Position numbers and translations under genes: made by a program. The notes beneath the pieces are model-generated. The model saw only the letters and a program-made list of their open reading frames with translations. It did not search any database and was not told the origin of the DNA. Shown piece by piece: positions 1-64,000 of a stretch of 64,000 nucleotides of DNA. Source of the stretch: Xanthomonas arboricola (GTDB lineage: Bacteria > Pseudomonadota > Gammaproteobacteria > Xanthomonadales > Xanthomonadaceae); assembly GCF_002940665.1 (NCBI RefSeq), contig NZ_MIGY01000001.1, positions 1,178,001-1,242,000 on the forward strand, written 5' to 3'. The stretch's first letter is position 1, and each line of letters starts with the position of its first letter.

Positions 1-166
1 CCAGACGAAGATGTTCATGCCAGTTGGTAACCAGGCGACAGAGGGCGATTCTTACAAAGCCGGCAGATAGTTAGGCGCCGCCTTCTCAGATGTCTGTAAT
101 TCCAAAGATTAACAACGTGGTTAACTGATCGCGAGACGTGATGGCTAGGCGCTTTAAGGTCGTGCC
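1..166. other. Left-edge phage sequence, no gene assigned
   Basis: Two frames run in from the left edge and stop early, one at 28-30 and one at 68-70. Either could be the 3' end of an upstream phage gene, but too little is left to choose. Nothing else recognisable is present, and the stretch is richer in A and T than the genes that follow. Confidence 0.4.
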
Positions 167-225
167 TGAAAAATGGATTTACATTTTTCACGCGCGTACC
201 AACCAGCTTTACAAAGCAATTTAAT
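167..225 (+). promoter_or_regulatory. Candidate activator-dependent late promoter of the tail operon
   Basis: A perfect 9-bp inverted repeat, TGAAAAATG and CATTTTTCA with a 6-base spacer, lies at 167-190. A TTTAAT hexamer at 220-225 matches the -10 consensus in five of six positions, and no -35 box is visible. If transcription starts near 232, the dyad centre falls at about -54. P2 late promoters have an Ogr-binding dyad at about -55 and a poor -35, so the geometry fits. The P2 consensus TGT-N12-ACA itself is not present, so this remains an inference. Confidence 0.45.
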
Positions 226-281
226 TGGCTCGATCACGAGAACCGGGGACCCTAGTCAGGTCCTCTCTTTCTTTCCGAGCA

Positions 282-1172
282 ATGGCATCTTTCACCGCAG
301 TCGATCTATCGAAACTTCAAGCTCCAGACCTGATCGAAGCTCTGGACTTCGAGACGATCTTCGCTGATGCATTCGCACAGTTTCGTCGGCTCATGCCGGA
401 GTTCTCCGCGCTCACGGAAGCCGACCCGGTCTACAAGCTCCTGCAGCTGTTTGCCGCCCGTGAGCTGCTGATCCGCCAGCGTGCTAATGACAAGGCACAG
501 CAAACCATGCTGGCCTTCGCCACCGGTACCAACCTCGATCACCTCGGCGCGCTGTTCGGCGTCGCTCGCTTGGTGCTGGACCCCGGTCAACCCGACGCCG
601 GCGTCGCGCCGGCCTTTGAGACCGACGTGGACTTCCGCCGCCGCATCCAGCTGGCGCCCGAGGGCTTCAGCGTTGCCGGCCCAGAAGGCGCGTACATCTA
701 TCACGCGCTCAGTGCTGCCGCCGATGTCATGGACGCCAGCGCGACCAGCCCCGCACCTGGGCAAGTGCTGGTCACCGTGCAATCGCGCACCGGCGATGGC
801 ACCGCGCCGCAGGCACTGCTCGATCAAGTGGCCGCCATGCTCACCGATGACGACGTGCGGCCCATGACAGACGAAGTCGCGGTGCAGAGCGCTCAGATCG
901 TCCCGTACGCCATTCGTGGGCGCATCTACACCTATGCCGGGCCTGACTCAGCGGTAGTCATGCGCGAAGCACTGCGCAGCCTTCAGGCCTATCTCGCCGA
1001 AGCGCACCGCATCGGCCGCGACGTTCCGGAATCCGCCATCAAGGCCAAGCTGTTCGCCGATGGCGTGCAACGCATCGAGCTGGACTCGCCTGCAGCCGAC
1101 ATTCGGATCAGCCGCACGCAGGCCGCCTACTGCACCGCGATCGACATCGTGCACGCCGGCATCGATGAGTAA
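282..1172 (+). CDS. J: Baseplate assembly protein gpJ
   Basis: This 296-residue protein matches the P2 gpJ / T4 gp6-type baseplate wedge family. The N-terminal region has a helical LTEADPVYKLLQLFA-type segment followed by the conserved stretch about a tail-less start site and FRRRIQLAPEGFSVAGPEGAY (cut here to the visible core FRRRIQLAPEG). The product builds the baseplate wedge around the central hub, together with gpI and gpW. An in-frame ATG at 225 would add 19 residues, but the extension is unlike the family, so 282 is preferred. The gene overlaps I by 8 bases, which suggests coupled translation. Confidence 0.9.
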   Translation: MASFTAVDLSKLQAPDLIEALDFETIFADAFAQFRRLMPEFSALTEADPVYKLLQLFAARELLIRQRANDKAQQTMLAFATGTNLDHLGALFGVARLVLDPGQPDAGVAPAFETDVDFRRRIQLAPEGFSVAGPEGAYIYHALSAAADVMDASATSPAPGQVLVTVQSRTGDGTAPQALLDQVAAMLTDDDVRPMTDEVAVQSAQIVPYAIRGRIYTYAGPDSAVVMREALRSLQAYLAEAHRIGRDVPESAIKAKLFADGVQRIELDSPAADIRISRTQAAYCTAIDIVHAGIDE

Positions 1173-1812
1173 TTCACCGCTGCCGCCCAACGCCACGCCG
1201 ATGGAGCGCGCCCTGGCCGCCGTCACCGAGCGTCTGGAAGCGATCCCGCTGCCGTATCCAGACCTGTGGAACCCGGACACGTGCCCGGCCGGTCATCTGC
1301 CGTGGCTGGCGTGGACGCTATCGGTCGACGACTGGAAGGCCGACTGGAGCGATGCGGTCAAGCGCTCGCGCCTGCGCAGCGCCATGGCAATCCAGCGTCG
1401 CAAGGGCACCGCCAACAGCGTCCGCATGGTGGTCGCCTCTTTCGGGGGGGCAGTGACCATCCGCGAGTGGTGGCAGCAGCAGCCTCGGGGCCAGCCGCAC
1501 ACCTTCGAGCTGACGCTCACGCTCAACGGGTCCGATGGGCAAGCTGCAAGCGCTCGATTTGTCGATGAGGTCATCGCCGAGGTCGAGCGCACCAAACCCG
1601 TTCGCTCGCACTTTGGATTCGTGCAGGGGCTGCAAGCCACCGGCAACGTCTCGCTGGTCAGCGGTATTCGCATCATCAACTACCGCCGTCTGTCGATGAC
1701 GGCGCGGGGATTCGGCTTCGTGCAGGGGCTGCAAGCCACCGGCAACGTTTCGCTGGTCAGCGGTATTCGCATCATCAACTACCGCCGTCTGTCGATGACG
1801 GCTCAGGGATAA
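1165..1812 (+). CDS. I: Tail protein gpI with duplicated C-terminus
   Basis: This 215-residue protein belongs to the P2 gpI tail/baseplate family. The characteristic N-terminal part, with PYPDLWNPDTCPAGHLPWLAW and the LRSAMAIQRRKGT helix (shortened here), is easy to see. Family members are usually about 180-200 residues. In gpI the baseplate wedge is linked to the tail fibre. The last 66 residues are two tandem copies of a 33-residue unit ending SMTARG or SMTAQG, so one copy looks like a recent duplication. The ATG lies inside the end of J, and the next gene starts 3 bases after the stop. Confidence 0.88.
   Translation: MSNSPLPPNATPMERALAAVTERLEAIPLPYPDLWNPDTCPAGHLPWLAWTLSVDDWKADWSDAVKRSRLRSAMAIQRRKGTANSVRMVVASFGGAVTIREWWQQQPRGQPHTFELTLTLNGSDGQAASARFVDEVIAEVERTKPVRSHFGFVQGLQATGNVSLVSGIRIINYRRLSMTARGFGFVQGLQATGNVSLVSGIRIINYRRLSMTAQG
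1612..1809 (+). repeat. Tandem 99-bp direct repeat at the end of gpI
   Basis: Units 1612-1710 and 1711-1809 are nearly identical and keep the frame, each coding for 33 residues that begin FGFVQGLQATGNVSL. Only a handful of bases differ, most of them silent, so the duplication is young or kept alike by recombination. Confidence 0.95.
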
Positions 1813-1815
1813 ACC

Positions 1816-3018
1816 ATGGCACTACAACTGGTCCTCACCACCGCTGGTCGCGCGGCGCTGATCAACGCCGAGAAGAATGGCACCAACGCCGTCAAGGTGG
1901 CCAGCATCGGCTTCACTGCGGCGGCATTCGCTGCAACGGAAGACCTGAAGAGCGTCCCGAGTCAGCACCTGGCGCTCTCCAGTATCTCTGGCGGCACGAC
2001 GTCGTCCACCACCATCCACGTCACCGTCAACGACACCAGCCGGGCGACCTACGAGGTACGCGGGTTTGGACTGTATCTGGAAAATGGCACGCTACTGGGT
2101 AGCTACTCCCAGCCCGATCTCATCATGGAGAAGGCGGCCGCCTCGGACCTGCTGATGTCGGCCGACATCCTGTTTTCAGGGGTTACCGTGTCTTCGGTCA
2201 CGTTCGGCAACGCCAACTTCACCAACCCGGCCGCGACCACCGAGAAGGAAGGCATTGTCGAACTTGCCACGCGAGCAGAAGCGATTGCAGGCGTGGACCC
2301 ACAACGTGCCGTCACACCGGACGCATTGAAAGCCGCGATCGATAGCCGCAGTGGGTGTGCGCGCTTTGAGGCGTCCGGCACCTTTGTTGTTCCGGCAGGA
2401 GTAACGGCGATCTACGTCAGCGGCTGTGCCGGCGGTGGTGGCGGCGGCGGCGGCGGAACGCGCGCCGAGAAGTCCAATGGGACGGGGGTCTACACCGCGA
2501 CCGGCGGTGGCGGCGGAGGTGCAGGCCAGTCCATCCAGCGCGTGCGTTTTGCGGTCACGCCTGGGGTCAGCCATCCCATCGTCATCGGTGCCGGCGGATC
2601 GGCTGGGACAGGCTCAAGGACAGACGGTGCATCTGGAGCCGCTGGTAGTGCGGGGGGCGCAACGGTCATTGGCAACCTCATCACCCTGGCCGGAGGCCAG
2701 GGCGGCGGCGGGCTGACGGGCGCCAATCAGGTCGGCGGCGCTGCTGGCGGAGATGGCTATCCGGCGGGCGGCGACTCGGCATCTATCGCCGCGGTTTCGC
2801 CCTATGGCCCCGCCGGCACCGGTGGTTCCTGCGCGTTTGGCGGCGGCGGACCGGGCGGGCGGAGTGCTGGCGAAACGACATCGGCCAGTCGTAAAGGCTA
2901 TGGCTTTGGTGCAGGCGGCGGCGGTGGGGGCGGCGTGTCCAACGGCTCCACCGCCGCGACGTTTGGCAAGGATGGTTCCACCGGGTGCCCCGGCTTCGCT
3001 TTTATTGAGTGGTGCTGA
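1816..3018 (+). CDS. H: Tail fibre protein gpH with glycine-rich tip
   Basis: This 400-residue protein has an N-terminal P2-type tail-fibre attachment domain (residues 1 to about 145, YEVRGFGLYLENGTLLG). A fibre repeat (EKEGIVELATRAEA to RAVTPDAL) covers about residues 140-175. The C-terminal half, from about residue 200, is made of blocks of 6 to 9 glycines separated by short variable stretches and ends GCPGFAFIEWC. Glycine-rich ends of this kind act as receptor-binding adhesins in some phages, folding as packed polyglycine II helices. Host-binding function is therefore inferred. It lies directly after I, as in P2. Confidence 0.85.
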   Translation: MALQLVLTTAGRAALINAEKNGTNAVKVASIGFTAAAFAATEDLKSVPSQHLALSSISGGTTSSTTIHVTVNDTSRATYEVRGFGLYLENGTLLGSYSQPDLIMEKAAASDLLMSADILFSGVTVSSVTFGNANFTNPAATTEKEGIVELATRAEAIAGVDPQRAVTPDALKAAIDSRSGCARFEASGTFVVPAGVTAIYVSGCAGGGGGGGGGTRAEKSNGTGVYTATGGGGGGAGQSIQRVRFAVTPGVSHPIVIGAGGSAGTGSRTDGASGAAGSAGGATVIGNLITLAGGQGGGGLTGANQVGGAAGGDGYPAGGDSASIAAVSPYGPAGTGGSCAFGGGGPGGRSAGETTSASRKGYGFGAGGGGGGGVSNGSTAATFGKDGSTGCPGFAFIEWC

Positions 3019-3019
3019 G

Positions 3020-3247
3020 ATGACGATTGGACGTTACGCGATGATCCAAGCCGGGACCGACGTGGTGGTCAACATCATCGTTTCCGATAGCGCCTTCACC
3101 ATTGACGGTTTCGAGTTCCGCGCACTCCAAGACAAGACCGTGTGCGAGCCTGGCATGTACTTCAATCGTGACGATGGGCTGTACTACTTCGACGCGCAGT
3201 TCACCCAGCGCGAAGTCATCGCACCTGAGCCGCCTGCGAATTTGTAG
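3020..3247 (+). CDS. Small protein after the tail fibre, possible fibre chaperone
   Basis: This 75-residue protein begins MTIGRYAMIQAG and is followed by a beta-rich sequence with NIIVSDSAFTIDG and a C-terminal tail ending PEPPANL. The ATG begins two bases after the gpH stop. The position is that of P2 G, the tail-fibre assembly chaperone, but no clear similarity to gpG was recognised. It resembles short tail-fibre-associated proteins found next to fibre genes in other prophages. The role is inferred from position only. Confidence 0.6.
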   Translation: MTIGRYAMIQAGTDVVVNIIVSDSAFTIDGFEFRALQDKTVCEPGMYFNRDDGLYYFDAQFTQREVIAPEPPANL

Positions 3248-3325
3248 CACTGCTGCACCGCGTAGATCACGCAGTTACAGCACAACTGCGGTGTCATCCT
3301 GCACGCGCGCGACGACCATGACTGC

Positions 3326-3889
3326 ATGGGCAACGCATCCTCCGCATTGAGTAACGCCATTCGCCTCGGCACCGTTGCCGAGGTGAATCTCGCCACCGCG
3401 CGATGCCGCGTGCAGGTCGGGGAGATGCTGACCGACTATCTGCCCTGGGTGGTCACACTGGCGGGTAGCACGATCATCTGGTCGGCGCCGACGATCGGCG
3501 AACAAGTCGTAGTGCTGTCGCCCGCTGGCGACCTGGCCGATGGCGTAGTGCTACGGGGCTTGTACTCCGACCAATTCGCAGCGCCTGCAGCATCCGACAC
3601 GCTCCACGTGCTGGGCTTTGCCGATGGCGCGCAGATCCATTACGACACCGACGCGCATGCGCTGCAGGCCACGCTACCCAGCGGCGGCACCGCCTCCATT
3701 ACCGCCGATGGCGGTATCACGCTCAATGGCCCGCTGACCGTCAACGGCAAGACGATGCTCAACGGTGATGCCACCATCACCGGTACCGCGACTGCGACCG
3801 CCGATGTCATTGGCGGCGGGATCAGTCTCAAGAACCACAAGACCACCGGTGTGACCGCCGGCAGCGCGCTCAGCGGTGGCCCGCGGTGA
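3326..3889 (+). CDS. V: Baseplate spike protein gpV
   Basis: This 187-residue protein has the gpV/gp45 layout. An N-terminal OB-fold (VAEVNLATARCRVQVGE, DYLPWV) is followed by a C-terminal beta-helix rich in short T/G/N repeats (ITLNGPLTVNGKTML). It forms the central membrane-piercing spike. The tip reads LKNHKTTGV; many gpV-type spikes carry an H-x-H iron-binding motif there, and the second histidine is missing. In P2, V and W precede J, whereas here they follow the fibre genes. The stop overlaps the GTG of W. Confidence 0.87.
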   Translation: MGNASSALSNAIRLGTVAEVNLATARCRVQVGEMLTDYLPWVVTLAGSTIIWSAPTIGEQVVVLSPAGDLADGVVLRGLYSDQFAAPAASDTLHVLGFADGAQIHYDTDAHALQATLPSGGTASITADGGITLNGPLTVNGKTMLNGDATITGTATATADVIGGGISLKNHKTTGVTAGSALSGGPR

Positions 3890-4245
3890 TCGGCGTCGAT
3901 GCCACCACCGGCCGTGTGATCGAGGGCGAGCAGCACCTGGCCCAATCGATCGCCTGCATCCTCACCACGCCCATCGGAACGCGTGAGCAGCGCCGAGACT
4001 TCGGCTCGCTACTGCCGGAGCTCATCGACCAGCCGTTCAACGGTGCCACCCGCACGCTGCTCTACGGCGCCACCGCCACCGCATTGATGCGCTGGGAGCC
4101 GCGCCTGCGCCTGACTCGCGTCGACCTGGTCATCGGCGATGTGCCTGGCAGCTTCGTGCTGACCATCGATGGCGAACGCACCGACGTTGCTCCCGCCAAT
4201 GCGCGCTCGCGCATGACCATCCCGCTCCGCTTCCGCTCTTCCTGA
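3886..4245 (+). CDS. W: Baseplate wedge protein gpW (gp25-like)
   Basis: This 119-residue protein belongs to the gpW/gp25 family of baseplate wedge components. It shows the family core ILTTPIGTREQRRDFGS followed by LLPELIDQPFN. The start is a GTG that overlaps the V stop codon by four bases (GTGA), so translation is probably coupled. The sheath gene follows 11 bases later, which joins the P2 V-W and F operons into one transcript. Confidence 0.9.
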   Translation: MIGVDATTGRVIEGEQHLAQSIACILTTPIGTREQRRDFGSLLPELIDQPFNGATRTLLYGATATALMRWEPRLRLTRVDLVIGDVPGSFVLTIDGERTDVAPANARSRMTIPLRFRSS

Positions 4246-4256
4246 TCGAGGAACCT

Positions 4257-5423
4257 ATGTCTACTACCTACCACCACGGCGTTCGCGTCATCGAAGTCAG
4301 CGCAGGTACGCGCGTCATCCGCACTGTCTCCACCGCGATCGTCGGCCTGGTCGCTACGGCGTCCGATGCGGACGAGAAGATCTTTCCGCTCAACAAGGCC
4401 GTGCTGGTCACCGACGTGCTGGGTGCCATCGCCAGTGCCGGCACCAAGGGCACCTTGCGCGACACCCTGCAGGGCATCGCTGACCAGACCAACCCGGTAA
4501 CAGTCGTGGTGCGCGTGGCCGAAGGCGAAGACGCGGAGAAGACCTCGTCCAACGTCATCGGCAAGGCAGAGTCCAGCGGCTACACCGGCCTGTATGCACT
4601 GCTCGCAGCACAAGCGCAGCTGGGCGTGCGCCCGCGCATCTTGGGGGCGCCTGGTCTGGACACACTGCCGGTCGCCAAGGCGCTGGCGACCATCGCCAAG
4701 AAGCTGCGGGCAATGGCCTATGTGCGGCCGGTCGCCGAAACCGTGGCCGATGCCATCACCTACCGAGGGCAGTTCGGCGATCGTGAGTTGATGTTGATCT
4801 GGCCGGACTTCCTGGCCTTCGACACCGCCACCAGCACCACGACAGCGGCCTATGCCACTGCACGTGCGCTCGGCCTGCGCGCGAAGATCGACACCGAACA
4901 GGGCTGGCATAAGAGCCTATCCAATGTGCCTGTGGCCGGCGTCACCGGCATCTCCAAGGATGTGCATTGGGATCTGCAGGATCCGGCTACCGATGCTGGT
5001 TTGCTTAACGAGGGCGACATCACCACGTTGGTCAACTTCAACGGGCAACGCTTCTGGGGGTCACGCACGTGCGCGGAGGACAACATGTTCGCCTTCGAGA
5101 CGGCCACGCGCACCGCGCAGGTGCTGGCCGACACCATCGCCGAGGGCGTGGCGTTCTACGTCGACAAGCCGATGCATCCCTCGATTGTCAAAGACGTCAT
5201 CGAGACGATCAACGCCAAGTTCCGCGACCTGAAGGCATCCGGCTACCTGATCGATGCCACCGCCTGGTTCGACGGCACCGTCAACAGCGCTACCACGCTC
5301 GCCGATGGCGCGCTGCGCATCGACTACGACTACACGCCGGTGCCCCCGCTGGAGAACCTGCAGCTGTACCAGAAGATCACCACTAGCTACCTGGCCGACT
5401 TCGCCGAACGCGTCAACGCGTAA
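4257..5423 (+). CDS. FI: Tail sheath protein FI
   Basis: This 388-residue protein is the contractile tail sheath subunit. The N-terminus YHHGVRVIEVSAGTRVIRTV is typical of P2 FI, as is the C-terminal region LENLQLYQKITTSYLADF. Length agrees with P2 FI (about 396). A ribosome binding site GAGGA precedes the ATG by 5 to 6 bases. The sheath contracts around the tube made of FII. Confidence 0.95.
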   Translation: MSTTYHHGVRVIEVSAGTRVIRTVSTAIVGLVATASDADEKIFPLNKAVLVTDVLGAIASAGTKGTLRDTLQGIADQTNPVTVVVRVAEGEDAEKTSSNVIGKAESSGYTGLYALLAAQAQLGVRPRILGAPGLDTLPVAKALATIAKKLRAMAYVRPVAETVADAITYRGQFGDRELMLIWPDFLAFDTATSTTTAAYATARALGLRAKIDTEQGWHKSLSNVPVAGVTGISKDVHWDLQDPATDAGLLNEGDITTLVNFNGQRFWGSRTCAEDNMFAFETATRTAQVLADTIAEGVAFYVDKPMHPSIVKDVIETINAKFRDLKASGYLIDATAWFDGTVNSATTLADGALRIDYDYTPVPPLENLQLYQKITTSYLADFAERVNA

Positions 5424-5453
5424 CGCACCCGCCTTAGATTCCCGGAGAAACCC

Positions 5454-5963
5454 ATGGCTTTGCCCAAGAAACTCAAAGCGCTCAACCTGTTCAACAACGG
5501 TGAGAGCTATCTCGGCCAGGTGGTCGAAGTGAAGCTGCCCACGCTGTCCCGAAAGATGGAGGAATATCGCGGCGGCGGTATGAACGGCCCGGTCGACATC
5601 GACTTCGGCCAGGAGAAGATCGAGCTCGAATGGAAGTGCGGCGGCATGATGCGCAGCGTGCTGAATCAGTACGGCGCCACCACGCACAACGCCGTGCAGC
5701 TGCGCTTTGCCGGCGCCTACCAGCGCGACGACAGCGGCGCGGTGGATGCCGTGGAATTTGTGGTGCGCGGCCGTCACAAAGAGATTGATCCCGGTACCGG
5801 TAAGTCCGGCGACGACACCGAGTTCTCCGTCAAGACCTCCGCCAGCTATTACAAGCTGATGATCAATGGCTCCACGGTGATTGAGATCGATCTGATGAAC
5901 ATGATCGAGATCGTCAACGGCGTGGATCTGCTTGCCCCGCATCGCCGTGCCATCGGCGCCTGA
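5454..5963 (+). CDS. FII: Major tail tube protein FII
   Basis: This 169-residue protein matches P2 FII in length (about 172) and sequence, with the start MALPKKLKALNLFN, the VEVKLPTLSRKMEEY stretch and the C-terminal IEIDLMNMIEIVNG. It forms the inner tail tube. An RBS GGAGAA lies 6 bases before the ATG. It follows the sheath gene by 30 bases, the standard arrangement. Confidence 0.95.
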   Translation: MALPKKLKALNLFNNGESYLGQVVEVKLPTLSRKMEEYRGGGMNGPVDIDFGQEKIELEWKCGGMMRSVLNQYGATTHNAVQLRFAGAYQRDDSGAVDAVEFVVRGRHKEIDPGTGKSGDDTEFSVKTSASYYKLMINGSTVIEIDLMNMIEIVNGVDLLAPHRRAIGA

Positions 5964-6008
5964 CCCTTCCGGCCTGGCGCCGCCAGGCCTCAGCCCTGAG
6001 ACCTTCCG

Positions 6009-6311
6009 ATGACACCGACCTTTTCCCCAGCCATTCCCCTCGACCAGCCCATCGCGCGCGGCGAGCAGACCATCACCGACCTCAAGGTGCGCAAGCCCGG
6101 CGCAGGCGAACTGCGCGGCCTCAAGCTCACCGACGTGCTACAGCTGGATGTCACCGCGCTTGCAACACTGCTGCCGCGCATTTCCTCGCCCACGTTGACC
6201 ACCGCCGACGTCAATGCGATGGATCCGGCCGACCTGCTGGCGGTAGGCCAGGAGGTACAGGTTTTTTTCTTGCCGAAGGCCCAGAGGGAAGCGGATTTCC
6301 CGACTGCGTAG
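6009..6311 (+). CDS. E: Tail assembly chaperone gpE (zero-frame product)
   Basis: This 100-residue protein is the P2 gpE-type tail assembly chaperone. It carries the family signature ARGEQTITDLKVRKPGAGE and LKLTDVLQLDV. Near its end a run of seven T residues (6262-6268) gives a slippery heptamer, from which a fraction of ribosomes should shift by -1 to make gpE-E'. The zero frame ends 43 bases after the slip site, at 6309-6311. Confidence 0.92.
   Translation: MTPTFSPAIPLDQPIARGEQTITDLKVRKPGAGELRGLKLTDVLQLDVTALATLLPRISSPTLTTADVNAMDPADLLAVGQEVQVFFLPKAQREADFPTA
6263..6269 (+). other. Programmed -1 frameshift site of E/E'
   Basis: The heptamer T TTT TTC is in phase with E (codons TTT and TTC). 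Slipping back one base gives TTT TTT and opens a frame that runs to 6433 and encodes the conserved E' sequence. P2 and relatives use the same type of -1 shift (T TTT TTG in P2) to extend gpE. No pseudoknot was worked out. Confidence 0.85.
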
Positions 6312-6319
6312 AGGATGCG

Positions 6320-6433
6320 ATGGCCGACATCGCGGCCATTTTCCATTGGCCGCCGTCTGAAATGGACGGCTGGTCGCTGCACGAACTCACGGCGTGGCGC
6401 GAGCGTGCCCGCCTGCGAAGCGGAGCCGAATGA
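6320..6433 (+). CDS. E': gpE' extension (GpE family), made by -1 frameshift
   Basis: The -1 frame of E continues from 6269 without a stop to a TGA at 6431-6433. Its last 37 residues start MADIAAIFHWPPSEMDGW and end in an arginine-rich helix RERARLRSG, the standard GpE-family signature. An ATG at 6320 could allow separate initiation, but there is no good RBS, so the natural product is most likely the E-E' fusion (6009-6433). The chaperone pair helps the tape measure during tail assembly. Confidence 0.85.
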   Translation: MADIAAIFHWPPSEMDGWSLHELTAWRERARLRSGAE

Positions 6434-6462
6434 TGCCCCACCCAACGAACGAGGCCGCCTAA

Positions 6463-9400
6463 ATGGCGGCCTCTGACAATCTGCGCCTGCAGGTCATCCT
6501 GGCCGCCGTCGACCGCGCCACCGGCCCGTTCCGCCGCGTGCTCAATGGCAGCCGTGGCGTTGCCACCGCACTGCGCAATCAGCGCGACGCGCTGCGTCAA
6601 CTCAACAGCCAGCACCGCGACATCGGCGCATATCGCGAACAGGTGGCGTTGGCACAGCGCGCCAAGGCCGCGCTCGATGCGCAGCGCCAATCGGTGCGCA
6701 CGCTTGCCCAACAGATCAAGGCCACCGGCACGCCCACCGCTGCCATGAATGCCGAGTTTGAGCGCGCCGTTCGTACCGCACGCGAACTCAAGACCGCACA
6801 CGGCGCGCAGGAAGCCGGCCTGCAGCGCCTGCGTGGTCGTCTGGAGACGGCCGGAATCAGCACCCGCGAGCTGGTCACGCATGAGCGCCGTTTGCGCAGC
6901 GAGATCGACAGCACCAGCGCCGCCATGCGCGCCCAGCAGCAGCGGCTGGTGGCGATCGACGCCGCACAGCGTCGCACCGCCCGGATCCAGAGCGCTGGCC
7001 TGCAGGCGAGCGCCTATGGCGCCGGCATGGCCTTCGCCGGCCAGCGCGCACTGGGCGCCTCGGTGCTGCCGATTAGCGATGCGATGGAGTTTGAATCGGC
7101 CATGGCTGACGTGCGCAAGGTCGTGGACTTCAAGACGCCGCAGCAGTTCCTGCAGATGGGCCGCGATGTCGAGAACCTCTCGATGCGTTTGCCGATGCTG
7201 CCGGCCGAGATTGCCAAGATCGTGGCGGCCGCCGGCCAGGCCGCCATCCCGCGCCAGGAGTTGGTCCGCTTCGCCGAGGACGCGGCCAAGATGGGCGTGG
7301 CTTTCGACAGCAGCGCCGAGGAAGCCGGCCAAACCATGGCCACCTGGCGCACCGCTTTCCGGATGGGCCAGGACGAGGTCGTCGTGTTGGCCGACAAGAT
7401 CAACTACCTCGGCAACACCGGCCCGGCCAGCGTCAACAAGATCAGCGCGGTGGTGAACCGCATTGGTGCCCTGGGCGAGGTCGCCGGCCTGCAGAGCGGG
7501 CCACTGGCAGCGTTGGGCGCCACCGTCGCCGGTATGGGCATCGAGTCGGAAGTCTCGGCCACCGGCATCAAGAACATGCTGCTCACCCTGGCCTCGGGTG
7601 AGTCGGCCACAAAGAGCCAGCGCGAGGCCTTCGACAAGCTGGGCATCAAGGCCACGACCATGGCCAAGGTCATGCAGAAGGACGCAGGCGGGGCAATCTT
7701 GTCGGTGCTGCAGAAGTTGCGCGCACTGCCCAAAGCCGAGCAGGCCGCAACGATGACGCAGCTGTTTGGCCGCGAGTCGATCGGCGCGATCGCGCCACTG
7801 CTGACCAATCTGGAGCTGCTGCAGGGCAACTTCGCCAAGGTCGCCGACGCGCAGCGCTATGGCGGCTCGATGTCGGCCGAGTACGCATCGCGGGTGGCCA
7901 CCTCGGCCAACTCGCTGCAGCTGCTGAAGAACACCGCCGTGGTGGTGTCGCAATCGATCGGCCAGGCGCTGCTGCCACAGTTCAAGGCACTGACCGAGCG
8001 CACGGCTGCGGTGGTCGGCCAGGTCACGACGTGGATCCGCGCCAATCCGGTGCTGGTGGGTGCGATCGCCAAGACGGCGATCGCCGGCGCCGCGCTGGTC
8101 ACGATCCTAGGCGGCTTGCTGGTGACCGGTGGGGTGGCCGCGATGGCGTTTTCGCAGATCCACAGCGCCGTGGCGCTGCTGTCGGGTGGTGGCGGCTTTG
8201 GTGCGCTGGTGCGTCAGGGGCTGGCGTTCGGCGGCCGCGTGCTGCCCATGCTCGCCAATGGCGCGCGCCTGCTGCTGCCGCTGCTCGGCGGGGTCAGCCT
8301 GCCGGTGGTGGCAATCGGCGCCGCCGTCGCTGCGGTGGCGCTGCTGGTGTGGAAGTACTGGGGGCCGATCAAGGCGTTCGCCATCGGGGTGTGGCAAGGC
8401 ATCGTCGATGTGGCCGCACCGGTGCTGGCCGAGCTGCAGGCGGCACTCGCGCCCCTGGCGCCGGTGTGGGACACCGTGGCAGCAGCGATGGGCCAGGCCT
8501 GGACGTGGGTCAAGCAGCTGCTGATGCCGTTCGAGGCCACGACCGCGCAGTTGCACGGTGCAACTCAGGCCGGTCGCGGGTTCGGGCAGATCCTGGGCGC
8601 GGTGCTGGTCACCCAGCTGCAGCTGGCGGTCAAGGCGATCGGCTGGCTGGTGCAGGCCTTTGTGTTCGTGCTGCCGGTGGTCAAGCAGATCCTCGGCGGG
8701 GTCTGGCAAGCGGTCCAGGGCACCTGGTCGCTGATCGTAGGCGTGTTCACCGGTAACGGTGATCGCATCCGCCAGGGGCTGCTGCAGCTGTGGGCCGGCA
8801 TCAACCTGCAGCTGGCCAACTGGCCGGCCAGGATGCTGCAGGCCGGCGCCGACATGACCAGCGGATTGATCAAGCCGTTCGCCTCTGTACTTCCGGTGAT
8901 CAAGCAGATCCTCGGCGGCGTCTGGCAAACGGTCCAGGGCGCTTGGTCGCTGATCGTGGGCGGGTTCACCGGCAACGGCGATCGCATCCGCCGAGGGCTG
9001 CTGCAGCTGTGGAACGGCATCAACCTGCAGCTGGCCAACTGGCCAGCCAGGATGCTGCAGGCCGGCGCCGACATGACCAGCGGCTTGATCAAGCCATTCG
9101 CCTCTGTACTTCCGGTGATCAAGCAAATCCTCGGCGACGTATGGCAAACGGTCCAGGGCGCCTGGTCGCCGATCGTGGGCGTGTTCACAGGCAATGGCGA
9201 TCGCATCCGCCAGGGACTGCTGCAGCTGTGGGCCGGCATCAACCTGCAGTTGGCGGACTGGCCGGCCAGGATGCTGCAGACCGGCGCGGACATGATCAGC
9301 GGCTTGCTCCAGCCGTTCCCGTCCGTGCTGCCGGTGATCAAGCAGATCCTCGGCGGCGTGTGGCAAACCGTCCAGGGCACGTGGTCGCTGATCGTGGGCG

Positions 9401-9999
9401 TGTTCACCGGCAACGGCGATCGCATCCGCCAGGGGCTGCTGCAGCTGTGGGCCGGCATCAACCTGCAGATGGCCAACTGGCCGGCCAGGATGCTGCAGGC
9501 TGGTGCGGACATGATCAACGGCCTTGTTCAAGGCATCCGCTCCAAGCTCGGCGCCGCCAGTAATGCGATCGCCAGCGTCGGCACCGGCGTGGTCGACCGC
9601 TTCAAGGGCTTGCTGGGCATCCACAGCCCCTCGCGCGTGTTCGCCCAGTTGGGCGACTTCACCATGCAAGGCCTGACCGTGGGCCTGCAGCGCGGCCAGG
9701 GCGCCCCTGTGCAGGCCGTCATGGCACTTGGCAACCGGATGCGTGCGGTGGGCGCCGGCCTGGCCTTGGCGACGGCCACACCGCCCGTGGCGGCGATAGA
9801 CAGCCGGGCACCGCTGTCGGCCCCTGCCCGCGCGCCCAGCGCCGCCAGCGCGCCTGCAGGCGGTAACAGCTACGTCATCCACGTCCATGCCGCACCCGGC
9901 ATGGATTCAACCGCACTGGCGCGCGAAGTCGCACGCCAGATCGAAGAGCGCGAACGGCGCGCAGTGGCCACCCGCCGTTCCAGCCTACGCGACGACTGA
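6463..9999 (+). CDS. T: Tail tape measure protein gpT
   Basis: This 1178-residue protein sets tail length. Residues about 20-170 are coiled coil (NQRDALRQLNSQHRDI). The conserved TP901-type tape-measure core follows (ESAMADVRKVVDF at about 210, LGNTGPASVNKISAVVNRI at about 310, FGRESIGAIAPLL at about 430). Two hydrophobic stretches lie at about 530-565 and 605-635. Four tandem 73-residue repeats span residues 733-1024. The C-terminus carries the usual LLGIHSPSRVFAQLGDF motif at about 1050. It is longer than P2 gpT (about 815), mainly because of the repeats. Confidence 0.95.
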   Translation: MAASDNLRLQVILAAVDRATGPFRRVLNGSRGVATALRNQRDALRQLNSQHRDIGAYREQVALAQRAKAALDAQRQSVRTLAQQIKATGTPTAAMNAEFERAVRTARELKTAHGAQEAGLQRLRGRLETAGISTRELVTHERRLRSEIDSTSAAMRAQQQRLVAIDAAQRRTARIQSAGLQASAYGAGMAFAGQRALGASVLPISDAMEFESAMADVRKVVDFKTPQQFLQMGRDVENLSMRLPMLPAEIAKIVAAAGQAAIPRQELVRFAEDAAKMGVAFDSSAEEAGQTMATWRTAFRMGQDEVVVLADKINYLGNTGPASVNKISAVVNRIGALGEVAGLQSGPLAALGATVAGMGIESEVSATGIKNMLLTLASGESATKSQREAFDKLGIKATTMAKVMQKDAGGAILSVLQKLRALPKAEQAATMTQLFGRESIGAIAPLLTNLELLQGNFAKVADAQRYGGSMSAEYASRVATSANSLQLLKNTAVVVSQSIGQALLPQFKALTERTAAVVGQVTTWIRANPVLVGAIAKTAIAGAALVTILGGLLVTGGVAAMAFSQIHSAVALLSGGGGFGALVRQGLAFGGRVLPMLANGARLLLPLLGGVSLPVVAIGAAVAAVALLVWKYWGPIKAFAIGVWQGIVDVAAPVLAELQAALAPLAPVWDTVAAAMGQAWTWVKQLLMPFEATTAQLHGATQAGRGFGQILGAVLVTQLQLAVKAIGWLVQAFVFVLPVVKQILGGVWQAVQGTWSLIVGVFTGNGDRIRQGLLQLWAGINLQLANWPARMLQAGADMTSGLIKPFASVLPVIKQILGGVWQTVQGAWSLIVGGFTGNGDRIRRGLLQLWNGINLQLANWPARMLQAGADMTSGLIKPFASVLPVIKQILGDVWQTVQGAWSPIVGVFTGNGDRIRQGLLQLWAGINLQLADWPARMLQTGADMISGLLQPFPSVLPVIKQILGGVWQTVQGTWSLIVGVFTGNGDRIRQGLLQLWAGINLQMANWPARMLQAGADMINGLVQGIRSKLGAASNAIASVGTGVVDRFKGLLGIHSPSRVFAQLGDFTMQGLTVGLQRGQGAPVQAVMALGNRMRAVGAGLALATATPPVAAIDSRAPLSAPARAPSAASAPAGGNSYVIHVHAAPGMDSTALAREVARQIEERERRAVATRRSSLRDD
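8659..9534 (+). repeat. Four tandem 219-bp repeats inside the tape measure gene
   Basis: Units begin at 8659, 8878, 9097 and 9316, each encoding 73 residues of the form FxSVLPVIKQILGGVWQTVQ to a final GADMTSGLIKP. The units are highly similar and keep the frame. Each contains helices with aromatic residues (GVWQ, LQLWAGIN). The last unit ends in a variant and passes into the unique C-terminal sequence. Confidence 0.95.
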
Positions 10000-10011
10000 G
10001 GATCCACCCCG

Positions 10012-10413
10012 ATGATGATGTCCTACGGCACGTTTGTGTTTGCCCTCGATAGCGCCGCCTATCTGCAGCTGCAGCGGCAAATGAGTTGGCGCCACCCCAC
10101 CAGCGAGCGCGTCGGTGCGCGAGCGGCCAGCCAGTTCCTGGGCCCAGGCGATGAGACCATCGAGCTGTCGGGTCTGATCGCGCCGGACCTGACGGGCACG
10201 CGGACCTCGCTGGACACGTTGCGCACGCTAGCTGCCGCCGGCGAGCCGTTGCCGCTGGTGGATGGGACAGGCTTGGTCTACGGGCCGTATGTGCTGCTGT
10301 CGGTCAATGAGACGGCCTCGCTGTTCTTCCCGGATGGCACGCCACGCCGGGTCGAGTTCCAACTGAGCCTGCGCCGTGCAGACGACGTTGCGCCGGAGGC
10401 GACCGCCGCATGA
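10012..10413 (+). CDS. U: Tail protein gpU
   Basis: This 133-residue protein belongs to the P2 gpU family. Recognisable parts are FVFALDSAAYLQLQRQMSWR near the start and LRTLAAAGEPLPLVDGTG with VEFQLSLRRADD at the end. Three consecutive ATG codons (10012, 10015, 10018) are possible starts, and no clear RBS separates them. The product is needed for tail completion, with gpD. The stop overlaps the ATG of D by four bases. Confidence 0.88.
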   Translation: MMMSYGTFVFALDSAAYLQLQRQMSWRHPTSERVGARAASQFLGPGDETIELSGLIAPDLTGTRTSLDTLRTLAAAGEPLPLVDGTGLVYGPYVLLSVNETASLFFPDGTPRRVEFQLSLRRADDVAPEATAA

Positions 10414-11396
10414 ACTACCCGATTCCGCAGTGGCGCGTCGTGCTGGATGGCACCGACCTCACCGAGCGCATCGCACCGCGTCTGCTCGATCTCACCCTCA
10501 CCGAATGCCGTGGCGGCGAAGCCGATCAACTGGATCTGCGCATCCACGACCACGACGGCAAGATGGCGCTGCCCAAACGCGGAGTGCGCCTAGCGGTTGC
10601 ACTGGGCTGGAAAGCCACCGGCCTGGTCGACAAAGGCACCTTCATCGTGGACGAGGTGGAGTACAGCGGCGCACCTGACATCATCACCGTGCGCGCGCGC
10701 AGCGCAGATCTGACTGCCGACATGCGCACACGACGAGAGCGCAGCTGGCACAACACCACGCTGGGTGCAGTGCTCAACACGCTCGCCGGCGAGCATGGAC
10801 TGACCCCGCGCGTGGCCGAGGTACTGGCGCGCACCAAGTTGCCGCATCTCGACCAGGCCAACGAGAGCGACATGAATCTGCTCACTCGCCTGGGGCAGCG
10901 CTTCGATGCGGTCGCCACAGTGAAGGCAGGTGCATTGGTGTTTGCTCCGATCGGCGCCGGCACCACGGCGACCGGCAAACCGCTGCCGACTGTCACCCTG
11001 ACGCGGCGTGATGGCGATCAACACCGCTACTCCGTAGCCGACCGCGATGCCTACACCGGCGTGCGCGCGTACTGGGTGGACAAGGGCAAGGCGCGGCGGC
11101 AGTCGGTGCTGGTTGGCACAGACGACAACGCCAAGCGCCTGCGCGAGTCGTATGCCGATGAGGCAACTGCACGCCAGCACGCGCACGCGGAGCTGGAGCG
11201 GGTGAAGCGTGGCGTGGCGAAGTTCGACTACACGCTGGCGATCGGGCGAGCGGATCTGTTCCCAGAGCATATCGTCACGGTGAGCGGCTTCAGGCCGGAG
11301 ATTGATAGGCAGCGCTGGCTGATTGCAAAGACCACCCACGCCATCAACGGCTCAAGCGGTTTCACTACTTCGCTTGTGTTGGAGAGCACACCTTGA
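10410..11396 (+). CDS. D: Late control protein D (baseplate hub)
   Basis: This 328-residue protein is the P2 gpD / phage late control D family, which has a T4 gp27-like hub fold. Core motifs are LTDLTLTECRGGEADQLDL (shortened here), SADLTADMRTRRERSW and the C-terminal IDRQRWLIAKTTH. It bridges the spike gpV and the tail tube. It is the last gene of the tail operon. In P2, ogr comes next, but here an unrelated cargo cassette follows. Confidence 0.92.
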   Translation: MNYPIPQWRVVLDGTDLTERIAPRLLDLTLTECRGGEADQLDLRIHDHDGKMALPKRGVRLAVALGWKATGLVDKGTFIVDEVEYSGAPDIITVRARSADLTADMRTRRERSWHNTTLGAVLNTLAGEHGLTPRVAEVLARTKLPHLDQANESDMNLLTRLGQRFDAVATVKAGALVFAPIGAGTTATGKPLPTVTLTRRDGDQHRYSVADRDAYTGVRAYWVDKGKARRQSVLVGTDDNAKRLRESYADEATARQHAHAELERVKRGVAKFDYTLAIGRADLFPEHIVTVSGFRPEIDRQRWLIAKTTHAINGSSGFTTSLVLESTP

Positions 11397-11743
11397 ACCT
11401 TCGTGTATATCAACGTGCGGCATCCATACTAGCATCGCTACTTCTACAGATAAATTTTCTTACGGTCCCGTTCCCTTTCACAGCGACCTATCCCCCAGCA
11501 CATGTAGGAATTCTCTGATGGTCAGCTAGACGAAGGACGTTTAGCCTTGGTCATCGACGTCGTGCGACTAGGAGAATGACAAGCAGATCGCAATAAGAAC
11601 AGCGCACCAGAAACTCTAAAATCTGCTGAAAATAGGGCTCCTGGTCAATTATCTTTTCGTGTCGGAGTCGATCGACTGAACCTGCGCAGCTAATGAAAAG
11701 AGCTATGCGGACAGCCCGACCGGGAAAAAAACGGAGAATCCAG
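11397..11743. other. AT-rich spacer before the cargo cassette
   Basis: This 347-base gap is clearly richer in A and T than the tail operon. No ATG-started reading frame of more than a few codons opens on the plus strand in front of the radical SAM gene, so no separate small precursor peptide is apparent. Stretches such as TGAAAATAGG and CAATTATCTTTTC around 11617-11665 could be promoter elements, but no convincing -35/-10 pair was found. Confidence 0.5.
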
Positions 11744-12772
11744 ATGGACCTGTGCACAACGTTGTTGCCGAAAACCCTTACTTTCATCACCACGTACCGA
11801 TGCACTGCAGCCTGCACGCAGTGCTGTTTTGAAAGCAGCCCCAAGGTCAAAGGACGACTTAGTCGTGACGAGATGATTCGGGCACTTCACGATGTAAAGA
11901 ATCGCTTTAAGTCGCTGCGTGTCGTGGTGTTCACGGGCGGCGAAGCGACCTTGCTCAAAGATGACCTGATTGCCGTCATCGCCGAGGCTACCTCTCTGGG
12001 TTTGGTCACGCGTATCGTCTCCAATGGCTCTTGGGGAAAAACGAAGACCACGGCCAAGCGCTTGGCTGACAAGTTAGCCGGCGCAGGCTTGTGCGAGTTA
12101 AACATCAGCACCGGCAAGGACCACCAAGAGTGGGTTCCACAGGAATCAGTCGTCAACGCAGTGGAGGCGGCATTTAATGCTGGTGTACTTACTTTGGTGA
12201 CGGTCGAAGCTGACACCGCCGACAGCGCAAAACTGGCAGCGCTTATGAAAGACCCAACCTTGACGACCCTCCGATCAAGGGGAGTGATTGTCCAATCCAA
12301 TAGTTGGATGTCGTTCAAGGCCACTGGCGAGGAGCGAGACCACGCGCTTACAACGGGACGACGTGCCACACCATGCGAACAGATTCACAGCAACATTGTC
12401 GTCACGCCGTACGGCGAGGTCTCGGCGTGCTGTGGGCTGACGTTGGAGCACATTCCCGAAATGAAGTTGGGAACAATGCATGAGGGTGTTTCCGACACAT
12501 ATCTACTACAGCGTGATGACTTCCTCAAATACTGGCTGCGCATGGACGGCCCGGGGGAAATCGTGCGCAAGGTTATGGGCGATGAGCGCGCTGATGAATT
12601 GCTGTCCGATTCTGTACATATCTGCCAGGACTGTGCCGTGCTGCACAAGAACCCCGAGATTCGCGAGCGAATTGCTGCTACTTACGAGCAATTCGTTCCA
12701 GAGGTGATGAGCCGCTACGCGCTCACCTCAGCTATCGATCAACTTGTCGAACAAAAGGAGTGTGGACGGTGA
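11744..12772 (+). CDS. Radical SAM protein with SPASM-type cysteine motif (prophage cargo)
   Basis: This 342-residue protein has the radical SAM iron-sulfur motif C20-x3-C24-x2-C27 and the glycine-rich SAM-binding stretch FTGGEATLL. Its C-terminal cysteine set fits a SPASM or shortened twitch domain: C211-x12-G224-x4-C229, then C294-x2-C297. Such enzymes modify peptides or proteins. The ATG at 11744 has GGAG 8 bases upstream; the upstream ATG at 11693 has no RBS. The gene overlaps the next one by four bases, which suggests that its partner is the exported protein encoded there. Substrate and product are unknown. Confidence 0.82.
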   Translation: MDLCTTLLPKTLTFITTYRCTAACTQCCFESSPKVKGRLSRDEMIRALHDVKNRFKSLRVVVFTGGEATLLKDDLIAVIAEATSLGLVTRIVSNGSWGKTKTTAKRLADKLAGAGLCELNISTGKDHQEWVPQESVVNAVEAAFNAGVLTLVTVEADTADSAKLAALMKDPTLTTLRSRGVIVQSNSWMSFKATGEERDHALTTGRRATPCEQIHSNIVVTPYGEVSACCGLTLEHIPEMKLGTMHEGVSDTYLLQRDDFLKYWLRMDGPGEIVRKVMGDERADELLSDSVHICQDCAVLHKNPEIRERIAATYEQFVPEVMSRYALTSAIDQLVEQKECGR

Positions 12773-13815
12773 AGCGACGGAAGTTCATTCAGTCAAGTCT
12801 TGTAGCCGGTGCCGCTGCTGCTGCTCCCGTGGGCGCGGCAGCGATCGAAGGCACAGCAAGGGTGTTTGGCGAGCCCGCAAGCCTAACCGGTGGCACCGCC
12901 AATGCCACGGTTACCAAGATGCTGCTTCCGCTGTCGCGGGGAGGCATGCCAGCAGAAGGATGGGACCGCTGGTCGCGCTTGTCCGCCTCCGTTGTTCAAA
13001 TGTTCTCAGACCCGGCGCAGCGCGAGGTGTTCAACTCGAACCCACAGAAATTTTTGTCCACGGTAGGGTACGATGCCCGAGCGCTTGACGCACCAACCCT
13101 ATCCCTGCTCGTTGCGCTTTCAGCACCAGAAGTCCAGAGCGCAGTCCACGAAAAGGACTATGCATCGCTGCTCAGCTATCTTCATGTTTCCGGAGCGCTG
13201 GATAGGCCAAAGCCGGATGCGCTTACCCAACAGATGGCCAAGGTCCTGTCTACGAACCTTGGGATCATCAAGGAATCCTTGGGGCTGGCCCCAGATTCAC
13301 CACTGACGGGCGAAATCGTCCAGAAGTTCGTTTCAACCGGCAACGCTTCGCCGTCGACGGCTGACCTGGCCGCGATCGGTAACATTGCCGAGTTAGTGCG
13401 TGTAGCACCGGGTCAGGCAGTTGTTGGGGCGTTCGCGCTAGCTGTGGCAGCGGTAGAGGCGGCAGTGGGTGTGCACGCCGTAGCCGTCCTGTTCACTGCT
13501 ATTACATTTGTCAACAGCGTGTCGGTAACTGGCCAGAGACCGATGGATCAAGTGGCTGAAATGTCAGCGTTCACAGGGCAGATGAGTCGCTTAGATCCTG
13601 AGATCTGCGAAAGTTGCAGCGTTGCGCAGCGCGCTGCTGCAATGCTGGGCGCTCCTGCGTTGTATTCGGAGCACGCGAAGTTGGTCATCCGAAACGAAGT
13701 GGCGGCGTTCCTGCGCGCCATGCAGCAAGTGGGCCTGATTTCATATGAGGAACACGCATTTCCCACTATCGTCGATGCTGTTTATGAATATGGCATGCGC
13801 ACGATTGCAGCATAG
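12769..13815 (+). CDS. Tat-signal exported protein of unknown function (prophage cargo)
   Basis: This 348-residue protein starts at a GTG with AGGAG 8 bases upstream. Its N-terminus KRRKFIQSSLVAG followed by an alanine-rich segment looks like a twin-arginine export signal. Residues about 85-145 (DPAQREVFNSNPQKFL, LDAPTLSLLVALS) resemble the small helical LigA-type domain also seen in some peptide precursors. A hydrophobic segment lies at about 220-250, and a C-x2-C (CESC) at about residues 280-283. It is probably the substrate or partner of the radical SAM enzyme encoded just upstream. No family was firmly recognised. Confidence 0.65.
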   Translation: MKRRKFIQSSLVAGAAAAAPVGAAAIEGTARVFGEPASLTGGTANATVTKMLLPLSRGGMPAEGWDRWSRLSASVVQMFSDPAQREVFNSNPQKFLSTVGYDARALDAPTLSLLVALSAPEVQSAVHEKDYASLLSYLHVSGALDRPKPDALTQQMAKVLSTNLGIIKESLGLAPDSPLTGEIVQKFVSTGNASPSTADLAAIGNIAELVRVAPGQAVVGAFALAVAAVEAAVGVHAVAVLFTAITFVNSVSVTGQRPMDQVAEMSAFTGQMSRLDPEICESCSVAQRAAAMLGAPALYSEHAKLVIRNEVAAFLRAMQQVGLISYEEHAFPTIVDAVYEYGMRTIAA

Positions 13816-13827
13816 GAGAAATTAAAC

Positions 13828-14346
13828 ATGAATTGCGATATCCCACTGCACTTGGCCGATGGCAAGACATATCTTGCGATCTTCGGTCCGTTCGTGCTTG
13901 TCATGGGGCTCGTGGCATATATGCTCTATGCCGGCAAAGCGCCAACTCCATCAAAAAAGGCTGCTTTGGCGGCGGTTCTCCTAGTCAATATTGGAGCTGC
14001 GTCATTCTTCATCTGGCAGGCACGTAGCGCTCAAGTTACTGTCGGTGACGACAGCCTTACACTGCGCGTTGGGACGGAGAGGGTGATCGTGCCGTTGAGC
14101 GCCCTGCGCTTGGACGAAGCATTGGATGCAACATCCATTCGCTTCCCCCTACGCAAGTTCGGCACCAGCCTGCCGGGAATGCACACTGGCTGGTTCCGAA
14201 AAGAGGGAGGCGGTGACGCATTTCTACTGCGCTCTTCGGAGCCCTCGACGCTCGTCCCGACCTCCAGTCAATTCGACGTGGTCATTCCCACCGTGGCCTA
14301 CGAACAAGTACGTCAGTGCGCATCTGCCCCCAGAGCAGCGCAGTAG
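13828..14346 (+). CDS. Membrane protein with bacterial PH-like domain (prophage cargo)
   Basis: This 172-residue protein has two predicted membrane segments, residues about 17-35 and 45-65. A soluble domain of the small bacterial PH type (bPH_5-like) follows: VGDDSLTLRVGTERVIV, GTSLPGMHTGWF and a final FDVVIPT. GGAG 9 bases before the ATG serves as RBS, and only 12 bases separate it from the exported protein gene. It is the last gene of the cassette, before a strong terminator. It may anchor or regulate the exported product; this is inference. Confidence 0.65.
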   Translation: MNCDIPLHLADGKTYLAIFGPFVLVMGLVAYMLYAGKAPTPSKKAALAAVLLVNIGAASFFIWQARSAQVTVGDDSLTLRVGTERVIVPLSALRLDEALDATSIRFPLRKFGTSLPGMHTGWFRKEGGGDAFLLRSSEPSTLVPTSSQFDVVIPTVAYEQVRQCASAPRAAQ

Positions 14347-14372
14347 GTTCTCTAACTGGATGATTGCTGATC

Positions 14373-14399
14373 AGCCGGCGGCCTTCCGCCGGCTTTTTT
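14373..14399 (+). terminator. Rho-independent terminator of the cargo cassette
   Basis: A perfect 9-bp stem AGCCGGCGG / CCGCCGGCT with a CTT loop region is followed by TTTTTT. It lies 26 bases after the third cargo gene and before the convergent repressor gene. Confidence 0.92.
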
Positions 14400-14501
14400 A
14401 TGACAGCCGCTTTGCTTAGCGAAATCAATCATTAAACGTCTGCCGCTGGTTGCCGATAACGCACTCTTTTGCGAGGACCAGCTGTCCTATCTGTAACTCG
14501 A

Positions 14502-14939
14502 TCAGGACTTCTTTTTTTTGCGCCCGCCAACATTGATTTGTATGTGGCTTTGATCGACGATCGCTGTCGTCGAAACCGCTTGGCCCACGTCGCTGTTGTC
14601 GAACGACAGGACTGGGCCAGCCCCTGTATTGGAAGACGAGGCATCGCTTACCAAGCCCAATGCCGCAAGCACAGCGTTGCGAGCAGCCGGTGCTGCATCT
14701 TTGAACGCAGACAGCAGGAGCCTATCAGCAGGGTCCAACTGCGCCCGATGTCCAGACAGCACGTACATGACATCAACGCCACGGTCTAGCGCGGCCAGTA
14801 GATAAGCTCCGCCGGGCAGATTGATGTCTTTCTCGAAGTTCAGTTGCGCGTAGCGCGTGAGGCCAAGTTGCACAGCCATCTCGTCCTGCGTCAGGCCAAG
14901 TCGCTTGCGCTCTTCCTTCAGGCGTTTCCCTACCGTCAT
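14502..14939 (-). CDS. XRE-family phage repressor (CI/C-like)
   Basis: This 145-residue protein has an N-terminal helix-turn-helix of the XRE type (GKRLKEERKRLGLTQDEMA, LNFEKDINLPG). A variable C-terminal part ends in GRKKKKS. There is no S24 peptidase-like domain, so it is probably not cleaved in an SOS-dependent way. The ATG at 14939 has AAGGA about 9 bases upstream; ATG 14948 and TTG 14963 in the same frame are less well placed. It is divergent from the early operon across a 71-base gap, the classic lysogeny switch layout. Confidence 0.85.
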   Translation of the reverse strand: MTVGKRLKEERKRLGLTQDEMAVQLGLTRYAQLNFEKDINLPGGAYLLAALDRGVDVMYVLSGHRAQLDPADRLLLSAFKDAAPAARNAVLAALGLVSDASSSNTGAGPVLSFDNSDVGQAVSTTAIVDQSHIQINVGGRKKKKS

Positions 14940-14952
14940 TACAGGCATTTCC

Positions 14953-14985
14953 TTACTTGACAATGTTAAGTTAAGTCCACAAAAT
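14953..14985 (+). promoter_or_regulatory. Early promoter and repressor operator
   Basis: On the plus strand TTGACA (14957-14962) and CAAAAT (14980-14985) are spaced by 17 bases. The imperfect dyad CTTGACAATGTTAAG overlaps the -35, and a second TTAAG half-site follows directly (GTTAAGTTAAG). This fits a promoter for the early operon that the minus-strand repressor can block. The repressor promoter on the other strand was not resolved. Confidence 0.6.
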
Positions 14986-15010
14986 TCCCAAAAGTAGACG
15001 GAACCACCAC

Positions 15011-15268
15011 ATGCCCCGGAAGAGTCAAATGCAGCAGTTCACGCCCCGCAGCCCGGAACAGGCGCGGCAGTGGCTCGAAGCAAATGGCATCACGGTCTCG
15101 GCATTCGCCAGGCAGAACGGCGTGGATCGGTCGATCGTGCATGACCTGCTCCGTGGCCGTTCTCAAGGCAAATATGGCGAGTCTCACAAGGCGGCGATCG
15201 CCCTAGGCCTCAAGGCACCACCCAATAGTGCCACAGAAATCCCAACCGCTAAGAGCTCAAGGGGGTGA
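15011..15268 (+). CDS. BcepMu gp16-family DNA-binding regulator (Cro/Cox-like position)
   Basis: This 85-residue protein matches the BcepMu gp16 family of phage regulators. The core is ARQWLEANGITVSAFARQNG, then the helix-turn-helix VDRSIVHDLLRGRS and GESHKAAIALGLK. It is the first gene of the early operon and faces the repressor gene, the position of P2 cox. It probably acts as the counter-regulator of the switch. The stop lies two bases before the next ATG. Confidence 0.82.
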   Translation: MPRKSQMQQFTPRSPEQARQWLEANGITVSAFARQNGVDRSIVHDLLRGRSQGKYGESHKAAIALGLKAPPNSATEIPTAKSSRG

Positions 15269-15270
15269 GC

Positions 15271-15591
15271 ATGTTTGGTCGGAAAAAAATCGTGTTTCGC
15301 TGCGAAGCGTGCAGTGCACGTCTCATCAAGCGCACCAGCGTCCTCGCACACAAGTTCCTCCGGCATGACTCTTACGTGTGCGAGAACCCGATGTGTGGTG
15401 CGACCTACACAGGCCATTCGGAGTTGACTGGGATTGCCAGCCCCAGCGGGGTGCCCACATCACACAGCGAGCTTCCACCAACACCGGCGTATCAGCGCGC
15501 CCAAGCGCTGCAGGCCTACCGCGAATCGCTAGGCGACCGCCAGCTGGATTTGCTTCCCGTCGGCGGCGAGCAGTTCTTCCCTCACCTCTGA
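15271..15591 (+). CDS. ogr: Ogr/Delta-type zinc-finger late activator
   Basis: This 106-residue protein has the Ogr/Delta zinc-finger pattern: C-x2-C (FRCEAC), an RTS motif (LIKRTSVLAHK), and C-x4-C (CENPMC) followed by the aromatic GATYTGHSEL. P2 Ogr has 72 residues; the C-terminal tail here is longer. Ogr-type proteins bind late-promoter dyads and contact the RNA polymerase alpha subunit. AGGGGG about 7 bases before the ATG acts as RBS. In P2 ogr follows D; here it has moved to the early operon. Confidence 0.83.
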   Translation: MFGRKKIVFRCEACSARLIKRTSVLAHKFLRHDSYVCENPMCGATYTGHSELTGIASPSGVPTSHSELPPTPAYQRAQALQAYRESLGDRQLDLLPVGGEQFFPHL

Positions 15592-15601
15592 GGCATCCCT
15601 A

Positions 15602-15880
15602 ATGCGAAAGACCATTGATTGGGCGGCATTGCCGCCCACGGCGAAGCTTTGCCTGGAAGTTGCGCTCATCCACGGCGGCTTGTTGAAGACCGAGCACGGC
15701 TACATCGGCCGCACTGCTGCGCCGGAGACAAGTCAGCGCTTCGGCGCAGTTCTAGTTGCGGCGCTCATGCGCGAAGGCCTTGCCACCTCTGACGCCTTCG
15801 ATGAGCGACTTGTCGCGCTGACCGACGCCGCGGCGGCTTTGTTCCATCTCCAACACGCAAACATTGAGGTCGGCTCGTGA
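15602..15880 (+). CDS. Conserved-looking phage protein, function unknown
   Basis: This 92-residue, mainly helical protein begins MRKTIDWAALPPTAKLCLEVAL and includes RFGAVLVAALMREGLATS. No motif or family was recognised. It lies 10 bases after ogr and its stop overlaps the start of the next gene, so it is part of the early operon before the replication gene. Confidence 0.65.
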   Translation: MRKTIDWAALPPTAKLCLEVALIHGGLLKTEHGYIGRTAAPETSQRFGAVLVAALMREGLATSDAFDERLVALTDAAAALFHLQHANIEVGS

Positions 15881-16089
15881 TGCACGCCAATAGCTGGTTC
15901 ACCGCACAGGAGCCGCGATTCGTAGATGCGGCCAGCAATGTCCCGCAGCGCATAGCACCGCACGCCAAGCACGAAGAAGCACGACTGCTCGCTGCTGCCG
16001 TTGACGCGCACCGCCGGGCCGGCGGCGCTTACGTCGTGATCGACAACGCCACAGCTCCGCTCGCGCCTCGGCGCTCGCTCGGCGTCTAA
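15880..16089 (+). CDS. Small phage protein, function unknown
   Basis: This 69-residue protein begins MHANSWFTAQEPRFV and has a helical centre (HEEARLLAAAVDAHRRAG). It was not recognised. The ATG overlaps the previous stop (TGATG); a GTG three bases earlier is also possible. It lies 9 bases before the primase gene. Confidence 0.55.
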   Translation: MHANSWFTAQEPRFVDAASNVPQRIAPHAKHEEARLLAAAVDAHRRAGGAYVVIDNATAPLAPRRSLGV

Positions 16090-16098
16090 GGAAGTTCG

Positions 16099-18795
16099 AT
16101 GCAAGAGGATCTGCGGCAACAGGTGCTGTCCCGGCTGGAACGGGATTACGGACTCAAGCACCGTAGTGGTACCGAGTACATGCGCGGCGGCAAGTGCCCG
16201 TCGTGCGGCAAGAAAGAGCTTTACACCAACCATCTCAAGCCTTGGGTGGTGAAGTGCGGCCGCCAATCCAAGTGCGGGCGCGAGCTGCACGTCAAGGATC
16301 TCTACGACGACCTGTTCGACGACTGGTCCAAGCGCTTCCAGCCAACGGCTGCGGCTCCCAACGCTGCGGCCGATGCATACCTGCAGTTCTCGCGTGGCTT
16401 TGACCTGGCACCGCTGAAGGGCCTCTACACCCAGGACAGCCACTACGATCGCAAGATCAGCGCGGGCACTGCGACTGTGCGCTTTGCGCTGGTCAAGGGC
16501 GGCTGGTGGGAGCGCCTGATTGATCGTCCGCATCGCTTTGGCAAGCAGAAGGCGCGCTTTGCGCCAGGCCAGAGCTATGCGGGGGTGTGGTGGGCGGCGC
16601 CTGCATCGCTGACAGCGATGCAGACGGCGCGCGAGGTGTGGATCGTCGAGGGCATCTTCGATGCGATCGCGCTCCTGCAGCACGGCGTGTGTGCAGTGTC
16701 GGCCATGTCCTCCAACGCTTTTCCGGAAGAATCGCTGCGCGAGCTGGCGAAGGCACGCATGGCCGATCTTCCGACGCTCGTGTGGGCACTGGACAACGAG
16801 CCAGGCGCCCGTGCCTACACGCACAAGCACATCAAGCGCGCAGCGGCGCTGGGCTTCGACTCGCGGGCCGTGCAGATCCTGCAGCGCGACGGCAAGAAGA
16901 CCGACTGGAACGACCTGCATCTGCGCGCGATCGCGTCCGACGATCCCAAGCAATGGGATAACGACGTCAAGGAAGCTCGCTACCAGGGCGACCTGCTCGT
17001 GGCCCGTACGGCGGTGGACAAAGGTCTATTGATGTTCGAGCACGACGGCCGCAACGACTTCTGGCTGGAATATCGCTCCCGCCTGTACTGGTTCGATTTC
17101 GACACGCAGCGCTTCGACAAGCTGCGCAAGGAGAAGCTGGGCGACATCGATGCCGACGACGGCGACGAGGTTGCTGCCGAGGATCTGAGGAAGATCAAGC
17201 GCGCCGCCTGTTCGGTGCAGAAGATCGCCAACTGCTACCCGGAGGCGCTGTACTTCCAGCGGCAGGAGGTCACGGACGAGAGCTGGTACTACTTCCGCGT
17301 CGATTTCCCGCACGACGAGCCCAGCGTAAAGGGCACCTTTACCGGTGGCCATGTCTCCAGCGCGTCCGAATTCAAAAAGCGCCTTATCTCTCTGGCGGCC
17401 GGCGCGATGTTCACCGGTACCGGCCACCAGTTGGACCGCCTGATCGAGGAGCAGACCGAGGCCATCAAGAAGGTCGACGCCATCGACTTCGTGGGCTACA
17501 GCAAGGAACACCGCGCCTATCTGCTCGGCGATATGGCCGTGCGCGACGGTGAGCTGGTGACGGCCAACGAAGAGGACTACTTCGAGTTCGACAAGCTGCG
17601 CTTGAAGACCACGCAGAAGTCCATCCGGTTGGAGATTCAGCGCGACGCCGAGGCATTCCGTGTGGACTGGCTGCCGTGGCTATGGCAGTGCTTCGGCACG
17701 CACGGCATGGTCGCCATGACGTTCTGGTTTGGCTCGTTGTTCGCGGAGCAGATCCGTGCCGGGCACAAGAGCTTTCCGTTCCTTGAAGCCACTGGTGAGG
17801 CCGGTGCCGGCAAGACCACGCTGCTGACGTTCCTGTGGAAGCTGCTGGGCCGCTCGGACTACGAGGGCTTCGACCCGGCCAAGTCGTCCAAGGCCGGCCG
17901 TGCGCGCGCCATGGGCCAGGTGTCCGGCATGCCCGTCGTCCTGCTGGAGGCCGACCGCAGCGAGCCTGACAAAGCGCACTCCAAGACGTTCGAGTGGGAT
18001 GAGCTGAAAGACTTTTTCGGCGGCGGCACCCTGGCAACCCGTGGCGTGCGCAACGGCGGCAACGAGACCTACGAGCCGCCGTTTCGCGGCACGATCGTGA
18101 TCACCCAGAACGCCGCGGTGGACGCCAGCGAGGCGATCCTCACGCGCATCGTGAAGCTGCACTTCAAACGACCGCAGGTCACCACCGAAAGCCGCATCGC
18201 GGCCGACAACCTCAACGCGCTGCAGGTCGAAGAAGTCAGCCATTTCCTTGTGCGTGCCATCCGCCAGGAACGCGCCATCCTCGATCTGTTCGCCGAACGC
18301 GTAAAGGTCTTCGAGGCCAAGCTGCGCGCGCAGCAGGATCTGCGCCTGGAACGCGTCATCAAGAACCACGCTCAGATGCTGGCGCTGTTCGACTGCCTGC
18401 GCCTGGTCATCACCATCCCTGACGACATGGTCGAGCAGACACGGCTCGCGCTGTTGGAAATGGCCCTGGAACGGCAGAAGGCGATTAGTGCGGACCACGC
18501 GATGGTCAACGAGTTCTGGGAGGTCTACGAATACCTCGAAGCCACCGGACACGGCAAAGCTGTGGTCAACCACAGCCGCGACGCGCAGCGCATTGCGATC
18601 AACCTCAATCACTTCGCTGCGCGGGCCGCGCAGTTCAGTCAGTCCGTGCCCGATCTAAAGGTGCTACGTGCGCTGCTCGGCGACTCGCGCCGGCACAAGT
18701 TCATCGGCGCGAACGTGGCGGTCAACAGCGCCGTCCTCAAGGACGATCTGACCGGCGTCGGCACCACCGTGAAGTGCTGGGTGTTTTCCAAATGA
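16099..18795 (+). CDS. Phage primase-helicase (Toprim and P-loop ATPase)
   Basis: This 898-residue replication protein has an N-terminal zinc ribbon (C33-x2-C36 and a second KCGRQSKCGRE cluster near residue 55). A Toprim domain has the catalytic glutamate E184 in EVWIVEGIFDAI and the acidic LVWALDN. A C-terminal helicase-type ATPase has the Walker A motif GEAGAGKTT at residues 566-574. It should unwind DNA and prime at the phage origin. P2 replicates with a rolling-circle nickase, gpA, which is not seen here, so the replication module is of different descent from the tail module. Confidence 0.88.
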   Translation: MQEDLRQQVLSRLERDYGLKHRSGTEYMRGGKCPSCGKKELYTNHLKPWVVKCGRQSKCGRELHVKDLYDDLFDDWSKRFQPTAAAPNAAADAYLQFSRGFDLAPLKGLYTQDSHYDRKISAGTATVRFALVKGGWWERLIDRPHRFGKQKARFAPGQSYAGVWWAAPASLTAMQTAREVWIVEGIFDAIALLQHGVCAVSAMSSNAFPEESLRELAKARMADLPTLVWALDNEPGARAYTHKHIKRAAALGFDSRAVQILQRDGKKTDWNDLHLRAIASDDPKQWDNDVKEARYQGDLLVARTAVDKGLLMFEHDGRNDFWLEYRSRLYWFDFDTQRFDKLRKEKLGDIDADDGDEVAAEDLRKIKRAACSVQKIANCYPEALYFQRQEVTDESWYYFRVDFPHDEPSVKGTFTGGHVSSASEFKKRLISLAAGAMFTGTGHQLDRLIEEQTEAIKKVDAIDFVGYSKEHRAYLLGDMAVRDGELVTANEEDYFEFDKLRLKTTQKSIRLEIQRDAEAFRVDWLPWLWQCFGTHGMVAMTFWFGSLFAEQIRAGHKSFPFLEATGEAGAGKTTLLTFLWKLLGRSDYEGFDPAKSSKAGRARAMGQVSGMPVVLLEADRSEPDKAHSKTFEWDELKDFFGGGTLATRGVRNGGNETYEPPFRGTIVITQNAAVDASEAILTRIVKLHFKRPQVTTESRIAADNLNALQVEEVSHFLVRAIRQERAILDLFAERVKVFEAKLRAQQDLRLERVIKNHAQMLALFDCLRLVITIPDDMVEQTRLALLEMALERQKAISADHAMVNEFWEVYEYLEATGHGKAVVNHSRDAQRIAINLNHFAARAAQFSQSVPDLKVLRALLGDSRRHKFIGANVAVNSAVLKDDLTGVGTTVKCWVFSK

Positions 18796-18833
18796 GCGCA
18801 CTCGCACATGTGGGAAATTTTGAGAAATTTTCG

Positions 18834-18954
18834 TTGACATCTGCCCAGGAGCGGAGCAACCATTACCGCGTCGCCGCAAAATCGGCGACCGGGATTGGCG
18901 TCCCGTACTTACACGGCGCAACAGCGCCCATCGATCGATGCTCGGCGCTTTTTT
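18834..18954 (+). ncRNA. Candidate structured RNA after the primase gene
   Basis: A TTGACA box at 18834-18839 is followed by three strong hairpins in about 90 bases. They are GTCGCCG/CGGCGAC at 18870-18889, CGGGA/TCCCG with loop TTGGCG at 18890-18905, and a terminator hairpin at 18923-18954. No reading frame with an RBS fits. A clear -10 box is lacking, so it could instead be the structured 3' end of the primase mRNA. Confidence 0.35.
18923..18954 (+). terminator. Rho-independent terminator after the primase gene
   Basis: AGCGCC pairs with GGCGCT and is followed by six T residues. The space between contains the palindrome CATCGATCGATG, which can extend the stem. It lies 128 bases after the primase stop. 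Confidence 0.75.
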
Positions 18955-19062
18955 CTCGCCCGGCGTACGCTCGGGCGCGTGCCTGCCAGTTCTATGGCGG
19001 GCGGTGCGTGGGGGCCGCAAGGCCCGCCGGTTCCGTGTATCCGGTACGCCAACCCGCACCGT

Positions 19063-19092
19063 CCGCCACCCCGATTGGCGTCGGGGCGGCGG
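19063..19092 (+). promoter_or_regulatory. Hairpin just upstream of a small phage gene
   Basis: CCGCC-A-CCCCGA pairs with TCGGGG-C-GGCGG around the loop TTGGCG, giving 11 pairs with one mismatch. It lies 18 bases before the RBS and 27 before the ATG at 19119. Its loop is the same as that of the hairpin at 18890-18905, while the stem differs. No T run follows, so it is not a simple terminator. The rest of 18955-19062 shows nothing recognisable. Confidence 0.5.
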
Positions 19093-19118
19093 ATTTCTGT
19101 CAAAGCACGGAGTTCCGC

Positions 19119-19337
19119 ATGTCCTACGACGCTCAAGAAGCGCCGGCTAATGCCGCGCGTCAGATCGCCCATTACTTCGGCCTGATCGCCGACACCCTCG
19201 ATTGGAACCACACCGCCTGGCTCGCCCTGCAGGCGAAGCTGCAGGCTATGGGCAAGGCGCCCGAGGCGCTGACGTTGGCCGATGTCGAGGCCGCCATTTC
19301 CAGCACCAATGCCGACCTGGCAGAGGTGCGCCAGTGA
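19119..19337 (+). CDS. Small phage protein, function unknown
   Basis: This 72-residue, all-helical acidic protein begins MSYDAQEAPANAARQIAHY and has a repeated pattern of hydrophobic heptads (LIADTLDWNHTAWLALQAKL). The ATG is chosen for CGGAG 7 bases upstream. The stop overlaps the GTG of the next gene (GTGA). It begins a chain of tightly packed small genes reaching to the integrase. Confidence 0.65.
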   Translation: MSYDAQEAPANAARQIAHYFGLIADTLDWNHTAWLALQAKLQAMGKAPEALTLADVEAAISSTNADLAEVRQ

Positions 19338-19621
19338 GCCGCCGCGACCTGCATAAAGCGCTGCGCGTCGCTCCCGGCGTCTACCTGCTCCTGCAGATCC
19401 GGGCGACCGACGTCCTGGCCGAACTGTACGCCGACAGCCTGCATGATCGCCCACCGGTCATGTTCGCCTGCAGCGCGATCGAAAAGGCTTCCGAGTTGTT
19501 CCTGGTCAATGACGGCACTGGCCTGGCCATTGGCTCGTTGCACGTTGTGATGCCGGAAGCCGAGGCCGCCGCGCTGCAGGAATGGGTAATCGATCGCATG
19601 CCCACATTGGAGGTGGCTTGA
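19334..19621 (+). CDS. Small phage protein, function unknown
   Basis: This 95-residue protein starts at a GTG that overlaps the preceding stop by four bases. It reads SRRDLHKALRVAPGVYLLLQ and ends IDRMPTLEVA. Alternating hydrophobic residues suggest a small alpha/beta fold. No family was recognised. The next ATG overlaps its stop (TGATG). Confidence 0.6.
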   Translation: MSRRDLHKALRVAPGVYLLLQIRATDVLAELYADSLHDRPPVMFACSAIEKASELFLVNDGTGLAIGSLHVVMPEAEAAALQEWVIDRMPTLEVA

Positions 19622-19893
19622 TGGACGCTGCTGACCGGAACGTACAGCTGCCGGCGGACGCCGATTTCTCGATCAACGAAGAGGAGCAATACCGCCTCTG
19701 GCGCGCGTACCACGCGGCCGCGTTGCTCGCGGCGCTGACCAATGATGTCGCGATCGAGGCAGGCATCAATCACGACGGACCGGCAGCAGTGGCCGAGTAC
19801 ATCCGCCACGAACTACTTGATGTGCTCAATGGCGCGCAGCGTCTGCGTGAGCCTGATCCCAGCATCCCGCCATCCGGCGCCGACCTGATCTAA
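19621..19893 (+). CDS. Small phage protein, function unknown
   Basis: This 90-residue protein begins MDAADRNVQLPADADFSI and is mainly helical and acidic (EEEQYRLWRAYHAAALLAAL). It was not recognised. The start shares a base with the previous stop codon, so translation is probably coupled. A large hairpin follows 12 bases after the stop. Confidence 0.6.
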   Translation: MDAADRNVQLPADADFSINEEEQYRLWRAYHAAALLAALTNDVAIEAGINHDGPAAVAEYIRHELLDVLNGAQRLREPDPSIPPSGADLI

Positions 19894-19905
19894 CCCCGCA
19901 ACAGC

Positions 19906-19943
19906 GGGCCTTGGGGCGGTGCTGTCACACCGCCCCAAGGCCC
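19906..19943 (+). promoter_or_regulatory. Perfect 16-bp hairpin between small phage genes
   Basis: The arms GGGCCTTGGGGCGGTG (19906-19921) and CACCGCCCCAAGGCCC (19928-19943) pair perfectly around the loop CTGTCA. No T run follows, so it is a poor Rho-independent terminator. It lies 28 bases before the next ATG and may act in mRNA processing, attenuation, or protein binding. Confidence 0.7.
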
Positions 19944-19971
19944 TCCACCAACGCAACTCAGGAGAGTCGAT

Positions 19972-20397
19972 ATGCAACAGCACACTGGAACACGTCCAGC
20001 CACGGCAGCACGTCCGTTGGTTTTGAGCACCGGACCTGGCGCGGAGGCTAGCACGCCGGCCGTCGTCGCCTACGATCGCGGCATGGGTGACTGCTCGGCG
20101 ACCATCACCATGCACGTCACGCATGGTGCGGTTGTGGTCACTGCCACCCTGGACATGGGACCACTTCGCCAGGAGCGTCAGTCCTGGGAGCGGCGTCGCG
20201 GCACAGGCACTGGCTGGAAACTCATCGACGGCCCCCGCCTATGGACAACGGCGGAAGACCGGATCAGCACAGAGTTGGCCGAGTTCATGGACGGCCTGGA
20301 CTTCCCCTTCGACCTGGCCAACATGCTGCCGCGCCGGCCGACTGCCGCTGCCGCCGCCGCTGTGGCCCAGGCCGCGCAGGAGGTGGCGCATGGTTGA
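19972..20397 (+). CDS. Phage protein, function unknown
   Basis: This 141-residue protein has a beta-rich centre (ATITMHVTHGAVVVTATLDMG) followed by RQERQSWERRRGTGTGWKL and an alanine-rich C-terminal helix. AGGAGA 8 bases before the ATG is a good RBS. No family was recognised. The next gene begins within its last eight bases. Confidence 0.65.
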   Translation: MQQHTGTRPATAARPLVLSTGPGAEASTPAVVAYDRGMGDCSATITMHVTHGAVVVTATLDMGPLRQERQSWERRRGTGTGWKLIDGPRLWTTAEDRISTELAEFMDGLDFPFDLANMLPRRPTAAAAAAVAQAAQEVAHG

Positions 20398-20572
20398 GTT
20401 GCTCGCTTTGGCGATGATCCTGGCGCCGGCCGCCGGCGGCGCGCTGGTCTACAAGCTGTGGGCCTCGCGCCGTCCACGCCTCACGCAGACCGGCCTAGCT
20501 GTTGGACAGGTGCCGCAGCGCCTGCGTCGCCGCACCCGCATGGCTGTGCGGCGGGAGGCTGCTCATGGCTGA
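20390..20572 (+). CDS. Small phage membrane protein
   Basis: This 60-residue protein has one N-terminal hydrophobic segment, VELLALAMILAPAAGGALVY, and a very basic tail (RLRRRTRMAVRR). A strong AGGAGGT lies 6 bases before the ATG, inside the end of the previous gene. The topology suggests a single-pass inner-membrane protein with its tail in the cytoplasm. Function unknown. Confidence 0.6.
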   Translation: MVELLALAMILAPAAGGALVYKLWASRRPRLTQTGLAVGQVPQRLRRRTRMAVRREAAHG

Positions 20573-20837
20573 GTCCGTCATCCTTCTCGGCCCGCAGGGC
20601 AGCTGCAAATCGCTCAACGCCGAGGTGCTGTGTCAGCAACTCGGCCTGCAGGAGGTCATCGAACTAGACGATTTGTTGTTCACGTTCCGAGCTGATCGGC
20701 TGGAACCTTTCGGGCAGCTGATCCTGACCTGCGACGAACAGCAGGCGCATACGTGGTCGGTACGCTGGGGCTTGCGTCTCATGCGTGTCGCAGAAGCCCG
20801 CGCCCAGCTCGGTGCCGCATGGAGGACGCAGCCATGA
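20565..20837 (+). CDS. Small P-loop-like phage protein
   Basis: This 90-residue protein begins MAESVILLGPQGSCKSLNAE, a beta strand followed by a near-Walker A loop GPQGSCKS (cysteine where glycine is usual before KS). It continues with ELDDLLFTF and QLILTCDEQQA, which could be a Walker B-like strand. It looks like a minimal nucleotide-binding protein, but it is short for an NTPase. GGGAGG precedes the ATG. The stop overlaps the next ATG. Confidence 0.6.
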   Translation: MAESVILLGPQGSCKSLNAEVLCQQLGLQEVIELDDLLFTFRADRLEPFGQLILTCDEQQAHTWSVRWGLRLMRVAEARAQLGAAWRTQP

Positions 20838-21058
20838 ACCTGCAGCGCACGATCGAAATTGCCCGCGCTGCCGCGCGTATGGGAGAGCCTGGCACCTTGT
20901 CCACCGGGGAGGCGCTGACCGCCGCTCTGGTGCTGAATCGTGCCGATTGGCTGGCCGAGATGGACTACACCATTGCCCAGGCGCTGGACCGGATCGACTC
21001 CGACACCGTGCAGCATCTCCGGGACGCCGAGCGCGTGCTGCGCCTGGAGGTACCGTGA
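20834..21058 (+). CDS. Small phage protein, function unknown
   Basis: This 74-residue helical protein begins MNLQRTIEIARAAARMGEPG and contains TGEALTAALVLNRADWLAEM. It overlaps its neighbours by four bases on both sides (ATGA, GTGA). No family was recognised. Confidence 0.6.
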   Translation: MNLQRTIEIARAAARMGEPGTLSTGEALTAALVLNRADWLAEMDYTIAQALDRIDSDTVQHLRDAERVLRLEVP

Positions 21059-21327
21059 CGCAACGTCAGGTCGACCACGATAGTCCTCTGCCGCCCTGCA
21101 AGAACGGCCACCTGGCTCGCCATATGCTCGATGCCCGCCGCCCCGAGGCGGGCGGCGGGCACTTCATCGAGTGCGTGTGTGGGCGCACGCACAAGCATCC
21201 CAGCTACGAGCTGGCCATGATCGAATGGCGCCGAGCGCATCGGATCCGCGCACCACGCCAGCCACGTCACTGCGCCCCAAACGTCGTGCAGCTCGGTCTG
21301 CGCTTCACTGGCACGCGCCAGCGATGA
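21055..21327 (+). CDS. Small zinc-ribbon-like phage protein (Lar-like layout)
   Basis: This 90-residue protein starts at a GTG overlapping the previous stop. It has CKNGH near the start, then GGGHFIECVCGRTHKHPSYE and AMIEWRRAH. The order (metal ligands, a glycine turn with FIECVCG, then a helix with EW-R) is like small Lar-type restriction-alleviation zinc proteins of phages. The match is by layout only, and the first ligand pair is C/H rather than C-x2-C, so this is tentative. Confidence 0.5.
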   Translation: MTQRQVDHDSPLPPCKNGHLARHMLDARRPEAGGGHFIECVCGRTHKHPSYELAMIEWRRAHRIRAPRQPRHCAPNVVQLGLRFTGTRQR

Positions 21328-21533
21328 TCGAGGGCGCGAATATGGAAGGGTTTCGCAGGGCTTGCGAGGCGCGCCACTGGCTTCGGCAGGGCTACGTGGA
21401 TGCAGCCAAGGTGCGAGAGCTCCGGCTCCGCATCGCGGCCCAGCGCGGCTACGCCGCGGCTGACTTGCTCGTGGAGGAAATGCGCGAGCAATGGCGGCAC
21501 AGGCGGGAGTGGACCAAGGAGCAAGATGCATGA
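21324..21533 (+). CDS. Small phage protein, function unknown
   Basis: This 69-residue protein is helical and charged (RRACEARHWLRQGYVDAAKV, REQWRHRREWTKEQ). It overlaps the previous and next genes by four bases each (ATGA). No motif was recognised. Confidence 0.55.
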   Translation: MIEGANMEGFRRACEARHWLRQGYVDAAKVRELRLRIAAQRGYAAADLLVEEMREQWRHRREWTKEQDA

Positions 21534-21754
21534 GCGGAGGTGTACTGACATTTGAGGATCTGCGGCGCCTATGCGCGCCAGTTGGCCCCTCCCCTCGTGC
21601 AGCTACCGTGGTGCGTTGGGCCAACGATCAGGGCATCCGTTACAAGTACGACGGTCGAGGTGGGATCTGGACAACGCTAGATGCGCTCAATGCCGCCCTT
21701 GGGTTGCAGCAAGACAACGACACCGAGATGGATACAGAACAGGAGCTGATGTAA
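21530..21754 (+). CDS. Excisionase-like protein (DUF4224 type)
   Basis: This 74-residue protein reads LTFEDLRRLCAPVGPSPRAA, WANDQGIRYKYDGRGGIWTT and ends in an acidic tail. This is the DUF4224 pattern, a small winged-helix protein commonly encoded directly before a phage integrase. It probably acts as excisionase (Xis). Its stop overlaps the integrase ATG (TAATG). Confidence 0.75.
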   Translation: MSGGVLTFEDLRRLCAPVGPSPRAATVVRWANDQGIRYKYDGRGGIWTTLDALNAALGLQQDNDTEMDTEQELM

Positions 21755-22941
21755 TGGCACGAGGCCGCAAGCGCAAATTCAATCCACTCATACCGGCACA
21801 CATTGACCAGGCCGCGCTCCCGCGCGGCCTGTATTGGGAGGATGGCCGGTGGTACGTCGTCGAGCCGCATCCCGAAGGCGGGGCCACACGAAAGCAAACC
21901 GTGGCGTACGCTGGAGCTCGTCTATCGGAATTGCATGGAATCGTTGAGGAACGTGCAGGTAGGGGCACGCGCGGCACGTTGCGCTATCTCTTCGATCGCT
22001 TTCACGAGTCGTTGGAGTTCAAGGAACTGGCAACCGACACGCAAGATGACTACCGGCGTTATGCCGACTCCATTGCCAGCTATCTCCGCAAAGACGGATC
22101 AAAGTTGGGCTCGGTGCAGGTGGATCGAATCACCACCCCCGTGGTCCAACGACTCGTGGAAGTCTTCGCGATGGGGCGGCCAGCCAACCGTTACCAACCC
22201 GCGCTTCCAGCGACGCCGAGTAAGGCAAATCACCTTCACCGCTATTTACGTCGCACACTCGCGTGGGGCGTGCGCGTGGGCCTATGCAGATCGAACCCAG
22301 CCATCGGCGTGAGGCAAGCACGCGAAGCAAAGAAACACCGGATGCCAACGCCGGCCGCGTTCGACAAGGTGCTGACCTTCGCAAGAGAGCGCGGCTCCCT
22401 TCCGCCGCATACAAAAGGCAGCTGCCCGAGCTATCTCGCGCCAGTCATGGTGCTCGCGTATAGCGCGCGCTTACGCGGCATCGAGGTGTGCACACTCAAC
22501 GACACACATAAGCAGCCAACGGGCATCCATGCTCAACGACGCAAGGGATCACGCGACACGCTTACCGAGTGGGATCCAGAGATGATCGAAGCGTGGGATT
22601 TCCTCGTAGTACGACGAACAGCCATATGGGCCAAAAACGGTCGAAATTTTGCAGTCCCGATCAAGGCTGAGGATCGGCGCCTACTTGTTGAACAGACCGG
22701 TAATCCGATGGCTAAGTCATCGCTTGATAGCGCCTGGCAGCGATTCATCACGCTCGCAATGAAAGACGGGATCATTTCGAAGCAGGAGCGCTTCTCGTTG
22801 CATGGCCTAAAGCATCGCGGCATTACCGATACAGTGGGTAACCGGGGCGACAAACAAGACGCTGCAGGGCACGTGACACCAGCAACGACAGGCCGTTATG
22901 ACCATGCGCTGCCGGTGGTAAAACCGCCAAAGCGCAGCTAA
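21754..22941 (+). CDS. int: Tyrosine-type phage integrase
   Basis: This 395-residue protein has an N-terminal SAM-like core-binding region (residues about 80-200, YLFDRFHESLEFKELATDT). The catalytic domain has R in SARLRGIEV, then HGLKHRG, GH in DAAGHVTP, and the nucleophile candidate Y in TGRYDHA. The second box reads H-x-x-K rather than H-x-x-R, as in a known subgroup of phage integrases. It inserts and removes the phage at the tRNA whose 3' end is 67 bases downstream. Confidence 0.93.
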   Translation: MARGRKRKFNPLIPAHIDQAALPRGLYWEDGRWYVVEPHPEGGATRKQTVAYAGARLSELHGIVEERAGRGTRGTLRYLFDRFHESLEFKELATDTQDDYRRYADSIASYLRKDGSKLGSVQVDRITTPVVQRLVEVFAMGRPANRYQPALPATPSKANHLHRYLRRTLAWGVRVGLCRSNPAIGVRQAREAKKHRMPTPAAFDKVLTFARERGSLPPHTKGSCPSYLAPVMVLAYSARLRGIEVCTLNDTHKQPTGIHAQRRKGSRDTLTEWDPEMIEAWDFLVVRRTAIWAKNGRNFAVPIKAEDRRLLVEQTGNPMAKSSLDSAWQRFITLAMKDGIISKQERFSLHGLKHRGITDTVGNRGDKQDAAGHVTPATTGRYDHALPVVKPPKRS

Positions 22942-22962
22942 TTTTCCCGGCAATTTTCCCGG
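22940..22962 (+). repeat. Direct repeats next to the attachment site, possible integrase arm sites
   Basis: AATTTTCCCGG occurs at 22940-22950 and again at 22952-22962. The repeat lies between the integrase stop and the tRNA, where arm-type integrase sites are expected. The role is inferred from position. Confidence 0.45.
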
Positions 22963-23008
22963 TTGCCTCAACTCAGGGCGCTTGGCAGGAGCTAAGCCCT
23001 TGATTTTA

Positions 23009-23084
23009 TGGTGGGCCCAGAAGGATTCGAACCTTCAACCAAAGGATTATGAGTCCTCTGCTCTAACCGTTGAGCTATAGGCCC
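23009..23084 (-). tRNA. tRNA with CAT anticodon, probably tRNA-Ile2
   Basis: The 76-base gene folds as a full cloverleaf with encoded CCA: the acceptor GGGCCTA pairs with TGGGCCC, the anticodon loop is CTCATAA, and the T arm contains GGTTCGAATCC. The GACTCATAATC arm followed by CTTTGGTT is close to E. coli ileX, whose CAT anticodon is modified to read ATA. Elongator tRNA-Met cannot be excluded by eye. Its 3' end faces the integrase and probably contains the att core. Confidence 0.9.
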
Positions 23085-23228
23085 GGCGGGGTGGGTGGCG
23101 AGATGCGGGGCATGTCGGACCGTCCAGCTGAGGCGAAAGTTTACCTGCCCGCGCGCGTCGCTGTCTGCTGACGTCAGGCACCAATGAGGAGAAGCGCCCG
23201 CACCCACCCGTGCCCGTACATGCCCACA

Positions 23229-23255
23229 TAAAAAAGCCCGGCGCGAGCCGGGCTT
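23229..23255 (-). terminator. Rho-independent terminator (minus strand)
   Basis: AAGCCCGGC/GCCGGGCTT around GCGA is followed on the minus strand by six T residues. It ends transcription from the small gene at 23383-23622. The stretch 23085-23228 before it shows no gene. Confidence 0.85.
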
Positions 23256-23350
23256 CTAAATTTGTATGCGATCAGTGCGCTTTGCGCACCATTTGCGGTG
23301 CAAGATCCGGAGCTACAAGTACCTCAGCAATCAGCAATCAGCACCTCAGC

Positions 23351-23380
23351 AATCCCGAATCCCCACTCCCCAATCCCGGC
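23351..23380. repeat. GGGATT-type intergenic repeat
   Basis: On the plus strand the motif appears as AATCCC, AATCCCC and AATCCC in tight succession. CAGCAATCAGCAATCAG lies just before it. The same motif occurs at 31391-31431 and 38927-39238. Confidence 0.7.
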
Positions 23381-23382
23381 TG

Positions 23383-23622
23383 CTAAGCCATCTCAAGCTG
23401 CGCATCGACCAACTGCCGGCCTGCGCGGAATCCCTGCGCGATGGCTTCCTGGTAGGTCTCCCAGCCCGGTTCCCGGCCACCGATGCGTGGCTGGCGTTTG
23501 CCGCCCAGCGCATACACATCGACCCACAGCGTCCACCTGGCGCCCGGGGATGCCTGTTCGGTGCGTACGCGAATCTCGTGCTCGCGGTACGTGGTGGTTT
23601 CAAAGCGGCTTTGCCTGCTCAT
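23383..23622 (-). CDS. Conserved hypothetical protein
   Basis: This 79-residue basic protein begins MSRQSRFETTTYREHEI and contains WTLWVDVYALGG and PGWETYQEAIAQGFRAG. Strand and helix pattern suggests a small alpha/beta domain. An in-frame ATG six codons upstream is also possible. No function was recognised. It lies between rpoD and the tRNA on the same strand and has its own terminator. Confidence 0.65.
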   Translation of the reverse strand: MSRQSRFETTTYREHEIRVRTEQASPGARWTLWVDVYALGGKRQPRIGGREPGWETYQEAIAQGFRAGRQLVDAQLEMA

Positions 23623-23823
23623 ACGACGGCCTCGTTCCATTCGTCCATCAACTTAGAAGCCACGGCTAGAACGTCACGTGAGCCAGCAAGAAACCTCGGC
23701 CGCATGTTGCGCCGCTGTCCGGCTTCGTCGCCAAGGCGTGAATGTCGCCTGCGCCATCCCCGGCGCATCCGTGTTCCGGCGACGTCCACCCGGCCAAGCA
23801 TAGCCCGCGGCATGCCCCACAAT

Positions 23824-23853
23824 GCAACAGCCCCGCATGTGCGGGGCTGTTGC
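23824..23853 (-). terminator. Terminator hairpin after rpoD
   Basis: A near-perfect hairpin with arms GCAACAGCCCCGCA and TGCGGGGCTGTTGC lies 29 bases after the rpoD stop. The T run on the minus strand is poor, but the stem is very stable. Confidence 0.7.
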
Positions 23854-23882
23854 GTGATCACTGCACCGAGACGGCTACCGGA

Positions 23883-25757
<1,875 letters not shown>

Positions 25758-25801
25758 GAGTGCTCGCGCCACCGGCTTTGAGATTGGAAAGAGAACCTAG
25801 C

Positions 25802-25810
25802 ATTATACCA
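25802..25810 (-). promoter_or_regulatory. Extended -10 promoter of rpoD
   Basis: On the minus strand TGGTATAAT gives a perfect -10 TATAAT with an upstream TG, 45 bases before the rpoD start. No good -35 lies at 17 bases, which is acceptable for an extended -10 promoter. Confidence 0.65.
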
Positions 25811-25863
25811 GCGTGAAGCCCGGTCTGCCGGATTCAAGACAGGACCGCTGGTAGACGTGATAT

Positions 25864-26304
25864 CTAGGGTCTGAGAAGGAAGGTCACCGGGCCATCGTTG
25901 ACCAGGTCGACAACCATATGGGCACCAAAGCGCCCGGTTTCCACCCCGCCCAGATGTTTTTCGCGGCAGATCGCCACCAATTGATTGAACGCCCGTTCAG
26001 CCTCCAACGGCGGCGCCGCGGTGCTGAAGCCGGGGCGATTGCCGGAACTGGTGTCCGCGGCCAGGGTGAACTGGCTGACCAGCAGCAGGCCGCCGCCGGT
26101 GTCGGTGAGTGAGCGGTTCATCTTGCCGGCGTCGTCGGCGAACACGCGGTAGCTAAGCAGGCGCTCGGCCAGGCGCCGGATCTGCGCATCGGTGTCGCCG
26201 GGCTCGACCCCGACCAGGGCCAGCAGCCCGGGACCGATCTGCCCGACGGTCTGCGCATCGACCGTGACTGCGGCGCGGGTGACACGTTGGATCAGCGCAA
26301 GCAT
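25864..26304 (-). CDS. dtd: D-aminoacyl-tRNA deacylase
   Basis: This 146-residue protein is the DTD enzyme, which removes D-amino acids (and glycine) wrongly attached to tRNA. The start [15 protein letters not shown], the catalytic SQFTLAAD and the closing NDGPVTFLL loop are all typical, and length agrees with E. coli Dtd (145). The ATG at 26304 is chosen because the family begins there. It lies downstream of a gap shared with the divergent acyltransferase gene. Confidence 0.95.
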
Positions 26305-26404
26305 GGGCACTCTCAGGCAGCAAACTGTGCCGCGCAGCATGCCCAGCGCTGTTCGCACTGTCACGCGCGGGTCTTGGCCGGCCGCGCTGTTTAGAATTGC
26401 GCGG

Positions 26405-27319
26405 ATGAAACCCGATGTTCGCGCTCGCCTGCTCTACACCATTGCCGCCACCGTGGGCCGCCTGCCGTGGCCGCTGCTCAAACGTGTGGCCGACGCGCTG
26501 GCCTGGAGCTGGCGCAAGCTCAATGCGCGCGAAGCCCGCGTGGCACGCCGCAACCTGGAATTGGCGTACCCGGAACTGGATGCCGGCCGGCGCGCGCAGC
26601 TGCATGCGCAGGTGCTGCGTTCGACCGCGCGGCAGACGCTGGAAGTGCTGCGCACCTGGACCCGCCCACCGGCCGAGAACCTGGCGCGGCTGCAACGCAA
26701 TGGCCAGGCGCTCTACGACGCCGCGCTGGCCTCCGGGCGCGGCGTGATCGTGGCCGCACCGCACTTCGGCAACTGGGAGCTGCTCAACCAGTGGCTGTCC
26801 GAACGCGGGCCAATCGCCATCGTGTATCGCGCGCCGGAATCGGACGCGGTGGACGGTTTCCTGCAACTGGCACGCGGCGGCGACAACGTGCGTCAAGTGC
26901 GTGCCGAAGGCCCGGCCGTGCGTCAGTTGTTCAAGGTGCTCAAGGACGGTGGCGCGGTCGGCATCCTGCCCGACCAGCAGCCGAAAATGGGCGATGGCGT
27001 GTTTGCGCCATTTTTCGGCATCCCCGCCTTGACCATGACCCTGGTCAACCGACTTGCCGAGCGCACCGGCGCGATCGTGCTGTATGGCTGGTGCGAACGT
27101 GCCGGTGGCGACCTGCAATTTGCGTTGCATGTGCAGCCGGCCGACCCGGCAGTGGCCGACGCCGACCCGGTGCGCGCCGCCAGCGCGCTCAACGCAGGCA
27201 TCGAACAGATCGCCCGGCGCGACCCGGCGCAATACCAATGGACCTACAAACGCTACACGCTGCGCCCACCGGGCAGCGGCGAGCCCAATCCGTATGCGAC
27301 CGAGCGGCATCCGCACTGA
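26405..27319 (+). CDS. Lipid A biosynthesis acyltransferase (LpxL/HtrB family)
   Basis: This 304-residue membrane-associated protein belongs to the late lipid A acyltransferases. It has the catalytic H-x4-E motif as HFGNWE (H120, E125) and further family motifs ([33 protein letters not shown]). It transfers an acyl chain from acyl-ACP to a lipid A precursor at the inner membrane. Which position it acylates cannot be told, since Xanthomonas usually has several paralogs. It is divergent from dtd. Confidence 0.88.
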
Positions 27320-27373
27320 CGCCGGCTGGCTGAAGACGGATCCGCCTGCGCATAGCGCGGCAGCGGCAGCGGC

Positions 27374-27895
27374 TCAATCGTCGTGCGGATCGGCCGGCGT
27401 GGCGAGGATGCGCTGATAAAACGCCAGGTCCAGCCAACGGCCGAACTTGAAACCGGCCTCGCGCACGGTGCCGGCATGGGTGAAGCCGAACTGTTCGTGC
27501 AGGGCGATGCTGGCCTGATTGCTGGCATCGATACCGCCGACCAGCACATGCACGCCGCGCTGTTCCGCCGCCGCGATCACGCCCTGCAACAGCAGGCGTC
27601 CAAGCCCCTTGCCGCGATGGTCGCGGTGCACGTAGATCGAATGCTCCACGCTGTACTTGAACGCCGGCCAGGCGCGGAAGGTGCCGTAGCTGGCGAACCC
27701 CATCAGGCTACCGTCGGCAGCTTCCACCCCGATCACCGGAAACCCGCCCGCACGCTTGGTCGCAAACCAGCCGACCATGCTCTCCGGTGGCCGCGGCCTG
27801 TAGTCGTACAACGCGGTCGAGTTGGCGATGGCGTCGTTGAAGATCTCCAGGATGGCGCTGGCGTGGCGGTCTTCGCTGCAATCGATGAGAGACAT
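27374..27895 (-). CDS. GNAT acetyltransferase, phosphinothricin acetyltransferase-like
   Basis: This 173-residue protein has the full GNAT fold. The acetyl-CoA loop is HRGKGLGRLLL near residue 95, with EHSIYVH as the preceding strand and ASNQASIALHEQFGF after it. The N-terminus (ILEIFNDAIANSTALYDYR) is typical of the phosphinothricin/methionine sulfoximine acetyltransferase subgroup. It probably detoxifies glutamine-like analogues by N-acetylation. It faces ribA across a 244-base gap in which no gene was seen. Confidence 0.85.
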   Translation of the reverse strand: MSLIDCSEDRHASAILEIFNDAIANSTALYDYRPRPPESMVGWFATKRAGGFPVIGVEAADGSLMGFASYGTFRAWPAFKYSVEHSIYVHRDHRGKGLGRLLLQGVIAAAEQRGVHVLVGGIDASNQASIALHEQFGFTHAGTVREAGFKFGRWLDLAFYQRILATPADPHDD

Positions 27896-28139
27896 GGGGT
27901 CCGATGCGGGCAGAGGGTCTTGGGATTAAAAGGCATTGCCGGGCGATGAACAACGCAGCCGGCCTGCAACCCATCCGCGCCCGCCGCGCAACTCCAATTG
28001 CGGGCGCTGGATGCAGCGTTCCACCCGGCCGTGGCGACCGGCAATTGCGAACCACGCGACAATGGCCGCGCGCGGCAGGCAACGGCCGCGGCAGCGTCCG
28101 CCTTGAAGCGGCCCTGGCAGTCCCCATCTGGAGTCGTGC

Positions 28140-29273
28140 ATGAGCAGCCCCGTCCCCTCCCCCAGCGCACAGGCCTTCGGTGATCCGGCGGCGATCCGTT
28201 GCGAGCGCGCCGCCTCCGAACTGCGCGCCGGCCGCCCGGTGCTGCTGACGGCGGCCAACGGGCAGGCACGCGCGGTGCTGGCGCTGGACAGCAGCACCGC
28301 GCAGTCGTACGCGGCCTTCGCGCGTGCGGCGCAGGGGCGGCACTATCTGTTCGTCACCCCGACCCGCGCCCAGGTGCTGGGCTTGAGCGCGCCGCAGGGC
28401 GCACGCGTGGCGCTGGTCGAACACGACTACGACCAGCTCGCTGCCCTGGCCTACCTGCGCGATACCCCGGTACCGACGCAGTGGACCGCGGGCGATGCGC
28501 TGGACGCAGGCGCGGTGGAAATCGCGCGGCTGGGGCTGCTGCTGCCGGCGATGCTGGCCGTGGAGCTGCACGATGCGGATGACCACGCCGCCTTTGCCGG
28601 TTGCCAGTCGCTGACACTGGACGATCTGGGCAGCGGCTGCGCCAAATCCGCCGCGGCCGGCTACGAGCTGGTCACCCGCACGCCGGTGCCGTTGCGCGGG
28701 CTGGGGATGAGCGAGTTCGTGGTGTTTCGCGGCGGAGTGGCACAGCGCGACCAAGTGGCGATCGTGGTCGGCCAGCCCGACCTGTCGGCGGCAGTGCCGG
28801 TGCGGGTGCATTCCTCCTGCCTGACCGGCGATCTGTTCGGCTCGCTCAAATGCGATTGCGGCGACCAGCTGCGGCATGGCCTGGCCAAGCTGAAGGAGCT
28901 CGGCGGCGGCGTGCTGCTGTATCTGGACCAGGAAGGCCGCGGCACCGGCATCGCCGCCAAGATGCGCGCGTACGGCTACCAGCATGCCGGCCTGGACACC
29001 ATCGATGCCGACGCGCAACTGGGCTTCGGCCCGGACGAGCGCCGCTACGGCAGTGCGGTGGCGATGCTGCGTGGTCTTGGCATCGGCCGGATCCGGCTGC
29101 TGACCAACAACCCCGCCAAGGCCGAACGCCTGCGCGCGGCCGGCATCGCGGTCGAAGACCGCATCCCGGTGACCGGCGACATCACCCCGGAGAACGAGCA
29201 GTACCTGCGCACCAAGGCCGCGCGCGCCGGGCATGCGCTGGATGTGGACGCGCTGATTCTGGCCGCGCAATAA
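28140..29273 (+). CDS. ribA: GTP cyclohydrolase II with extra N-terminal domain
   Basis: This 377-residue protein has a complete C-terminal RibA domain. The zinc cysteines are C227, C238 and C240 (HSSCLTGDLFG, KCDCG), and the catalytic segment is DQEGRGTGIAAKMRAYG. It opens GTP to the first pyrimidine intermediate of riboflavin synthesis. The N-terminal 190 residues do not show the RibB active-site motifs and resemble the extra domain of some stand-alone RibA proteins. It is not in a riboflavin operon, so it may be a second copy. Confidence 0.85.
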   Translation: MSSPVPSPSAQAFGDPAAIRCERAASELRAGRPVLLTAANGQARAVLALDSSTAQSYAAFARAAQGRHYLFVTPTRAQVLGLSAPQGARVALVEHDYDQLAALAYLRDTPVPTQWTAGDALDAGAVEIARLGLLLPAMLAVELHDADDHAAFAGCQSLTLDDLGSGCAKSAAAGYELVTRTPVPLRGLGMSEFVVFRGGVAQRDQVAIVVGQPDLSAAVPVRVHSSCLTGDLFGSLKCDCGDQLRHGLAKLKELGGGVLLYLDQEGRGTGIAAKMRAYGYQHAGLDTIDADAQLGFGPDERRYGSAVAMLRGLGIGRIRLLTNNPAKAERLRAAGIAVEDRIPVTGDITPENEQYLRTKAARAGHALDVDALILAAQ

Positions 29274-29346
29274 GCGCCGCCTGCGCCGGATGCGCCCGCG
29301 CTCGGCGCCCGGCTATGCTTGCGCACCGCTCCTGCAGGCCAGCCTT

Positions 29347-29889
29347 GTGCACGACGCTCCACCGCCGCACCCCGAGGTCATCGTCGCTGCCGCGCCGGCA
29401 GAAGTTCCGGCCGTGGACCACACGCAGTGGCAACCGCTGCCGCAGCGCGGGGCGTATGTGGCCGGCGTCAACGGCGCGCTGGGCGGCGGATGTGCCGGCC
29501 TGATCGCAGCCGGCGTGACCGTCACCGTGCTGCACGCCTGGCATGACTGGCCGGTGGTGCTGGGCGTGACCGTGGTGGCCGCGCTGCTGGGTGCGTGGTT
29601 CGCGGTCAAGCGGCATCGGCTCACTCACTGGAAACTCGACCAGCACGGCCTGGCGCTGCAACGCGGGCATCTGTGGCAGAGCGACACGCGCATTCCGATT
29701 TCGCGCGTGCAGCACGTGGACCTGCGCCGCGGCCCGATCGAACGCGCCACCCGGCTGACCACGCTGGTGGTGCATACCGCAGGCAGCCGGCTCAACGCGG
29801 TGGCCTTGTCCGGCCTGGATCAGGGCGATGCCGAACGCCTGCGCGACCGCCTCGCCCGCCAGCTCGATCACGACGACGACGCGCTGTGA
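29347..29889 (+). CDS. PH-domain membrane protein (YdbS-like)
   Basis: This 180-residue protein has two membrane segments at about residues 40-60 and 65-88. A membrane-flanked bacterial PH domain (bPH_2) follows: WKLDQHGLALQRGHLW, IPISRVQHVDLRRGPIERA. The GTG at 29347 is chosen because it starts close to the family N-terminus; an ATG at 29290 is in frame but has no RBS. The stop overlaps the next GTG. With the next gene it forms a YdbS-YdbT pair, widely conserved membrane proteins of unclear role. Confidence 0.78.
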   Translation: MHDAPPPHPEVIVAAAPAEVPAVDHTQWQPLPQRGAYVAGVNGALGGGCAGLIAAGVTVTVLHAWHDWPVVLGVTVVAALLGAWFAVKRHRLTHWKLDQHGLALQRGHLWQSDTRIPISRVQHVDLRRGPIERATRLTTLVVHTAGSRLNAVALSGLDQGDAERLRDRLARQLDHDDDAL

Positions 29890-31391
29890 GCGCCATCGAA
29901 CATCCCGGCCAGGACGAGCAGCGCCTGCATCCGCTGTCGTGGGTGTTCGTGTTGTTGCAGCAGATCCGCCAGTTCCTGATTCCGCTGGCGGCCTTGGTGC
30001 TGTTCGGCAGCCGCGATGGCAGCCGCGACTCGGCCGACCACATCGCCACCGGCGTGGTGATGGCGGTGCTGGTGGCGATCTCGGTACTGCGCTATTTCAC
30101 CTACCGCTACCGCATCGGCACCGATGGCGTGGCGATCCGCAGCGGGCTGCTGGAACGCAGCCGACGCGATATTCCGTTCGCGCGCATCCACAACGTGGTG
30201 GTGCATCAATCGCTGCTGCACCGGCTGGCCGGCGTGGCCGAGGTGCGCCTGGAATCGGCCGGCGGCCACAAGCCCGAAGCGGAAATGCGCGTGCTGCGGC
30301 TGGACCAGGCATTGGCGCTGGAAGACCTGATCCGTCGCCGCACGCATGACGCCGATGCCAGCACGCCGCAGATCCTCAACGACAGCACCACCCTCCTGCG
30401 TTTGCCGCCGGCCGAAGTGATCCGGCTGGGGCTGATCTCCAATCGCGGCATGGTGGTGGTGGCGGCCAGCTTCGGCGTGATCTACCAGATGATTCCGCGC
30501 CGCACGGTGTCCAACTTCGTCGAGCACAACGGCGAGCTGGCGTACCGCTACGTCAGCCAGATCCATCCGGGGGCGGCGGTCACCGCCGCATTGGTGGTGC
30601 TCGGCGCCTTGGCCGTATTGGTCGCGATGCGTGCGCTGTCGGTGGCGCTGGCGCTGGCGCAGTACCACGGCTTTCATCTCAGCCAATCCGAGCGCCGCCT
30701 CACCGTGGAGCGCGGCCTGCTGACGCGGATCCGCAGCAGCGTGGCGCTGCGGCGCATCCAGTCGTGGACGCTGTACGAAAGCCGCCTGCATCGCCTGTTC
30801 GGCCGTCGCCAGTTGCGGGTGGAGACCGCAGTGGCCGGCACCGCCGACAGCGAAGGCAGCGCGTTGAAGGAGCTTGCGCCGATTGCCGAGCCGCAGCGCT
30901 GCGATGCCTTGTTGCAGCGCCTGCTGCCGGGGATTGCCTGGCCGCCGGCACAGTGGCAGGCGATCGCCACGCATTGCTGGTGGCGATTGAGTCTGCCCAC
31001 GCTGTTGTTGCTGCTGCCGCTGGTGATCGGCCTGGCCTGGCAATTCGGCAACCAGGCAGCGTGGTTGCTGCTGTGGTTGCCGTGGAGTGCGTTCAAGGCG
31101 CATCGCCAGGTGCATCGCATGGGCTACGCGGTGGATGCGCGGTTTGTCGCCGTACGCGGCGGCTGGTGGAAACGCTGGTGGCGGCTGGCCGAGCTGGACA
31201 AGCTGCAGGCGCTGCAACTGCAACGCTCGCCGCTGGACCGTCTGTCCGGCACCGCGACGTTGTGGCTGGACACTGCCGGCGCCAGCGCGACCGGCCCGGG
31301 GTTGCGCCTGCGCTTTGTGCCATTGGCGCAGGCGCAGGTGCTGCAGGCCCAGTTGGGTGCCGCGTTGGCGCGGCGCAAGCTGCGTTGGTGA
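29886..31391 (+). CDS. PH-domain membrane protein (YdbT-like)
   Basis: This 501-residue protein has several membrane segments (about 25-45, 55-75, 190-215, 230-255, 365-400). It carries three bPH_2 domains with the recurring IPFARIHNVVVHQS / VALRRIQSWTLYES / LAELDKLQALQLQRS motif. It is the YdbT partner of the protein encoded just upstream; the start overlaps that gene by four bases (GTGA). Function is not established. Confidence 0.8.
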   Translation: MSAIEHPGQDEQRLHPLSWVFVLLQQIRQFLIPLAALVLFGSRDGSRDSADHIATGVVMAVLVAISVLRYFTYRYRIGTDGVAIRSGLLERSRRDIPFARIHNVVVHQSLLHRLAGVAEVRLESAGGHKPEAEMRVLRLDQALALEDLIRRRTHDADASTPQILNDSTTLLRLPPAEVIRLGLISNRGMVVVAASFGVIYQMIPRRTVSNFVEHNGELAYRYVSQIHPGAAVTAALVVLGALAVLVAMRALSVALALAQYHGFHLSQSERRLTVERGLLTRIRSSVALRRIQSWTLYESRLHRLFGRRQLRVETAVAGTADSEGSALKELAPIAEPQRCDALLQRLLPGIAWPPAQWQAIATHCWWRLSLPTLLLLLPLVIGLAWQFGNQAAWLLLWLPWSAFKAHRQVHRMGYAVDARFVAVRGGWWKRWWRLAELDKLQALQLQRSPLDRLSGTATLWLDTAGASATGPGLRLRFVPLAQAQVLQAQLGAALARRKLRW

Positions 31392-31431
31392 ATCGGGAAT
31401 CGGGACTCGGGATTGGGGGATTGGGGATTGG
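31391..31431. repeat. GGGATT-type intergenic repeat
   Basis: About six imperfect copies of a 7-8 base unit (AATCGGG, GACTCGGG, GATTGGGG) follow directly after the YdbT-like stop. The motif recurs at 23351-23380 and 38927-39238. Confidence 0.75.
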
Positions 31432-31481
31432 ATCAACCGCTGATTGGCGGCGGTATCTCGTCAACGGGCGACTAGCGGCGA

Positions 31482-32537
31482 TCAACGTTGCGCCGGGCCC
31501 CAGTATCCGAGTTCGCGGCGGATCTGCAGGCCTCGCCACACTGCGCCCAGCGGCTTGCGCCGCAGTGGACCCAGCTTGCCGGCGATGAAGTCCTCGGTCG
31601 CTGCCATCACCCGCTCCGAGGACTGCCCGTCGCGATACGGGTGGATCGCATCGGCATACCTGGCGAGCGCATTGCGCAGCGCCGCATCCGGCGCCAGCGC
31701 GCGCGCCAGCTGCTGCGGCAATTGCCCGGGCTGCTGGAAGTCCAGCATATGCGGCTGCGGCACGCGGTTGCGGAAGGTCACCACCGGTTTGTGCTGCACC
31801 ACGAACTCGGACACGATCGACGAGGTGTCCGACACCAGCACATCGGCCGCACGCTGCGCGGCCATGACCTGTTCGGGTTCGACAAAGCGTGCATGCGGCC
31901 CGGCCAACGCGCGATAGCGATCGAACAGTTCCGGCGCGCACTTCGGATGCAGCGTCAACAGCCAGTAATGCGCACCGCGCGCGATATCGGCGGCGATCTC
32001 GTCGTAGAGCGCGGGCGCAGCGCTCAGGCGCTCGGTAAACGTGGAGCCGAACAGGATCACCGGGCGTCCGTTGGCGGGCGCGCGCAGTGCAGCGCTGCGG
32101 CCGCCATCGTCGCGGAACACCGGGTCGAGCTTGGGCCAGCCGGTTTCGACCACCGCAAAATGCCCTTCGCGCTCGGCGAGTGCGCGAAACGGCGCCGTGG
32201 TGGCCGGGCCCTGCGTGCAATACAGATCGAACAGCCCGCGCACGCGGAAGTGCCCACGGTTGTCTTCGCGCTTTTGCACATTGAAACCATGGAACAACTG
32301 CACCTTGGCACCCGCAATGAACGGTGGCACCCAGTTGGCCGCACTGAACACCGCACGCGGGCGCAACGCCAGCGCCTCGCGCAGGCCGACCTCGCGCACG
32401 TCCGGCAACGCCAGTCCGCGCGCACCGCCCTCGAACCACGCCGACACCGCATGGCCGCGGGCCTGTAATGCCTGCGCCAATGGCGCCAGAATAGGCAACG
32501 CGTAACGCTCCGTTGCGAACAGCAGGTATTGAGCCAT
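31482..32537 (-). CDS. CDP-glycerol glycerophosphotransferase-like protein
   Basis: This 351-residue protein has the GT-B-like layout of CDP-glycerol:polyglycerophosphate glycerophosphotransferases. An N-terminal half has KVQLFHGFNVQK, and a C-terminal half has HYWLLTLHPKCAPELFDRY, ADVLVSDTSSIVSEFVVQ and PHPYRDGQSSERV-like ends. In Gram-negative bacteria such proteins act in surface polysaccharide or LPS modification. The ATG at 32537 has GAGGA upstream. It is head to head with a glycosyltransferase only 3 bases away. Confidence 0.78.
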   Translation of the reverse strand: MAQYLLFATERYALPILAPLAQALQARGHAVSAWFEGGARGLALPDVREVGLREALALRPRAVFSAANWVPPFIAGAKVQLFHGFNVQKREDNRGHFRVRGLFDLYCTQGPATTAPFRALAEREGHFAVVETGWPKLDPVFRDDGGRSAALRAPANGRPVILFGSTFTERLSAAPALYDEIAADIARGAHYWLLTLHPKCAPELFDRYRALAGPHARFVEPEQVMAAQRAADVLVSDTSSIVSEFVVQHKPVVTFRNRVPQPHMLDFQQPGQLPQQLARALAPDAALRNALARYADAIHPYRDGQSSERVMAATEDFIAGKLGPLRRKPLGAVWRGLQIRRELGYWGPAQR

Positions 32538-32540
32538 CAC

Positions 32541-33365
32541 ATGTCCTCTTCGACCGCACCCGACGAACGGCCGCGCATCAGCGCCTGCATTATCGCGTTC
32601 AACGAGGCCGATCGCCTACGCGACTGCCTGCGCTCGCTGGCGTTCTGCGACGAGATCGTGGTGGTGGACTCCGGCTCCACCGACGCCACCGTGACGCTGG
32701 CCACCGCACAGGGCGCGCGCGTCCTGCAGCGCGCCTTCGATGGCTATCGCAGCCAGAAGGCGTTCTGCGTTGCGCAGGCCAGCCACGACTGGGTGCTGTG
32801 CCTGGATGCCGACGAACGCGTCAGCGATGCCTTGCGGGCGTCGATCGTTGCCGCGCGCGATGGCGGCTTTGCCGATGCGGCCGGCTATCGCTTCGCACGG
32901 CTGTCGGATTATTTCGGCCGGTTCCTGCGCCATGGCAACGCCTATCCGGATCGGGTGCTGCGCTTGTTCGATCGACGCCGCGGCGGCTGGCGCGGCAAGC
33001 GCGAGATCCACGAGGCGGCCAGTGTCGACGGTGCAGTGGTGACCCTGGCCGGCGATCTGATCCATTACCCGTACCGCTCGCTGGCGCAGCAACTGGCCAA
33101 AACCCAGCGCTACGCGCAGATGATGGCCGAGCACGAGCACGCGCGCGGCAAGCGTGCGACCTGGAGCAAGCTGGTGCTGGCGCCGGCCTGGCGCTTCTGG
33201 CGCGGCTATCTGCTGCGCGGCGGGTTTCGCGATGGCTGGCACGGGTTGATCTACGCCTACGTCCGCGCCAACTACGTGCGCCAGAAGACCATCATGCTGT
33301 GGCTGCTGCAGCACAACCAACCGGTGCAGGACCCGCCGCGTGCGGACGATCGGCGCGTCGACTGA
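32541..33365 (+). CDS. Family 2 glycosyltransferase (WaaE/KdtX-like)
   Basis: This 274-residue protein begins with a GT2 fold: ISACIIAFNEADRLRDCLRS, the EIVVVDSGSTDATV strand and the metal-binding LCLDADERVS. The sequence continues with GYRSQKAFC and HPYRSLAQQLAK-type segments typical of LPS core glycosyltransferases of the WaaE/KdtX group. It probably adds a sugar to the LPS core at the inner membrane. The ATG at 32541 has no clear RBS, while TTG at 32529 has GCAGG nearby. Confidence 0.82.
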   Translation: MSSSTAPDERPRISACIIAFNEADRLRDCLRSLAFCDEIVVVDSGSTDATVTLATAQGARVLQRAFDGYRSQKAFCVAQASHDWVLCLDADERVSDALRASIVAARDGGFADAAGYRFARLSDYFGRFLRHGNAYPDRVLRLFDRRRGGWRGKREIHEAASVDGAVVTLAGDLIHYPYRSLAQQLAKTQRYAQMMAEHEHARGKRATWSKLVLAPAWRFWRGYLLRGGFRDGWHGLIYAYVRANYVRQKTIMLWLLQHNQPVQDPPRADDRRVD

Positions 33366-33487
33366 GAGCGGCCGACAACACCGCTGCGCTCGCCGCTACG
33401 TTGGCGCAAGACACACGCGGAGCCGGCGGTCGCAACATCCATCCCGGTGGTGGGCGCAAAGCCCGCAACCCGCTGCCGGACCGCTCG

Positions 33488-34765
33488 CTAGACCCTGTCG
33501 GCCACTCGCGCCGAGGCCTCCTGCGCCTGGCGCGCCGCCAGGCCCACCAGCACACCGACCAGCGCCGTGTAGAAGCTGGCCGACACCTGGTGCGCAAACA
33601 TCGACTGGGTCAGTCCGCACAGTGCATAGCTGGCCACGATCATCACACCGGCCGCTGCCGGTCCGCGGAACTGGCGCTGGCCGCTGCGGCGATGCAGCCG
33701 CACGAAGATCCACAACGGCACCCCGTACACCGCAAACAACAGCAACAGGCCCGGAACACCCTGGGTGGCGCCCCACTCGGCCAGATCGTTGTGCGCATGG
33801 CCCAGATGACAGCGCAGCAGCCAGGTGTCGCCGGCGCACACCGGCAGCTCGCGCATCGCATCGTCGAAGCGCCCGACGCCGATGCCGGTGAGCGGATGCG
33901 CGCGCAAGGTGTCCCAGGCCACATGCAGGCGCTCGATACGGGCACCGGCGGACGAGTCGCTGTCGCCGACCTCATAGCGCTGCAGGTCGCTCTGCAACTC
34001 GCCCAGGCGCATCTGCTCGGTCAATGCCGGCACGCTGAGCACCACGCCCACCGCCAGCACCGCACTGCCGACGAAGGTCAGCAAGCGCATGCGTGCACTC
34101 TGCCAGGGCGCGCCCCAGATCAGCACGCCCAAGGTCATCAGCAACGACAACCACACCCCGCGACTGCCGCTGAGCACGATCACCACCACCGTGGCGATGG
34201 CCGCGCCCACCAGCCAGCGCACGTTGCCGAGCGGACGGCAGAACACCGCCACCACCAGCAGCATCAGCGCGATATCGGCAAATACGATCGCATTGGTCCA
34301 GCCTTCCGCGCGGTCGGCACCGTTCATCACCTGCAGCATGGCGATCAACATTGCCGCGAACACGCCCGCCAGCGCGCCACGCCATAGCCAGACCTGCCGC
34401 GGCTGCAGTGCGTACGCCCACACCGCCGCCCACGGCAGCACCAGAAAGCGCGAGCGGTTGTCGACATCGCGCAGCCCGTGTTCGAACAAGGCCACCGACA
34501 ACAGCGACATCGCGATCACCACCGCCGTCAACCACCCCAACGCGCGCAGCGACCCACGGCGCGCGGCGACGCCTGCGCGCAGGCTGCGCCAACCCACCAG
34601 CGAGCCAAGCAACAGGCACAGCCCGAAGGGCAGCAACCCGCTCGGCATGCTGACCACCAGTGCGGTCAACGCGAACACGCCCAGTTCGGCAATGCCCATG
34701 CCCGCCGGTGACGCGATGGGGGCCGACGAGGAAAGCGAAGCGGGCTGGGTGGGCAAGGAATTCAT
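33488..34765 (-). CDS. O-antigen ligase/polymerase-like membrane protein
   Basis: This 425-residue protein has about 11 hydrophobic segments and a large periplasmic loop, the Wzy_C/O-antigen ligase layout. The conserved loop contains HPLTGIGVGRFDDAM and the histidine-rich CHLGHAHNDLAEWGATQG. It probably joins O-antigen to the lipid A core (WaaL function) or polymerises a surface glycan. It lies next to two other surface-glycan genes on the minus strand. Confidence 0.82.
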   Translation of the reverse strand: MNSLPTQPASLSSSAPIASPAGMGIAELGVFALTALVVSMPSGLLPFGLCLLLGSLVGWRSLRAGVAARRGSLRALGWLTAVVIAMSLLSVALFEHGLRDVDNRSRFLVLPWAAVWAYALQPRQVWLWRGALAGVFAAMLIAMLQVMNGADRAEGWTNAIVFADIALMLLVVAVFCRPLGNVRWLVGAAIATVVVIVLSGSRGVWLSLLMTLGVLIWGAPWQSARMRLLTFVGSAVLAVGVVLSVPALTEQMRLGELQSDLQRYEVGDSDSSAGARIERLHVAWDTLRAHPLTGIGVGRFDDAMRELPVCAGDTWLLRCHLGHAHNDLAEWGATQGVPGLLLLFAVYGVPLWIFVRLHRRSGQRQFRGPAAAGVMIVASYALCGLTQSMFAHQVSASFYTALVGVLVGLAARQAQEASARVADRV

Positions 34766-34918
34766 TCAGACATCGGTGGCCAATGGGGGCGAAATCGGGC
34801 GACACGCGTCAGCGACGCCGGCCAAGCTAACGATGCCCCGCATGAATCCATGCTAGACAGCGGCCGGCGGCGGCATTGACGGGCCGCCGATCGCGGCAGA
34901 CACCTGCGCTGCGCCGGC

Positions 34919-36640
34919 TCATTCGGTGTCCAGGTTGCCCTGCTCCTGCGCTTCCACCGCCCGCTGCTCGGAGCTCGCCACGCAGCTGCCATGCACGGCA
35001 TCGGCCGGCACCAGCCACCAGCGACGGCGGTTGGCCACTCCCACCATCTGGCTGCGGCTGCGGTCCACACAGGCCAGCAGCGCGGTCTCCTGCGCCATCA
35101 GCCACCGTTGGTGCGGACGTTCCGCCTGCCAGGCCACCGCACGCTGCAGCTGTTGTTCCCACGGCACCTTGAAGCCGAAGGTCTGCGCGGGGCGGTCGGC
35201 CATCAGCAGGTTCTGCTCCTTCCAGGCCACCAGCCCGAGCTGCGCGTCCGGTCCGATCCGACGCCCGGCCTCGCGCATCACCGCGCCCGCCGAGCTGGAC
35301 TCGTTGAAGATCGGAGAGCAGACCAGACCGAACGCCACCCACCACGCGCCCAGCAGCGATGCGGCGGCAAGCGCGGAACGGCGCACCCGCAGCAGCAACA
35401 GACTGGCCACGCCCCACGCACCGACCGCCAGCAACAGCCAGCCGAGCGGGTCGGTGGCCTCGCTGCCGACCCCGCGGCTGTCCATGATCTTCTGCTCGAA
35501 CCCCGGGTGCCCGATCAGCATCGCCGCGCCGCCGGCAGCAAAGGCCACCGTCAGCAGCAGCACGAATCCGAACAGCAGCCGCTGCACCCCGGCCCGGCGC
35601 AGCAGGCCTGCCGCCAGCGGCGCCAGCGCCAGGCAGAACATCGGCAGCGCCGGCAGGATGTACACATCGCGCTTGCCGCTGGGAATGGTGAAGAACACCA
35701 GCACCAGCAGCCACCAGGCCAGCGGCAACAGATAGCGCGCATCGCGTCGCTTGAGCCGGCGCCACCAGGCCGGGATCGCCCAGGGCAGCACCAGGATGGT
35801 CGGCAGCCACATCGTGGCCATACCCTTGAAGTGGTACCAGACCGGCTGCGCGTGATCCCAGGAATTGGCATAACGCTTGGCGGTCTGGCGCAGCAGGATG
35901 TCGTTGAGATAGACCCGGTATTCGGGCTGGCCGGCGGTCAGCGCAGTCACCATCATCGGCACGAACCACAGCAGGATCGCGACGAAGAAGAACAGCGGCC
36001 CCAGCCAGAAACGCCGATCGCGCACATGCACGCGCACGCCCGGCCAGCCGCGCGCCGCCGCAATGCCGGCCGGGATCAGCATCAGCAGGGCGATGATGCC
36101 GACCCCCTTGGTGATCACGCCCAGCCCGGCGGCGAACCAGCCCAGCGTCCACCAGCGCCAGGCCGGCCCCAGCAGTAGATGACGCAGCAATCCGTAATTG
36201 GCCAGGGTGATCCAGAACACCACCAGCGGATCGATCTGCGCCTTCTTGGCTTGAAAGGTGAAGTGCAGCGTGAACAGCAGCATCCACGCCGCATACGCGC
36301 CCACGCGTCGGGTCCACAGCCGCCGCCCCAGGTCGTACACGCAGGCCAGCGTGCCCAGCGCCGCCAGCAGCGACGGCAGCAGGAACGCCACCCGCCAGTT
36401 GCCCAGCAGCGTGTAGAACAGCGCCTGCAGCCACATCAGCATCGGCGGCTTGTCCGAGTACAGCTCGTTGCCGCGATGCGGGAACAGCCAGTCGCCGCTC
36501 ATCACCATCTGCTTGGCAACCAGTGCAAACCGTGGCTCGTCCGACGGCCAGGGGTCGCGCAGTCCCAGGCCGGCACCGATCACCAGAACGGCCGTGATGG
36601 CCAGCAGCCAGAAATCCTTGGAAGCACGAGTCTTGAGCAT
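34919..36640 (-). CDS. ArnT/PMT-like glycosyltransferase (GT-C)
   Basis: This 573-residue protein has about 12 membrane segments. The first periplasmic loop has the acidic motif DPWPSDEPRFALVAKQM and continues GNELYSDKPPMLMWLQAL, which is typical of the PMT/ArnT family. These enzymes transfer a sugar from undecaprenyl or dolichyl phosphate to lipid A or proteins. The ATG at 36640 is preferred over a GTG seven codons upstream. The specific substrate cannot be told. It is separated from the ligase-like gene by 153 bases. Confidence 0.83.
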   Translation of the reverse strand: MLKTRASKDFWLLAITAVLVIGAGLGLRDPWPSDEPRFALVAKQMVMSGDWLFPHRGNELYSDKPPMLMWLQALFYTLLGNWRVAFLLPSLLAALGTLACVYDLGRRLWTRRVGAYAAWMLLFTLHFTFQAKKAQIDPLVVFWITLANYGLLRHLLLGPAWRWWTLGWFAAGLGVITKGVGIIALLMLIPAGIAAARGWPGVRVHVRDRRFWLGPLFFFVAILLWFVPMMVTALTAGQPEYRVYLNDILLRQTAKRYANSWDHAQPVWYHFKGMATMWLPTILVLPWAIPAWWRRLKRRDARYLLPLAWWLLVLVFFTIPSGKRDVYILPALPMFCLALAPLAAGLLRRAGVQRLLFGFVLLLTVAFAAGGAAMLIGHPGFEQKIMDSRGVGSEATDPLGWLLLAVGAWGVASLLLLRVRRSALAAASLLGAWWVAFGLVCSPIFNESSSAGAVMREAGRRIGPDAQLGLVAWKEQNLLMADRPAQTFGFKVPWEQQLQRAVAWQAERPHQRWLMAQETALLACVDRSRSQMVGVANRRRWWLVPADAVHGSCVASSEQRAVEAQEQGNLDTE

Positions 36641-36688
36641 GACGGGCCGCAATGGGTGCACAGGTGGAGCGCCGGGGGCGGCGCGCGG

Positions 36689-37999
36689 TCAGGACGCTTT
36701 TAGCAAAAGCGCGTAGAAAAAACCGTCGCAGTGCTGCTCGCCGGGGAAACGCTGCCGTCCGGCACCGGCCGCATGACCGAACTGCGCACCCAGCGGCTGC
36801 GCCTGCGCATCGGCGGTGCGTTGCAGGAATGCCTGCACCTGCGCCTGGTTCTCGCGTGCAAGCAGGGAACAGGTGGTGTAGAGCAGCTGCCCGCCCGGCC
36901 GCAGCGTGCGCCAGGTGGCATCGAGCAGACGCGCCTGCAACGCACACAAGGCGTCGATATCGTCGGCACGGCGATGCAGCAGCACGTCGGGCTGCCGGCG
37001 CACCACGCCGGTGGCCGAACATGGCGCATCCAGCAGCACCGCATCGAACGGCTGGCCGTCCCACCATGCGGCGGTATCGGCCGCGTCAGCCGCATGCAAG
37101 GTCACCTGCGCACCCGGCACGGTGCGCTGCAAGGTCTGCTGCACCCGCTCCAGCCGGCGCGCATCCACATCCAGCGCGGTGAGCTGCAGGCCAGGATGAC
37201 GTTCCAGCAGATGCGCGGCCTTGCCACCGGGGGCTGCGCAGGCATCGAGCACGCGTGCAGATGGCGCCAGCGCCAGCGCATCGGAAACCTGCTGCGCAGA
37301 GCCGTCCTGCACCGAGACATCGCCGTCGGCAAAGCCCGGCAACTGGCTCACCGGCACCGCGCCGTGCAGACGCACCGCATCCGGCAACACCGCATCCGTG
37401 TCCGCGCCGATGCCCAGCGCTGCCAGCCGCGCGACATAGCCGGCCGGGTCAATCCGCGAGCGCTGCACGCGCAGCCACATCGGCGCCATCTGCGCGCTTG
37501 CCACGAAGATGGTCTCGGCCTGGTCGCCCCAGTCGGCACGCAGCTGCTTGCGCAGCCAGGACGGCCAGCCCGCATCGGCGGACACCGCCGGAAATCCCTC
37601 GCGCTGGGCGCGCCGCAGGATCGCGTTGACCATGCCGGCCTGGCGCGGCCGGCCCAGCGCGCGGCACGCGTCCACCGTGGCGGACAGGGCCGCATGGGCG
37701 GGCAGCTGCAGCACGTCGAGCTGGGCGAAGCCGGCCATCAGCAGCGCTTTGAGTTCGGCATCGCGCGGCGGCAACGGACGTTCCAGCCACTGCCGCAATG
37801 CCACGTCATAGGCCGGGCGGCGGCGCAGCACTGCAAAGCAGATCGCCTCCACCAGCGCGCGGTCGCGTGGATCGTCAAGGCCGGGCAAGGTCGCGGCCAG
37901 TTCGGCCTTGAGCGAGCGGCCCTGGTCGAACACTGCCGTCAGCACCCGGGCCGCGGCCAGGCGCGAGCCGACGCCGGCAGTTGCGGTCTCTGCCGGCAT
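36689..37999 (-). CDS. rsmB: 16S rRNA (cytosine-967-C5)-methyltransferase RsmB
   Basis: This 436-residue protein has an N-terminal NusB-like RNA-binding domain (residues about 10-135, [19 protein letters not shown]). A SAM-dependent methyltransferase domain follows: [16 protein letters not shown], the first catalytic cysteine in [11 protein letters not shown] and the second in [12 protein letters not shown]. It methylates C967 of 16S rRNA. The ATG overlaps the fmt stop (TGATG), the usual fmt-rsmB coupling. Confidence 0.96.
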
Positions 38000-38922
38000 C
38001 AGCGCAGCGCCGGCAGGTCGCGGCGCGCATTGAGGTAGTCGGCAGCGGTGATCGCCTTGCCGCCCTCGCGCTGCAGCACGCGCACCCGCAGCGCCCCCTG
38101 CCCGCAGGCAATGTCGATGCCCTGCTTGCCGGCAGCGAGCAGGGAGCCCGGTGCCTGCTGATGCGCCAGCTCCAGCGCCACCGCGCCATGCAGGCGCACG
38201 CGCTCGCCGGCCAGGATCGCCTCGGCCACCGGCCATGGATTGAACGCGCGTACGCGCCGCGCCAGTTCCTGCGCCGATTGGGTCCAGTCCAGCCGCGCCT
38301 GCGTCTTGTCCAGCTTGTGCGCATAGGTCACGCCCTCTGCCGGCTGCGGTTGCGCCACCGGACGGATGCCCGCACGCAGCAGGCCCAGGCCATCGGCCAG
38401 CACCTGCGCGCCCAGCGCGGCCAGGCGGTCGTGCAGCTGCCCGCCGGTTTCCTGCTCGCCGATGGCCAGCCGCTGCGACAGCAGCACCGGGCCGGTATCC
38501 AGCCCGGCGTCCATCTGCATGAGGCAGACGCCGGTTTCGGTATCACCGGCCTCGATCGCGCGCTGGATCGGCGCAGCGCCACGCCAGCGCGGCAACAACG
38601 AGGCATGCACGTTCCAGCAGCCATGGGTCGGCGCGGCCAGCACCGCCTTGGGCAGGATCAGGCCGTAGGCCACTACCACCATCAGATCGGCATCGAGCGC
38701 GCGCAGCGTGGCCAGGGCCTCGGGCGAGCGCAGCGTCTGCGGCTGCAAGACCGGGATGCCGCGCGCGATCGCCTCCAGCTTGACCGGCGACGGCGTCAAC
38801 CCACGGCCACGGCCGGCAGGCCGATCCGGCTGGGTGTAGACCGCCACCACTTCATGCCGCTGTGCAGCTGCGCGCAACGAGGCGACGGCAAAATCCGGCG
38901 TACCGGCGAATACGATTCTCAT
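37999..38922 (-). CDS. fmt: Methionyl-tRNA formyltransferase
   Basis: This 307-residue protein begins [18 protein letters not shown] and has the formyl-THF site motif [20 protein letters not shown] with the catalytic NxH and later D. The C-terminal OB-like domain binds tRNA. It formylates initiator Met-tRNA for translation initiation and works with Def, encoded just upstream on the same strand. The start is set by the family N-terminus. Confidence 0.97.
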
Positions 38923-38926
38923 AGGG

Positions 38927-39238
38927 CGGGGATTCGGGAGTGGGGATTGGGGAGTGGCAGCAGCGGCAGCGGCGTGGAATGGGGATTCGGGCATCGGGAT
39001 TCACAGCAGGGGGCTTGGGCAACAGAACTAATGGTTAGCCCATTCCACATTCCCAATCCCGAAGTTCGCCCCCTCCGAGTACGCGGAGCGCGCGCAGCGA
39101 CTGCCTGCGCCATCGCCTCAATCGCACGCAATAGCGCCGCGCCTGGCGATTGGGCATGGGGACCAACGGATCCGGCAAGCAGCCAGAAAAACCCGCTTCA
39201 CCAATCCCCAATCCCAAATCCCCAATCCCCAATCCCGG
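38927..39238. repeat. GGGATT-type repeats in the fmt-def gap
   Basis: The gap between fmt and def holds GGGGATTCGGG and GGGGATTGGGG units at 38927-38955 and 38980-39001. Reverse-oriented AATCCC units are at 39053-39061 and 39201-39236. The opposed clusters could fold back on each other. No gene is apparent in the gap. Confidence 0.75.
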
Positions 39239-39241
39239 CCC

Positions 39242-39754
39242 TCAGGCTACGTGCTTACGCTGCTTGGCCAGTTTCTTGCGCACCATTTCGCGCTTGAGCG
39301 GCGACAGGTAATCGACGAACAACTTGCCGTCCAGATGGTCCATCTCGTGCTGGATGCATACCGCCAGCAGGCCATCGGTGCTCAGTTCCTGCGCCTTGCC
39401 CTCGCGGTCGAGATAGCGCACGGTGATCGCATCGGCGCGGGCGACATCGGCATAGATGCCCGGGACCGACAGGCAACCTTCCTGATACACCTGCTCGCCC
39501 TGCCTGCTCACGATCTCCGGGTTGATGAACACCTGCGGGAGGGTCTTTTCCTCGCTGACGTCGATCACCATGAAACGCTTGTGCACGTCCACCTGACTGG
39601 CGGCCAGGCCGATGCCGGGCGCCTCGTACATGGTCTGGAACATGTCGTCGAGCAGGGTCTGGAATGCCGGGCTGGTGAGCTCGGCAGCGTCGACCGGCGC
39701 GGCCTTGGTGCGCAGCCGCGGGTCGGGGAATTCGAGGATAGGGAGCAAAGCCAT
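39242..39754 (-). CDS. def: Peptide deformylase
   Basis: This 170-residue protein has the three deformylase motifs: [15 protein letters not shown] with the metal-binding cysteine, and HEMDH with two metal-binding histidines and the catalytic glutamate. It removes the formyl group from new proteins. The ATG at 39754 fits the family start [11 protein letters not shown]. It is divergent from the LysM gene, as in many gammaproteobacteria. Confidence 0.97.
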
Positions 39755-39818
39755 GGGATTACCCGTCTGGGGAACACCGGCGCTGCGCCGGCAAGACGCT
39801 GTCATTCTAGCGCAATGC

Positions 39819-39849
39819 TTGCGTGACGCCCCGGTTTCTGGACTATAGT
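39819..39849 (+). promoter_or_regulatory. Probable promoter of the LysM-dprA gene pair
   Basis: TTGCGT (39819-39824) and TATAGT (39844-39849) are spaced by 19 bases, 38 bases before the LysM ATG. The spacing is slightly long, so it is a moderate match. Confidence 0.45.
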
Positions 39850-39886
39850 GCGCAGACCTGTTGGGGAATCAGGCAAGAAGGCACTC

Positions 39887-41023
39887 ATGTTGAACCGACT
39901 TCGTACGGTCGTCGCTGCGGCGATGCTGACCGTCGCGACCTACGCTGCCGCGCAAGCGGTGGGCGAACATCCAGACACTTACGTGGTCCGCAAGGGCGAT
40001 ACCCTGTGGGACATCGCTGGACGTTTCCTGCAAAAACCGTGGTTGTGGCCGGAAATCTGGCAGGCCAACCCGCAGATCCAGAATCCGCACCTGATCTATC
40101 CGGGCGACGTGATCAGCCTGGCCTACCTGGATCGCGTCGCCAAGGGCACCGTCCAGGCCGGCCCGCGCCAGGAAGCGCCGATCAACGCGATTCCGCTGGC
40201 CGATGTCGAGCCGTTCCTGAAGAACCTGCGCGTCACCGACGACTTCGACCAGCTACCGTACGTGGTGGGTCTGGAAGGCGGCCGCACGCGCGCCACCACC
40301 GGCCAGGTGGCCTACGTGGTGGGCCTGGACGATGCACAGCCGGGCCAGCGTTTTGCGGTGGTACGCCCGACGGTGAAGTTCAGCCTGCCCAAGCACAACG
40401 AAGACCTCGACGCGGCCGGCAACATCACCGCAGGCGCCGGCAACATCTGGAAGAACTACATCGCGCCGAGCACGCGCCGCGAGTTCCTCGGCTACGAACT
40501 GGCGCAGGTCAATGTCGGCACCATCACGCGCAGCGCGGCGGGCGGCAACTCCAAGGCGGCCACCCTGCTGCTGCAGGACAGCGGCCGCGAAGTACGCGCC
40601 GGCGACCGCATCGTCGCCGTCGAGGCGCAGCCCTACGACCTGCAGTTCATCCCGCATCCGCCGTCGGACCAGGCCCTGCAGACCGAATTGCGGGTACTGG
40701 CCATCTCCGACGCCTTCACCGTCGGCGGCACCCGCGATGTGATCGCCATCTCCGGCGGTGCCCGCGAGGGCATCAACAACGGCACGGTGTTCTCGATCTG
40801 GCGCAAGGGCCGCACGGTCAGCGACCGCGTCAAGCACTCGCGCTTCTCGCGGGCCGACGACGACTTCAGCGGCCCGGCCGGCTCCACCGTCGGTCTGCCC
40901 GACGAATACGCCTCGCACGCGATGGTGTTCCGCACCTTCGACAAGGTCAGCTATGCGCTGGTGATGGAAAGCGTCAAGCCGACCGGCCTGGGCTACTTCG
41001 TCAAGCATCCCGACGCGCAGTAA
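39887..41023 (+). CDS. LysM-domain envelope protein
   Basis: This 378-residue protein begins with a signal peptide (about residues 1-23, TVVAAAMLTVATYAAAQA). One LysM domain follows (residues about 32-78, TYVVRKGDTLWDIAGRFLQ to NPHLIYPGDVISL), which binds peptidoglycan. The remaining 300 residues have no recognised domain but are conserved beside dprA in related bacteria. The ATG at 39887 is preferred over one 13 codons upstream because the signal peptide begins there. Confidence 0.9.
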   Translation: MLNRLRTVVAAAMLTVATYAAAQAVGEHPDTYVVRKGDTLWDIAGRFLQKPWLWPEIWQANPQIQNPHLIYPGDVISLAYLDRVAKGTVQAGPRQEAPINAIPLADVEPFLKNLRVTDDFDQLPYVVGLEGGRTRATTGQVAYVVGLDDAQPGQRFAVVRPTVKFSLPKHNEDLDAAGNITAGAGNIWKNYIAPSTRREFLGYELAQVNVGTITRSAAGGNSKAATLLLQDSGREVRAGDRIVAVEAQPYDLQFIPHPPSDQALQTELRVLAISDAFTVGGTRDVIAISGGAREGINNGTVFSIWRKGRTVSDRVKHSRFSRADDDFSGPAGSTVGLPDEYASHAMVFRTFDKVSYALVMESVKPTGLGYFVKHPDAQ

Positions 41024-41046
41024 GCAAAAATTCCGATGCGGTAATG

Positions 41047-41070
41047 CGACGGCGCCTGAGGGCGCCGTCG
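41047..41070 (+). terminator. Hairpin after the LysM gene
   Basis: CGACGGCGCC and GGCGCCGTCG pair over 10 bases around TGAG. Only a weak T-rich tail (ACGTTTG) follows. It lies 24 bases after the LysM stop and 25 before dprA, so it may limit rather than end transcription into dprA. Confidence 0.6.
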
Positions 41071-41094
41071 ACGTTTGCGGTCCAGGCTTGACGC

Positions 41095-42231
41095 ATGGCC
41101 CTCCCCACTTCCGACCTGCGCGCACTCCTGACCCTGCTCCTGGCGGGTGGCCGCAGCCCGCCGCGCAACACGCTGCTGAGCTGTTTCGCCAGTCCGGCCG
41201 AGATACTGACCGCCGGGCCCCAGGCCTGGCGTGCCGCCGGCTGCGACGAGCTGCAGGCGGCCCGGCTGCAGGCTCCCGATGCGCGCAGCCTGGACGTCGC
41301 CCTGCAGTGGTGCGAGCAGCCGGGCCATCACCTGATCGGCCTGAACGATCCCGACTACCCCGCCCTGCTGCGCCACATCGTCAATCCGCCGCTGGCCCTG
41401 TTCGTGGACGGCGACCCGGACGCGCTCTGGCACCCGGGCGTGGCCGTGGTCGGCAGCCGCTCCGCCACCGCCGGCGGCCGCGACCACACCCGCGCATTCG
41501 CCTCCAGCCTGGCCTGCGCCGGGCTGGCCATCGTCAGCGGCATGGCCGCCGGCGTGGACGCGATCGCACACGAGGCCGCGCTTGCCAGCGCCGAGGCCAT
41601 CACCGTGGCGGTGGTGGGCACCGGGGCGGATGTGGCCTACCCGGCAAATCACCACTTCCTGCGCGATCGCATCGCCGCGCGTGGCGCGGTGGTCAGCGAG
41701 TACCTGCCCGGCACCGGGCCGGTCGCGGCACACTTCCCGGCCCGCAACCGGATCATTGCCGGGCTGGCACTGGGCACCCTGGTGGTGGAGGCGGCCATGC
41801 GCTCGGGCGCGCTGATCACCGCGCGGCTGGCAGCGGAGGCAGGGCGCGAGGTGTTCGCCCTGCCCGGCTCGCTGCACAACCCGCTCGCGCGTGGCTGCCA
41901 TCACCTGATCCGGCAGGGCGCCACCCTGGCGCAGGAGCCGGGCCAGGTCATCGACGGCCTGCGCCTGCTGTCGGGCGAACTGGCAAACGCCTTGCGCCAG
42001 CGCCTGGCCGCCCCCACTGATCAGGCCAGGACACCGCCGCAGGCCGGCCCGGCGCGCCCGGATCCGGACTACCAGCGCTTGTGGCAGGCGCTCGGCCACG
42101 ACCCAACCCCTATGGATTCCCTGGTCGAACGCACCGGATTGACGGCCGCCACGCTGTCCTCCATGCTGCTCATCATGGAACTGGAGGGAGACGTGGTCAC
42201 CGAGCACGGTCGCTATACCCGCAATCCCTAG
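41095..42231 (+). CDS. dprA: DNA processing protein DprA (Smf)
   Basis: This 378-residue protein has an N-terminal SAM-like domain and the DprA Rossmann core: [50 protein letters not shown] and [12 protein letters not shown] with [11 protein letters not shown]-terminal winged-helix domain ([20 protein letters not shown]) closes it. It binds incoming single-stranded DNA and loads RecA in natural transformation. The ATG at 41095 comes 71 bases after the LysM stop. Confidence 0.96.
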
Positions 42232-42274
42232 TTTCTTCACCTCCACAGCGTCGCGCGACGCAGGCCGAGGGGCA

Positions 42275-42748
42275 ATGAAAGAGAGCATTCTTGATGTACT
42301 GCTGTACCTGTTCGAACATTATTTCAGCGAAGATGCGGACCTGGTCCGCGACCGTGACTCGCTTCAGAATGGCCTGATCCAGGCCGGTTTCAGTCCCGCA
42401 GAAATCAGCAAAGCCTTCGACTGGCTGGACGCGCTCTCCGAGCAGCGGCCCAGTGTCGCGCGCCCGCATGTCGATGGACCGGTACGCATCTATCACGGCC
42501 CGGAGCTGGACAAGCTCGACGTGGACTGCCGTGGCTTTCTGCTTTTCCTGGAGCAACACCGCATCCTCGACGCCGACCAGCGCGAGCTGGTACTGGACCG
42601 CGCCATGGCGCTGGATCAGGACGAACTGGATCTGGACGACCTCAAATGGGTGGTCTTGATGGTGTTGTTCAACCAGCCGGGTGCCGAAGCGGCCTACGCC
42701 TGGATGGAAACGCAGATGTTCCTGGACGAGCCTGAACCCGTACACTGA
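42275..42748 (+). CDS. smg: Smg family protein (DUF494)
   Basis: This 157-residue acidic, helical protein is the Smg family member. It begins [16 protein letters not shown] and ends with the conserved [18 protein letters not shown] segment. Length agrees with E. coli Smg (157). It regularly accompanies dprA and topA; its role is not established. It follows dprA by 43 bases. Confidence 0.93.
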
Positions 42749-42785
42749 GGCGGAAGCCGCAACGGAAGCGTGCGAGGGAACGGCA

Positions 42786-43520
42786 ATGAGCAGTTGGTAT
42801 TACGCCGAAGGCAACCGCCATCGGCGTGGCCCCGTGGCCGACGAGGCATTGCTGGCGTTGTATCGCGATCACGCGATCGCGCTGGACACCTTGGTCTGGC
42901 GCGACGGATTTGCCCGCTGGGTGCCGCTGTCTGCGTGCGCCGACGAGCTCGGGCCACCGATGTCCACCGATCTGCGCGCCGCAGCGCAGCCGCCGCCCCT
43001 GCCGCCGGTTCCGCCAGCGGCTGTTCACAACGCCGCCGCCAGTGCACCCTCTTCGTCAGTGCATCGCCTGCCCAGCAACGGCCCGGGTTGGCCGCTGGCG
43101 TTGGTGCTGGGCGCGGTGGTGGGCATGTTCGTGCTGGTGGCGATGATCGGCGTCCTGGCTGCGATCGCGCTGCCGGCTTACCAGGACTACACCGCGCGCA
43201 CCAAGGTCGCCCAGGCGATCACGGCACTGGCGCCCTTGAAGCCGCAGATCGCCGAATTTCTGGCGCAGCAGGGCCGTTGCCCGGTCAACGGCGACACCGG
43301 CTTTCTCGCGCCCGAGCAGTATGCAACCGATGTCCTGACCAGCGTGCAGATCGGCCGTTTCGACACCACCGACTGCGGAGTCGAGGCGCTGCTGCATGCG
43401 CCGAAAATGACCAGGATCGACGGCAAGGCGCTGTGGCTGGATTTCGACGCGGACGCCGGCAGCTGGCAGTGCAGCTCCGAGATCGACGACAACCAACTTC
43501 CGCCGGACTGCCGCGGCTAG
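42786..43520 (+). CDS. GYF_2 domain fused to a type IV pilin-like segment
   Basis: This 244-residue protein has an N-terminal GYF_2 (DUF4339) domain (residues 1-55, WYYAEGNRHRRGPVADEAL, WRDGFARWVPLS). A proline-rich linker and a hydrophobic segment at about 101-130 follow, ending IGVLAAIALPAYQDYTART, which is nearly the type IV pilin N-terminus. A pilin-like globular part with cysteines (GRCPV, DCGVEALL, WQCSSE) completes it. The pilin cleavage motif (G/F-T-L-E) is missing, so it is probably not processed as a pilin. It lies 37 bases after smg. Confidence 0.8.
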   Translation: MSSWYYAEGNRHRRGPVADEALLALYRDHAIALDTLVWRDGFARWVPLSACADELGPPMSTDLRAAAQPPPLPPVPPAAVHNAAASAPSSSVHRLPSNGPGWPLALVLGAVVGMFVLVAMIGVLAAIALPAYQDYTARTKVAQAITALAPLKPQIAEFLAQQGRCPVNGDTGFLAPEQYATDVLTSVQIGRFDTTDCGVEALLHAPKMTRIDGKALWLDFDADAGSWQCSSEIDDNQLPPDCRG

Positions 43521-43547
43521 TCAATCGTTTCACGCAAGGGGACTTCA

Positions 43548-44780
43548 ATGACGCAGTGGTATTACGCCGACGCACAACGCGAGCGCCAGGGGCCGGTGGA
43601 CACGGGCACGCTTCGCGCGCGCCTGTCGGAAGGCCTGATCGATGCATCCAGCCTGGTCTGGCGCGAAGGCTTGCCGCAATGGGTCGCACTGGGCGAGGTC
43701 GCGGCCGAGCTGGGGATCGACACCGCGGTGCCAGCGCCCGCCGCGCCGAGCGTCGGAGATGTGCCGGTGAACGTTGCGCACAGTGAGCCGCAGGCGACGG
43801 TTCACCCAACCAGCATCGCGGTGGATCACACGCCTGCCGCAGATGCGCCGTTTGCCGGCCCGGCGGCAGACGCTGCGCTCGGGCGGTCCGACTCCGGGCT
43901 TGCCGATCACCCTGCCGTAGCCGACCACCTGCAGCGTCCGCCGAGCGGGCAGACTGCGCTGACAGATCCAGCGGCGTGGCCCACCACGCCGGCAGACCCT
44001 GCGGCAACCCCGGCGGCATCGAGCCCGCTCCTGACCGACACCTCCCACGCGCCTGCAACACCCGCGCATGCCGTGTCGCAACCACCGGCCGGCGCGCCGC
44101 TTCCAGGCGCCTGGGATTCCGTCGCCGCGCCCGCGGCAAGCGTCGCATTGCGCGATGCCCCGGTCGTCTACGCTGGCCTGTGGCGGCGCGTGGCCGCCAG
44201 CATCCTGGACAGCCTGATCACCAGCTTTGCGGTGTACCTGATCGTGGTCCCGCTGGTGTTCGTCGTGGCGCTGGCGACCACCCGGGGCGATTCCGGTTCG
44301 GCGCTGGACGACGGCAGCGCGCTCGGCATCGCCATCCTGGTGATGTCCTATGGCATCGGTCTGGCGATCCCGACGCTGTATTTCGCCTGGATGCAGTCCA
44401 GCCGGCACCAGGCCAGCCTGGGCAAGCTCGCCTGCGGCATCAAGCTGGTGCGCGCCGACAGCAACGGCGGCCGGGTCGGTTTCTGGCGCAATGTGCTGCG
44501 CTATCTGGCCTACATGCTGATCACTGTGCTCACCCTGGGCATCGGCATGATCGTGGCGGCGTTCATGGCCGGCATGACCACGCGCAAGCAGGCTCCGCAC
44601 GACAAGGTGTGCGACACCCTGGTGGTGGACCGCTGGGCGTTCACGGATCACCCGGAGCGGCAATCCAGGGGTCTGGACACGGTCACCATCGTGGTCCTGG
44701 CCATTTATGCGGTGCTGTTGGTGCTCACGGTCGTGGCGGTCGCCTTCCTGCTCGCCGCCATCGGAATGAGCCAGAGCTAG
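43548..44780 (+). CDS. GYF_2 and RDD domain membrane protein
   Basis: This 410-residue protein begins with a GYF_2 domain (WYYADAQRERQGPVDTGTL, WREGLPQWVALG), similar to that of the previous gene. A long alanine/proline-rich linker covers residues about 58-200. The C-terminal RDD membrane domain has VYAGLWRRVAASILDSLI, QASLGKLACGIKLVRAD and four or five membrane segments. The two adjacent GYF_2 genes are probably related by duplication of that domain. Role unknown; it lies 27 bases after the pilin-like gene. Confidence 0.82.
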   Translation: MTQWYYADAQRERQGPVDTGTLRARLSEGLIDASSLVWREGLPQWVALGEVAAELGIDTAVPAPAAPSVGDVPVNVAHSEPQATVHPTSIAVDHTPAADAPFAGPAADAALGRSDSGLADHPAVADHLQRPPSGQTALTDPAAWPTTPADPAATPAASSPLLTDTSHAPATPAHAVSQPPAGAPLPGAWDSVAAPAASVALRDAPVVYAGLWRRVAASILDSLITSFAVYLIVVPLVFVVALATTRGDSGSALDDGSALGIAILVMSYGIGLAIPTLYFAWMQSSRHQASLGKLACGIKLVRADSNGGRVGFWRNVLRYLAYMLITVLTLGIGMIVAAFMAGMTTRKQAPHDKVCDTLVVDRWAFTDHPERQSRGLDTVTIVVLAIYAVLLVLTVVAVAFLLAAIGMSQS

Positions 44781-44844
44781 CAGTTGGCGGCTCTGGCCGC
44801 TTGACACGGCGGCGTCCGCCGTGATCTTTCTAATAAGAGAACTG

Positions 44845-44871
44845 AACGCCCGGGCTCGTTTCCCGGGCGTT
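44845..44871. promoter_or_regulatory. Hairpin upstream of topA
   Basis: AACGCCCGGG and CCCGGGCGTT pair perfectly around CTCGTTT. It lies 91 bases before topA, and no T run follows. It may end readthrough from the RDD gene or influence the topA leader. Confidence 0.5.
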
Positions 44872-44962
44872 GACCTGTGGGAACCATTCGATCTGCTTCC
44901 CTCCACCGGCCAATTAGGCCACGCTACCCGCCCCCCGGGCTCTGCCCAAAGAATTCGCCACC

Positions 44963-47461
44963 ATGCCCAAGCACCTGCTCATCGTCGAATCGCCTGCCAA
45001 GGCCAAGACGATCAATAAATACCTCGGCAAGGACTTCACCGTCCTGGCCTCGTATGGGCACGTGCGCGATCTCGTTCCCAAAGAAGGCGCGGTCGATCCG
45101 GACAACGGCTTCGCGATGCGCTACGACCTGATCGAAAAGAACGAGAAGCATGTCGAAGCCATTGCGCGCGCGGCCAAGGGCGCCGACGACATCTATCTGG
45201 CGACCGACCCGGACCGCGAGGGCGAGGCGATCAGCTGGCACATCGCCGAGATCCTGAAAGAGCGTGGACTGCTCAAGGACAAGACGATGCAGCGGGTGGT
45301 GTTCACCGAGATCACCCCGCGCGCGATCAAGGAAGCCATGCTCAAGCCGCGCGCGATCGCGGCCGATCTGGTCGATGCGCAGCAGGCCCGTCGCGCACTC
45401 GACTATCTGGTCGGTTTCAACCTGTCGCCGGTGCTGTGGCGCAAGGTGCAGCGCGGGCTGTCGGCCGGCCGCGTGCAATCGCCGGCGCTGCGCATGATCG
45501 TCGAGCGCGAGGAAGAGATCGAAGCCTTCATCGCACGCGAATACTGGTCCATCGATGCGCATTGCCGGCATCCGTCGCAGCCGTTCAATGCGCGCCTGAT
45601 CAAGCTGGACGGGCAGAAGTTCGAGCAGTTCACCGTCACCGATGGCGATACCGCCGAAGCGGCGCGGCTGCGCATCCAGCAGGCCGCGCAAGGCGTGCTG
45701 CATGTCACCGATGTGGCCAGCAAGGAGCGTAAGCGTCGCCCTGCCCCGCCGTTCACCACCTCAACGCTGCAGCAGGAAGCCTCGCGCAAGCTCGGTTTCA
45801 CCACCCGCAAGACCATGCAGGTGGCGCAGAAGCTGTACGAAGGCGTGGCGCTGGGCGACGAAGGCTCGGTCGGTCTGATCAGCTATATGCGTACCGACTC
45901 GGTGAACCTGTCGCAGGACGCCTTGTCGGAAATCCGCGATGTGATCGCGCGCGATTTCGGCACCGCTTCGTTGCCGGACCAGCCCAACGCCTACACCACC
46001 AAGTCCAAGAACGCACAGGAAGCGCATGAAGCGGTGCGCCCGACCTCGGCGCTGCGCACCCCGGCGCAGGTGGCACGCTTCCTGTCCGACGACGAGCGTC
46101 GCCTGTACGAATTGATCTGGCGCCGCGCAGTGGCCTGCCAGATGATCCCGGCCACGCTCAACACCGTCAGCGTCGATCTGTCGGCCGGCAGCGCGCACGT
46201 GTTCCGCGCCAGCGGCACCACCGTGGTGGTGCCCGGCTTCCTGGCGGTCTACGAGGAAGGCAAGGACACCAAGAGCAGCGAGGACGAGGACGAGGGCCGC
46301 AAGTTGCCGCTGATGAAGGCCGGCGACAACATCCCGCTGGATCGCATCGTCACCGATCAGCATTTCACCCAGCCGCCGCCGCGCTTCACCGAGGCGGCGC
46401 TGGTCAAGGCGCTGGAGGAATACGGCATCGGCCGGCCGTCCACCTACGCCTCGATCATCCAGACCCTGCAGTTCCGCAAGTACGTGGAGATGGAAGGCCG
46501 CAGCTTCCGTCCCACCGACGTGGGCCGCGCCGTGTCCAAGTTCCTGTCGGGGCATTTCACCCGTTACGTGGATTACGACTTCACCGCCAAGCTCGAAGAC
46601 GAGCTGGATGCGGTCTCGCGTGGCGAGGAAGAGTGGATCCCGCTGATGGAGAAGTTCTGGGGCCCGTTCAAGGAACTGGTCGAGGACAAGAAGGATTCGC
46701 TGGACAAGACCGACGCTGGCAGCGTGCGCGTGCTGGGCACCGACCCGGTCAGCGGCAAGGAAGTCAGCGCGCGCATCGGCCGGTTCGGCCCGATGGTGCA
46801 GATCGGCACCGTCGAAGACGAGGAAAAGCCCACCTTCGCCTCGTTGCGACCGGGCCAGAGCATCTACTCGATCTCCATCGAAGACGCGCTGGAACTGTTC
46901 AAGATGCCGCGCGCGCTGGGCCAGGACAAGGAACAGGACGTCAGCGTCGGCATCGGCCGCTTCGGCCCGTTCGCGCGCCGCGGCAGCGTCTATGCCTCGC
47001 TGAAGAAGGAGGACGACCCGTACACCATCGATCTGGAGCGCGCGGTGTTCCTGATCGAGGAGAAGGAAGAGATCGCGCGCAACCGCGTGATCAAGGACTT
47101 CGAAGGCAGCGACATCCAGGTGCTCAATGGCCGCTTCGGCCCGTACATCAGCGATGGCAAGCTCAATGGCAAGATTCCCAAGGATCGCGAGCCGGCGTCG
47201 CTGACGTTCGAAGAGGTGCAGCAGCTGCTGGCCGACACCGGCAAGCCGGTGCGCAAGGGCTTCGGCGCCAAGAAGGCCACGCTCAAGAAGAACGCGGTGA
47301 AGGATTCGGCCAAGGAGGCCAAGGACGCCGCAGCCAAGAAGACCGCGGTAAAGAAGACGGCCACCAAGACCGCGGCGAAGAAGGCGCCGGCCAAGAAGGC
47401 CGCTGCCAAGAAGGCCACCAAGCGCGTGGTCAAGAAGACCGTGAGCAAGGCCGCAGGCTAA
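44963..47461 (+). CDS. topA: DNA topoisomerase I
   Basis: This 832-residue type IA topoisomerase has an N-terminal Toprim domain (LLIVESPAKAKTINKYLGKD, ATDPDREGEAISWH) and the active-site tyrosine Y308 in SYMRTDSVNLS. It relaxes negative supercoils. The C-terminal part has repeated Toprim_Crpt-type units (ARIGRFGPMVQIG, GIGRFGPFARRG, NGRFGPYISDG) instead of cysteine zinc ribbons. A lysine/alanine-rich tail (KKTAVKKTATKTAAKKAPA) closes it. The gene follows the smg-GYF cluster. Confidence 0.97.
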   Translation: MPKHLLIVESPAKAKTINKYLGKDFTVLASYGHVRDLVPKEGAVDPDNGFAMRYDLIEKNEKHVEAIARAAKGADDIYLATDPDREGEAISWHIAEILKERGLLKDKTMQRVVFTEITPRAIKEAMLKPRAIAADLVDAQQARRALDYLVGFNLSPVLWRKVQRGLSAGRVQSPALRMIVEREEEIEAFIAREYWSIDAHCRHPSQPFNARLIKLDGQKFEQFTVTDGDTAEAARLRIQQAAQGVLHVTDVASKERKRRPAPPFTTSTLQQEASRKLGFTTRKTMQVAQKLYEGVALGDEGSVGLISYMRTDSVNLSQDALSEIRDVIARDFGTASLPDQPNAYTTKSKNAQEAHEAVRPTSALRTPAQVARFLSDDERRLYELIWRRAVACQMIPATLNTVSVDLSAGSAHVFRASGTTVVVPGFLAVYEEGKDTKSSEDEDEGRKLPLMKAGDNIPLDRIVTDQHFTQPPPRFTEAALVKALEEYGIGRPSTYASIIQTLQFRKYVEMEGRSFRPTDVGRAVSKFLSGHFTRYVDYDFTAKLEDELDAVSRGEEEWIPLMEKFWGPFKELVEDKKDSLDKTDAGSVRVLGTDPVSGKEVSARIGRFGPMVQIGTVEDEEKPTFASLRPGQSIYSISIEDALELFKMPRALGQDKEQDVSVGIGRFGPFARRGSVYASLKKEDDPYTIDLERAVFLIEEKEEIARNRVIKDFEGSDIQVLNGRFGPYISDGKLNGKIPKDREPASLTFEEVQQLLADTGKPVRKGFGAKKATLKKNAVKDSAKEAKDAAAKKTAVKKTATKTAAKKAPAKKAAAKKATKRVVKKTVSKAAG

Positions 47462-47470
47462 GGGCGCCGC

Positions 47471-48034
47471 ATGCAGCACACGCTCAGCCCGGACCGCGCA
47501 GTCGCCACCCTGAGCCGGGGCGGCGTGATTGCCTATCCCACCGAAGCGGTATGGGGACTGGGCTGCGACCCGCGCCAGCAGGCCGCCGTGCTGCGGCTGC
47601 TGGAGATCAAACGGCGCCCGGTCGACAAGGGCGTGATCGTGGTCGCCGCCAGCGTGGATGTGCTGCACGACTGGGTGGATCTCGACGCGCTGGCACCGGC
47701 CCGCAAGCAGCAGGTGCTGGCCAGCTGGCCGGGCCCGCATACCTGGATCCTGCCGATTACCGCCCAGGCGCCGCGCTGGGTCACCGGCGCGCATGACGGG
47801 CTGGCGGTGCGCATCAGCGCACACCCGCTGGTCGCCGCGCTCTGTACGGCCTGGGGCGGCCCGCTGGTGTCCACCAGCGCCAATCTGGCAGGTGAGCCAC
47901 CCGCACGCAGCTTTCAGGCGCTGGACCCGGCTCTGCTGGCCAGCATCGACGGGGTGACGGACGGCGAAGTGGGCGCGTTGGCGCAACCGACCCAGATCCG
48001 CGACGCCCGTAGCGGCCAGATCCTGCGCGACTGA
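47471..48034 (+). CDS. tsaC: Threonylcarbamoyl-AMP synthase TsaC
   Basis: This 187-residue protein belongs to the TsaC/Sua5/YrdC family. Core motifs are GGVIAYPTEAVWGLGCDP, LEIKRRPVDKGVIVVAA and GGPLVSTSANLAGEP. It makes threonylcarbamoyl-AMP, the first step of t6A formation at position 37 of tRNAs that read ANN codons. It lies 9 bases after topA, so co-transcription is likely. Confidence 0.93.
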   Translation: MQHTLSPDRAVATLSRGGVIAYPTEAVWGLGCDPRQQAAVLRLLEIKRRPVDKGVIVVAASVDVLHDWVDLDALAPARKQQVLASWPGPHTWILPITAQAPRWVTGAHDGLAVRISAHPLVAALCTAWGGPLVSTSANLAGEPPARSFQALDPALLASIDGVTDGEVGALAQPTQIRDARSGQILRD

Positions 48035-48124
48035 GCAGCCGCCGCGCGCCGCCTGTCGGCGCGCTTGGCCCTTGACGCCTTGCCCCCCTTTGCCCACAGC
48101 CGGGCAGACGCGCACACTGCGGCC

Positions 48125-48904
48125 ATGCGTACCATCCTGACCCTCCTGTTGCTGGCCACCGCGCTGCCTGCGTCGGCGGCCAGCACCGCCAGCAAGCCGG
48201 ATCCGAATGTGCGGATCTACCGCTGCGTCAGCAGCACCGGTACCGTCGCCCTGCAAGATGCGCCATGCAGCAGCGGCCGCCAGCAGGTGCTGGACCTGCA
48301 GCGCCCGCAGGATCCGCCACCACGACCGCAGCGCGCCGTTGCCGCCCCGGCCGCCGTCGCCACGCAGCCACCGCGCGAGGTGCGCATCGTCACCGTGCAG
48401 CCGCCGCAGCCGATGTACGAGTGCACCACCGAAGACGGCGACCGCTATACCAGCGACAGCCCGGAAGGCAATCCGCGCTGGGTGCCGACCTGGGGCCCGG
48501 CCTATGTGGGCAATGGCATTGCCCCACCGGTCAACGGCGGCGGCATCCAGCGTCCGCCGATATCGGTCCGCCCACGCCCGGCGATGTCGGTGCAGGGAAG
48601 CGCCGGTCGCGGTGGAAGCTTGCGCGGCAGCGCAAGCTTCAGCGGCGGCGGTTATCAGGGAGGCTACCAAGGCGGCTACAACGGCGGCGGCTACGGCGGC
48701 ACGGTGATCGTGCCGTACGGCAACGTGCAGATCCGCGATCAATGCCATGCCCTGCCCGAACAGGAAGTCTGCGCGCGCCTGGCCGACCGTCGCTGGGAAC
48801 TGATCCGCCGCTACAACAACGCCTTACAGAGCGAGCGCCAGGACCTCAGCCGCGAACAGCGCGGCATCGACGCGCGCCTGCAGCGCGATTGCGGCGGCGC
48901 ATGA
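48125..48904 (+). CDS. DUF4124-type exported protein
   Basis: This 259-residue protein starts with a signal peptide (about residues 1-19, LLLLATALPASAAS). A DUF4124-type segment, IYRCVSSTGTVALQDAPC, follows. A Pro-rich linker leads to a second cysteine-containing segment (YECTTEDGDRYTSD), a glycine/tyrosine-rich stretch (GGGYQGGYQGGYNGGGYGG), and a C-terminal helical region. It is probably periplasmic. The stop overlaps the ATG of the next, related gene. Confidence 0.78.
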   Translation: MRTILTLLLLATALPASAASTASKPDPNVRIYRCVSSTGTVALQDAPCSSGRQQVLDLQRPQDPPPRPQRAVAAPAAVATQPPREVRIVTVQPPQPMYECTTEDGDRYTSDSPEGNPRWVPTWGPAYVGNGIAPPVNGGGIQRPPISVRPRPAMSVQGSAGRGGSLRGSASFSGGGYQGGYQGGYNGGGYGGTVIVPYGNVQIRDQCHALPEQEVCARLADRRWELIRRYNNALQSERQDLSREQRGIDARLQRDCGGA

Positions 48905-49569
48905 AGCGCTGGCTAGGGGCGGCATTGCTGGCGTCTGCCTCGGTGGCCGGCGCACAGGAAGTGGCGATCTATCGATGCACCGATCCCAGCGGCGCGCTTA
49001 CCGTGCAGAACATGCCGTGCCCGAAAGGCATGCAGCAGCAAAAGAAACTGATGACGGCACCGGCCGCGGTGCCGTTGACGCCGGGCGTCGCGGGCGCAGC
49101 ATCGCCTGCGCGTACAGCGCCCGCGACGCAGCCGCGGACCACGCCTAAGGCCGATGTCTCCGCTGCCGCCCCGGCTGCGCCACCGGTACCGGTGGCACCG
49201 ACGCCAGCTGCCACGTCCTCGATATCCACGCTGCCACCGCCACCCTTGTTCGAATGCACCGCGCACGACAACGGGCGCTATTTCACCGAAGACCGCGAGC
49301 CGGCCACGCGCTGCCTGCCGATGCAGACCACCAACCTGGCGGGTGGGCCGGCGACCGGCGGCGGCAGCGCCTGCGAAGTGGTCACCGATCGCTGCGCACC
49401 GGTGCCGGACCAGACCCTGTGCGAGGCCTGGCGTCAGCGTGCCGAGCAGGCCGAATCGACCTGGCATTTCTCCGACGAGGCGCAATCGGCCGAGCGCAAG
49501 CAGCGCTACGCGCAGATGCGTCGGGTGCTGGACGAAAGCCGCTGCGCGAATCCGTCCGCCACGCCGTGA
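48901..49569 (+). CDS. DUF4124-type exported protein (paralog)
   Basis: This 222-residue protein has a signal peptide (about 1-18, LGAALLASASVAGAQ) and the same DUF4124 pattern, IYRCTDPSGALTVQNMPC. An Ala/Pro-rich linker and a cysteine-rich C-terminal part (FECTAHDNGRYFTED, CEVVTDRCAPVPD) follow. It overlaps the previous gene by four bases and is similar in layout, so the pair likely arose by duplication. Role unknown. Confidence 0.78.
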   Translation: MKRWLGAALLASASVAGAQEVAIYRCTDPSGALTVQNMPCPKGMQQQKKLMTAPAAVPLTPGVAGAASPARTAPATQPRTTPKADVSAAAPAAPPVPVAPTPAATSSISTLPPPPLFECTAHDNGRYFTEDREPATRCLPMQTTNLAGGPATGGGSACEVVTDRCAPVPDQTLCEAWRQRAEQAESTWHFSDEAQSAERKQRYAQMRRVLDESRCANPSATP

Positions 49570-49837
49570 TGCTGCAACCGGCGATGCAGCGCACAGCAGC
49601 CAGCGTGCCGGCGCTGTGCTTGCCGGGCTGATTCTTTCGAGCCACTGCAACCGTCAGCGGTCTCCGGATGACATGCACAGTGCAGTGAGCCGCACGCAAG
49701 CGGGCCGGCTGCGCTGTCGCCTGCATTGCGCGCAGGCGCCAGCGGACAGGACAGGCGCGCCGTCGGCTCGGCGCATGCCTGCGCATCTTCCGGTGCCATG
49801 CACACGCACTGTCCGCGTCACCACGCGCGCAGGCGTG

Positions 49838-50614
49838 TCAGAACCCGTAACGCAAGAACCCGCCATCCACTGCGATGCATTCGCCGGTGATGTAACTGGC
49901 TGCCGGCAGACACAGAAAGCCGACGGCGGCGGCGACTTCTTCCGGTTCGCCGATGCGGCGCATCGGGGTGCGCTCGATGACCTGTTCGTAGTAATCCGGA
50001 TCCGACAACGGCCCGGAGGTGCGACGGGTGCGGATGTACCACGGCGCCACCGCGTTGACGCGGATGCCGTCCTCGGCCCATTCCACCGCCAGGTTGCGCG
50101 TCATCTGCTGCAACGCGGCCTTGGTCATGCCGTACGGTGCACCGCTGCGCACGTGGGTGATGCCGGAGACGCTGCCGACGTTGACGATCGCCGAGGCCGC
50201 GTGGCGGGTCAGCAACGGATGCGCATAACGCGACAGCTCGAAAGCGGCGAACACATTGGTTTCGAAGATGCCGCGCCACTGGTCTTCGGTGTAATCGATC
50301 GCCGCACGGGTGATGTTGCCGCCGGCGTTGTTGATCAGCAGATGCAGGCCATCGGCATGGTCTTCCACCCAATCCAGAATCGCGCGCCGCTCTTCATCGT
50401 CGGCCACGTCGGCGGCCAGCCCATGCAGTTCGCGCCCGGGAAATTCCTCGGCCAACTCGTCGCGCGCCTGCGCCAGCGCATCGGCATCGCGCGCCACCAT
50501 CAGCAGATCCGCACCGAAGGCCAGCAATTCGCGCGCGATGGCAAAGCCAATGCCGGCGCTGGCGCCGGTGATGAGCGCGGTCTGTCCATCCAGCCGCCAA
50601 CGATGGGTTGTCAC
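49838..50614 (-). CDS. Short-chain dehydrogenase/reductase
   Basis: This 258-residue classical SDR has the NAD(P) loop [12 protein letters not shown], the INNAGG segment, the catalytic serine in VNVGSVSG and the YGMTK tyrosine-lysine pair. The sequence is close to the tropinone-reductase-like subgroup ([13 protein letters not shown]). Substrate unknown. It faces the DUF4124 pair across 268 bases in which no gene was seen. Confidence 0.88.
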
Positions 50615-50720
50615 GTGGGTGATCCTCTTTCAAGCCGCAGGAAACGGCCGCGGCAGCGCGATTGACGCATGCCTGCGGCCCGGGCGTTAGGATACCGCCA
50701 CCCCGAGCGAGGTCACGACG

Positions 50721-50936
50721 ATGAAACGGCATTGGATTCTTGCGACCAGCCTGACGTTGCTGCTGGGCGCCTGTCAGCGACCGCAACCTGCACCCACCGA
50801 GCAGAAGCCCGAGCCGCAGGCCACCGCCCTGCGCGACCACATCCAGGAGCCGTTGAACAAGGCGCACGCAGTGCAGGCGGCAACCGATCACGCTGCAGAC
50901 GATCAACGCAAGGCGATCGATGCGGCCACGCAGTGA
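50721..50936 (+). CDS. Small lipoprotein
   Basis: This 71-residue protein has a lipoprotein signal with the lipobox LLLGAC, placing the lipidated cysteine at residue 18. A proline-rich linker and a short charged helix follow (ADDQRKAIDAATQ). It is likely an outer- or inner-membrane lipoprotein. It lies 106 bases from the divergent SDR gene. Confidence 0.75.
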   Translation: MKRHWILATSLTLLLGACQRPQPAPTEQKPEPQATALRDHIQEPLNKAHAVQAATDHAADDQRKAIDAATQ

Positions 50937-51086
50937 GCGCATCGCATCACGCCAGCGCGTCGCGGACGTAGGTCGTAGACGGCGGCAGGCAGTCGAAATG
51001 ACGCGCGGGCTCCGGCATTCGCGCTTGATGCGCTGTTTGCGGAAACGCGCCGACGCTGCATGACACAGGCGCCACTGGCGCAGACA

Positions 51087-51117
51087 CGATAACGCCGGCA
51101 CGAAGCCGGCGTTATCG
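51087..51117. terminator. Bidirectional terminator hairpin between lipoprotein and sppA
   Basis: CGATAACGCCGGC and GCCGGCGTTATCG form a perfect 13-bp stem around ACGAA between two convergent genes. There is no T run on either strand, but the stem is very stable. Confidence 0.7.
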
Positions 51118-51143
51118 ATCCATCATGCTGCAAACCTGCCGCG

Positions 51144-53045
51144 TCAGAACCCGCAGAAGCAGTACGCCAGCGACTTGACCGGGGTGCCGCCCGCCTTGCT
51201 GTCGTGCACGGCGTCTTCGACGAAGCGCAGCTGCGTATCCACTTCCGGCAGCGAACGCGCCAGCAGTGTGCGCGCCATGCCCGAATCGCCCAGCATCCAG
51301 GCGCCCATGCGGCTGCCGGCAAATCCGCTCATGAACTGCGAGAACGGCGTCGCCGGCTTTTCCACATAGCGCACGCGGAACTTGCCGCGGCTCAACTTGG
51401 CGCGGTCGGCCGCATCTGCCACCGCTTCGGACATGCCGCCGAACGCGTCCACCAGGCCATGCTGCCTGGCCTGCGCACCGCTCCACACGCGACCGCGTGC
51501 GACCTTGTCGATGGCATCCACCGATTGGTGACGCGCCTGCGCCACCTTGCCGGTGAAGTCGGCGTAGCCCTTGTTGATCACCGCTTGGATCACCTGGCCG
51601 GCGGCCGGGTCCAGCGGCCGGGTGATGTCGAAGGCGCCGGCAAACCGCGTGGTGCCCACGCCATCGGTATGCACGCCGATCTTGTCCAGCGCGCGGGTCA
51701 GGTTGGGCACCATGCCGAAGATGCCGATCGAGCCACTGATGGTCGACGGGTCGGCATAGATGCGATCGGCATTCATGCTGATCCAGTAACCGCCCGAGGC
51801 GGCCAGATCGCCCATCGACACCACCACCGGCTTGCCGGCCTGCTTGAGCGCGACCACCTCGCGACGGATCTGCTCGGAGGCGAACACTTCGCCGCCGGGC
51901 GAATCCACGCGCAGCACCACCGCCTTGACCTCCTCATCGTCGCGCGCCTGACGCAGCAACGCGGCGGTGGACTCGCCCCCGATACGACCGGCCGGCTGCT
52001 CGCCGCTGCTGATCTCGCCAGCGGCCACCACCACCGCCACCTGCGGACGGCTGTCCATCGGCGAGCGCTGCGCCTGCAGCTGGCTCAGATAATCGTTGAA
52101 GCCGATGTTGCGAAAGCCGCTGTCGGCATCGCTGTCGGCGACGCCGCGCTTGGTCAGCAACGCATCGACTTCCTCGCGGGTCTTGAGCCCGTCGACCAGC
52201 TTCTGCTGCAGCGCGAACTTGGCCAGATCGCCACCGGTCGCGGCCACGCCCTCGGGCAGGGTGTCGATACCGGCGGTCAGCTGCGCCGGGCTCAGCTTGC
52301 GCGCGTTGCCGACATCGGCCAGGTAGCGCTGCCAGACATCGTTCATCCAGAACAGGTCCGCTTCCTTGGCGTCGGCCGAAGCGGCATCGAGGATGTACGG
52401 CTCGGCGGCGGACTTGTACTCGCCCACGCGGAACAGATGCACGTCCACGCCGAGCTTGTCCTGCAGGCCCTCGCGGAAATACTGCCGATAGCGGCCAAGT
52501 CCTTCCAGCAGCACGCTGCCCATCGGGTCGAGATAGACCTCGTTGGCCTGTGCGGCCAGCAGGTACTGGCCCTGGCTCATGCTTTCGCTGAAGGCGACGA
52601 TCTGCTTGCCGGAGGCGCGCAGCTTCTGCAACGCCGCGGCCACTTCGCGCTGCGAGGCGAAACCGGAGGGCTGAAACTTATCCAGGCTCAACACCACCCG
52701 TTCGATCTTGCGGTCTTTGCCGGCCGCCTCGATCACCCGCACCAGGTCACGCAGCTGCACTTCCTCGGCACTCTTGTCGCCGACCGCCTTGGCCAGCGAC
52801 CGGCTCACCGGATCGGCGCTGAACTGCTCGACCAATGTGCCTTCGGGGTTGATCACCAGGGTAGTGCGCTCGGCCAGCGGCTTGCTGCCGTCGCCACGCG
52901 CAATCGCCACCACGAACAGCAGCAGCACCAGGAACAGGAAACCGAAGAACACCAGGTTGAAGATCAGGCGCCGGGTGAAATTCATCACATCCCACAGGCC
53001 GACGAAGAAACTGGCGATGGGACTGCGACGCACGGGGTGGTTCAT
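51144..53045 (-). CDS. sppA: Signal peptide peptidase SppA (67 kDa type)
   Basis: This 633-residue membrane protease has one N-terminal membrane segment (residues about 26-50). It then has two S49 domains, as in E. coli SppA. The catalytic lysine is K211 in GEYKSAAEPY and the serine S417 in GDLAASGGYW, matching the E. coli K209/S409 pair. It degrades cleaved signal peptides in the inner membrane. The ATG at 53045 is chosen because the family begins there. Confidence 0.95.
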   Translation of the reverse strand: MNHPVRRSPIASFFVGLWDVMNFTRRLIFNLVFFGFLFLVLLLFVVAIARGDGSKPLAERTTLVINPEGTLVEQFSADPVSRSLAKAVGDKSAEEVQLRDLVRVIEAAGKDRKIERVVLSLDKFQPSGFASQREVAAALQKLRASGKQIVAFSESMSQGQYLLAAQANEVYLDPMGSVLLEGLGRYRQYFREGLQDKLGVDVHLFRVGEYKSAAEPYILDAASADAKEADLFWMNDVWQRYLADVGNARKLSPAQLTAGIDTLPEGVAATGGDLAKFALQQKLVDGLKTREEVDALLTKRGVADSDADSGFRNIGFNDYLSQLQAQRSPMDSRPQVAVVVAAGEISSGEQPAGRIGGESTAALLRQARDDEEVKAVVLRVDSPGGEVFASEQIRREVVALKQAGKPVVVSMGDLAASGGYWISMNADRIYADPSTISGSIGIFGMVPNLTRALDKIGVHTDGVGTTRFAGAFDITRPLDPAAGQVIQAVINKGYADFTGKVAQARHQSVDAIDKVARGRVWSGAQARQHGLVDAFGGMSEAVADAADRAKLSRGKFRVRYVEKPATPFSQFMSGFAGSRMGAWMLGDSGMARTLLARSLPEVDTQLRFVEDAVHDSKAGGTPVKSLAYCFCGF

Positions 53046-53129
53046 GGAAAACTCCGTCGAAAGACGCTGCATACAAGTCAATGGTGTCCAGCATACCGGC
53101 TGCGCGGCACGCGCGGCATGCGCTGGAAG

Positions 53130-54506
53130 TCAGGGGGCCGCGCCGGCAGTGAGCCGCCGGCTGGTCTGCCGGAAGCGCAAGCCCATCAGGACCGATGCCA
53201 CGGTCAGGCCCAGAATCAGGCCGATCCACATGCCTTGCGGCCCCCATCCCAGCCCCAGGCCGAGCCCGGCCCCGATCGGCATGCCGACACCCCAGTACGA
53301 GAACATCGCCAGGAACATCGGCACACGGGTGTCCTTGAGCCCCCGCAGCGCGCCGCTGGAAAGCACCTGGATGCCGTCGGGAAACTGGAACGTGGCGGCA
53401 AACAGCAGCAGCACCGAGGCCAGCGCGGCCACCGCCGCATCGTCGGTATAGACGCTCACGATGGCATCGTGGCCCAGCAACAGCACGCTGGCCGACAGCG
53501 CCTGGGTGCCCAGCACGATGGCGTAACCGGCCCAGGCCGCACGCCGCATGCCGAGCGGATCGCCGCGCCCGACCGCATGCCCGACCCGCACGGTGGTCGC
53601 CTCGGCCACGCCCATCGGAATCATGAAACACAGCTGCGCGACGTTGATCGCGATCTGGTGAGCGGCCGCTTCGGTGGAGCCGAGCCGGCCGATCAGCAAG
53701 GCGGTGACGATGAACAGCCCGCCTTCCATCAGCACGGTGATGCCGATCGGCAGACCGGTGCGCAACAGATCGCCGATCGCACGCCAGCGCGGCCCCTCGA
53801 AATGGGCGAACAACTGCAGATGCGCGAAGCGCCGCGAGCGCCACAGATACAGCGCAAACACGCTGGCCTGCACCCACATGGTGATCGCCGAAGCCATGCC
53901 CAGCCCCTGCGCACCGTGCTCGGCAAAGCCGAACTTGCCATAGGTCAGCGCGTAGCCCAGCGGCGCCAGCACCAGCAGGCCGCCAAAGCCCAGCAGCATG
54001 GTCGGCAGGGTCCAGTGCATGCCCTCGCTGAGATAGCGCATGCAGAAGTAGAACGTCAGCGCCGGCCCGCCCCAGCGCACCGCATGCAGGAAGTCGGTCG
54101 CGCCCGGCACGATGTCCGGCGCAATCCCGAAGGTGGGCAGCAGCGGCGGCACCGCACTCAGGAACGCGAACATCACCGCGCCCAGTCCCAGCGACAGCCA
54201 CAGGGCCTGGCGGAACAGCGGGCCGATCTCGCGCTCGTGACCGGCACCGCGCAGTTGCGAGACCGAGGCGGTCAACGAGATCAACGTGCCGATCGGCACC
54301 AGCATCGGCAGCCACAGCAGCGAGGTGCCGATGGTGACCGCCGCCAGCGTGGCGGTGCCGTGGTGACCGGCGATGACGTTGTCGACAAATCCGATCAGGC
54401 CGGTGGAGACGTGGCCGAGCACCAGCGGCAATGCGAGCAGGCCGGTGGTGCGCACTTCCGCGGCGAAGCGCGGCGTCGCGGACGTGGGTACAGGAGAGAC
54501 AGACAT
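53130..54506 (-). CDS. MATE-family efflux transporter (NorM-like)
   Basis: This 458-residue protein has 12 membrane segments and the MATE repeats (GFVDNVIAGHHGTATLAAVT near residue 40 and the second-half counterpart MEGGLFIVTALLIGRLGS). It should export cationic drugs or metabolites driven by Na+ or H+. The 84-base gap to sppA suggests possible co-transcription. Substrate range cannot be told. Confidence 0.92.
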   Translation of the reverse strand: MSVSPVPTSATPRFAAEVRTTGLLALPLVLGHVSTGLIGFVDNVIAGHHGTATLAAVTIGTSLLWLPMLVPIGTLISLTASVSQLRGAGHEREIGPLFRQALWLSLGLGAVMFAFLSAVPPLLPTFGIAPDIVPGATDFLHAVRWGGPALTFYFCMRYLSEGMHWTLPTMLLGFGGLLVLAPLGYALTYGKFGFAEHGAQGLGMASAITMWVQASVFALYLWRSRRFAHLQLFAHFEGPRWRAIGDLLRTGLPIGITVLMEGGLFIVTALLIGRLGSTEAAAHQIAINVAQLCFMIPMGVAEATTVRVGHAVGRGDPLGMRRAAWAGYAIVLGTQALSASVLLLGHDAIVSVYTDDAAVAALASVLLLFAATFQFPDGIQVLSSGALRGLKDTRVPMFLAMFSYWGVGMPIGAGLGLGLGWGPQGMWIGLILGLTVASVLMGLRFRQTSRRLTAGAAP

Positions 54507-54861
54507 GACAACCGATCGCTGCGCGGACTACGGCCGTGCCGGGAGGCGCTGGCACCGGGTCGCGTGGGGCCGCTATCTTACCCGCACTTGCGACGCGGGC
54601 AGCGGCTGTCGGCGGCCAGGCCACGCCGGGAACGCGCGCGGCGGCAGGTGCGCGGCGGCGAACGGCCGGCGTGGCTGGTCACCGGAACGGGGATGCCTGG
54701 GTTTCAGCGTGGTCCATGTCCTTCGTGACGATCGTCGCTTCGCACACCCATCACCGAGGGCGGCAGCCCCGCATGCCCCAGGCTCGGTTTCCGGCATCGA
54801 CGATGCGGGGAGACGACATCAGCGCAGGGATGCTGCAACGGCGCTGTCCCGCCGCTGCCGA
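54507..54861. other. Intergenic stretch, nothing assigned
   Basis: The 355 bases between the MATE start and the DUF3106 gene hold no reading frame with credible codon use or RBS. It probably contains the MATE promoter on the minus strand, but no -35/-10 pair stands out. Confidence 0.5.
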
Positions 54862-55464
54862 TTAGCGCGCCAGCTGGCGCTTCAACCAGGCGCTGCGCGT
54901 TGCCGGCGCCTGCGCAAGCAGGGCATCGCGCAAGCCATCGCGCTCCTGCGGCGGGGTGCGTTGTGCCAGCATCGCCAATTGCTCCAGCTGCCCGGCATCC
55001 AGGCTGCGCAGCGCCGCCAGCAGCGTGTCGCGCTGCGCTGGCGGCACGTAGCCGACCAAGGGCTGCAACTGCGGATAGAACGCGCCCAGCTGCGAGCCCA
55101 GGCGCCAGCCATCGCGATGCAGGCGATCCATCGCGGTGAACTGCGTGCGCAACGCGCGCTGCTGGTCGTCGGGCAAGCCATGCAGACGTTCGCGTGCCTG
55201 CCGCAAGACCACCCGGTCGGTGGCGGTGAGCCCTTTCCAGGCCGCATAGCGGGCGCGCAGCTCGGCCCGCTGGGCCGGCGTCAATGCGTCCCAGCGCGCG
55301 CGTTGCTGCGCAGCGCTCGGGGTGGCGGCCGTGGAGGCTACGGGCGTCGGCATGCCGGATGACGCAGGCGCGTTGCCTTCTTCCAATGGCGCCGGCAGGG
55401 TTTGCGCGGCGGCCGTGCCGACCGCGGCCACCATCAGCAGGCCGCACCACTTAATTGTCGTCAT
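54862..55464 (-). CDS. DUF3106 exported protein
   Basis: This 200-residue protein has a signal peptide (about residues 1-20, CGLLMVAAVGTAAAQ). A helical DUF3106 domain follows, rich in W-x-x-L-TPAQRAELRARY-type motifs (RARWDALTPAQRAELRARYA, LPDDQQRALRTQF). It is periplasmic and of unknown role. Its start overlaps the end of the upstream gene by 14 bases, so the two are probably one operon. Confidence 0.83.
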   Translation of the reverse strand: MTTIKWCGLLMVAAVGTAAAQTLPAPLEEGNAPASSGMPTPVASTAATPSAAQQRARWDALTPAQRAELRARYAAWKGLTATDRVVLRQARERLHGLPDDQQRALRTQFTAMDRLHRDGWRLGSQLGAFYPQLQPLVGYVPPAQRDTLLAALRSLDAGQLEQLAMLAQRTPPQERDGLRDALLAQAPATRSAWLKRQLAR

Positions 55465-56485
55465 CGACGGTCTCCAGGGTGGCGGCAGGCTGGCCGGCGG
55501 CGGTGGCATGCGCGCCGGATTCGTCGGCCGGCACCGGGTGGCCGGCCGCATACCAGGCGTAGAAATCGGCCGAACGCGCCAGTTCCAGGTCCGGGTCGGC
55601 GAGCATCGCCTGGTCGCGCGGATCCAGGCCGGGGCTTGCCACTGCATCCGGCAAGTCGGCGGCGGGAAGCTCTTCCACCAGCACCGGCGCGGCATCGGTG
55701 ACATGCAGCACGCCGGCCGGGGCCTGCGAGACCGGCTCGGGCGGCAGGGCCGGGCGGCGGTGCGTCCACCACCAGCCCAGCACCGCGAGCAGCAGCGCCA
55801 ACGCCAGCACGGCCAGCACGAGGCCGGCGTGGCGGCGGTCGATCCGTGGCCACTGCCAGTGGCGCGCAGGACGGGTGCGCGGCGCGGCCGGGCGGCGCGA
55901 CTCGGCGGTGGCCACGAGCGCGGCCGCGACAGGCTGCAGCGGCATGCCGGCCAGGGCCGACTCGCGGAGCTGTGCCAGCCGGCTGACCTGCGCCGGGCTG
56001 AGCTCGCGCAACTCCTGCTGCGCCGCCTCGGCCAGCGCCCGCCAGGCCTGCGCATCCGGATTGCCGGCCGCATCGCGCGGACAGGCGCGGGCCAGCGACT
56101 GCCGATAGGCCGCCACCTCGATGCCTTGCACCTCGCTGGCAGGCTCCTCTTCCAGTCCGGCCACGATACGCAGCAACAGCGCCAGCCGGTCGCCGGTCTG
56201 CATGCGCCCTAGCGCGGTGAACGGCGGCAACCAGGTTCCCGGCATGGGCTCGCGTCGCAGCGGTGGCGCGGTTGCCAGCAGGCTCCAGAAGCGCATCGGC
56301 CAGCCGGCCATCGGGCGACCCGCCGCCTGGCTGCTGAACGCCCGCAACGCCGCCGCCAGGGCCCGCTCGGCCATCGCGCCATCGCCGCATTGCAGGTGTG
56401 CAAGCACCAGACCCCGGCGTTCGACAACGCGCAGGAAAGCTGACAGCGCGGCAGGGGTGACGGGGGCGTCGGGGATTACGGTCAT
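55451..56485 (-). CDS. Single-pass membrane protein, function unknown
   Basis: This 344-residue protein has a cytoplasmic N-terminal helical part (VTPAALSAFLRVVERRGLVL, MAERALAAALRAFS). One membrane segment lies at about residues 225-245 (GLVLAVLALALLLAVLGWWW), and the C-terminal periplasmic tail is acidic and ends TVDDDN. The N-terminal region resembles sigma-like or anti-sigma helical domains only weakly. The operon with an exported DUF3106 protein suggests an envelope role. Confidence 0.68.
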   Translation of the reverse strand: MTVIPDAPVTPAALSAFLRVVERRGLVLAHLQCGDGAMAERALAAALRAFSSQAAGRPMAGWPMRFWSLLATAPPLRREPMPGTWLPPFTALGRMQTGDRLALLLRIVAGLEEEPASEVQGIEVAAYRQSLARACPRDAAGNPDAQAWRALAEAAQQELRELSPAQVSRLAQLRESALAGMPLQPVAAALVATAESRRPAAPRTRPARHWQWPRIDRRHAGLVLAVLALALLLAVLGWWWTHRRPALPPEPVSQAPAGVLHVTDAAPVLVEELPAADLPDAVASPGLDPRDQAMLADPDLELARSADFYAWYAAGHPVPADESGAHATAAGQPAATLETVDDDN

Positions 56486-56790
56486 GGGAACTCCAGCATC
56501 GGCCGGCATGATACCGACGCAATCGCGCCTCGCCGATGGCTTGACAGATCGACCCGGCTGCGCTGCGCCCGGATGCCATCGACCGCCCTCACCCGCGCGG
56601 GTTGTGCACAGCGGCAGACATGCCGATGCGCAGGCGTCTGTCAACTGTTGATTTTTCTTTGTTGCATTCGTGTTTCACGCCTAAGTTATTGATCCTTATA
56701 AACTTAAGCCGATTGGTGAAAAAATGTCCAAGAGGTTGCAGAGTCTAGTGAATCCGCCTTCACAGCGTGGAGCACGAGACTAATTCACAG
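56486..56790. other. AT-rich part of the gap before priA
   Basis: No gene is seen. The stretch from about 56641 to 56735 is strikingly AT-rich for this genome (TTGATTTTTCTTTGTTGCAT, TTATTGATCCTTATAAAC). It could hold the promoter of the minus-strand operon and of priA, but no clear element pair was resolved. A DnaA-box pair follows. Confidence 0.5.
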
Positions 56791-56817
56791 GTTTATCCAC
56801 AGGCAGTGTGGATAAAC
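56791..56817. promoter_or_regulatory. Perfect inverted pair of DnaA boxes before priA
   Basis: GTTTATCCACA and TGTGGATAAAC form a perfect 11-bp inverted repeat around GGCAG. Each arm contains the consensus DnaA box TTATCCACA. It lies next to an AT-rich stretch and 139 bases before priA. This could be DnaA control of priA or a DnaA-binding regulatory site. The chromosomal origin is unlikely, as dnaA is not near. Confidence 0.75.
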
Positions 56818-56955
56818 CCGTTTCCTCAACCCTCACATAGGTTTACGTCGGATTTATCACTTCGATCACACAAACGCGTCGTAAGCCGAAGCGCCGATTC
56901 GAGGGCGATCGATCAGCGTCTGCCGGGTACTGGGCAGGGTCGGTAGACTGGCCGG

Positions 56956-59178
56956 ATGTCTTCGACCGTCGCCACCTTGCGCGTCGCCCTGCCGGTGCCG
57001 CTGCCCCAACTGTTCGACTATCTGCCTCCGGCCGATGCCCCGTTGACCGACCCGGCGCGGGTCGGCTGCCGGGTGCGGGTGCCGTTCGGGCCGCGCGAGC
57101 TGGTCGGGGTGGTGGTGGAGATCGGCCAGCTGGCCTCCGCCGAGGGGCTGCGCCCGGCACTGGCATGGTGCGACGACGCGCCGCTGCTGGTCGAGGAGCT
57201 GGCCCGTTCGCTGCAGTGGCTGGCGCGCTACACCCACGCCCCGCTGGGCGAGGCCCAGTCCAGCGCCCTGCCCGGCCCGCTGCGCCGCGGCGAGCCGCTG
57301 GCCGACACCCACGCCTGGGCCTGGCAGCTTACCGAGGCCGGGCGCAGCGGTACCGCCAGCCTGCGCGCCGGCAGCCGCCCCGCCTTGCTGGCCGCCCTGC
57401 TGCTCACCGGTGCGCTGGGCGAAGAACAGCTGGACCCATTGCTGCCGCAGTGGCGGCAGGCCGCACGCAGCCTGGCCAAGCGCGGCCATGCCGAGCGCGT
57501 GGCGGTGCCGGCCGACAGCATCCCGCCCCGCCCCGGCAGCGGCCCGCAGCTCAACGACGAACAGCAGTCCGCCGCCGACGCGATCCGTGCGCAGGGCGGT
57601 TTTGCCACCTATCTGCTCGATGGCGTCACCGGCAGCGGCAAAACCGAGGTCTACCTGCAAGCGATCGCCGACTGCCTGGCGGCCGGTCGCCAGGCGCTGG
57701 TGCTGGTGCCGGAGATCGGCCTGACCCCGCAGACCCTGGGCCGCTTCCGCGCCCGCCTGGGCGTGCCGGTGCACGCGCTGCATTCGGGCCTGTCCGATGG
57801 CGAGCGGGCACGGGTGTGGGCGGCGGCGTGGCGCGGCGAAGCCAAGCTGATCGTCGGCACGCGCTCGGCGGTGTTCACCCCGCTGCCCAATGCCGGGCTG
57901 ATCGTGATCGACGAAGAACACGACGGCAGCTACAAACAGCAGGACGGCATCCGCTATCACGCCCGCGACTTCGCGCTGGTGCGCGGCAAGGCGCTGGATG
58001 TGCCGGTGATCCTGGGCAGCGCCACGCCGTCGTTGGAAAGCCTGCACAACGCCTATTCCGGTCGTTACCGGCATCTGCGCCTGTCGCGCCGGGCCGGCGA
58101 GGCGCGTCCGCCGCGCGTGCGCGTGCTCGACGTGCGCAAGCGCCCACTCAAGGACGGCCTGTCGCCGGAGGTGCTGGCCGGCATCGGCGCCACCCTTGCG
58201 CGTGGCGAGCAGGTGCTGGTGTTCAAGAACCGCCGCGGCTATGCGCCGGTGCTGCTCTGCCACGACTGCGGCTGGACCGCCGCCTGCCAGCGCTGCAGCA
58301 CGCCGCTGCACCAGACCCCGATGACCGTGCACGCCGGCGGGCGGCGCCTGCAATGCCATCACTGCGGCGCACGTCAGTCGGCACCGCTGGCCTGCCCGGC
58401 CTGTGCCAGCCTGGCGCTGCAGCCGCAAGGCATCGGCACCGAGCGGCTGGAAGAACGCCTGACCGAAGCATTCCCGGAGTTTCCGGTGGTGCGCATCGAC
58501 CGCAGCACCACCCAGCGCCGCGATGCGCTGGAGACCCAGCTGGCGCGCCTGGGCAGCGAGGCCGGCATCCTGGTCGGCACCCAGATCCTGGCCAAGGGCC
58601 ACGATCTGCCACGGCTGACCATGGTGGTGGTGGTCGGCATCGACGAAGGGCTGTTCTCGGCCGACTTCCGTGCCGCCGAAAAACTCTCCCAGCAGCTGAT
58701 CCAGGTGGCCGGACGCGCCGGGCGCGCCGACCGCCCCGGCGAGGTCTGGCTGCAGACCCATCACCCCGAACACCCCTTGCTGCAGACCCTGGTCAACGGC
58801 GGTTACCACGCCTTCGCCGATGCCGAACTGCAGCAGCGCGAGGCCGCGGGATTTCCGCCGTTCGCGCATCTGGCGCTGTTCCGCGCCGAGGCCAAAGACG
58901 TGGCCGCGGCCAACCAATTCCTGCTGGCGGTGCGCGGCCTGACCACCGCAGACAGCACCGCGCAATCGCCCGCGTTTGCCGCAGTGGAATGCTACGGCCC
59001 GATGCCCGCACCGATGCCGCGCCGCGCCGGTTTCCAGCGCACCCAGTTGCTGTTGTCCGCGCAACAACGTTCGGCGCTGCATCGTTTGCTGGACGCGCAA
59101 CTGCCCGCGATCTATGCGCTGCCGCAGGCGCGCCGCGTGCGCTGGTCGCTGGATGTGGATCCGATCGATCTGTATTAG
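56956..59178 (+). CDS. priA: Primosomal replication protein PriA
   Basis: This 740-residue helicase has an N-terminal DNA 3'-end-binding domain (VALPVPLPQLFDYLPPA). Helicase motif I is GVTGSGKTEVYLQAI, motif II IDEEHDGSYKQ and motif III GSATPSLESL. The paired zinc-binding cysteine clusters are CHDCGWTAACQRCSTPLH and CHHCGARQ...CPACAS. It restarts stalled replication forks. It follows a gap with DnaA boxes. Confidence 0.97.
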   Translation: MSSTVATLRVALPVPLPQLFDYLPPADAPLTDPARVGCRVRVPFGPRELVGVVVEIGQLASAEGLRPALAWCDDAPLLVEELARSLQWLARYTHAPLGEAQSSALPGPLRRGEPLADTHAWAWQLTEAGRSGTASLRAGSRPALLAALLLTGALGEEQLDPLLPQWRQAARSLAKRGHAERVAVPADSIPPRPGSGPQLNDEQQSAADAIRAQGGFATYLLDGVTGSGKTEVYLQAIADCLAAGRQALVLVPEIGLTPQTLGRFRARLGVPVHALHSGLSDGERARVWAAAWRGEAKLIVGTRSAVFTPLPNAGLIVIDEEHDGSYKQQDGIRYHARDFALVRGKALDVPVILGSATPSLESLHNAYSGRYRHLRLSRRAGEARPPRVRVLDVRKRPLKDGLSPEVLAGIGATLARGEQVLVFKNRRGYAPVLLCHDCGWTAACQRCSTPLHQTPMTVHAGGRRLQCHHCGARQSAPLACPACASLALQPQGIGTERLEERLTEAFPEFPVVRIDRSTTQRRDALETQLARLGSEAGILVGTQILAKGHDLPRLTMVVVVGIDEGLFSADFRAAEKLSQQLIQVAGRAGRADRPGEVWLQTHHPEHPLLQTLVNGGYHAFADAELQQREAAGFPPFAHLALFRAEAKDVAAANQFLLAVRGLTTADSTAQSPAFAAVECYGPMPAPMPRRAGFQRTQLLLSAQQRSALHRLLDAQLPAIYALPQARRVRWSLDVDPIDLY

Positions 59179-59221
59179 TGCAGGCGTATCGCACGCGGGG
59201 CAGCGCAGCAGCCAGACCCAG

Positions 59222-59297
59222 GTGTTGTAGGAGCGCACCTGGGCGCGATGTGGCGTTACCGGGAATGCCATCGCACCCAGGTGCGCTCCTACGACAC
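59222..59297. repeat. GTAG-type REP pair (inverted)
   Basis: Two almost identical 29-base arms (59222-59250 and 59269-59297) lie in inverted orientation with 18 bases between. Each starts TGTAGGAGCGCACC read from its outer side. Such GTAG-starting REP elements are common in Xanthomonadaceae and are typically mobilised by RAYT-type transposases; none is encoded here. The rest of 59179-59413 shows nothing else. Confidence 0.85.
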
Positions 59298-59413
59298 CGC
59301 GAGCTACTTGGCCGCGCGATGTACAAGGCCCACGTATTTGCAGCAATGTGTTGGGTCGGCGGCGCGTGCGGTGCTTGCCATGAACCACGCTGGCCTGAGC
59401 TGTGGCGCGAAAC

Positions 59414-60076
59414 TCAGGTCAGCGCAGTCATCACCCCACGCTGGTACGCGGGCCGCGCGCGCAGGCGCTGGTACCACGCCTGCAGATGCGGCAGCTCGGG
59501 CCGCTCGATCGGCATTTCGAACCACGCGTAGATGAAGCTGCCGAGCGGAATATCGCCCATCGCAAATTGCGCGCCGGACAGATACGGTTGCTGCGCCAGC
59601 GCCGCATCCGCGCGTGCGAGCAGTTCGCCCGAGCGCGTCAGGGCCGCGGCGATGCGCGCAGGATCGCGCTCGGCCTCCGGCGTGCGCAGCACGCCCCAGA
59701 ACAGGTCGCGAAACACGCCGGCAAACGTCGAGGTGGCCCAGTCCATCCAGCGATCGCCCAGCGCGCGTTCGGCCGGTGCCTGTGGATACAGGGCCGGCGC
59801 ATATTGCGCAGCCAGGTAGCGCACGATCGCATTGGACTCCCACAGCACCAAGTCGCCATCCTGCATCGTCGGCACCAGACCGTTGGGATTCAACGCGCGA
59901 TACTCGGGCGTGTCGTTGCGACCAAACGCACCGCCGACTTCGATCGAGGTATACGGCAGGCCGGCTTCTTCGGCGCACCACAGCACCTTGCGCACATTGC
60001 TGGAATTGCGCCGCCCCCATAACGTGATCGAGGCGCTGCCTGCAGCCGATTGCGTTGCAGCGTCGGTCACCCTCAT
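59414..60076 (-). CDS. Glutathione S-transferase
   Basis: This 220-residue protein has an N-terminal thioredoxin-like GST domain (ITLWGRRNSSNVRKVLWCAE, with LVPTMQDGDLVLWESNAIVR). An all-helical C-terminal domain follows (RWMDWATSTFAGVFRD, LSGAQFAMGDIPLGSFIYAW). The active serine or cysteine is likely in RRNSSNV. It conjugates glutathione; substrate unknown. The start overlaps the end of the NYN gene by four bases. Confidence 0.9.
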   Translation of the reverse strand: MRVTDAATQSAAGSASITLWGRRNSSNVRKVLWCAEEAGLPYTSIEVGGAFGRNDTPEYRALNPNGLVPTMQDGDLVLWESNAIVRYLAAQYAPALYPQAPAERALGDRWMDWATSTFAGVFRDLFWGVLRTPEAERDPARIAAALTRSGELLARADAALAQQPYLSGAQFAMGDIPLGSFIYAWFEMPIERPELPHLQAWYQRLRARPAYQRGVMTALT

Positions 60077-60903
60077 TTCCCCGCTGCCGGCTTGGGCGTC
60101 GTGCGCGCCGGACGCTTCGCGGTGGACGCCTGCGTGGCGACAGCGGCCGCTGGCTGCGCCGCTTTCGCCCGCCCGCCCTTGGGCGCATCGCGCACCCACA
60201 AGGCCTGCTCGTCCTGCTTGATCTCGAACAGGCCGATCGCACGCACCAGGTCGCTGAGTTTGCGATAGCCGTAGTTGCGCGGATCGAACGAGGCCTGGTT
60301 GGCCACCTGCTTGCCCACCGCCCCCAGATGCGCCCAGCCATCGTCTTCGCAGGCACTGTCGATCGCATTGCGCAGCATCTGCACCAGCCGGGTGTCGCCG
60401 CGCAGCGCGGTGGCGTCCTTGCGGCCGGCGGCGGTGTCGCTGGCCGCTGCCGCCTGCTCGCCCAGCGCTTCGACATAGGTGAACTTGGAACAGGCATTGA
60501 CGAACGGCGCCGGGGTTTTCTTCTCGCCGAAGCCGTACACCTTCATGCCATCGGTGAGCAGACGCATCACCAGCGGAGTGAAATCCGCATCGCTGGAGAC
60601 GATCGCAAAGCCATCCAGATTGCGCGCGTACAGCAGATCCATCGCATCGATCACCATCGCCATGTCCGAGGCGTTCTTTCCCGAGCTGTAGGCAAATTGC
60701 TGGATCGGCCGGATCGCATATTCGTGCAGCGCCGCTTCCCAGCTCTTCAGGTGCGGGCTCTTCCAGTTGCCGTAGGCACGGCGCACGTTGGCCACGCCAT
60801 AGCGCGCCACTTCGGCCAGCACCACATCGATCTTGCCGGCCGGCGCGTTGTCGGCATCGATCAGCAAGGCGATGCGTTTGTCGGGATTGTCGATCATGGT
60901 CAT
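60073..60903 (-). CDS. NYN-domain RNase-like protein with OST-HTH domain
   Basis: This 276-residue protein has an N-terminal NYN (LabA/PIN-like) domain, residues about 8-155, with acidic residues in IALLIDADNAP, DMAMVIDAMDLLY and IVSSDADFTPLV. A C-terminal OST-HTH (LOTUS) domain at about 170-240 has WAHLGAVGKQVANQASFDPR and KLSDLVRAIGLFEI. A basic Ala/Pro/Lys-rich tail closes it. It probably cleaves or binds RNA; the target is unknown. Two start ATGs (60903, 60897) are close together. Confidence 0.85.
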   Translation of the reverse strand: MTMIDNPDKRIALLIDADNAPAGKIDVVLAEVARYGVANVRRAYGNWKSPHLKSWEAALHEYAIRPIQQFAYSSGKNASDMAMVIDAMDLLYARNLDGFAIVSSDADFTPLVMRLLTDGMKVYGFGEKKTPAPFVNACSKFTYVEALGEQAAAASDTAAGRKDATALRGDTRLVQMLRNAIDSACEDDGWAHLGAVGKQVANQASFDPRNYGYRKLSDLVRAIGLFEIKQDEQALWVRDAPKGGRAKAAQPAAAVATQASTAKRPARTTPKPAAGK

Positions 60904-61433
60904 TCCTTGTAGAAATCGTTGGCATCGACGTCGATGCCACGAGCGCCGCCGTCCGTGCCGCCCAGCGGGAAGTACCGGCCATCGTGCAGCGTGAGCACGC
61001 CGCCAGTCAGCAGTTCGCGATCGGCGCCCTCGCTGACCAGGGTGGCATGCACCCGGCCACCGCCACGTTCGCCTTCCACCTCGAAGACGAAGTCATCGAT
61101 GCCCGGCGCAAGACTGGTGCGATACAGATCCAACCGCATCGTGTGGATCTGGCCGATCTGTGCCTGCATCACCGCATCGTCCTGCAGGGCGGTGCGCGCC
61201 TGATCGGCAAACAGCGACCACCCGGTTACGATCAACCAGACGAAGGCGCCGATCACCACCACCGCGAGCGGCAACAGGCAGCCCAGCAGGCCGATCGTCA
61301 CGCTGCTGATCCTCTTTTTCGGCCGCGCGGCGGATGACGGTGCGGGCGGCATCGGCGGCGGGGACGGCGGCAGCGGCAAGGGAGGTGGCAGCGACGACAT
61401 GCGGTGACCGGATGACTGAATGAGAGACGACAT
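60900..61433 (-). CDS. Membrane-anchored protein, function unknown
   Basis: This 177-residue protein has a proline-rich N-terminus (LPPPLPLPPSPPPMPPAP) and one membrane segment at about residues 45-70 (IGLLGCLLPLAVVVIGAFVW). A periplasmic domain of about 100 residues follows (FEVEGERGGGRVHATLVSEG). An ATG 11 codons downstream is an alternative start; neither has a clear RBS. The stop overlaps the NYN start (ATGA). No family was recognised. Confidence 0.65.
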   Translation of the reverse strand: MSSLIQSSGHRMSSLPPPLPLPPSPPPMPPAPSSAARPKKRISSVTIGLLGCLLPLAVVVIGAFVWLIVTGWSLFADQARTALQDDAVMQAQIGQIHTMRLDLYRTSLAPGIDDFVFEVEGERGGGRVHATLVSEGADRELLTGGVLTLHDGRYFPLGGTDGGARGIDVDANDFYKE

Positions 61434-61522
61434 GATGCCGTAGACGCGTCATGCGCACGCATCCTATTCATTGACGATGCGGCAAGCTGATGCGCCCGCG
61501 TCGCATTCCATCGGACCTTACG

Positions 61523-62815
61523 ATGACTTCTTCCCCCTCCCAAGCTCCGCTGCACCTGGTTGTGGTTGGCGGCGGTTTTGCCGGCTTATGGGCCACCCGC
61601 GCGCTCGACGATCCCGGCATCCGCATCACCCTGATCGACCGCCAGAACCATCACCTGTTCCAGCCGCTGCTGTACCAGGTCGCCACCGCCGGGCTGTCGG
61701 CACCGGATATCGCCGCGCCGCTGCGCCACATCCTGCGCGAGCAGCGCAACGTCGAAGTGCTGCTCGGCGACGTCGCCGAAATCGCCCCGGCCCGCCGTGA
61801 GGTGGTGCTCGCCGACGGCAGCACGCTCGGCTACGACATGCTGCTGCTGGCCACTGGCGCCACTCACGCCTACTTCGGCAACGATCAATGGGCCGAGCAT
61901 GCGCCCGGCCTGAAGACGCTGTACGACGCGCTGGTGCTGCGGCGCAAGTTGCTGCTCGCCTTCGAGCGCGCCGAGGCCGAATCCGACCCGGCCGCACGCG
62001 CGGCCTGGCTGAGTTTTGCCGTGGTCGGCGGCGGCCCGACCGGCGTCGAGCTGGCCGGCACGCTGGCCGAAATCGCCCGTCACACGCTCAAGAACGAATT
62101 CCGCCATATCGACCCGCAGCAGGCGCGCGTGCGCCTGGTCGAAGCCGGGCCGCGCGTGCTGCCCTCGTTCCCGGACGACCTCACCGCCAAGGCGCGCAAG
62201 CAGCTCGAGCGCCTGGGGGTGGAAGTGCACACCGGCACGCCGGTCAGCCATATCGATGCGCTGGGCTATCAGCTCGGCGAGACCTTCGTGCCTGCACGCA
62301 CCGTGGTATGGGCCGCCGGCGTGGCCGCATCGCCGCTGGCGCGCACGCTCGGCGTGCCGCTGGACCGCGCCGGCCGCGTACTGGTGGAGCCGGACCTGAG
62401 CGTGCCTGGCCATCCGGAGATCTTCGTCGGCGGCGACCTGGCCTCGGTCCAGCAGGACGGCCGCCCGGTGCAGGGTGTGGCACCGGCGGCAAAGCAGATG
62501 GGCAAGCACATCGCCAGGACGATCCGCGCCCGCCATCGCGGTCAGCCTGCACCGGCGTTCCGTTATCAGGACTACGGCAACCTGGCCACGATCGGCCGCA
62601 TGGCCGCCATCGTGCATGTGGGCAAGCTCAAGCTTTCCGGCATCGTGGCCTGGTGGTTCTGGCTGGCCGCGCATGTGTACTTCCTGATCGGTTTCCGCAA
62701 CCGGTTCGTGGTGCTGGTGAACTGGGCGATGGCGTACTGGAGCTACCAGCGCGCCGCGCGCATCATCTTCGGCGGTGCCACCGACGACCCGCCGCCCAGC
62801 AGCAAGGACGGATGA
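61523..62815 (+). CDS. ndh: Type II NADH dehydrogenase
   Basis: This 430-residue flavoprotein has the FAD loop VVVGGGFAGLWATRAL near the start and HHLFQPLLYQVATAGLS, a hallmark of NDH-2. The NADH loop is AVVGGGPTGVELAGTLAEIA at about residue 170, and the C-terminal part has VGGDLASVQQDGRPV and an amphipathic membrane-binding end. It passes electrons from NADH to quinone without pumping protons. The ATG at 61523 is chosen from the family start. Confidence 0.93.
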   Translation: MTSSPSQAPLHLVVVGGGFAGLWATRALDDPGIRITLIDRQNHHLFQPLLYQVATAGLSAPDIAAPLRHILREQRNVEVLLGDVAEIAPARREVVLADGSTLGYDMLLLATGATHAYFGNDQWAEHAPGLKTLYDALVLRRKLLLAFERAEAESDPAARAAWLSFAVVGGGPTGVELAGTLAEIARHTLKNEFRHIDPQQARVRLVEAGPRVLPSFPDDLTAKARKQLERLGVEVHTGTPVSHIDALGYQLGETFVPARTVVWAAGVAASPLARTLGVPLDRAGRVLVEPDLSVPGHPEIFVGGDLASVQQDGRPVQGVAPAAKQMGKHIARTIRARHRGQPAPAFRYQDYGNLATIGRMAAIVHVGKLKLSGIVAWWFWLAAHVYFLIGFRNRFVVLVNWAMAYWSYQRAARIIFGGATDDPPPSSKDG

Positions 62816-62867
62816 CAGCGCCGCAGGCCGTGCGCGATGCTGTGCGGCCTGATGCGACAGTCTGATC

Positions 62868-63482
62868 GTGACCACTCTCCTGTTTCTGCTGGATCTGCTC
62901 GGCACCTTCGTGTTCGCCCTCAGCGGCGCGACCGTGGCGGTGCGCAATCGCCTGGATCTGTTCGGCGTACTGGTGCTGTCGTGCGCGGCGGCGGTGTCCG
63001 GCGGCATCGTGCGCGATGTGCTGATCGGCGCCACCCCGCCGGCCGCGCTGGTGCATCCGCAGTACCTGCTGGTCGCCTGCCTGGCCGGCGTGGCCGGTTT
63101 CTACTGGCATGCGGCGGTGGAACGGCTGCGTAACCCGGTGCAGTTGTTCGACGCGGCTGGGTTGGCGCTGTTTGCGGTCTATGGCACCAGCAAGGCGCTC
63201 GACTATCAGCTCAGCCCGCTCAGTGCGACCTTGCTCGGCATGCTCAGCGGCATCGGCGGCGGCATCGCGCGCGATCTGCTGGTGGCGCGGACGCCGGTGG
63301 TGCTGCAGGCCGAGCTGTATGCGGTCGCCGCGCTGGCCGGTGGCGGCCTGGTCGCGATCGGGCACATGCTCGACGCGCCGCAGGCCTGGTCGCTGGCAAC
63401 CGGCGCGCTGGTCTGTTTCGGGCTGCGTTTCATGGCCATCCGCTATGGCTGGCATCTGCCGGTGGCGCGCCTGCCGGAATAG
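62868..63482 (+). CDS. TRIC-type cation channel (UPF0126/YadS-like)
   Basis: This 204-residue protein has seven membrane segments and two UPF0126/TRIC repeats, each with a glycine-rich GGIVRDVLIG / GGGIARDLLVARTP motif. These form trimeric K+ (cation) channels in known relatives. The start is a GTG at 62868. It follows ndh by 52 bases and may share its transcript. Confidence 0.88.
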   Translation: MTTLLFLLDLLGTFVFALSGATVAVRNRLDLFGVLVLSCAAAVSGGIVRDVLIGATPPAALVHPQYLLVACLAGVAGFYWHAAVERLRNPVQLFDAAGLALFAVYGTSKALDYQLSPLSATLLGMLSGIGGGIARDLLVARTPVVLQAELYAVAALAGGGLVAIGHMLDAPQAWSLATGALVCFGLRFMAIRYGWHLPVARLPE

Positions 63483-63566
63483 CGCAGGCGGCCGCCGTAC
63501 GTGGTCGATCATCGACGGGCAACCACCAGGCTTCGGACGCGAAGCATCGGCAGCGCCACACATGCA

Positions 63567-63590
63567 AACGGCCCGGAAAACCGGGCCGTT
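63567..63590 (-). terminator. Terminator hairpin after rpoH
   Basis: AACGGCCCGG and CCGGGCCGTT pair perfectly around AAAA (TTTT on the minus strand). It lies 29 bases after the rpoH stop; the tail is not T-rich. Confidence 0.7.
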
Positions 63591-63618
63591 CCTGTACCAC
63601 CTGCCGCGCGATCAGGGA

Positions 63619-64000
63619 TCAGGCGACGAACAGTGCCTTCATCTTCTTCAGCGCATTCGCCTCGATCTGGCGGATACGCTCGGCCGACACGCCGTACTCG
63701 TCGGCCAGCTCCTGCAGCGTCACCTTGGAGTCGGAGTCCAGCCAGCGACGCTTGACGATATCGCGCGAGCGCGTATCCAGACCGGCCATGCCTTCGCGCA
63801 GCAGCTGCAGCTGATTGTCTTCGCTGTCGTGACGCTCGTAAGCCTGCGACGGATCTTCGTCGTTGGCCACCAGGTAGCTCACCGGCGACGGCGGGCCGTG
63901 ATCGTCGTCTTCGTCGGACGAGGCATCGAAGCCGATATCACGACCGGACAGACGCGACTCCATCTCCATCACTTCGCGCTCGGAGACGTTCAGATCCTTG
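63619..64000 (-). CDS. rpoH: RNA polymerase heat-shock sigma factor RpoH, 3' part
   Basis: The reading frame enters from the right edge and stops at 63619. The visible 126 residues include NVSEREVMEMESRLSGRD, DSEDNQLQLLREGMAG and the C-terminal region 4.2 helix-turn-helix LQELADEYGVSAERIRQIE. This is the C-terminal part of sigma 32. The N-terminal regions lie outside the window. Confidence 0.93.
   Translation of the reverse strand, partial: KDLNVSEREVMEMESRLSGRDIGFDASSDEDDDHGPPSPVSYLVANDEDPSQAYERHDSEDNQLQLLREGMAGLDTRSRDIVKRRWLDSDSKVTLQELADEYGVSAERIRQIEANALKKMKALFVA

What the first reader, a model, noticed from the sequence alone, without database searches (positions are those of the whole stretch)
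11744..14346. Three-gene cassette in the P2-like prophage: SPASM radical SAM enzyme, Tat-exported protein, membrane PH-like protein
Seen: the three genes are in one strand with a 4-base overlap, a 12-base gap and a single terminator at 14373-14399, in an AT-richer block between D and the repressor. The enzyme has C20-x3-C24-x2-C27 and a C-x12-G-x4-C SPASM signature. The next gene encodes a twin-arginine-type signal, a LigA-like helical region and a C-x2-C motif. Known: SPASM enzymes modify peptides or proteins made next to them, and the end of P2-like tail operons is a hot spot for cargo such as anti-phage systems. Inferred: the enzyme modifies the exported protein before Tat export, and the membrane PH-like protein holds or senses it. 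No named system with this combination was recognised, so it may be undescribed.
Basis: partly seen in the sequence, partly recalled or inferred. Interest (0 to 1): 0.78.

Follow-up and report, generated by a model that had tools for sequence, protein, structure and literature searches.

The report
Prophage enzyme, exported protein, membrane guard
A virus dormant in a plant-associated bacterium carries three genes that travel together, probably an enzyme that chemically alters a neighbouring protein, which is then exported across the inner membrane, plus a membrane protein that may protect the cell from it; the libraries and papers searched held no described system with this combination.

Summary
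Three genes lie between tail gene D and a repressor-like gene of a P2-like prophage in a Xanthomonas genome: radical SAM enzyme A (11744-12772), twin-arginine protein B (12769-13815), membrane PH-like protein C (13828-14346). The same order was found in 11 distinct genomes (Xanthomonas, Stenotrophomonas, Luteimonas, Dokdonella; A broken in two) and in 6 of 6 IMG/VR loci (A interrupted in one). A, B and C diverge in step.

A is nearest to the epipeptide epimerase YydG/EpeE, far below that family's cut-off. Distant relatives of A lie near ORFs with a leader-like motif that is invariant in B, in 5 of 10 loci read. So B looks like an oversized RiPP-type precursor with a Tat signal. In two genomes of the X. 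albilineans group the C slot holds a bPH_4 protein related to SunI, the immunity protein of a prophage bacteriocin.

Best reading: A modifies B, Tat exports it, B acts on the inner membrane, C protects. Competition or anti-phage defence is open: the same slot in sister prophages carries Pycsar and a TIR defence candidate. B's CxxC is not conserved, and A is not a full SPASM enzyme. No activity was tested.

The parts
11744..12772 (+). Gene A: radical SAM enzyme, 342 aa, nearest to YydG/EpeE, with a Twitch-like C-terminal half
   Evidence: Pfam Radical_SAM 42.5 bits; TIGR04078 rSAM_yydG 73 bits, best of 37 NCBIfam models but cut-off 300; PDB YydG E 1.4e-16 with the profile, N-terminal part only
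11801..11824 (+). C-x3-C-x2-C motif of gene A (residues 20-27), expected ligands of the SAM-binding cluster
   Evidence: invariant in 8 of 8 sequences of A6
12374..12433 (+). First auxiliary-type motif of gene A, C211-x13-G-x3-CC (residues 211-230)
   Evidence: C211, C229 and C230 invariant in 8 of 8 sequences
12623..12634 (+). Second auxiliary-type motif of gene A, C294-x2-C297
   Evidence: invariant in 8 of 8 sequences
12769..13815 (+). Gene B: 348 aa protein with Tat-type signal, proposed substrate of A (oversized precursor-like protein)
   Evidence: with A in 11 distinct genomes; no protein family above cut-off; AlphaFold2 model all-helical but poor, mean pLDDT 50.8
12769..12843 (+). Twin-arginine-type signal of B (K-R-R-K-F-I)
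   Evidence: R3 and R4 invariant in 9 of 9 sequences; Pfam TAT_signal 16.8 bits, below cut-off 22.7; the host has TatC
13030..13074 (+). Leader-like motif of B, F88-x3-P92-x3-L96-x3-G100-x-D102
   Evidence: these five residues invariant in 9 of 9; a motif of this form found in 16 of 477 ORFs, 10 of them B proteins and 5 near relatives of A
13384..13554 (+). Ala/Val/Gly-rich hydrophobic stretch of B (residues 206-262), proposed site of modification and membrane action
   Evidence: a hydrophobic stretch at this place in 8 of 8 B proteins and in the B-like ORF of L086; L023 has one more, weaker, at 292-310
13828..14346 (+). Gene C: membrane protein with two hydrophobic helices and a PH-like domain, proposed immunity protein
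   Evidence: bPH_5 17.4 bits, below cut-off 22.5, in the window; above cut-off in L021, L022, L023, L024; hhalign to the bPH_4 protein of the same slot in G1299, E 8.8e-5, prob 60%
14373..14394 (+). Terminator-like stem followed by T run
   Evidence: not above shuffled expectation
10410..11396 (+). Flank: tail gene D of the P2-like prophage
   Evidence: 64% identical over 85% to D of Stenotrophomonas phage Smp131
14502..14963 (-). Flank: repressor-like gene closing the cargo slot

Best explanation
The cassette makes a chemically modified protein that acts on the cell envelope, together with the protein that protects its maker. Seen in the sequences: three co-inherited genes under selection; a radical SAM enzyme with conserved cysteines for a second cluster; a Tat-type signal, a leader-like motif and a hydrophobic stretch in B; a PH-like membrane protein in third place. 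Inferred: A docks on the leader-like helical region of B and abstracts hydrogen from residues of its Ala/Val-rich stretch, most likely turning some L residues into D residues as YydG/EpeE does. The Tat pathway then carries the product to the periplasm. There the hydrophobic stretch disturbs the inner membrane, as a bacteriocin released when the prophage lyses its host or as a cell-killing defence effector. C, in the inner membrane, is the cognate immunity protein, of the kind of SunI. My probabilities: A modifies B about 0.75; C is immunity about 0.5; the whole chain as stated 0.4.
For: A, B and a C-slot protein in the same order in 11 distinct genomes and in 6 of 6 IMG/VR loci. In the family search (297 genomes), 8 genomes have a complete or broken-but-near-complete A, and all 8 have B and a C-slot protein after it; the only other specific match is a short fragment of A in G1222. 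Distances of A, B and C correlate at r 0.98-0.99 (Mantel, 8 sequences, some closely related). dN/dS is 0.07-0.19. A is nearest to the YydG epimerase. ORFs with the leader-like motif lie near distant relatives of A in 5 of the 10 loci read: adjacent in L055, L056, L086, L089, about 1.2 kb downstream in L087. In L086 the ORF also has a hydrophobic stretch and no Tat signal. Two genomes of the genus group of X. albilineans (G1299, G1264) carry a bPH_4 protein (89 and 80 bits) in the C slot; that of G1299 aligns with SunI at BLASTP E 1e-9 for a single comparison, and SunI passes the bPH_4 cut-off. SunI and sublancin are both encoded by prophage SPbeta (PMC6391423, abstract and passages; gene table).
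Against: The motif was written after seeing the sequences, so its count is post hoc, and 5 of the 10 distant loci (L057, L058, L059, L088, L090) have no such ORF. HMM matches of B to the neighbouring ORFs are individually not significant (best E 0.19; hhalign E 0.004-0.017). A scores 73 bits against YydG's cut-off of 300, and only the N-terminal part aligns. TAT_signal is below cut-off in B and in L021 and unmatched in L020, L023 and L167. No exporter across the outer membrane is part of the conserved cassette, which is awkward for a secreted bacteriocin; an efflux-adaptor-like ORF follows C in L021 (by eye), and neighbours were not searched for exporters. B's hydrophobic region is not strikingly variable: 28% mean identity between distant copies against 36% for the leader-like region and 26% for residues 146-205. 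The window's C is below all PH cut-offs, L020's C matches no PH family, and the direct comparison of the C family with SunI is weak (prob 4.7%). PH membrane proteins have other roles, such as bacteriocin transport (PMC8657885, abstract and passages). Positive-inside counts do not fix C's topology.
Confidence: 0.4

Rival explanations
1. It is a prophage anti-phage system. Modified B waits in the periplasm or inner membrane and blocks superinfecting DNA entry, or kills the cell on infection, with C as its restraint or sensor.
For: The same D-repressor slot in sister Xanthomonas prophages carries Pycsar (PycC 244 bits and PycTM 112 bits, G030) and a TIR candidate PDC-S35 (253 bits, G034): 2 of the 6 slots whose cargo was scanned (10 proteins). 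No outer-membrane exporter is needed for this role. The slot's content varies between prophages (by eye).
Against: No PADLOC model matches B or C, and the viperin models match A only over the radical SAM core. Nothing looked like a defence island around the copies outside this slot, but those neighbours were not scanned with defence models. In the other 4 scanned slots one gene is amidase-like and nothing else passed a Pfam cut-off or matched a PADLOC model.
Confidence: 0.3
2. A matures B as anaerobic sulfatase maturases or QhpD mature exported enzymes (recalled), and B is a structural or redox protein of the periplasm with no toxic role; C is an anchor.
For: B is about 350 residues, modelled as helical though poorly, and under purifying selection; Tat usually exports folded proteins (recalled).
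Against: No catalytic family is recognised in B. Its CxxC is not conserved. The scattered distribution (6 of 199 relatives with a match, the window's own included and one short and doubtful) suits cargo better than housekeeping. The SunI-like variant in the C slot is not explained.
Confidence: 0.2
3. A and B are functionally unrelated genes that share an operon by chance of cargo capture.
For: Both belong to widespread themes (radical SAM enzymes, Tat proteins).
Against: Repeated co-occurrence and parallel divergence at different sites.
Confidence: 0.05

Closest known systems
YydG/EpeE epipeptide epimerase with YydF/EpeX (Bacillus subtilis)
   Same: Closest described enzyme by sequence; EpeE has two [4Fe-4S] clusters (PMC8326336, passages), and the further conserved cysteines of A would allow the same; substrate encoded next to the enzyme
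   Different: A is far below the family cut-off (73 against 300 bits); the proposed substrate here is 348 aa with a Tat signal; the conserved cassette has no transporter or protease gene; the third gene is a PH-like membrane protein
Proteusins and other large-leader RiPPs (PoyA/PoyD)
   Same: Long precursor with a large leader region and radical SAM epimerisation (PMC8326336, passages)
   Different: Proteusin epimerases have one cluster and no significant homology with EpeE (PMC8326336, passages); no proteusin-type model matched B
Sublancin 168 and its immunity protein SunI on prophage SPbeta
   Same: Prophage-borne modified antimicrobial with a PH-domain immunity protein; SunI passes bPH_4, the family of the C-slot protein in G1299
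   Different: Sublancin is a small glycosylated peptide with an ABC exporter gene beside it; no radical SAM enzyme or Tat signal in its gene cluster as listed
Leaderless enterocin DD14 with PH proteins DdE and DdF
   Same: Membrane PH proteins beside a bacteriocin (PMC8657885, abstract and passages)
   Different: There the PH proteins are involved in export; the peptides are leaderless
Anaerobic sulfatase maturases and QhpD (recalled)
   Same: Radical SAM enzymes that modify a protein destined for export
   Different: Their substrates are enzymes or enzyme subunits of known families; B matched none of the families searched

Membership tests
YydG family radical SAM peptide epimerase (TIGR04078) | Score above the curated cut-off of 300 bits | tested here: not met
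   73.1 bits, about 125 N-terminal residues only
YydG family radical SAM peptide epimerase (TIGR04078) | C-x3-C-x2-C and ligands for one auxiliary cluster | tested here: inconclusive
   Motif present and C211, C229, C230, C294, C297 invariant; the C-terminal half could not be aligned with EpeE
YydG family radical SAM peptide epimerase (TIGR04078) | Hydrogen-donor cysteine (Cys223 in EpeE) and D residues in the product | not testable with these tools
SPASM radical SAM proteins (PF13186) | SPASM domain above cut-off | tested here: not met
   14.9-15 bits against 21.5
RiPP systems | Modifying enzyme next to a precursor with a leader-like recognition region | tested here: inconclusive
   Motif shared by B and ORFs near distant relatives of A in 5 of 10 loci, but homology not significant by HMM
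RiPP systems | Modified residues in the product and leader removal | not testable with these tools
   needs mass spectrometry
Tat substrates | Conserved twin arginine followed by a hydrophobic region | tested here: met
   RR invariant in 9 of 9; RRx[FL][IL] in 6 of 6 tested. The following Ala-rich region is weakly hydrophobic: no window over the transmembrane threshold in 8 of 8
Tat substrates | Pfam TAT_signal above cut-off | tested here: not met
   16.8 bits against 22.7 in the window; 14.4 in L021, no match in L020, L023, L167
Bacterial PH-domain immunity proteins (SunI kind) | PH domain above a Pfam cut-off | tested here: not met
   Window C: bPH_5 17.4 of 22.5, bPH_10 20.1 of 27. L021, L022, L023, L024 pass bPH_5; the C-slot proteins of L167 and L168 pass bPH_4; L018 is below and L020 matches no PH family
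Bacterial PH-domain immunity proteins (SunI kind) | Confers immunity to the neighbouring product | not testable with these tools
   needs expression with and without C
Viperin (prokaryotic, NF038283, PADLOC pVip) | Score above cut-off | tested here: not met
   36 bits against 180; PADLOC match only over the core domain
Known anti-phage systems (PADLOC) | A model matching B or C | tested here: not met
   0 families for both
P2-like prophage cargo slot | Variable genes between conserved phage genes | tested here: met
   Both flanks found in 10 of 15 Xanthomonas stretches, with varying content by eye

The most novel reading that the evidence does not exclude
A new class of radical SAM-modified product: a whole protein of about 350 residues with an embedded recognition region, bearing D residues or another radical-made modification in a hydrophobic stretch, exported folded by Tat and held in check by a PH-domain immunity protein. 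Phages spread it as a self-contained three-gene weapon or defence module.
Probability: 0.3. Interest if true: 0.85.

Novelty: new variant of a known kind. Interest (0 to 1): 0.6.

Why it matters
If A modifies B, RiPP-type chemistry would reach a full-sized Tat-exported protein, a directly testable case. Three word searches of the held papers gave no description of such a substrate (0 papers; 0; 1, unrelated by its title and abstract start); most subscription journals are not in that library. It would also add a cargo type to a prophage slot that elsewhere holds Pycsar, and link PH-domain immunity proteins to radical SAM-modified products.

Tried and rejected
Viperin: rejected, only the shared radical SAM core matches. 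Full SPASM enzyme: rejected. CxxC of B as functional centre: rejected, not conserved. B in phage or plasmid records: no match at E 0.01; B is in IMG/VR contigs. Known RNA in 11300-15000: none at gathering threshold. SunI by direct profile comparison with the C family: weak. C topology by charge: not decisive. B family in the wider class: 2 of 369 genomes, both already known. More systems like L086 among 80 relatives of G949: no second close one. Structure of B: model too poor for a fold (mean pLDDT 50.8); no fold search was completed and C was never folded.
Full report
What is there. The window lies in a genome of the genus of G008, whose contig of 404322 bases has the length of X. prunicola NZ_PHKV01000005.1; I infer Xanthomonas, species unknown. 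Between tail gene D (10410-11396, 64% identical over 85% to phage Smp131) and a reverse-strand repressor-like gene (14502-14963) lie three genes on one strand: A at 11744-12772, B at 12769-13815 overlapping by four bases, and C at 13828-14346 after a 12-base gap. Their G+C is 55-58% against 66% for the window.

Gene A. Pfam sees a radical SAM domain (42.5 bits). Among NCBIfam models the YydG epimerase is best at 73 bits, the next being 40 bits, but its cut-off is 300. Against solved structures a profile of eight relatives finds only YydG chains at E up to 0.01 (best 1.4e-16), over the N-terminal part. Cysteines C20, C24, C27, C28, C211, C229, C230, C294 and C297 are invariant in 8 of 8. This pattern would fit one auxiliary cluster; EpeE has two clusters in all (PMC8326336, passages). 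The seven-cysteine definition of SPASM is recalled.

Gene B. No family passes its cut-off. The twin arginine is invariant in 9 of 9, though Pfam TAT_signal stays below cut-off, and the host has TatC. Beyond the signal, the invariant residues include F88, P92, L96, G100 and D102, a leader-like motif. A hydrophobic stretch lies near residues 206-262 in 8 of 8 B proteins examined; L023 has a second, weaker one. The AlphaFold2 model is all-helical but poor: in blocks of ten, pLDDT is 61-76 for residues 71-140, 55-69 for 281-348, and below 50 for 210-276.

Gene C. Two hydrophobic helices and a PH-like domain. The window copy is below all Pfam cut-offs, but bPH_5 passes in L021 (36.7), L022 (35.0), L023 (32.3) and L024 (24.3); L018 is below and L020 matches no PH family.

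The cassette travels as a unit. G029 has it in the same prophage position. Whether the other sites lie in mobile elements was not tested. Six of six IMG/VR loci found with A carry it between D and the repressor-like gene, one with A interrupted. In the family search, 297 genomes gave 38 with any match to A. Nine are specific: eight with B and a C-slot protein, and one (G1222) with only a fragment of A and neither B nor C detected in the 10.5 kb fetched. Pairwise distances of A, B and C correlate at r 0.99, 0.99 and 0.98 (8 sequences, some closely related). dN/dS is 0.07-0.19 in the pairs that could be computed; for the pairs of the window with L018 and L019 synonymous sites are near saturation, and for A not computable.

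Link between A and B. Distant relatives of A (E 1e-76 to 7e-11) were found in genomes of the same order and phylum, and ten such loci were read. The motif [FLMI]x3Px2[FYVTML][LM]x3G[ILVMYF] occurs in 16 of 477 longest non-overlapping ORFs in 35 loci. Ten are B proteins (eight distinct, two loci being held twice). Five are ORFs near relatives of A: adjacent in L055, L056, L086 and L089, about 1.2 kb downstream in L087 (the place of A there). One, also in L087, is unrelated. Shuffled proteins give a mean of 1.1. No such ORF was found at the other five of the ten loci (L057, L058, L059, L088, L090), although L090 has a short ORF of another type beside the enzyme. The motif was chosen after inspection. 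An HMM of B ranks three of these ORFs first, third and fourth among 640, without significance (E 0.19-0.55). In L086 the ORF is 262 aa, with the motif near its start, a Gly/Cys/Val-rich stretch and no Tat signal, followed by A and a second, cobalamin-type radical SAM enzyme (the latter by eye). I read this as B being a precursor-like substrate that acquired a Tat signal.

Link between C and immunity. In G1299 and G1264 the third gene is a shorter PH protein of family bPH_4 (89 and 80 bits, cut-off 22.9). SunI of prophage SPbeta (gene table) is bPH_8 'SunI-like' (86.6 bits) and also passes bPH_4 (24.5 bits), and aligns with the G1299 protein at 28% over 95 aa (single-comparison E 1e-9). The C family aligns with the G1299 protein at hhalign E 8.8e-5, prob 60%, but with SunI only weakly (prob 4.7%). 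Sublancin and SunI are both encoded by SPbeta (PMC6391423, abstract and passages). PH proteins are alternatively bacteriocin transporters in the enterocin DD14 system (PMC8657885, abstract and passages).

The site. Of 35 Xanthomonas genomes, 20 have a match to the D gene, one of them over 36 bases only. I fetched 15 stretches after D, from 14 genomes. In 10 of 15 both D and the repressor-like gene were found, with varying genes between them (by eye; L138 and L139 look alike). In G003 D is followed by the first 56 residues of A and then transposase-like ORFs (by eye), and no B was found in that genome. Of six slots whose cargo was scanned (10 proteins), two hold defence genes: Pycsar PycC and PycTM in G030, and a TIR candidate PDC-S35 in G034. 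The published E. coli P2 hot spot lies between genes A and Q (PMC9122126, passages), so this is a different slot.

Judgement. That A acts on B is well supported by context (about 0.75). That C is an immunity protein is plausible (about 0.5). Whether the product is a bacteriocin or a defence effector cannot be decided: the SunI precedent favours the first; the slot's other cargo, and the lack of an outer-membrane exporter in the conserved cassette, favour the second (in L021 an efflux-adaptor-like ORF follows C, by eye; neighbours were not searched for exporters). Searches of the held papers for Tat with radical SAM and precursor peptide found nothing, nor did Xanthomonas, prophage, radical SAM and Tat; one search gave one paper, unrelated by its title and abstract start.

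Noticed in passing
L144 5302-6492 (G030); L137 5569-6489 (G034): The D-repressor slot of sister Xanthomonas P2-like prophages holds a Pycsar pair and a TIR-domain defence candidate.
   Followed up: partly
L132 669-2271 (G003); L029 4618-6001: Two copies of gene A are interrupted at about the same residue (56), one followed by transposase-like ORFs (by eye); B and C remain in L029.
   Followed up: no
L018 2237-3793; L020 8612-10390: The cassette lies near a comM-like gene (Mg-chelatase family, by eye) in both X. albilineans and S. maltophilia, possibly a shared insertion area.
   Followed up: no
L055 4918-10894; L056 1949-7956: Clusters with a relative of A, further radical SAM-like ORFs, a methyltransferase-like ORF and a 79-99 aa precursor-like ORF (by eye; no literature search made for them).
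   Followed up: partly
L089 3597-6085; L087 4204-6840: Precursor-like ORFs rich in S, A, V and D (in L089 with repeats of SVADIATDAAS) near a relative of A and a second SPASM-like ORF (by eye).
   Followed up: no
L021 8939-10210: An efflux-adaptor-like ORF follows the cassette in the Dokdonella MAG (by eye); whether it belongs to it was not tested.
   Followed up: no
window 23009-23084: The only tRNA gene found in the window (tRNA-Met, minus strand), a possible end of the prophage; attachment sites were not sought.
   Followed up: no
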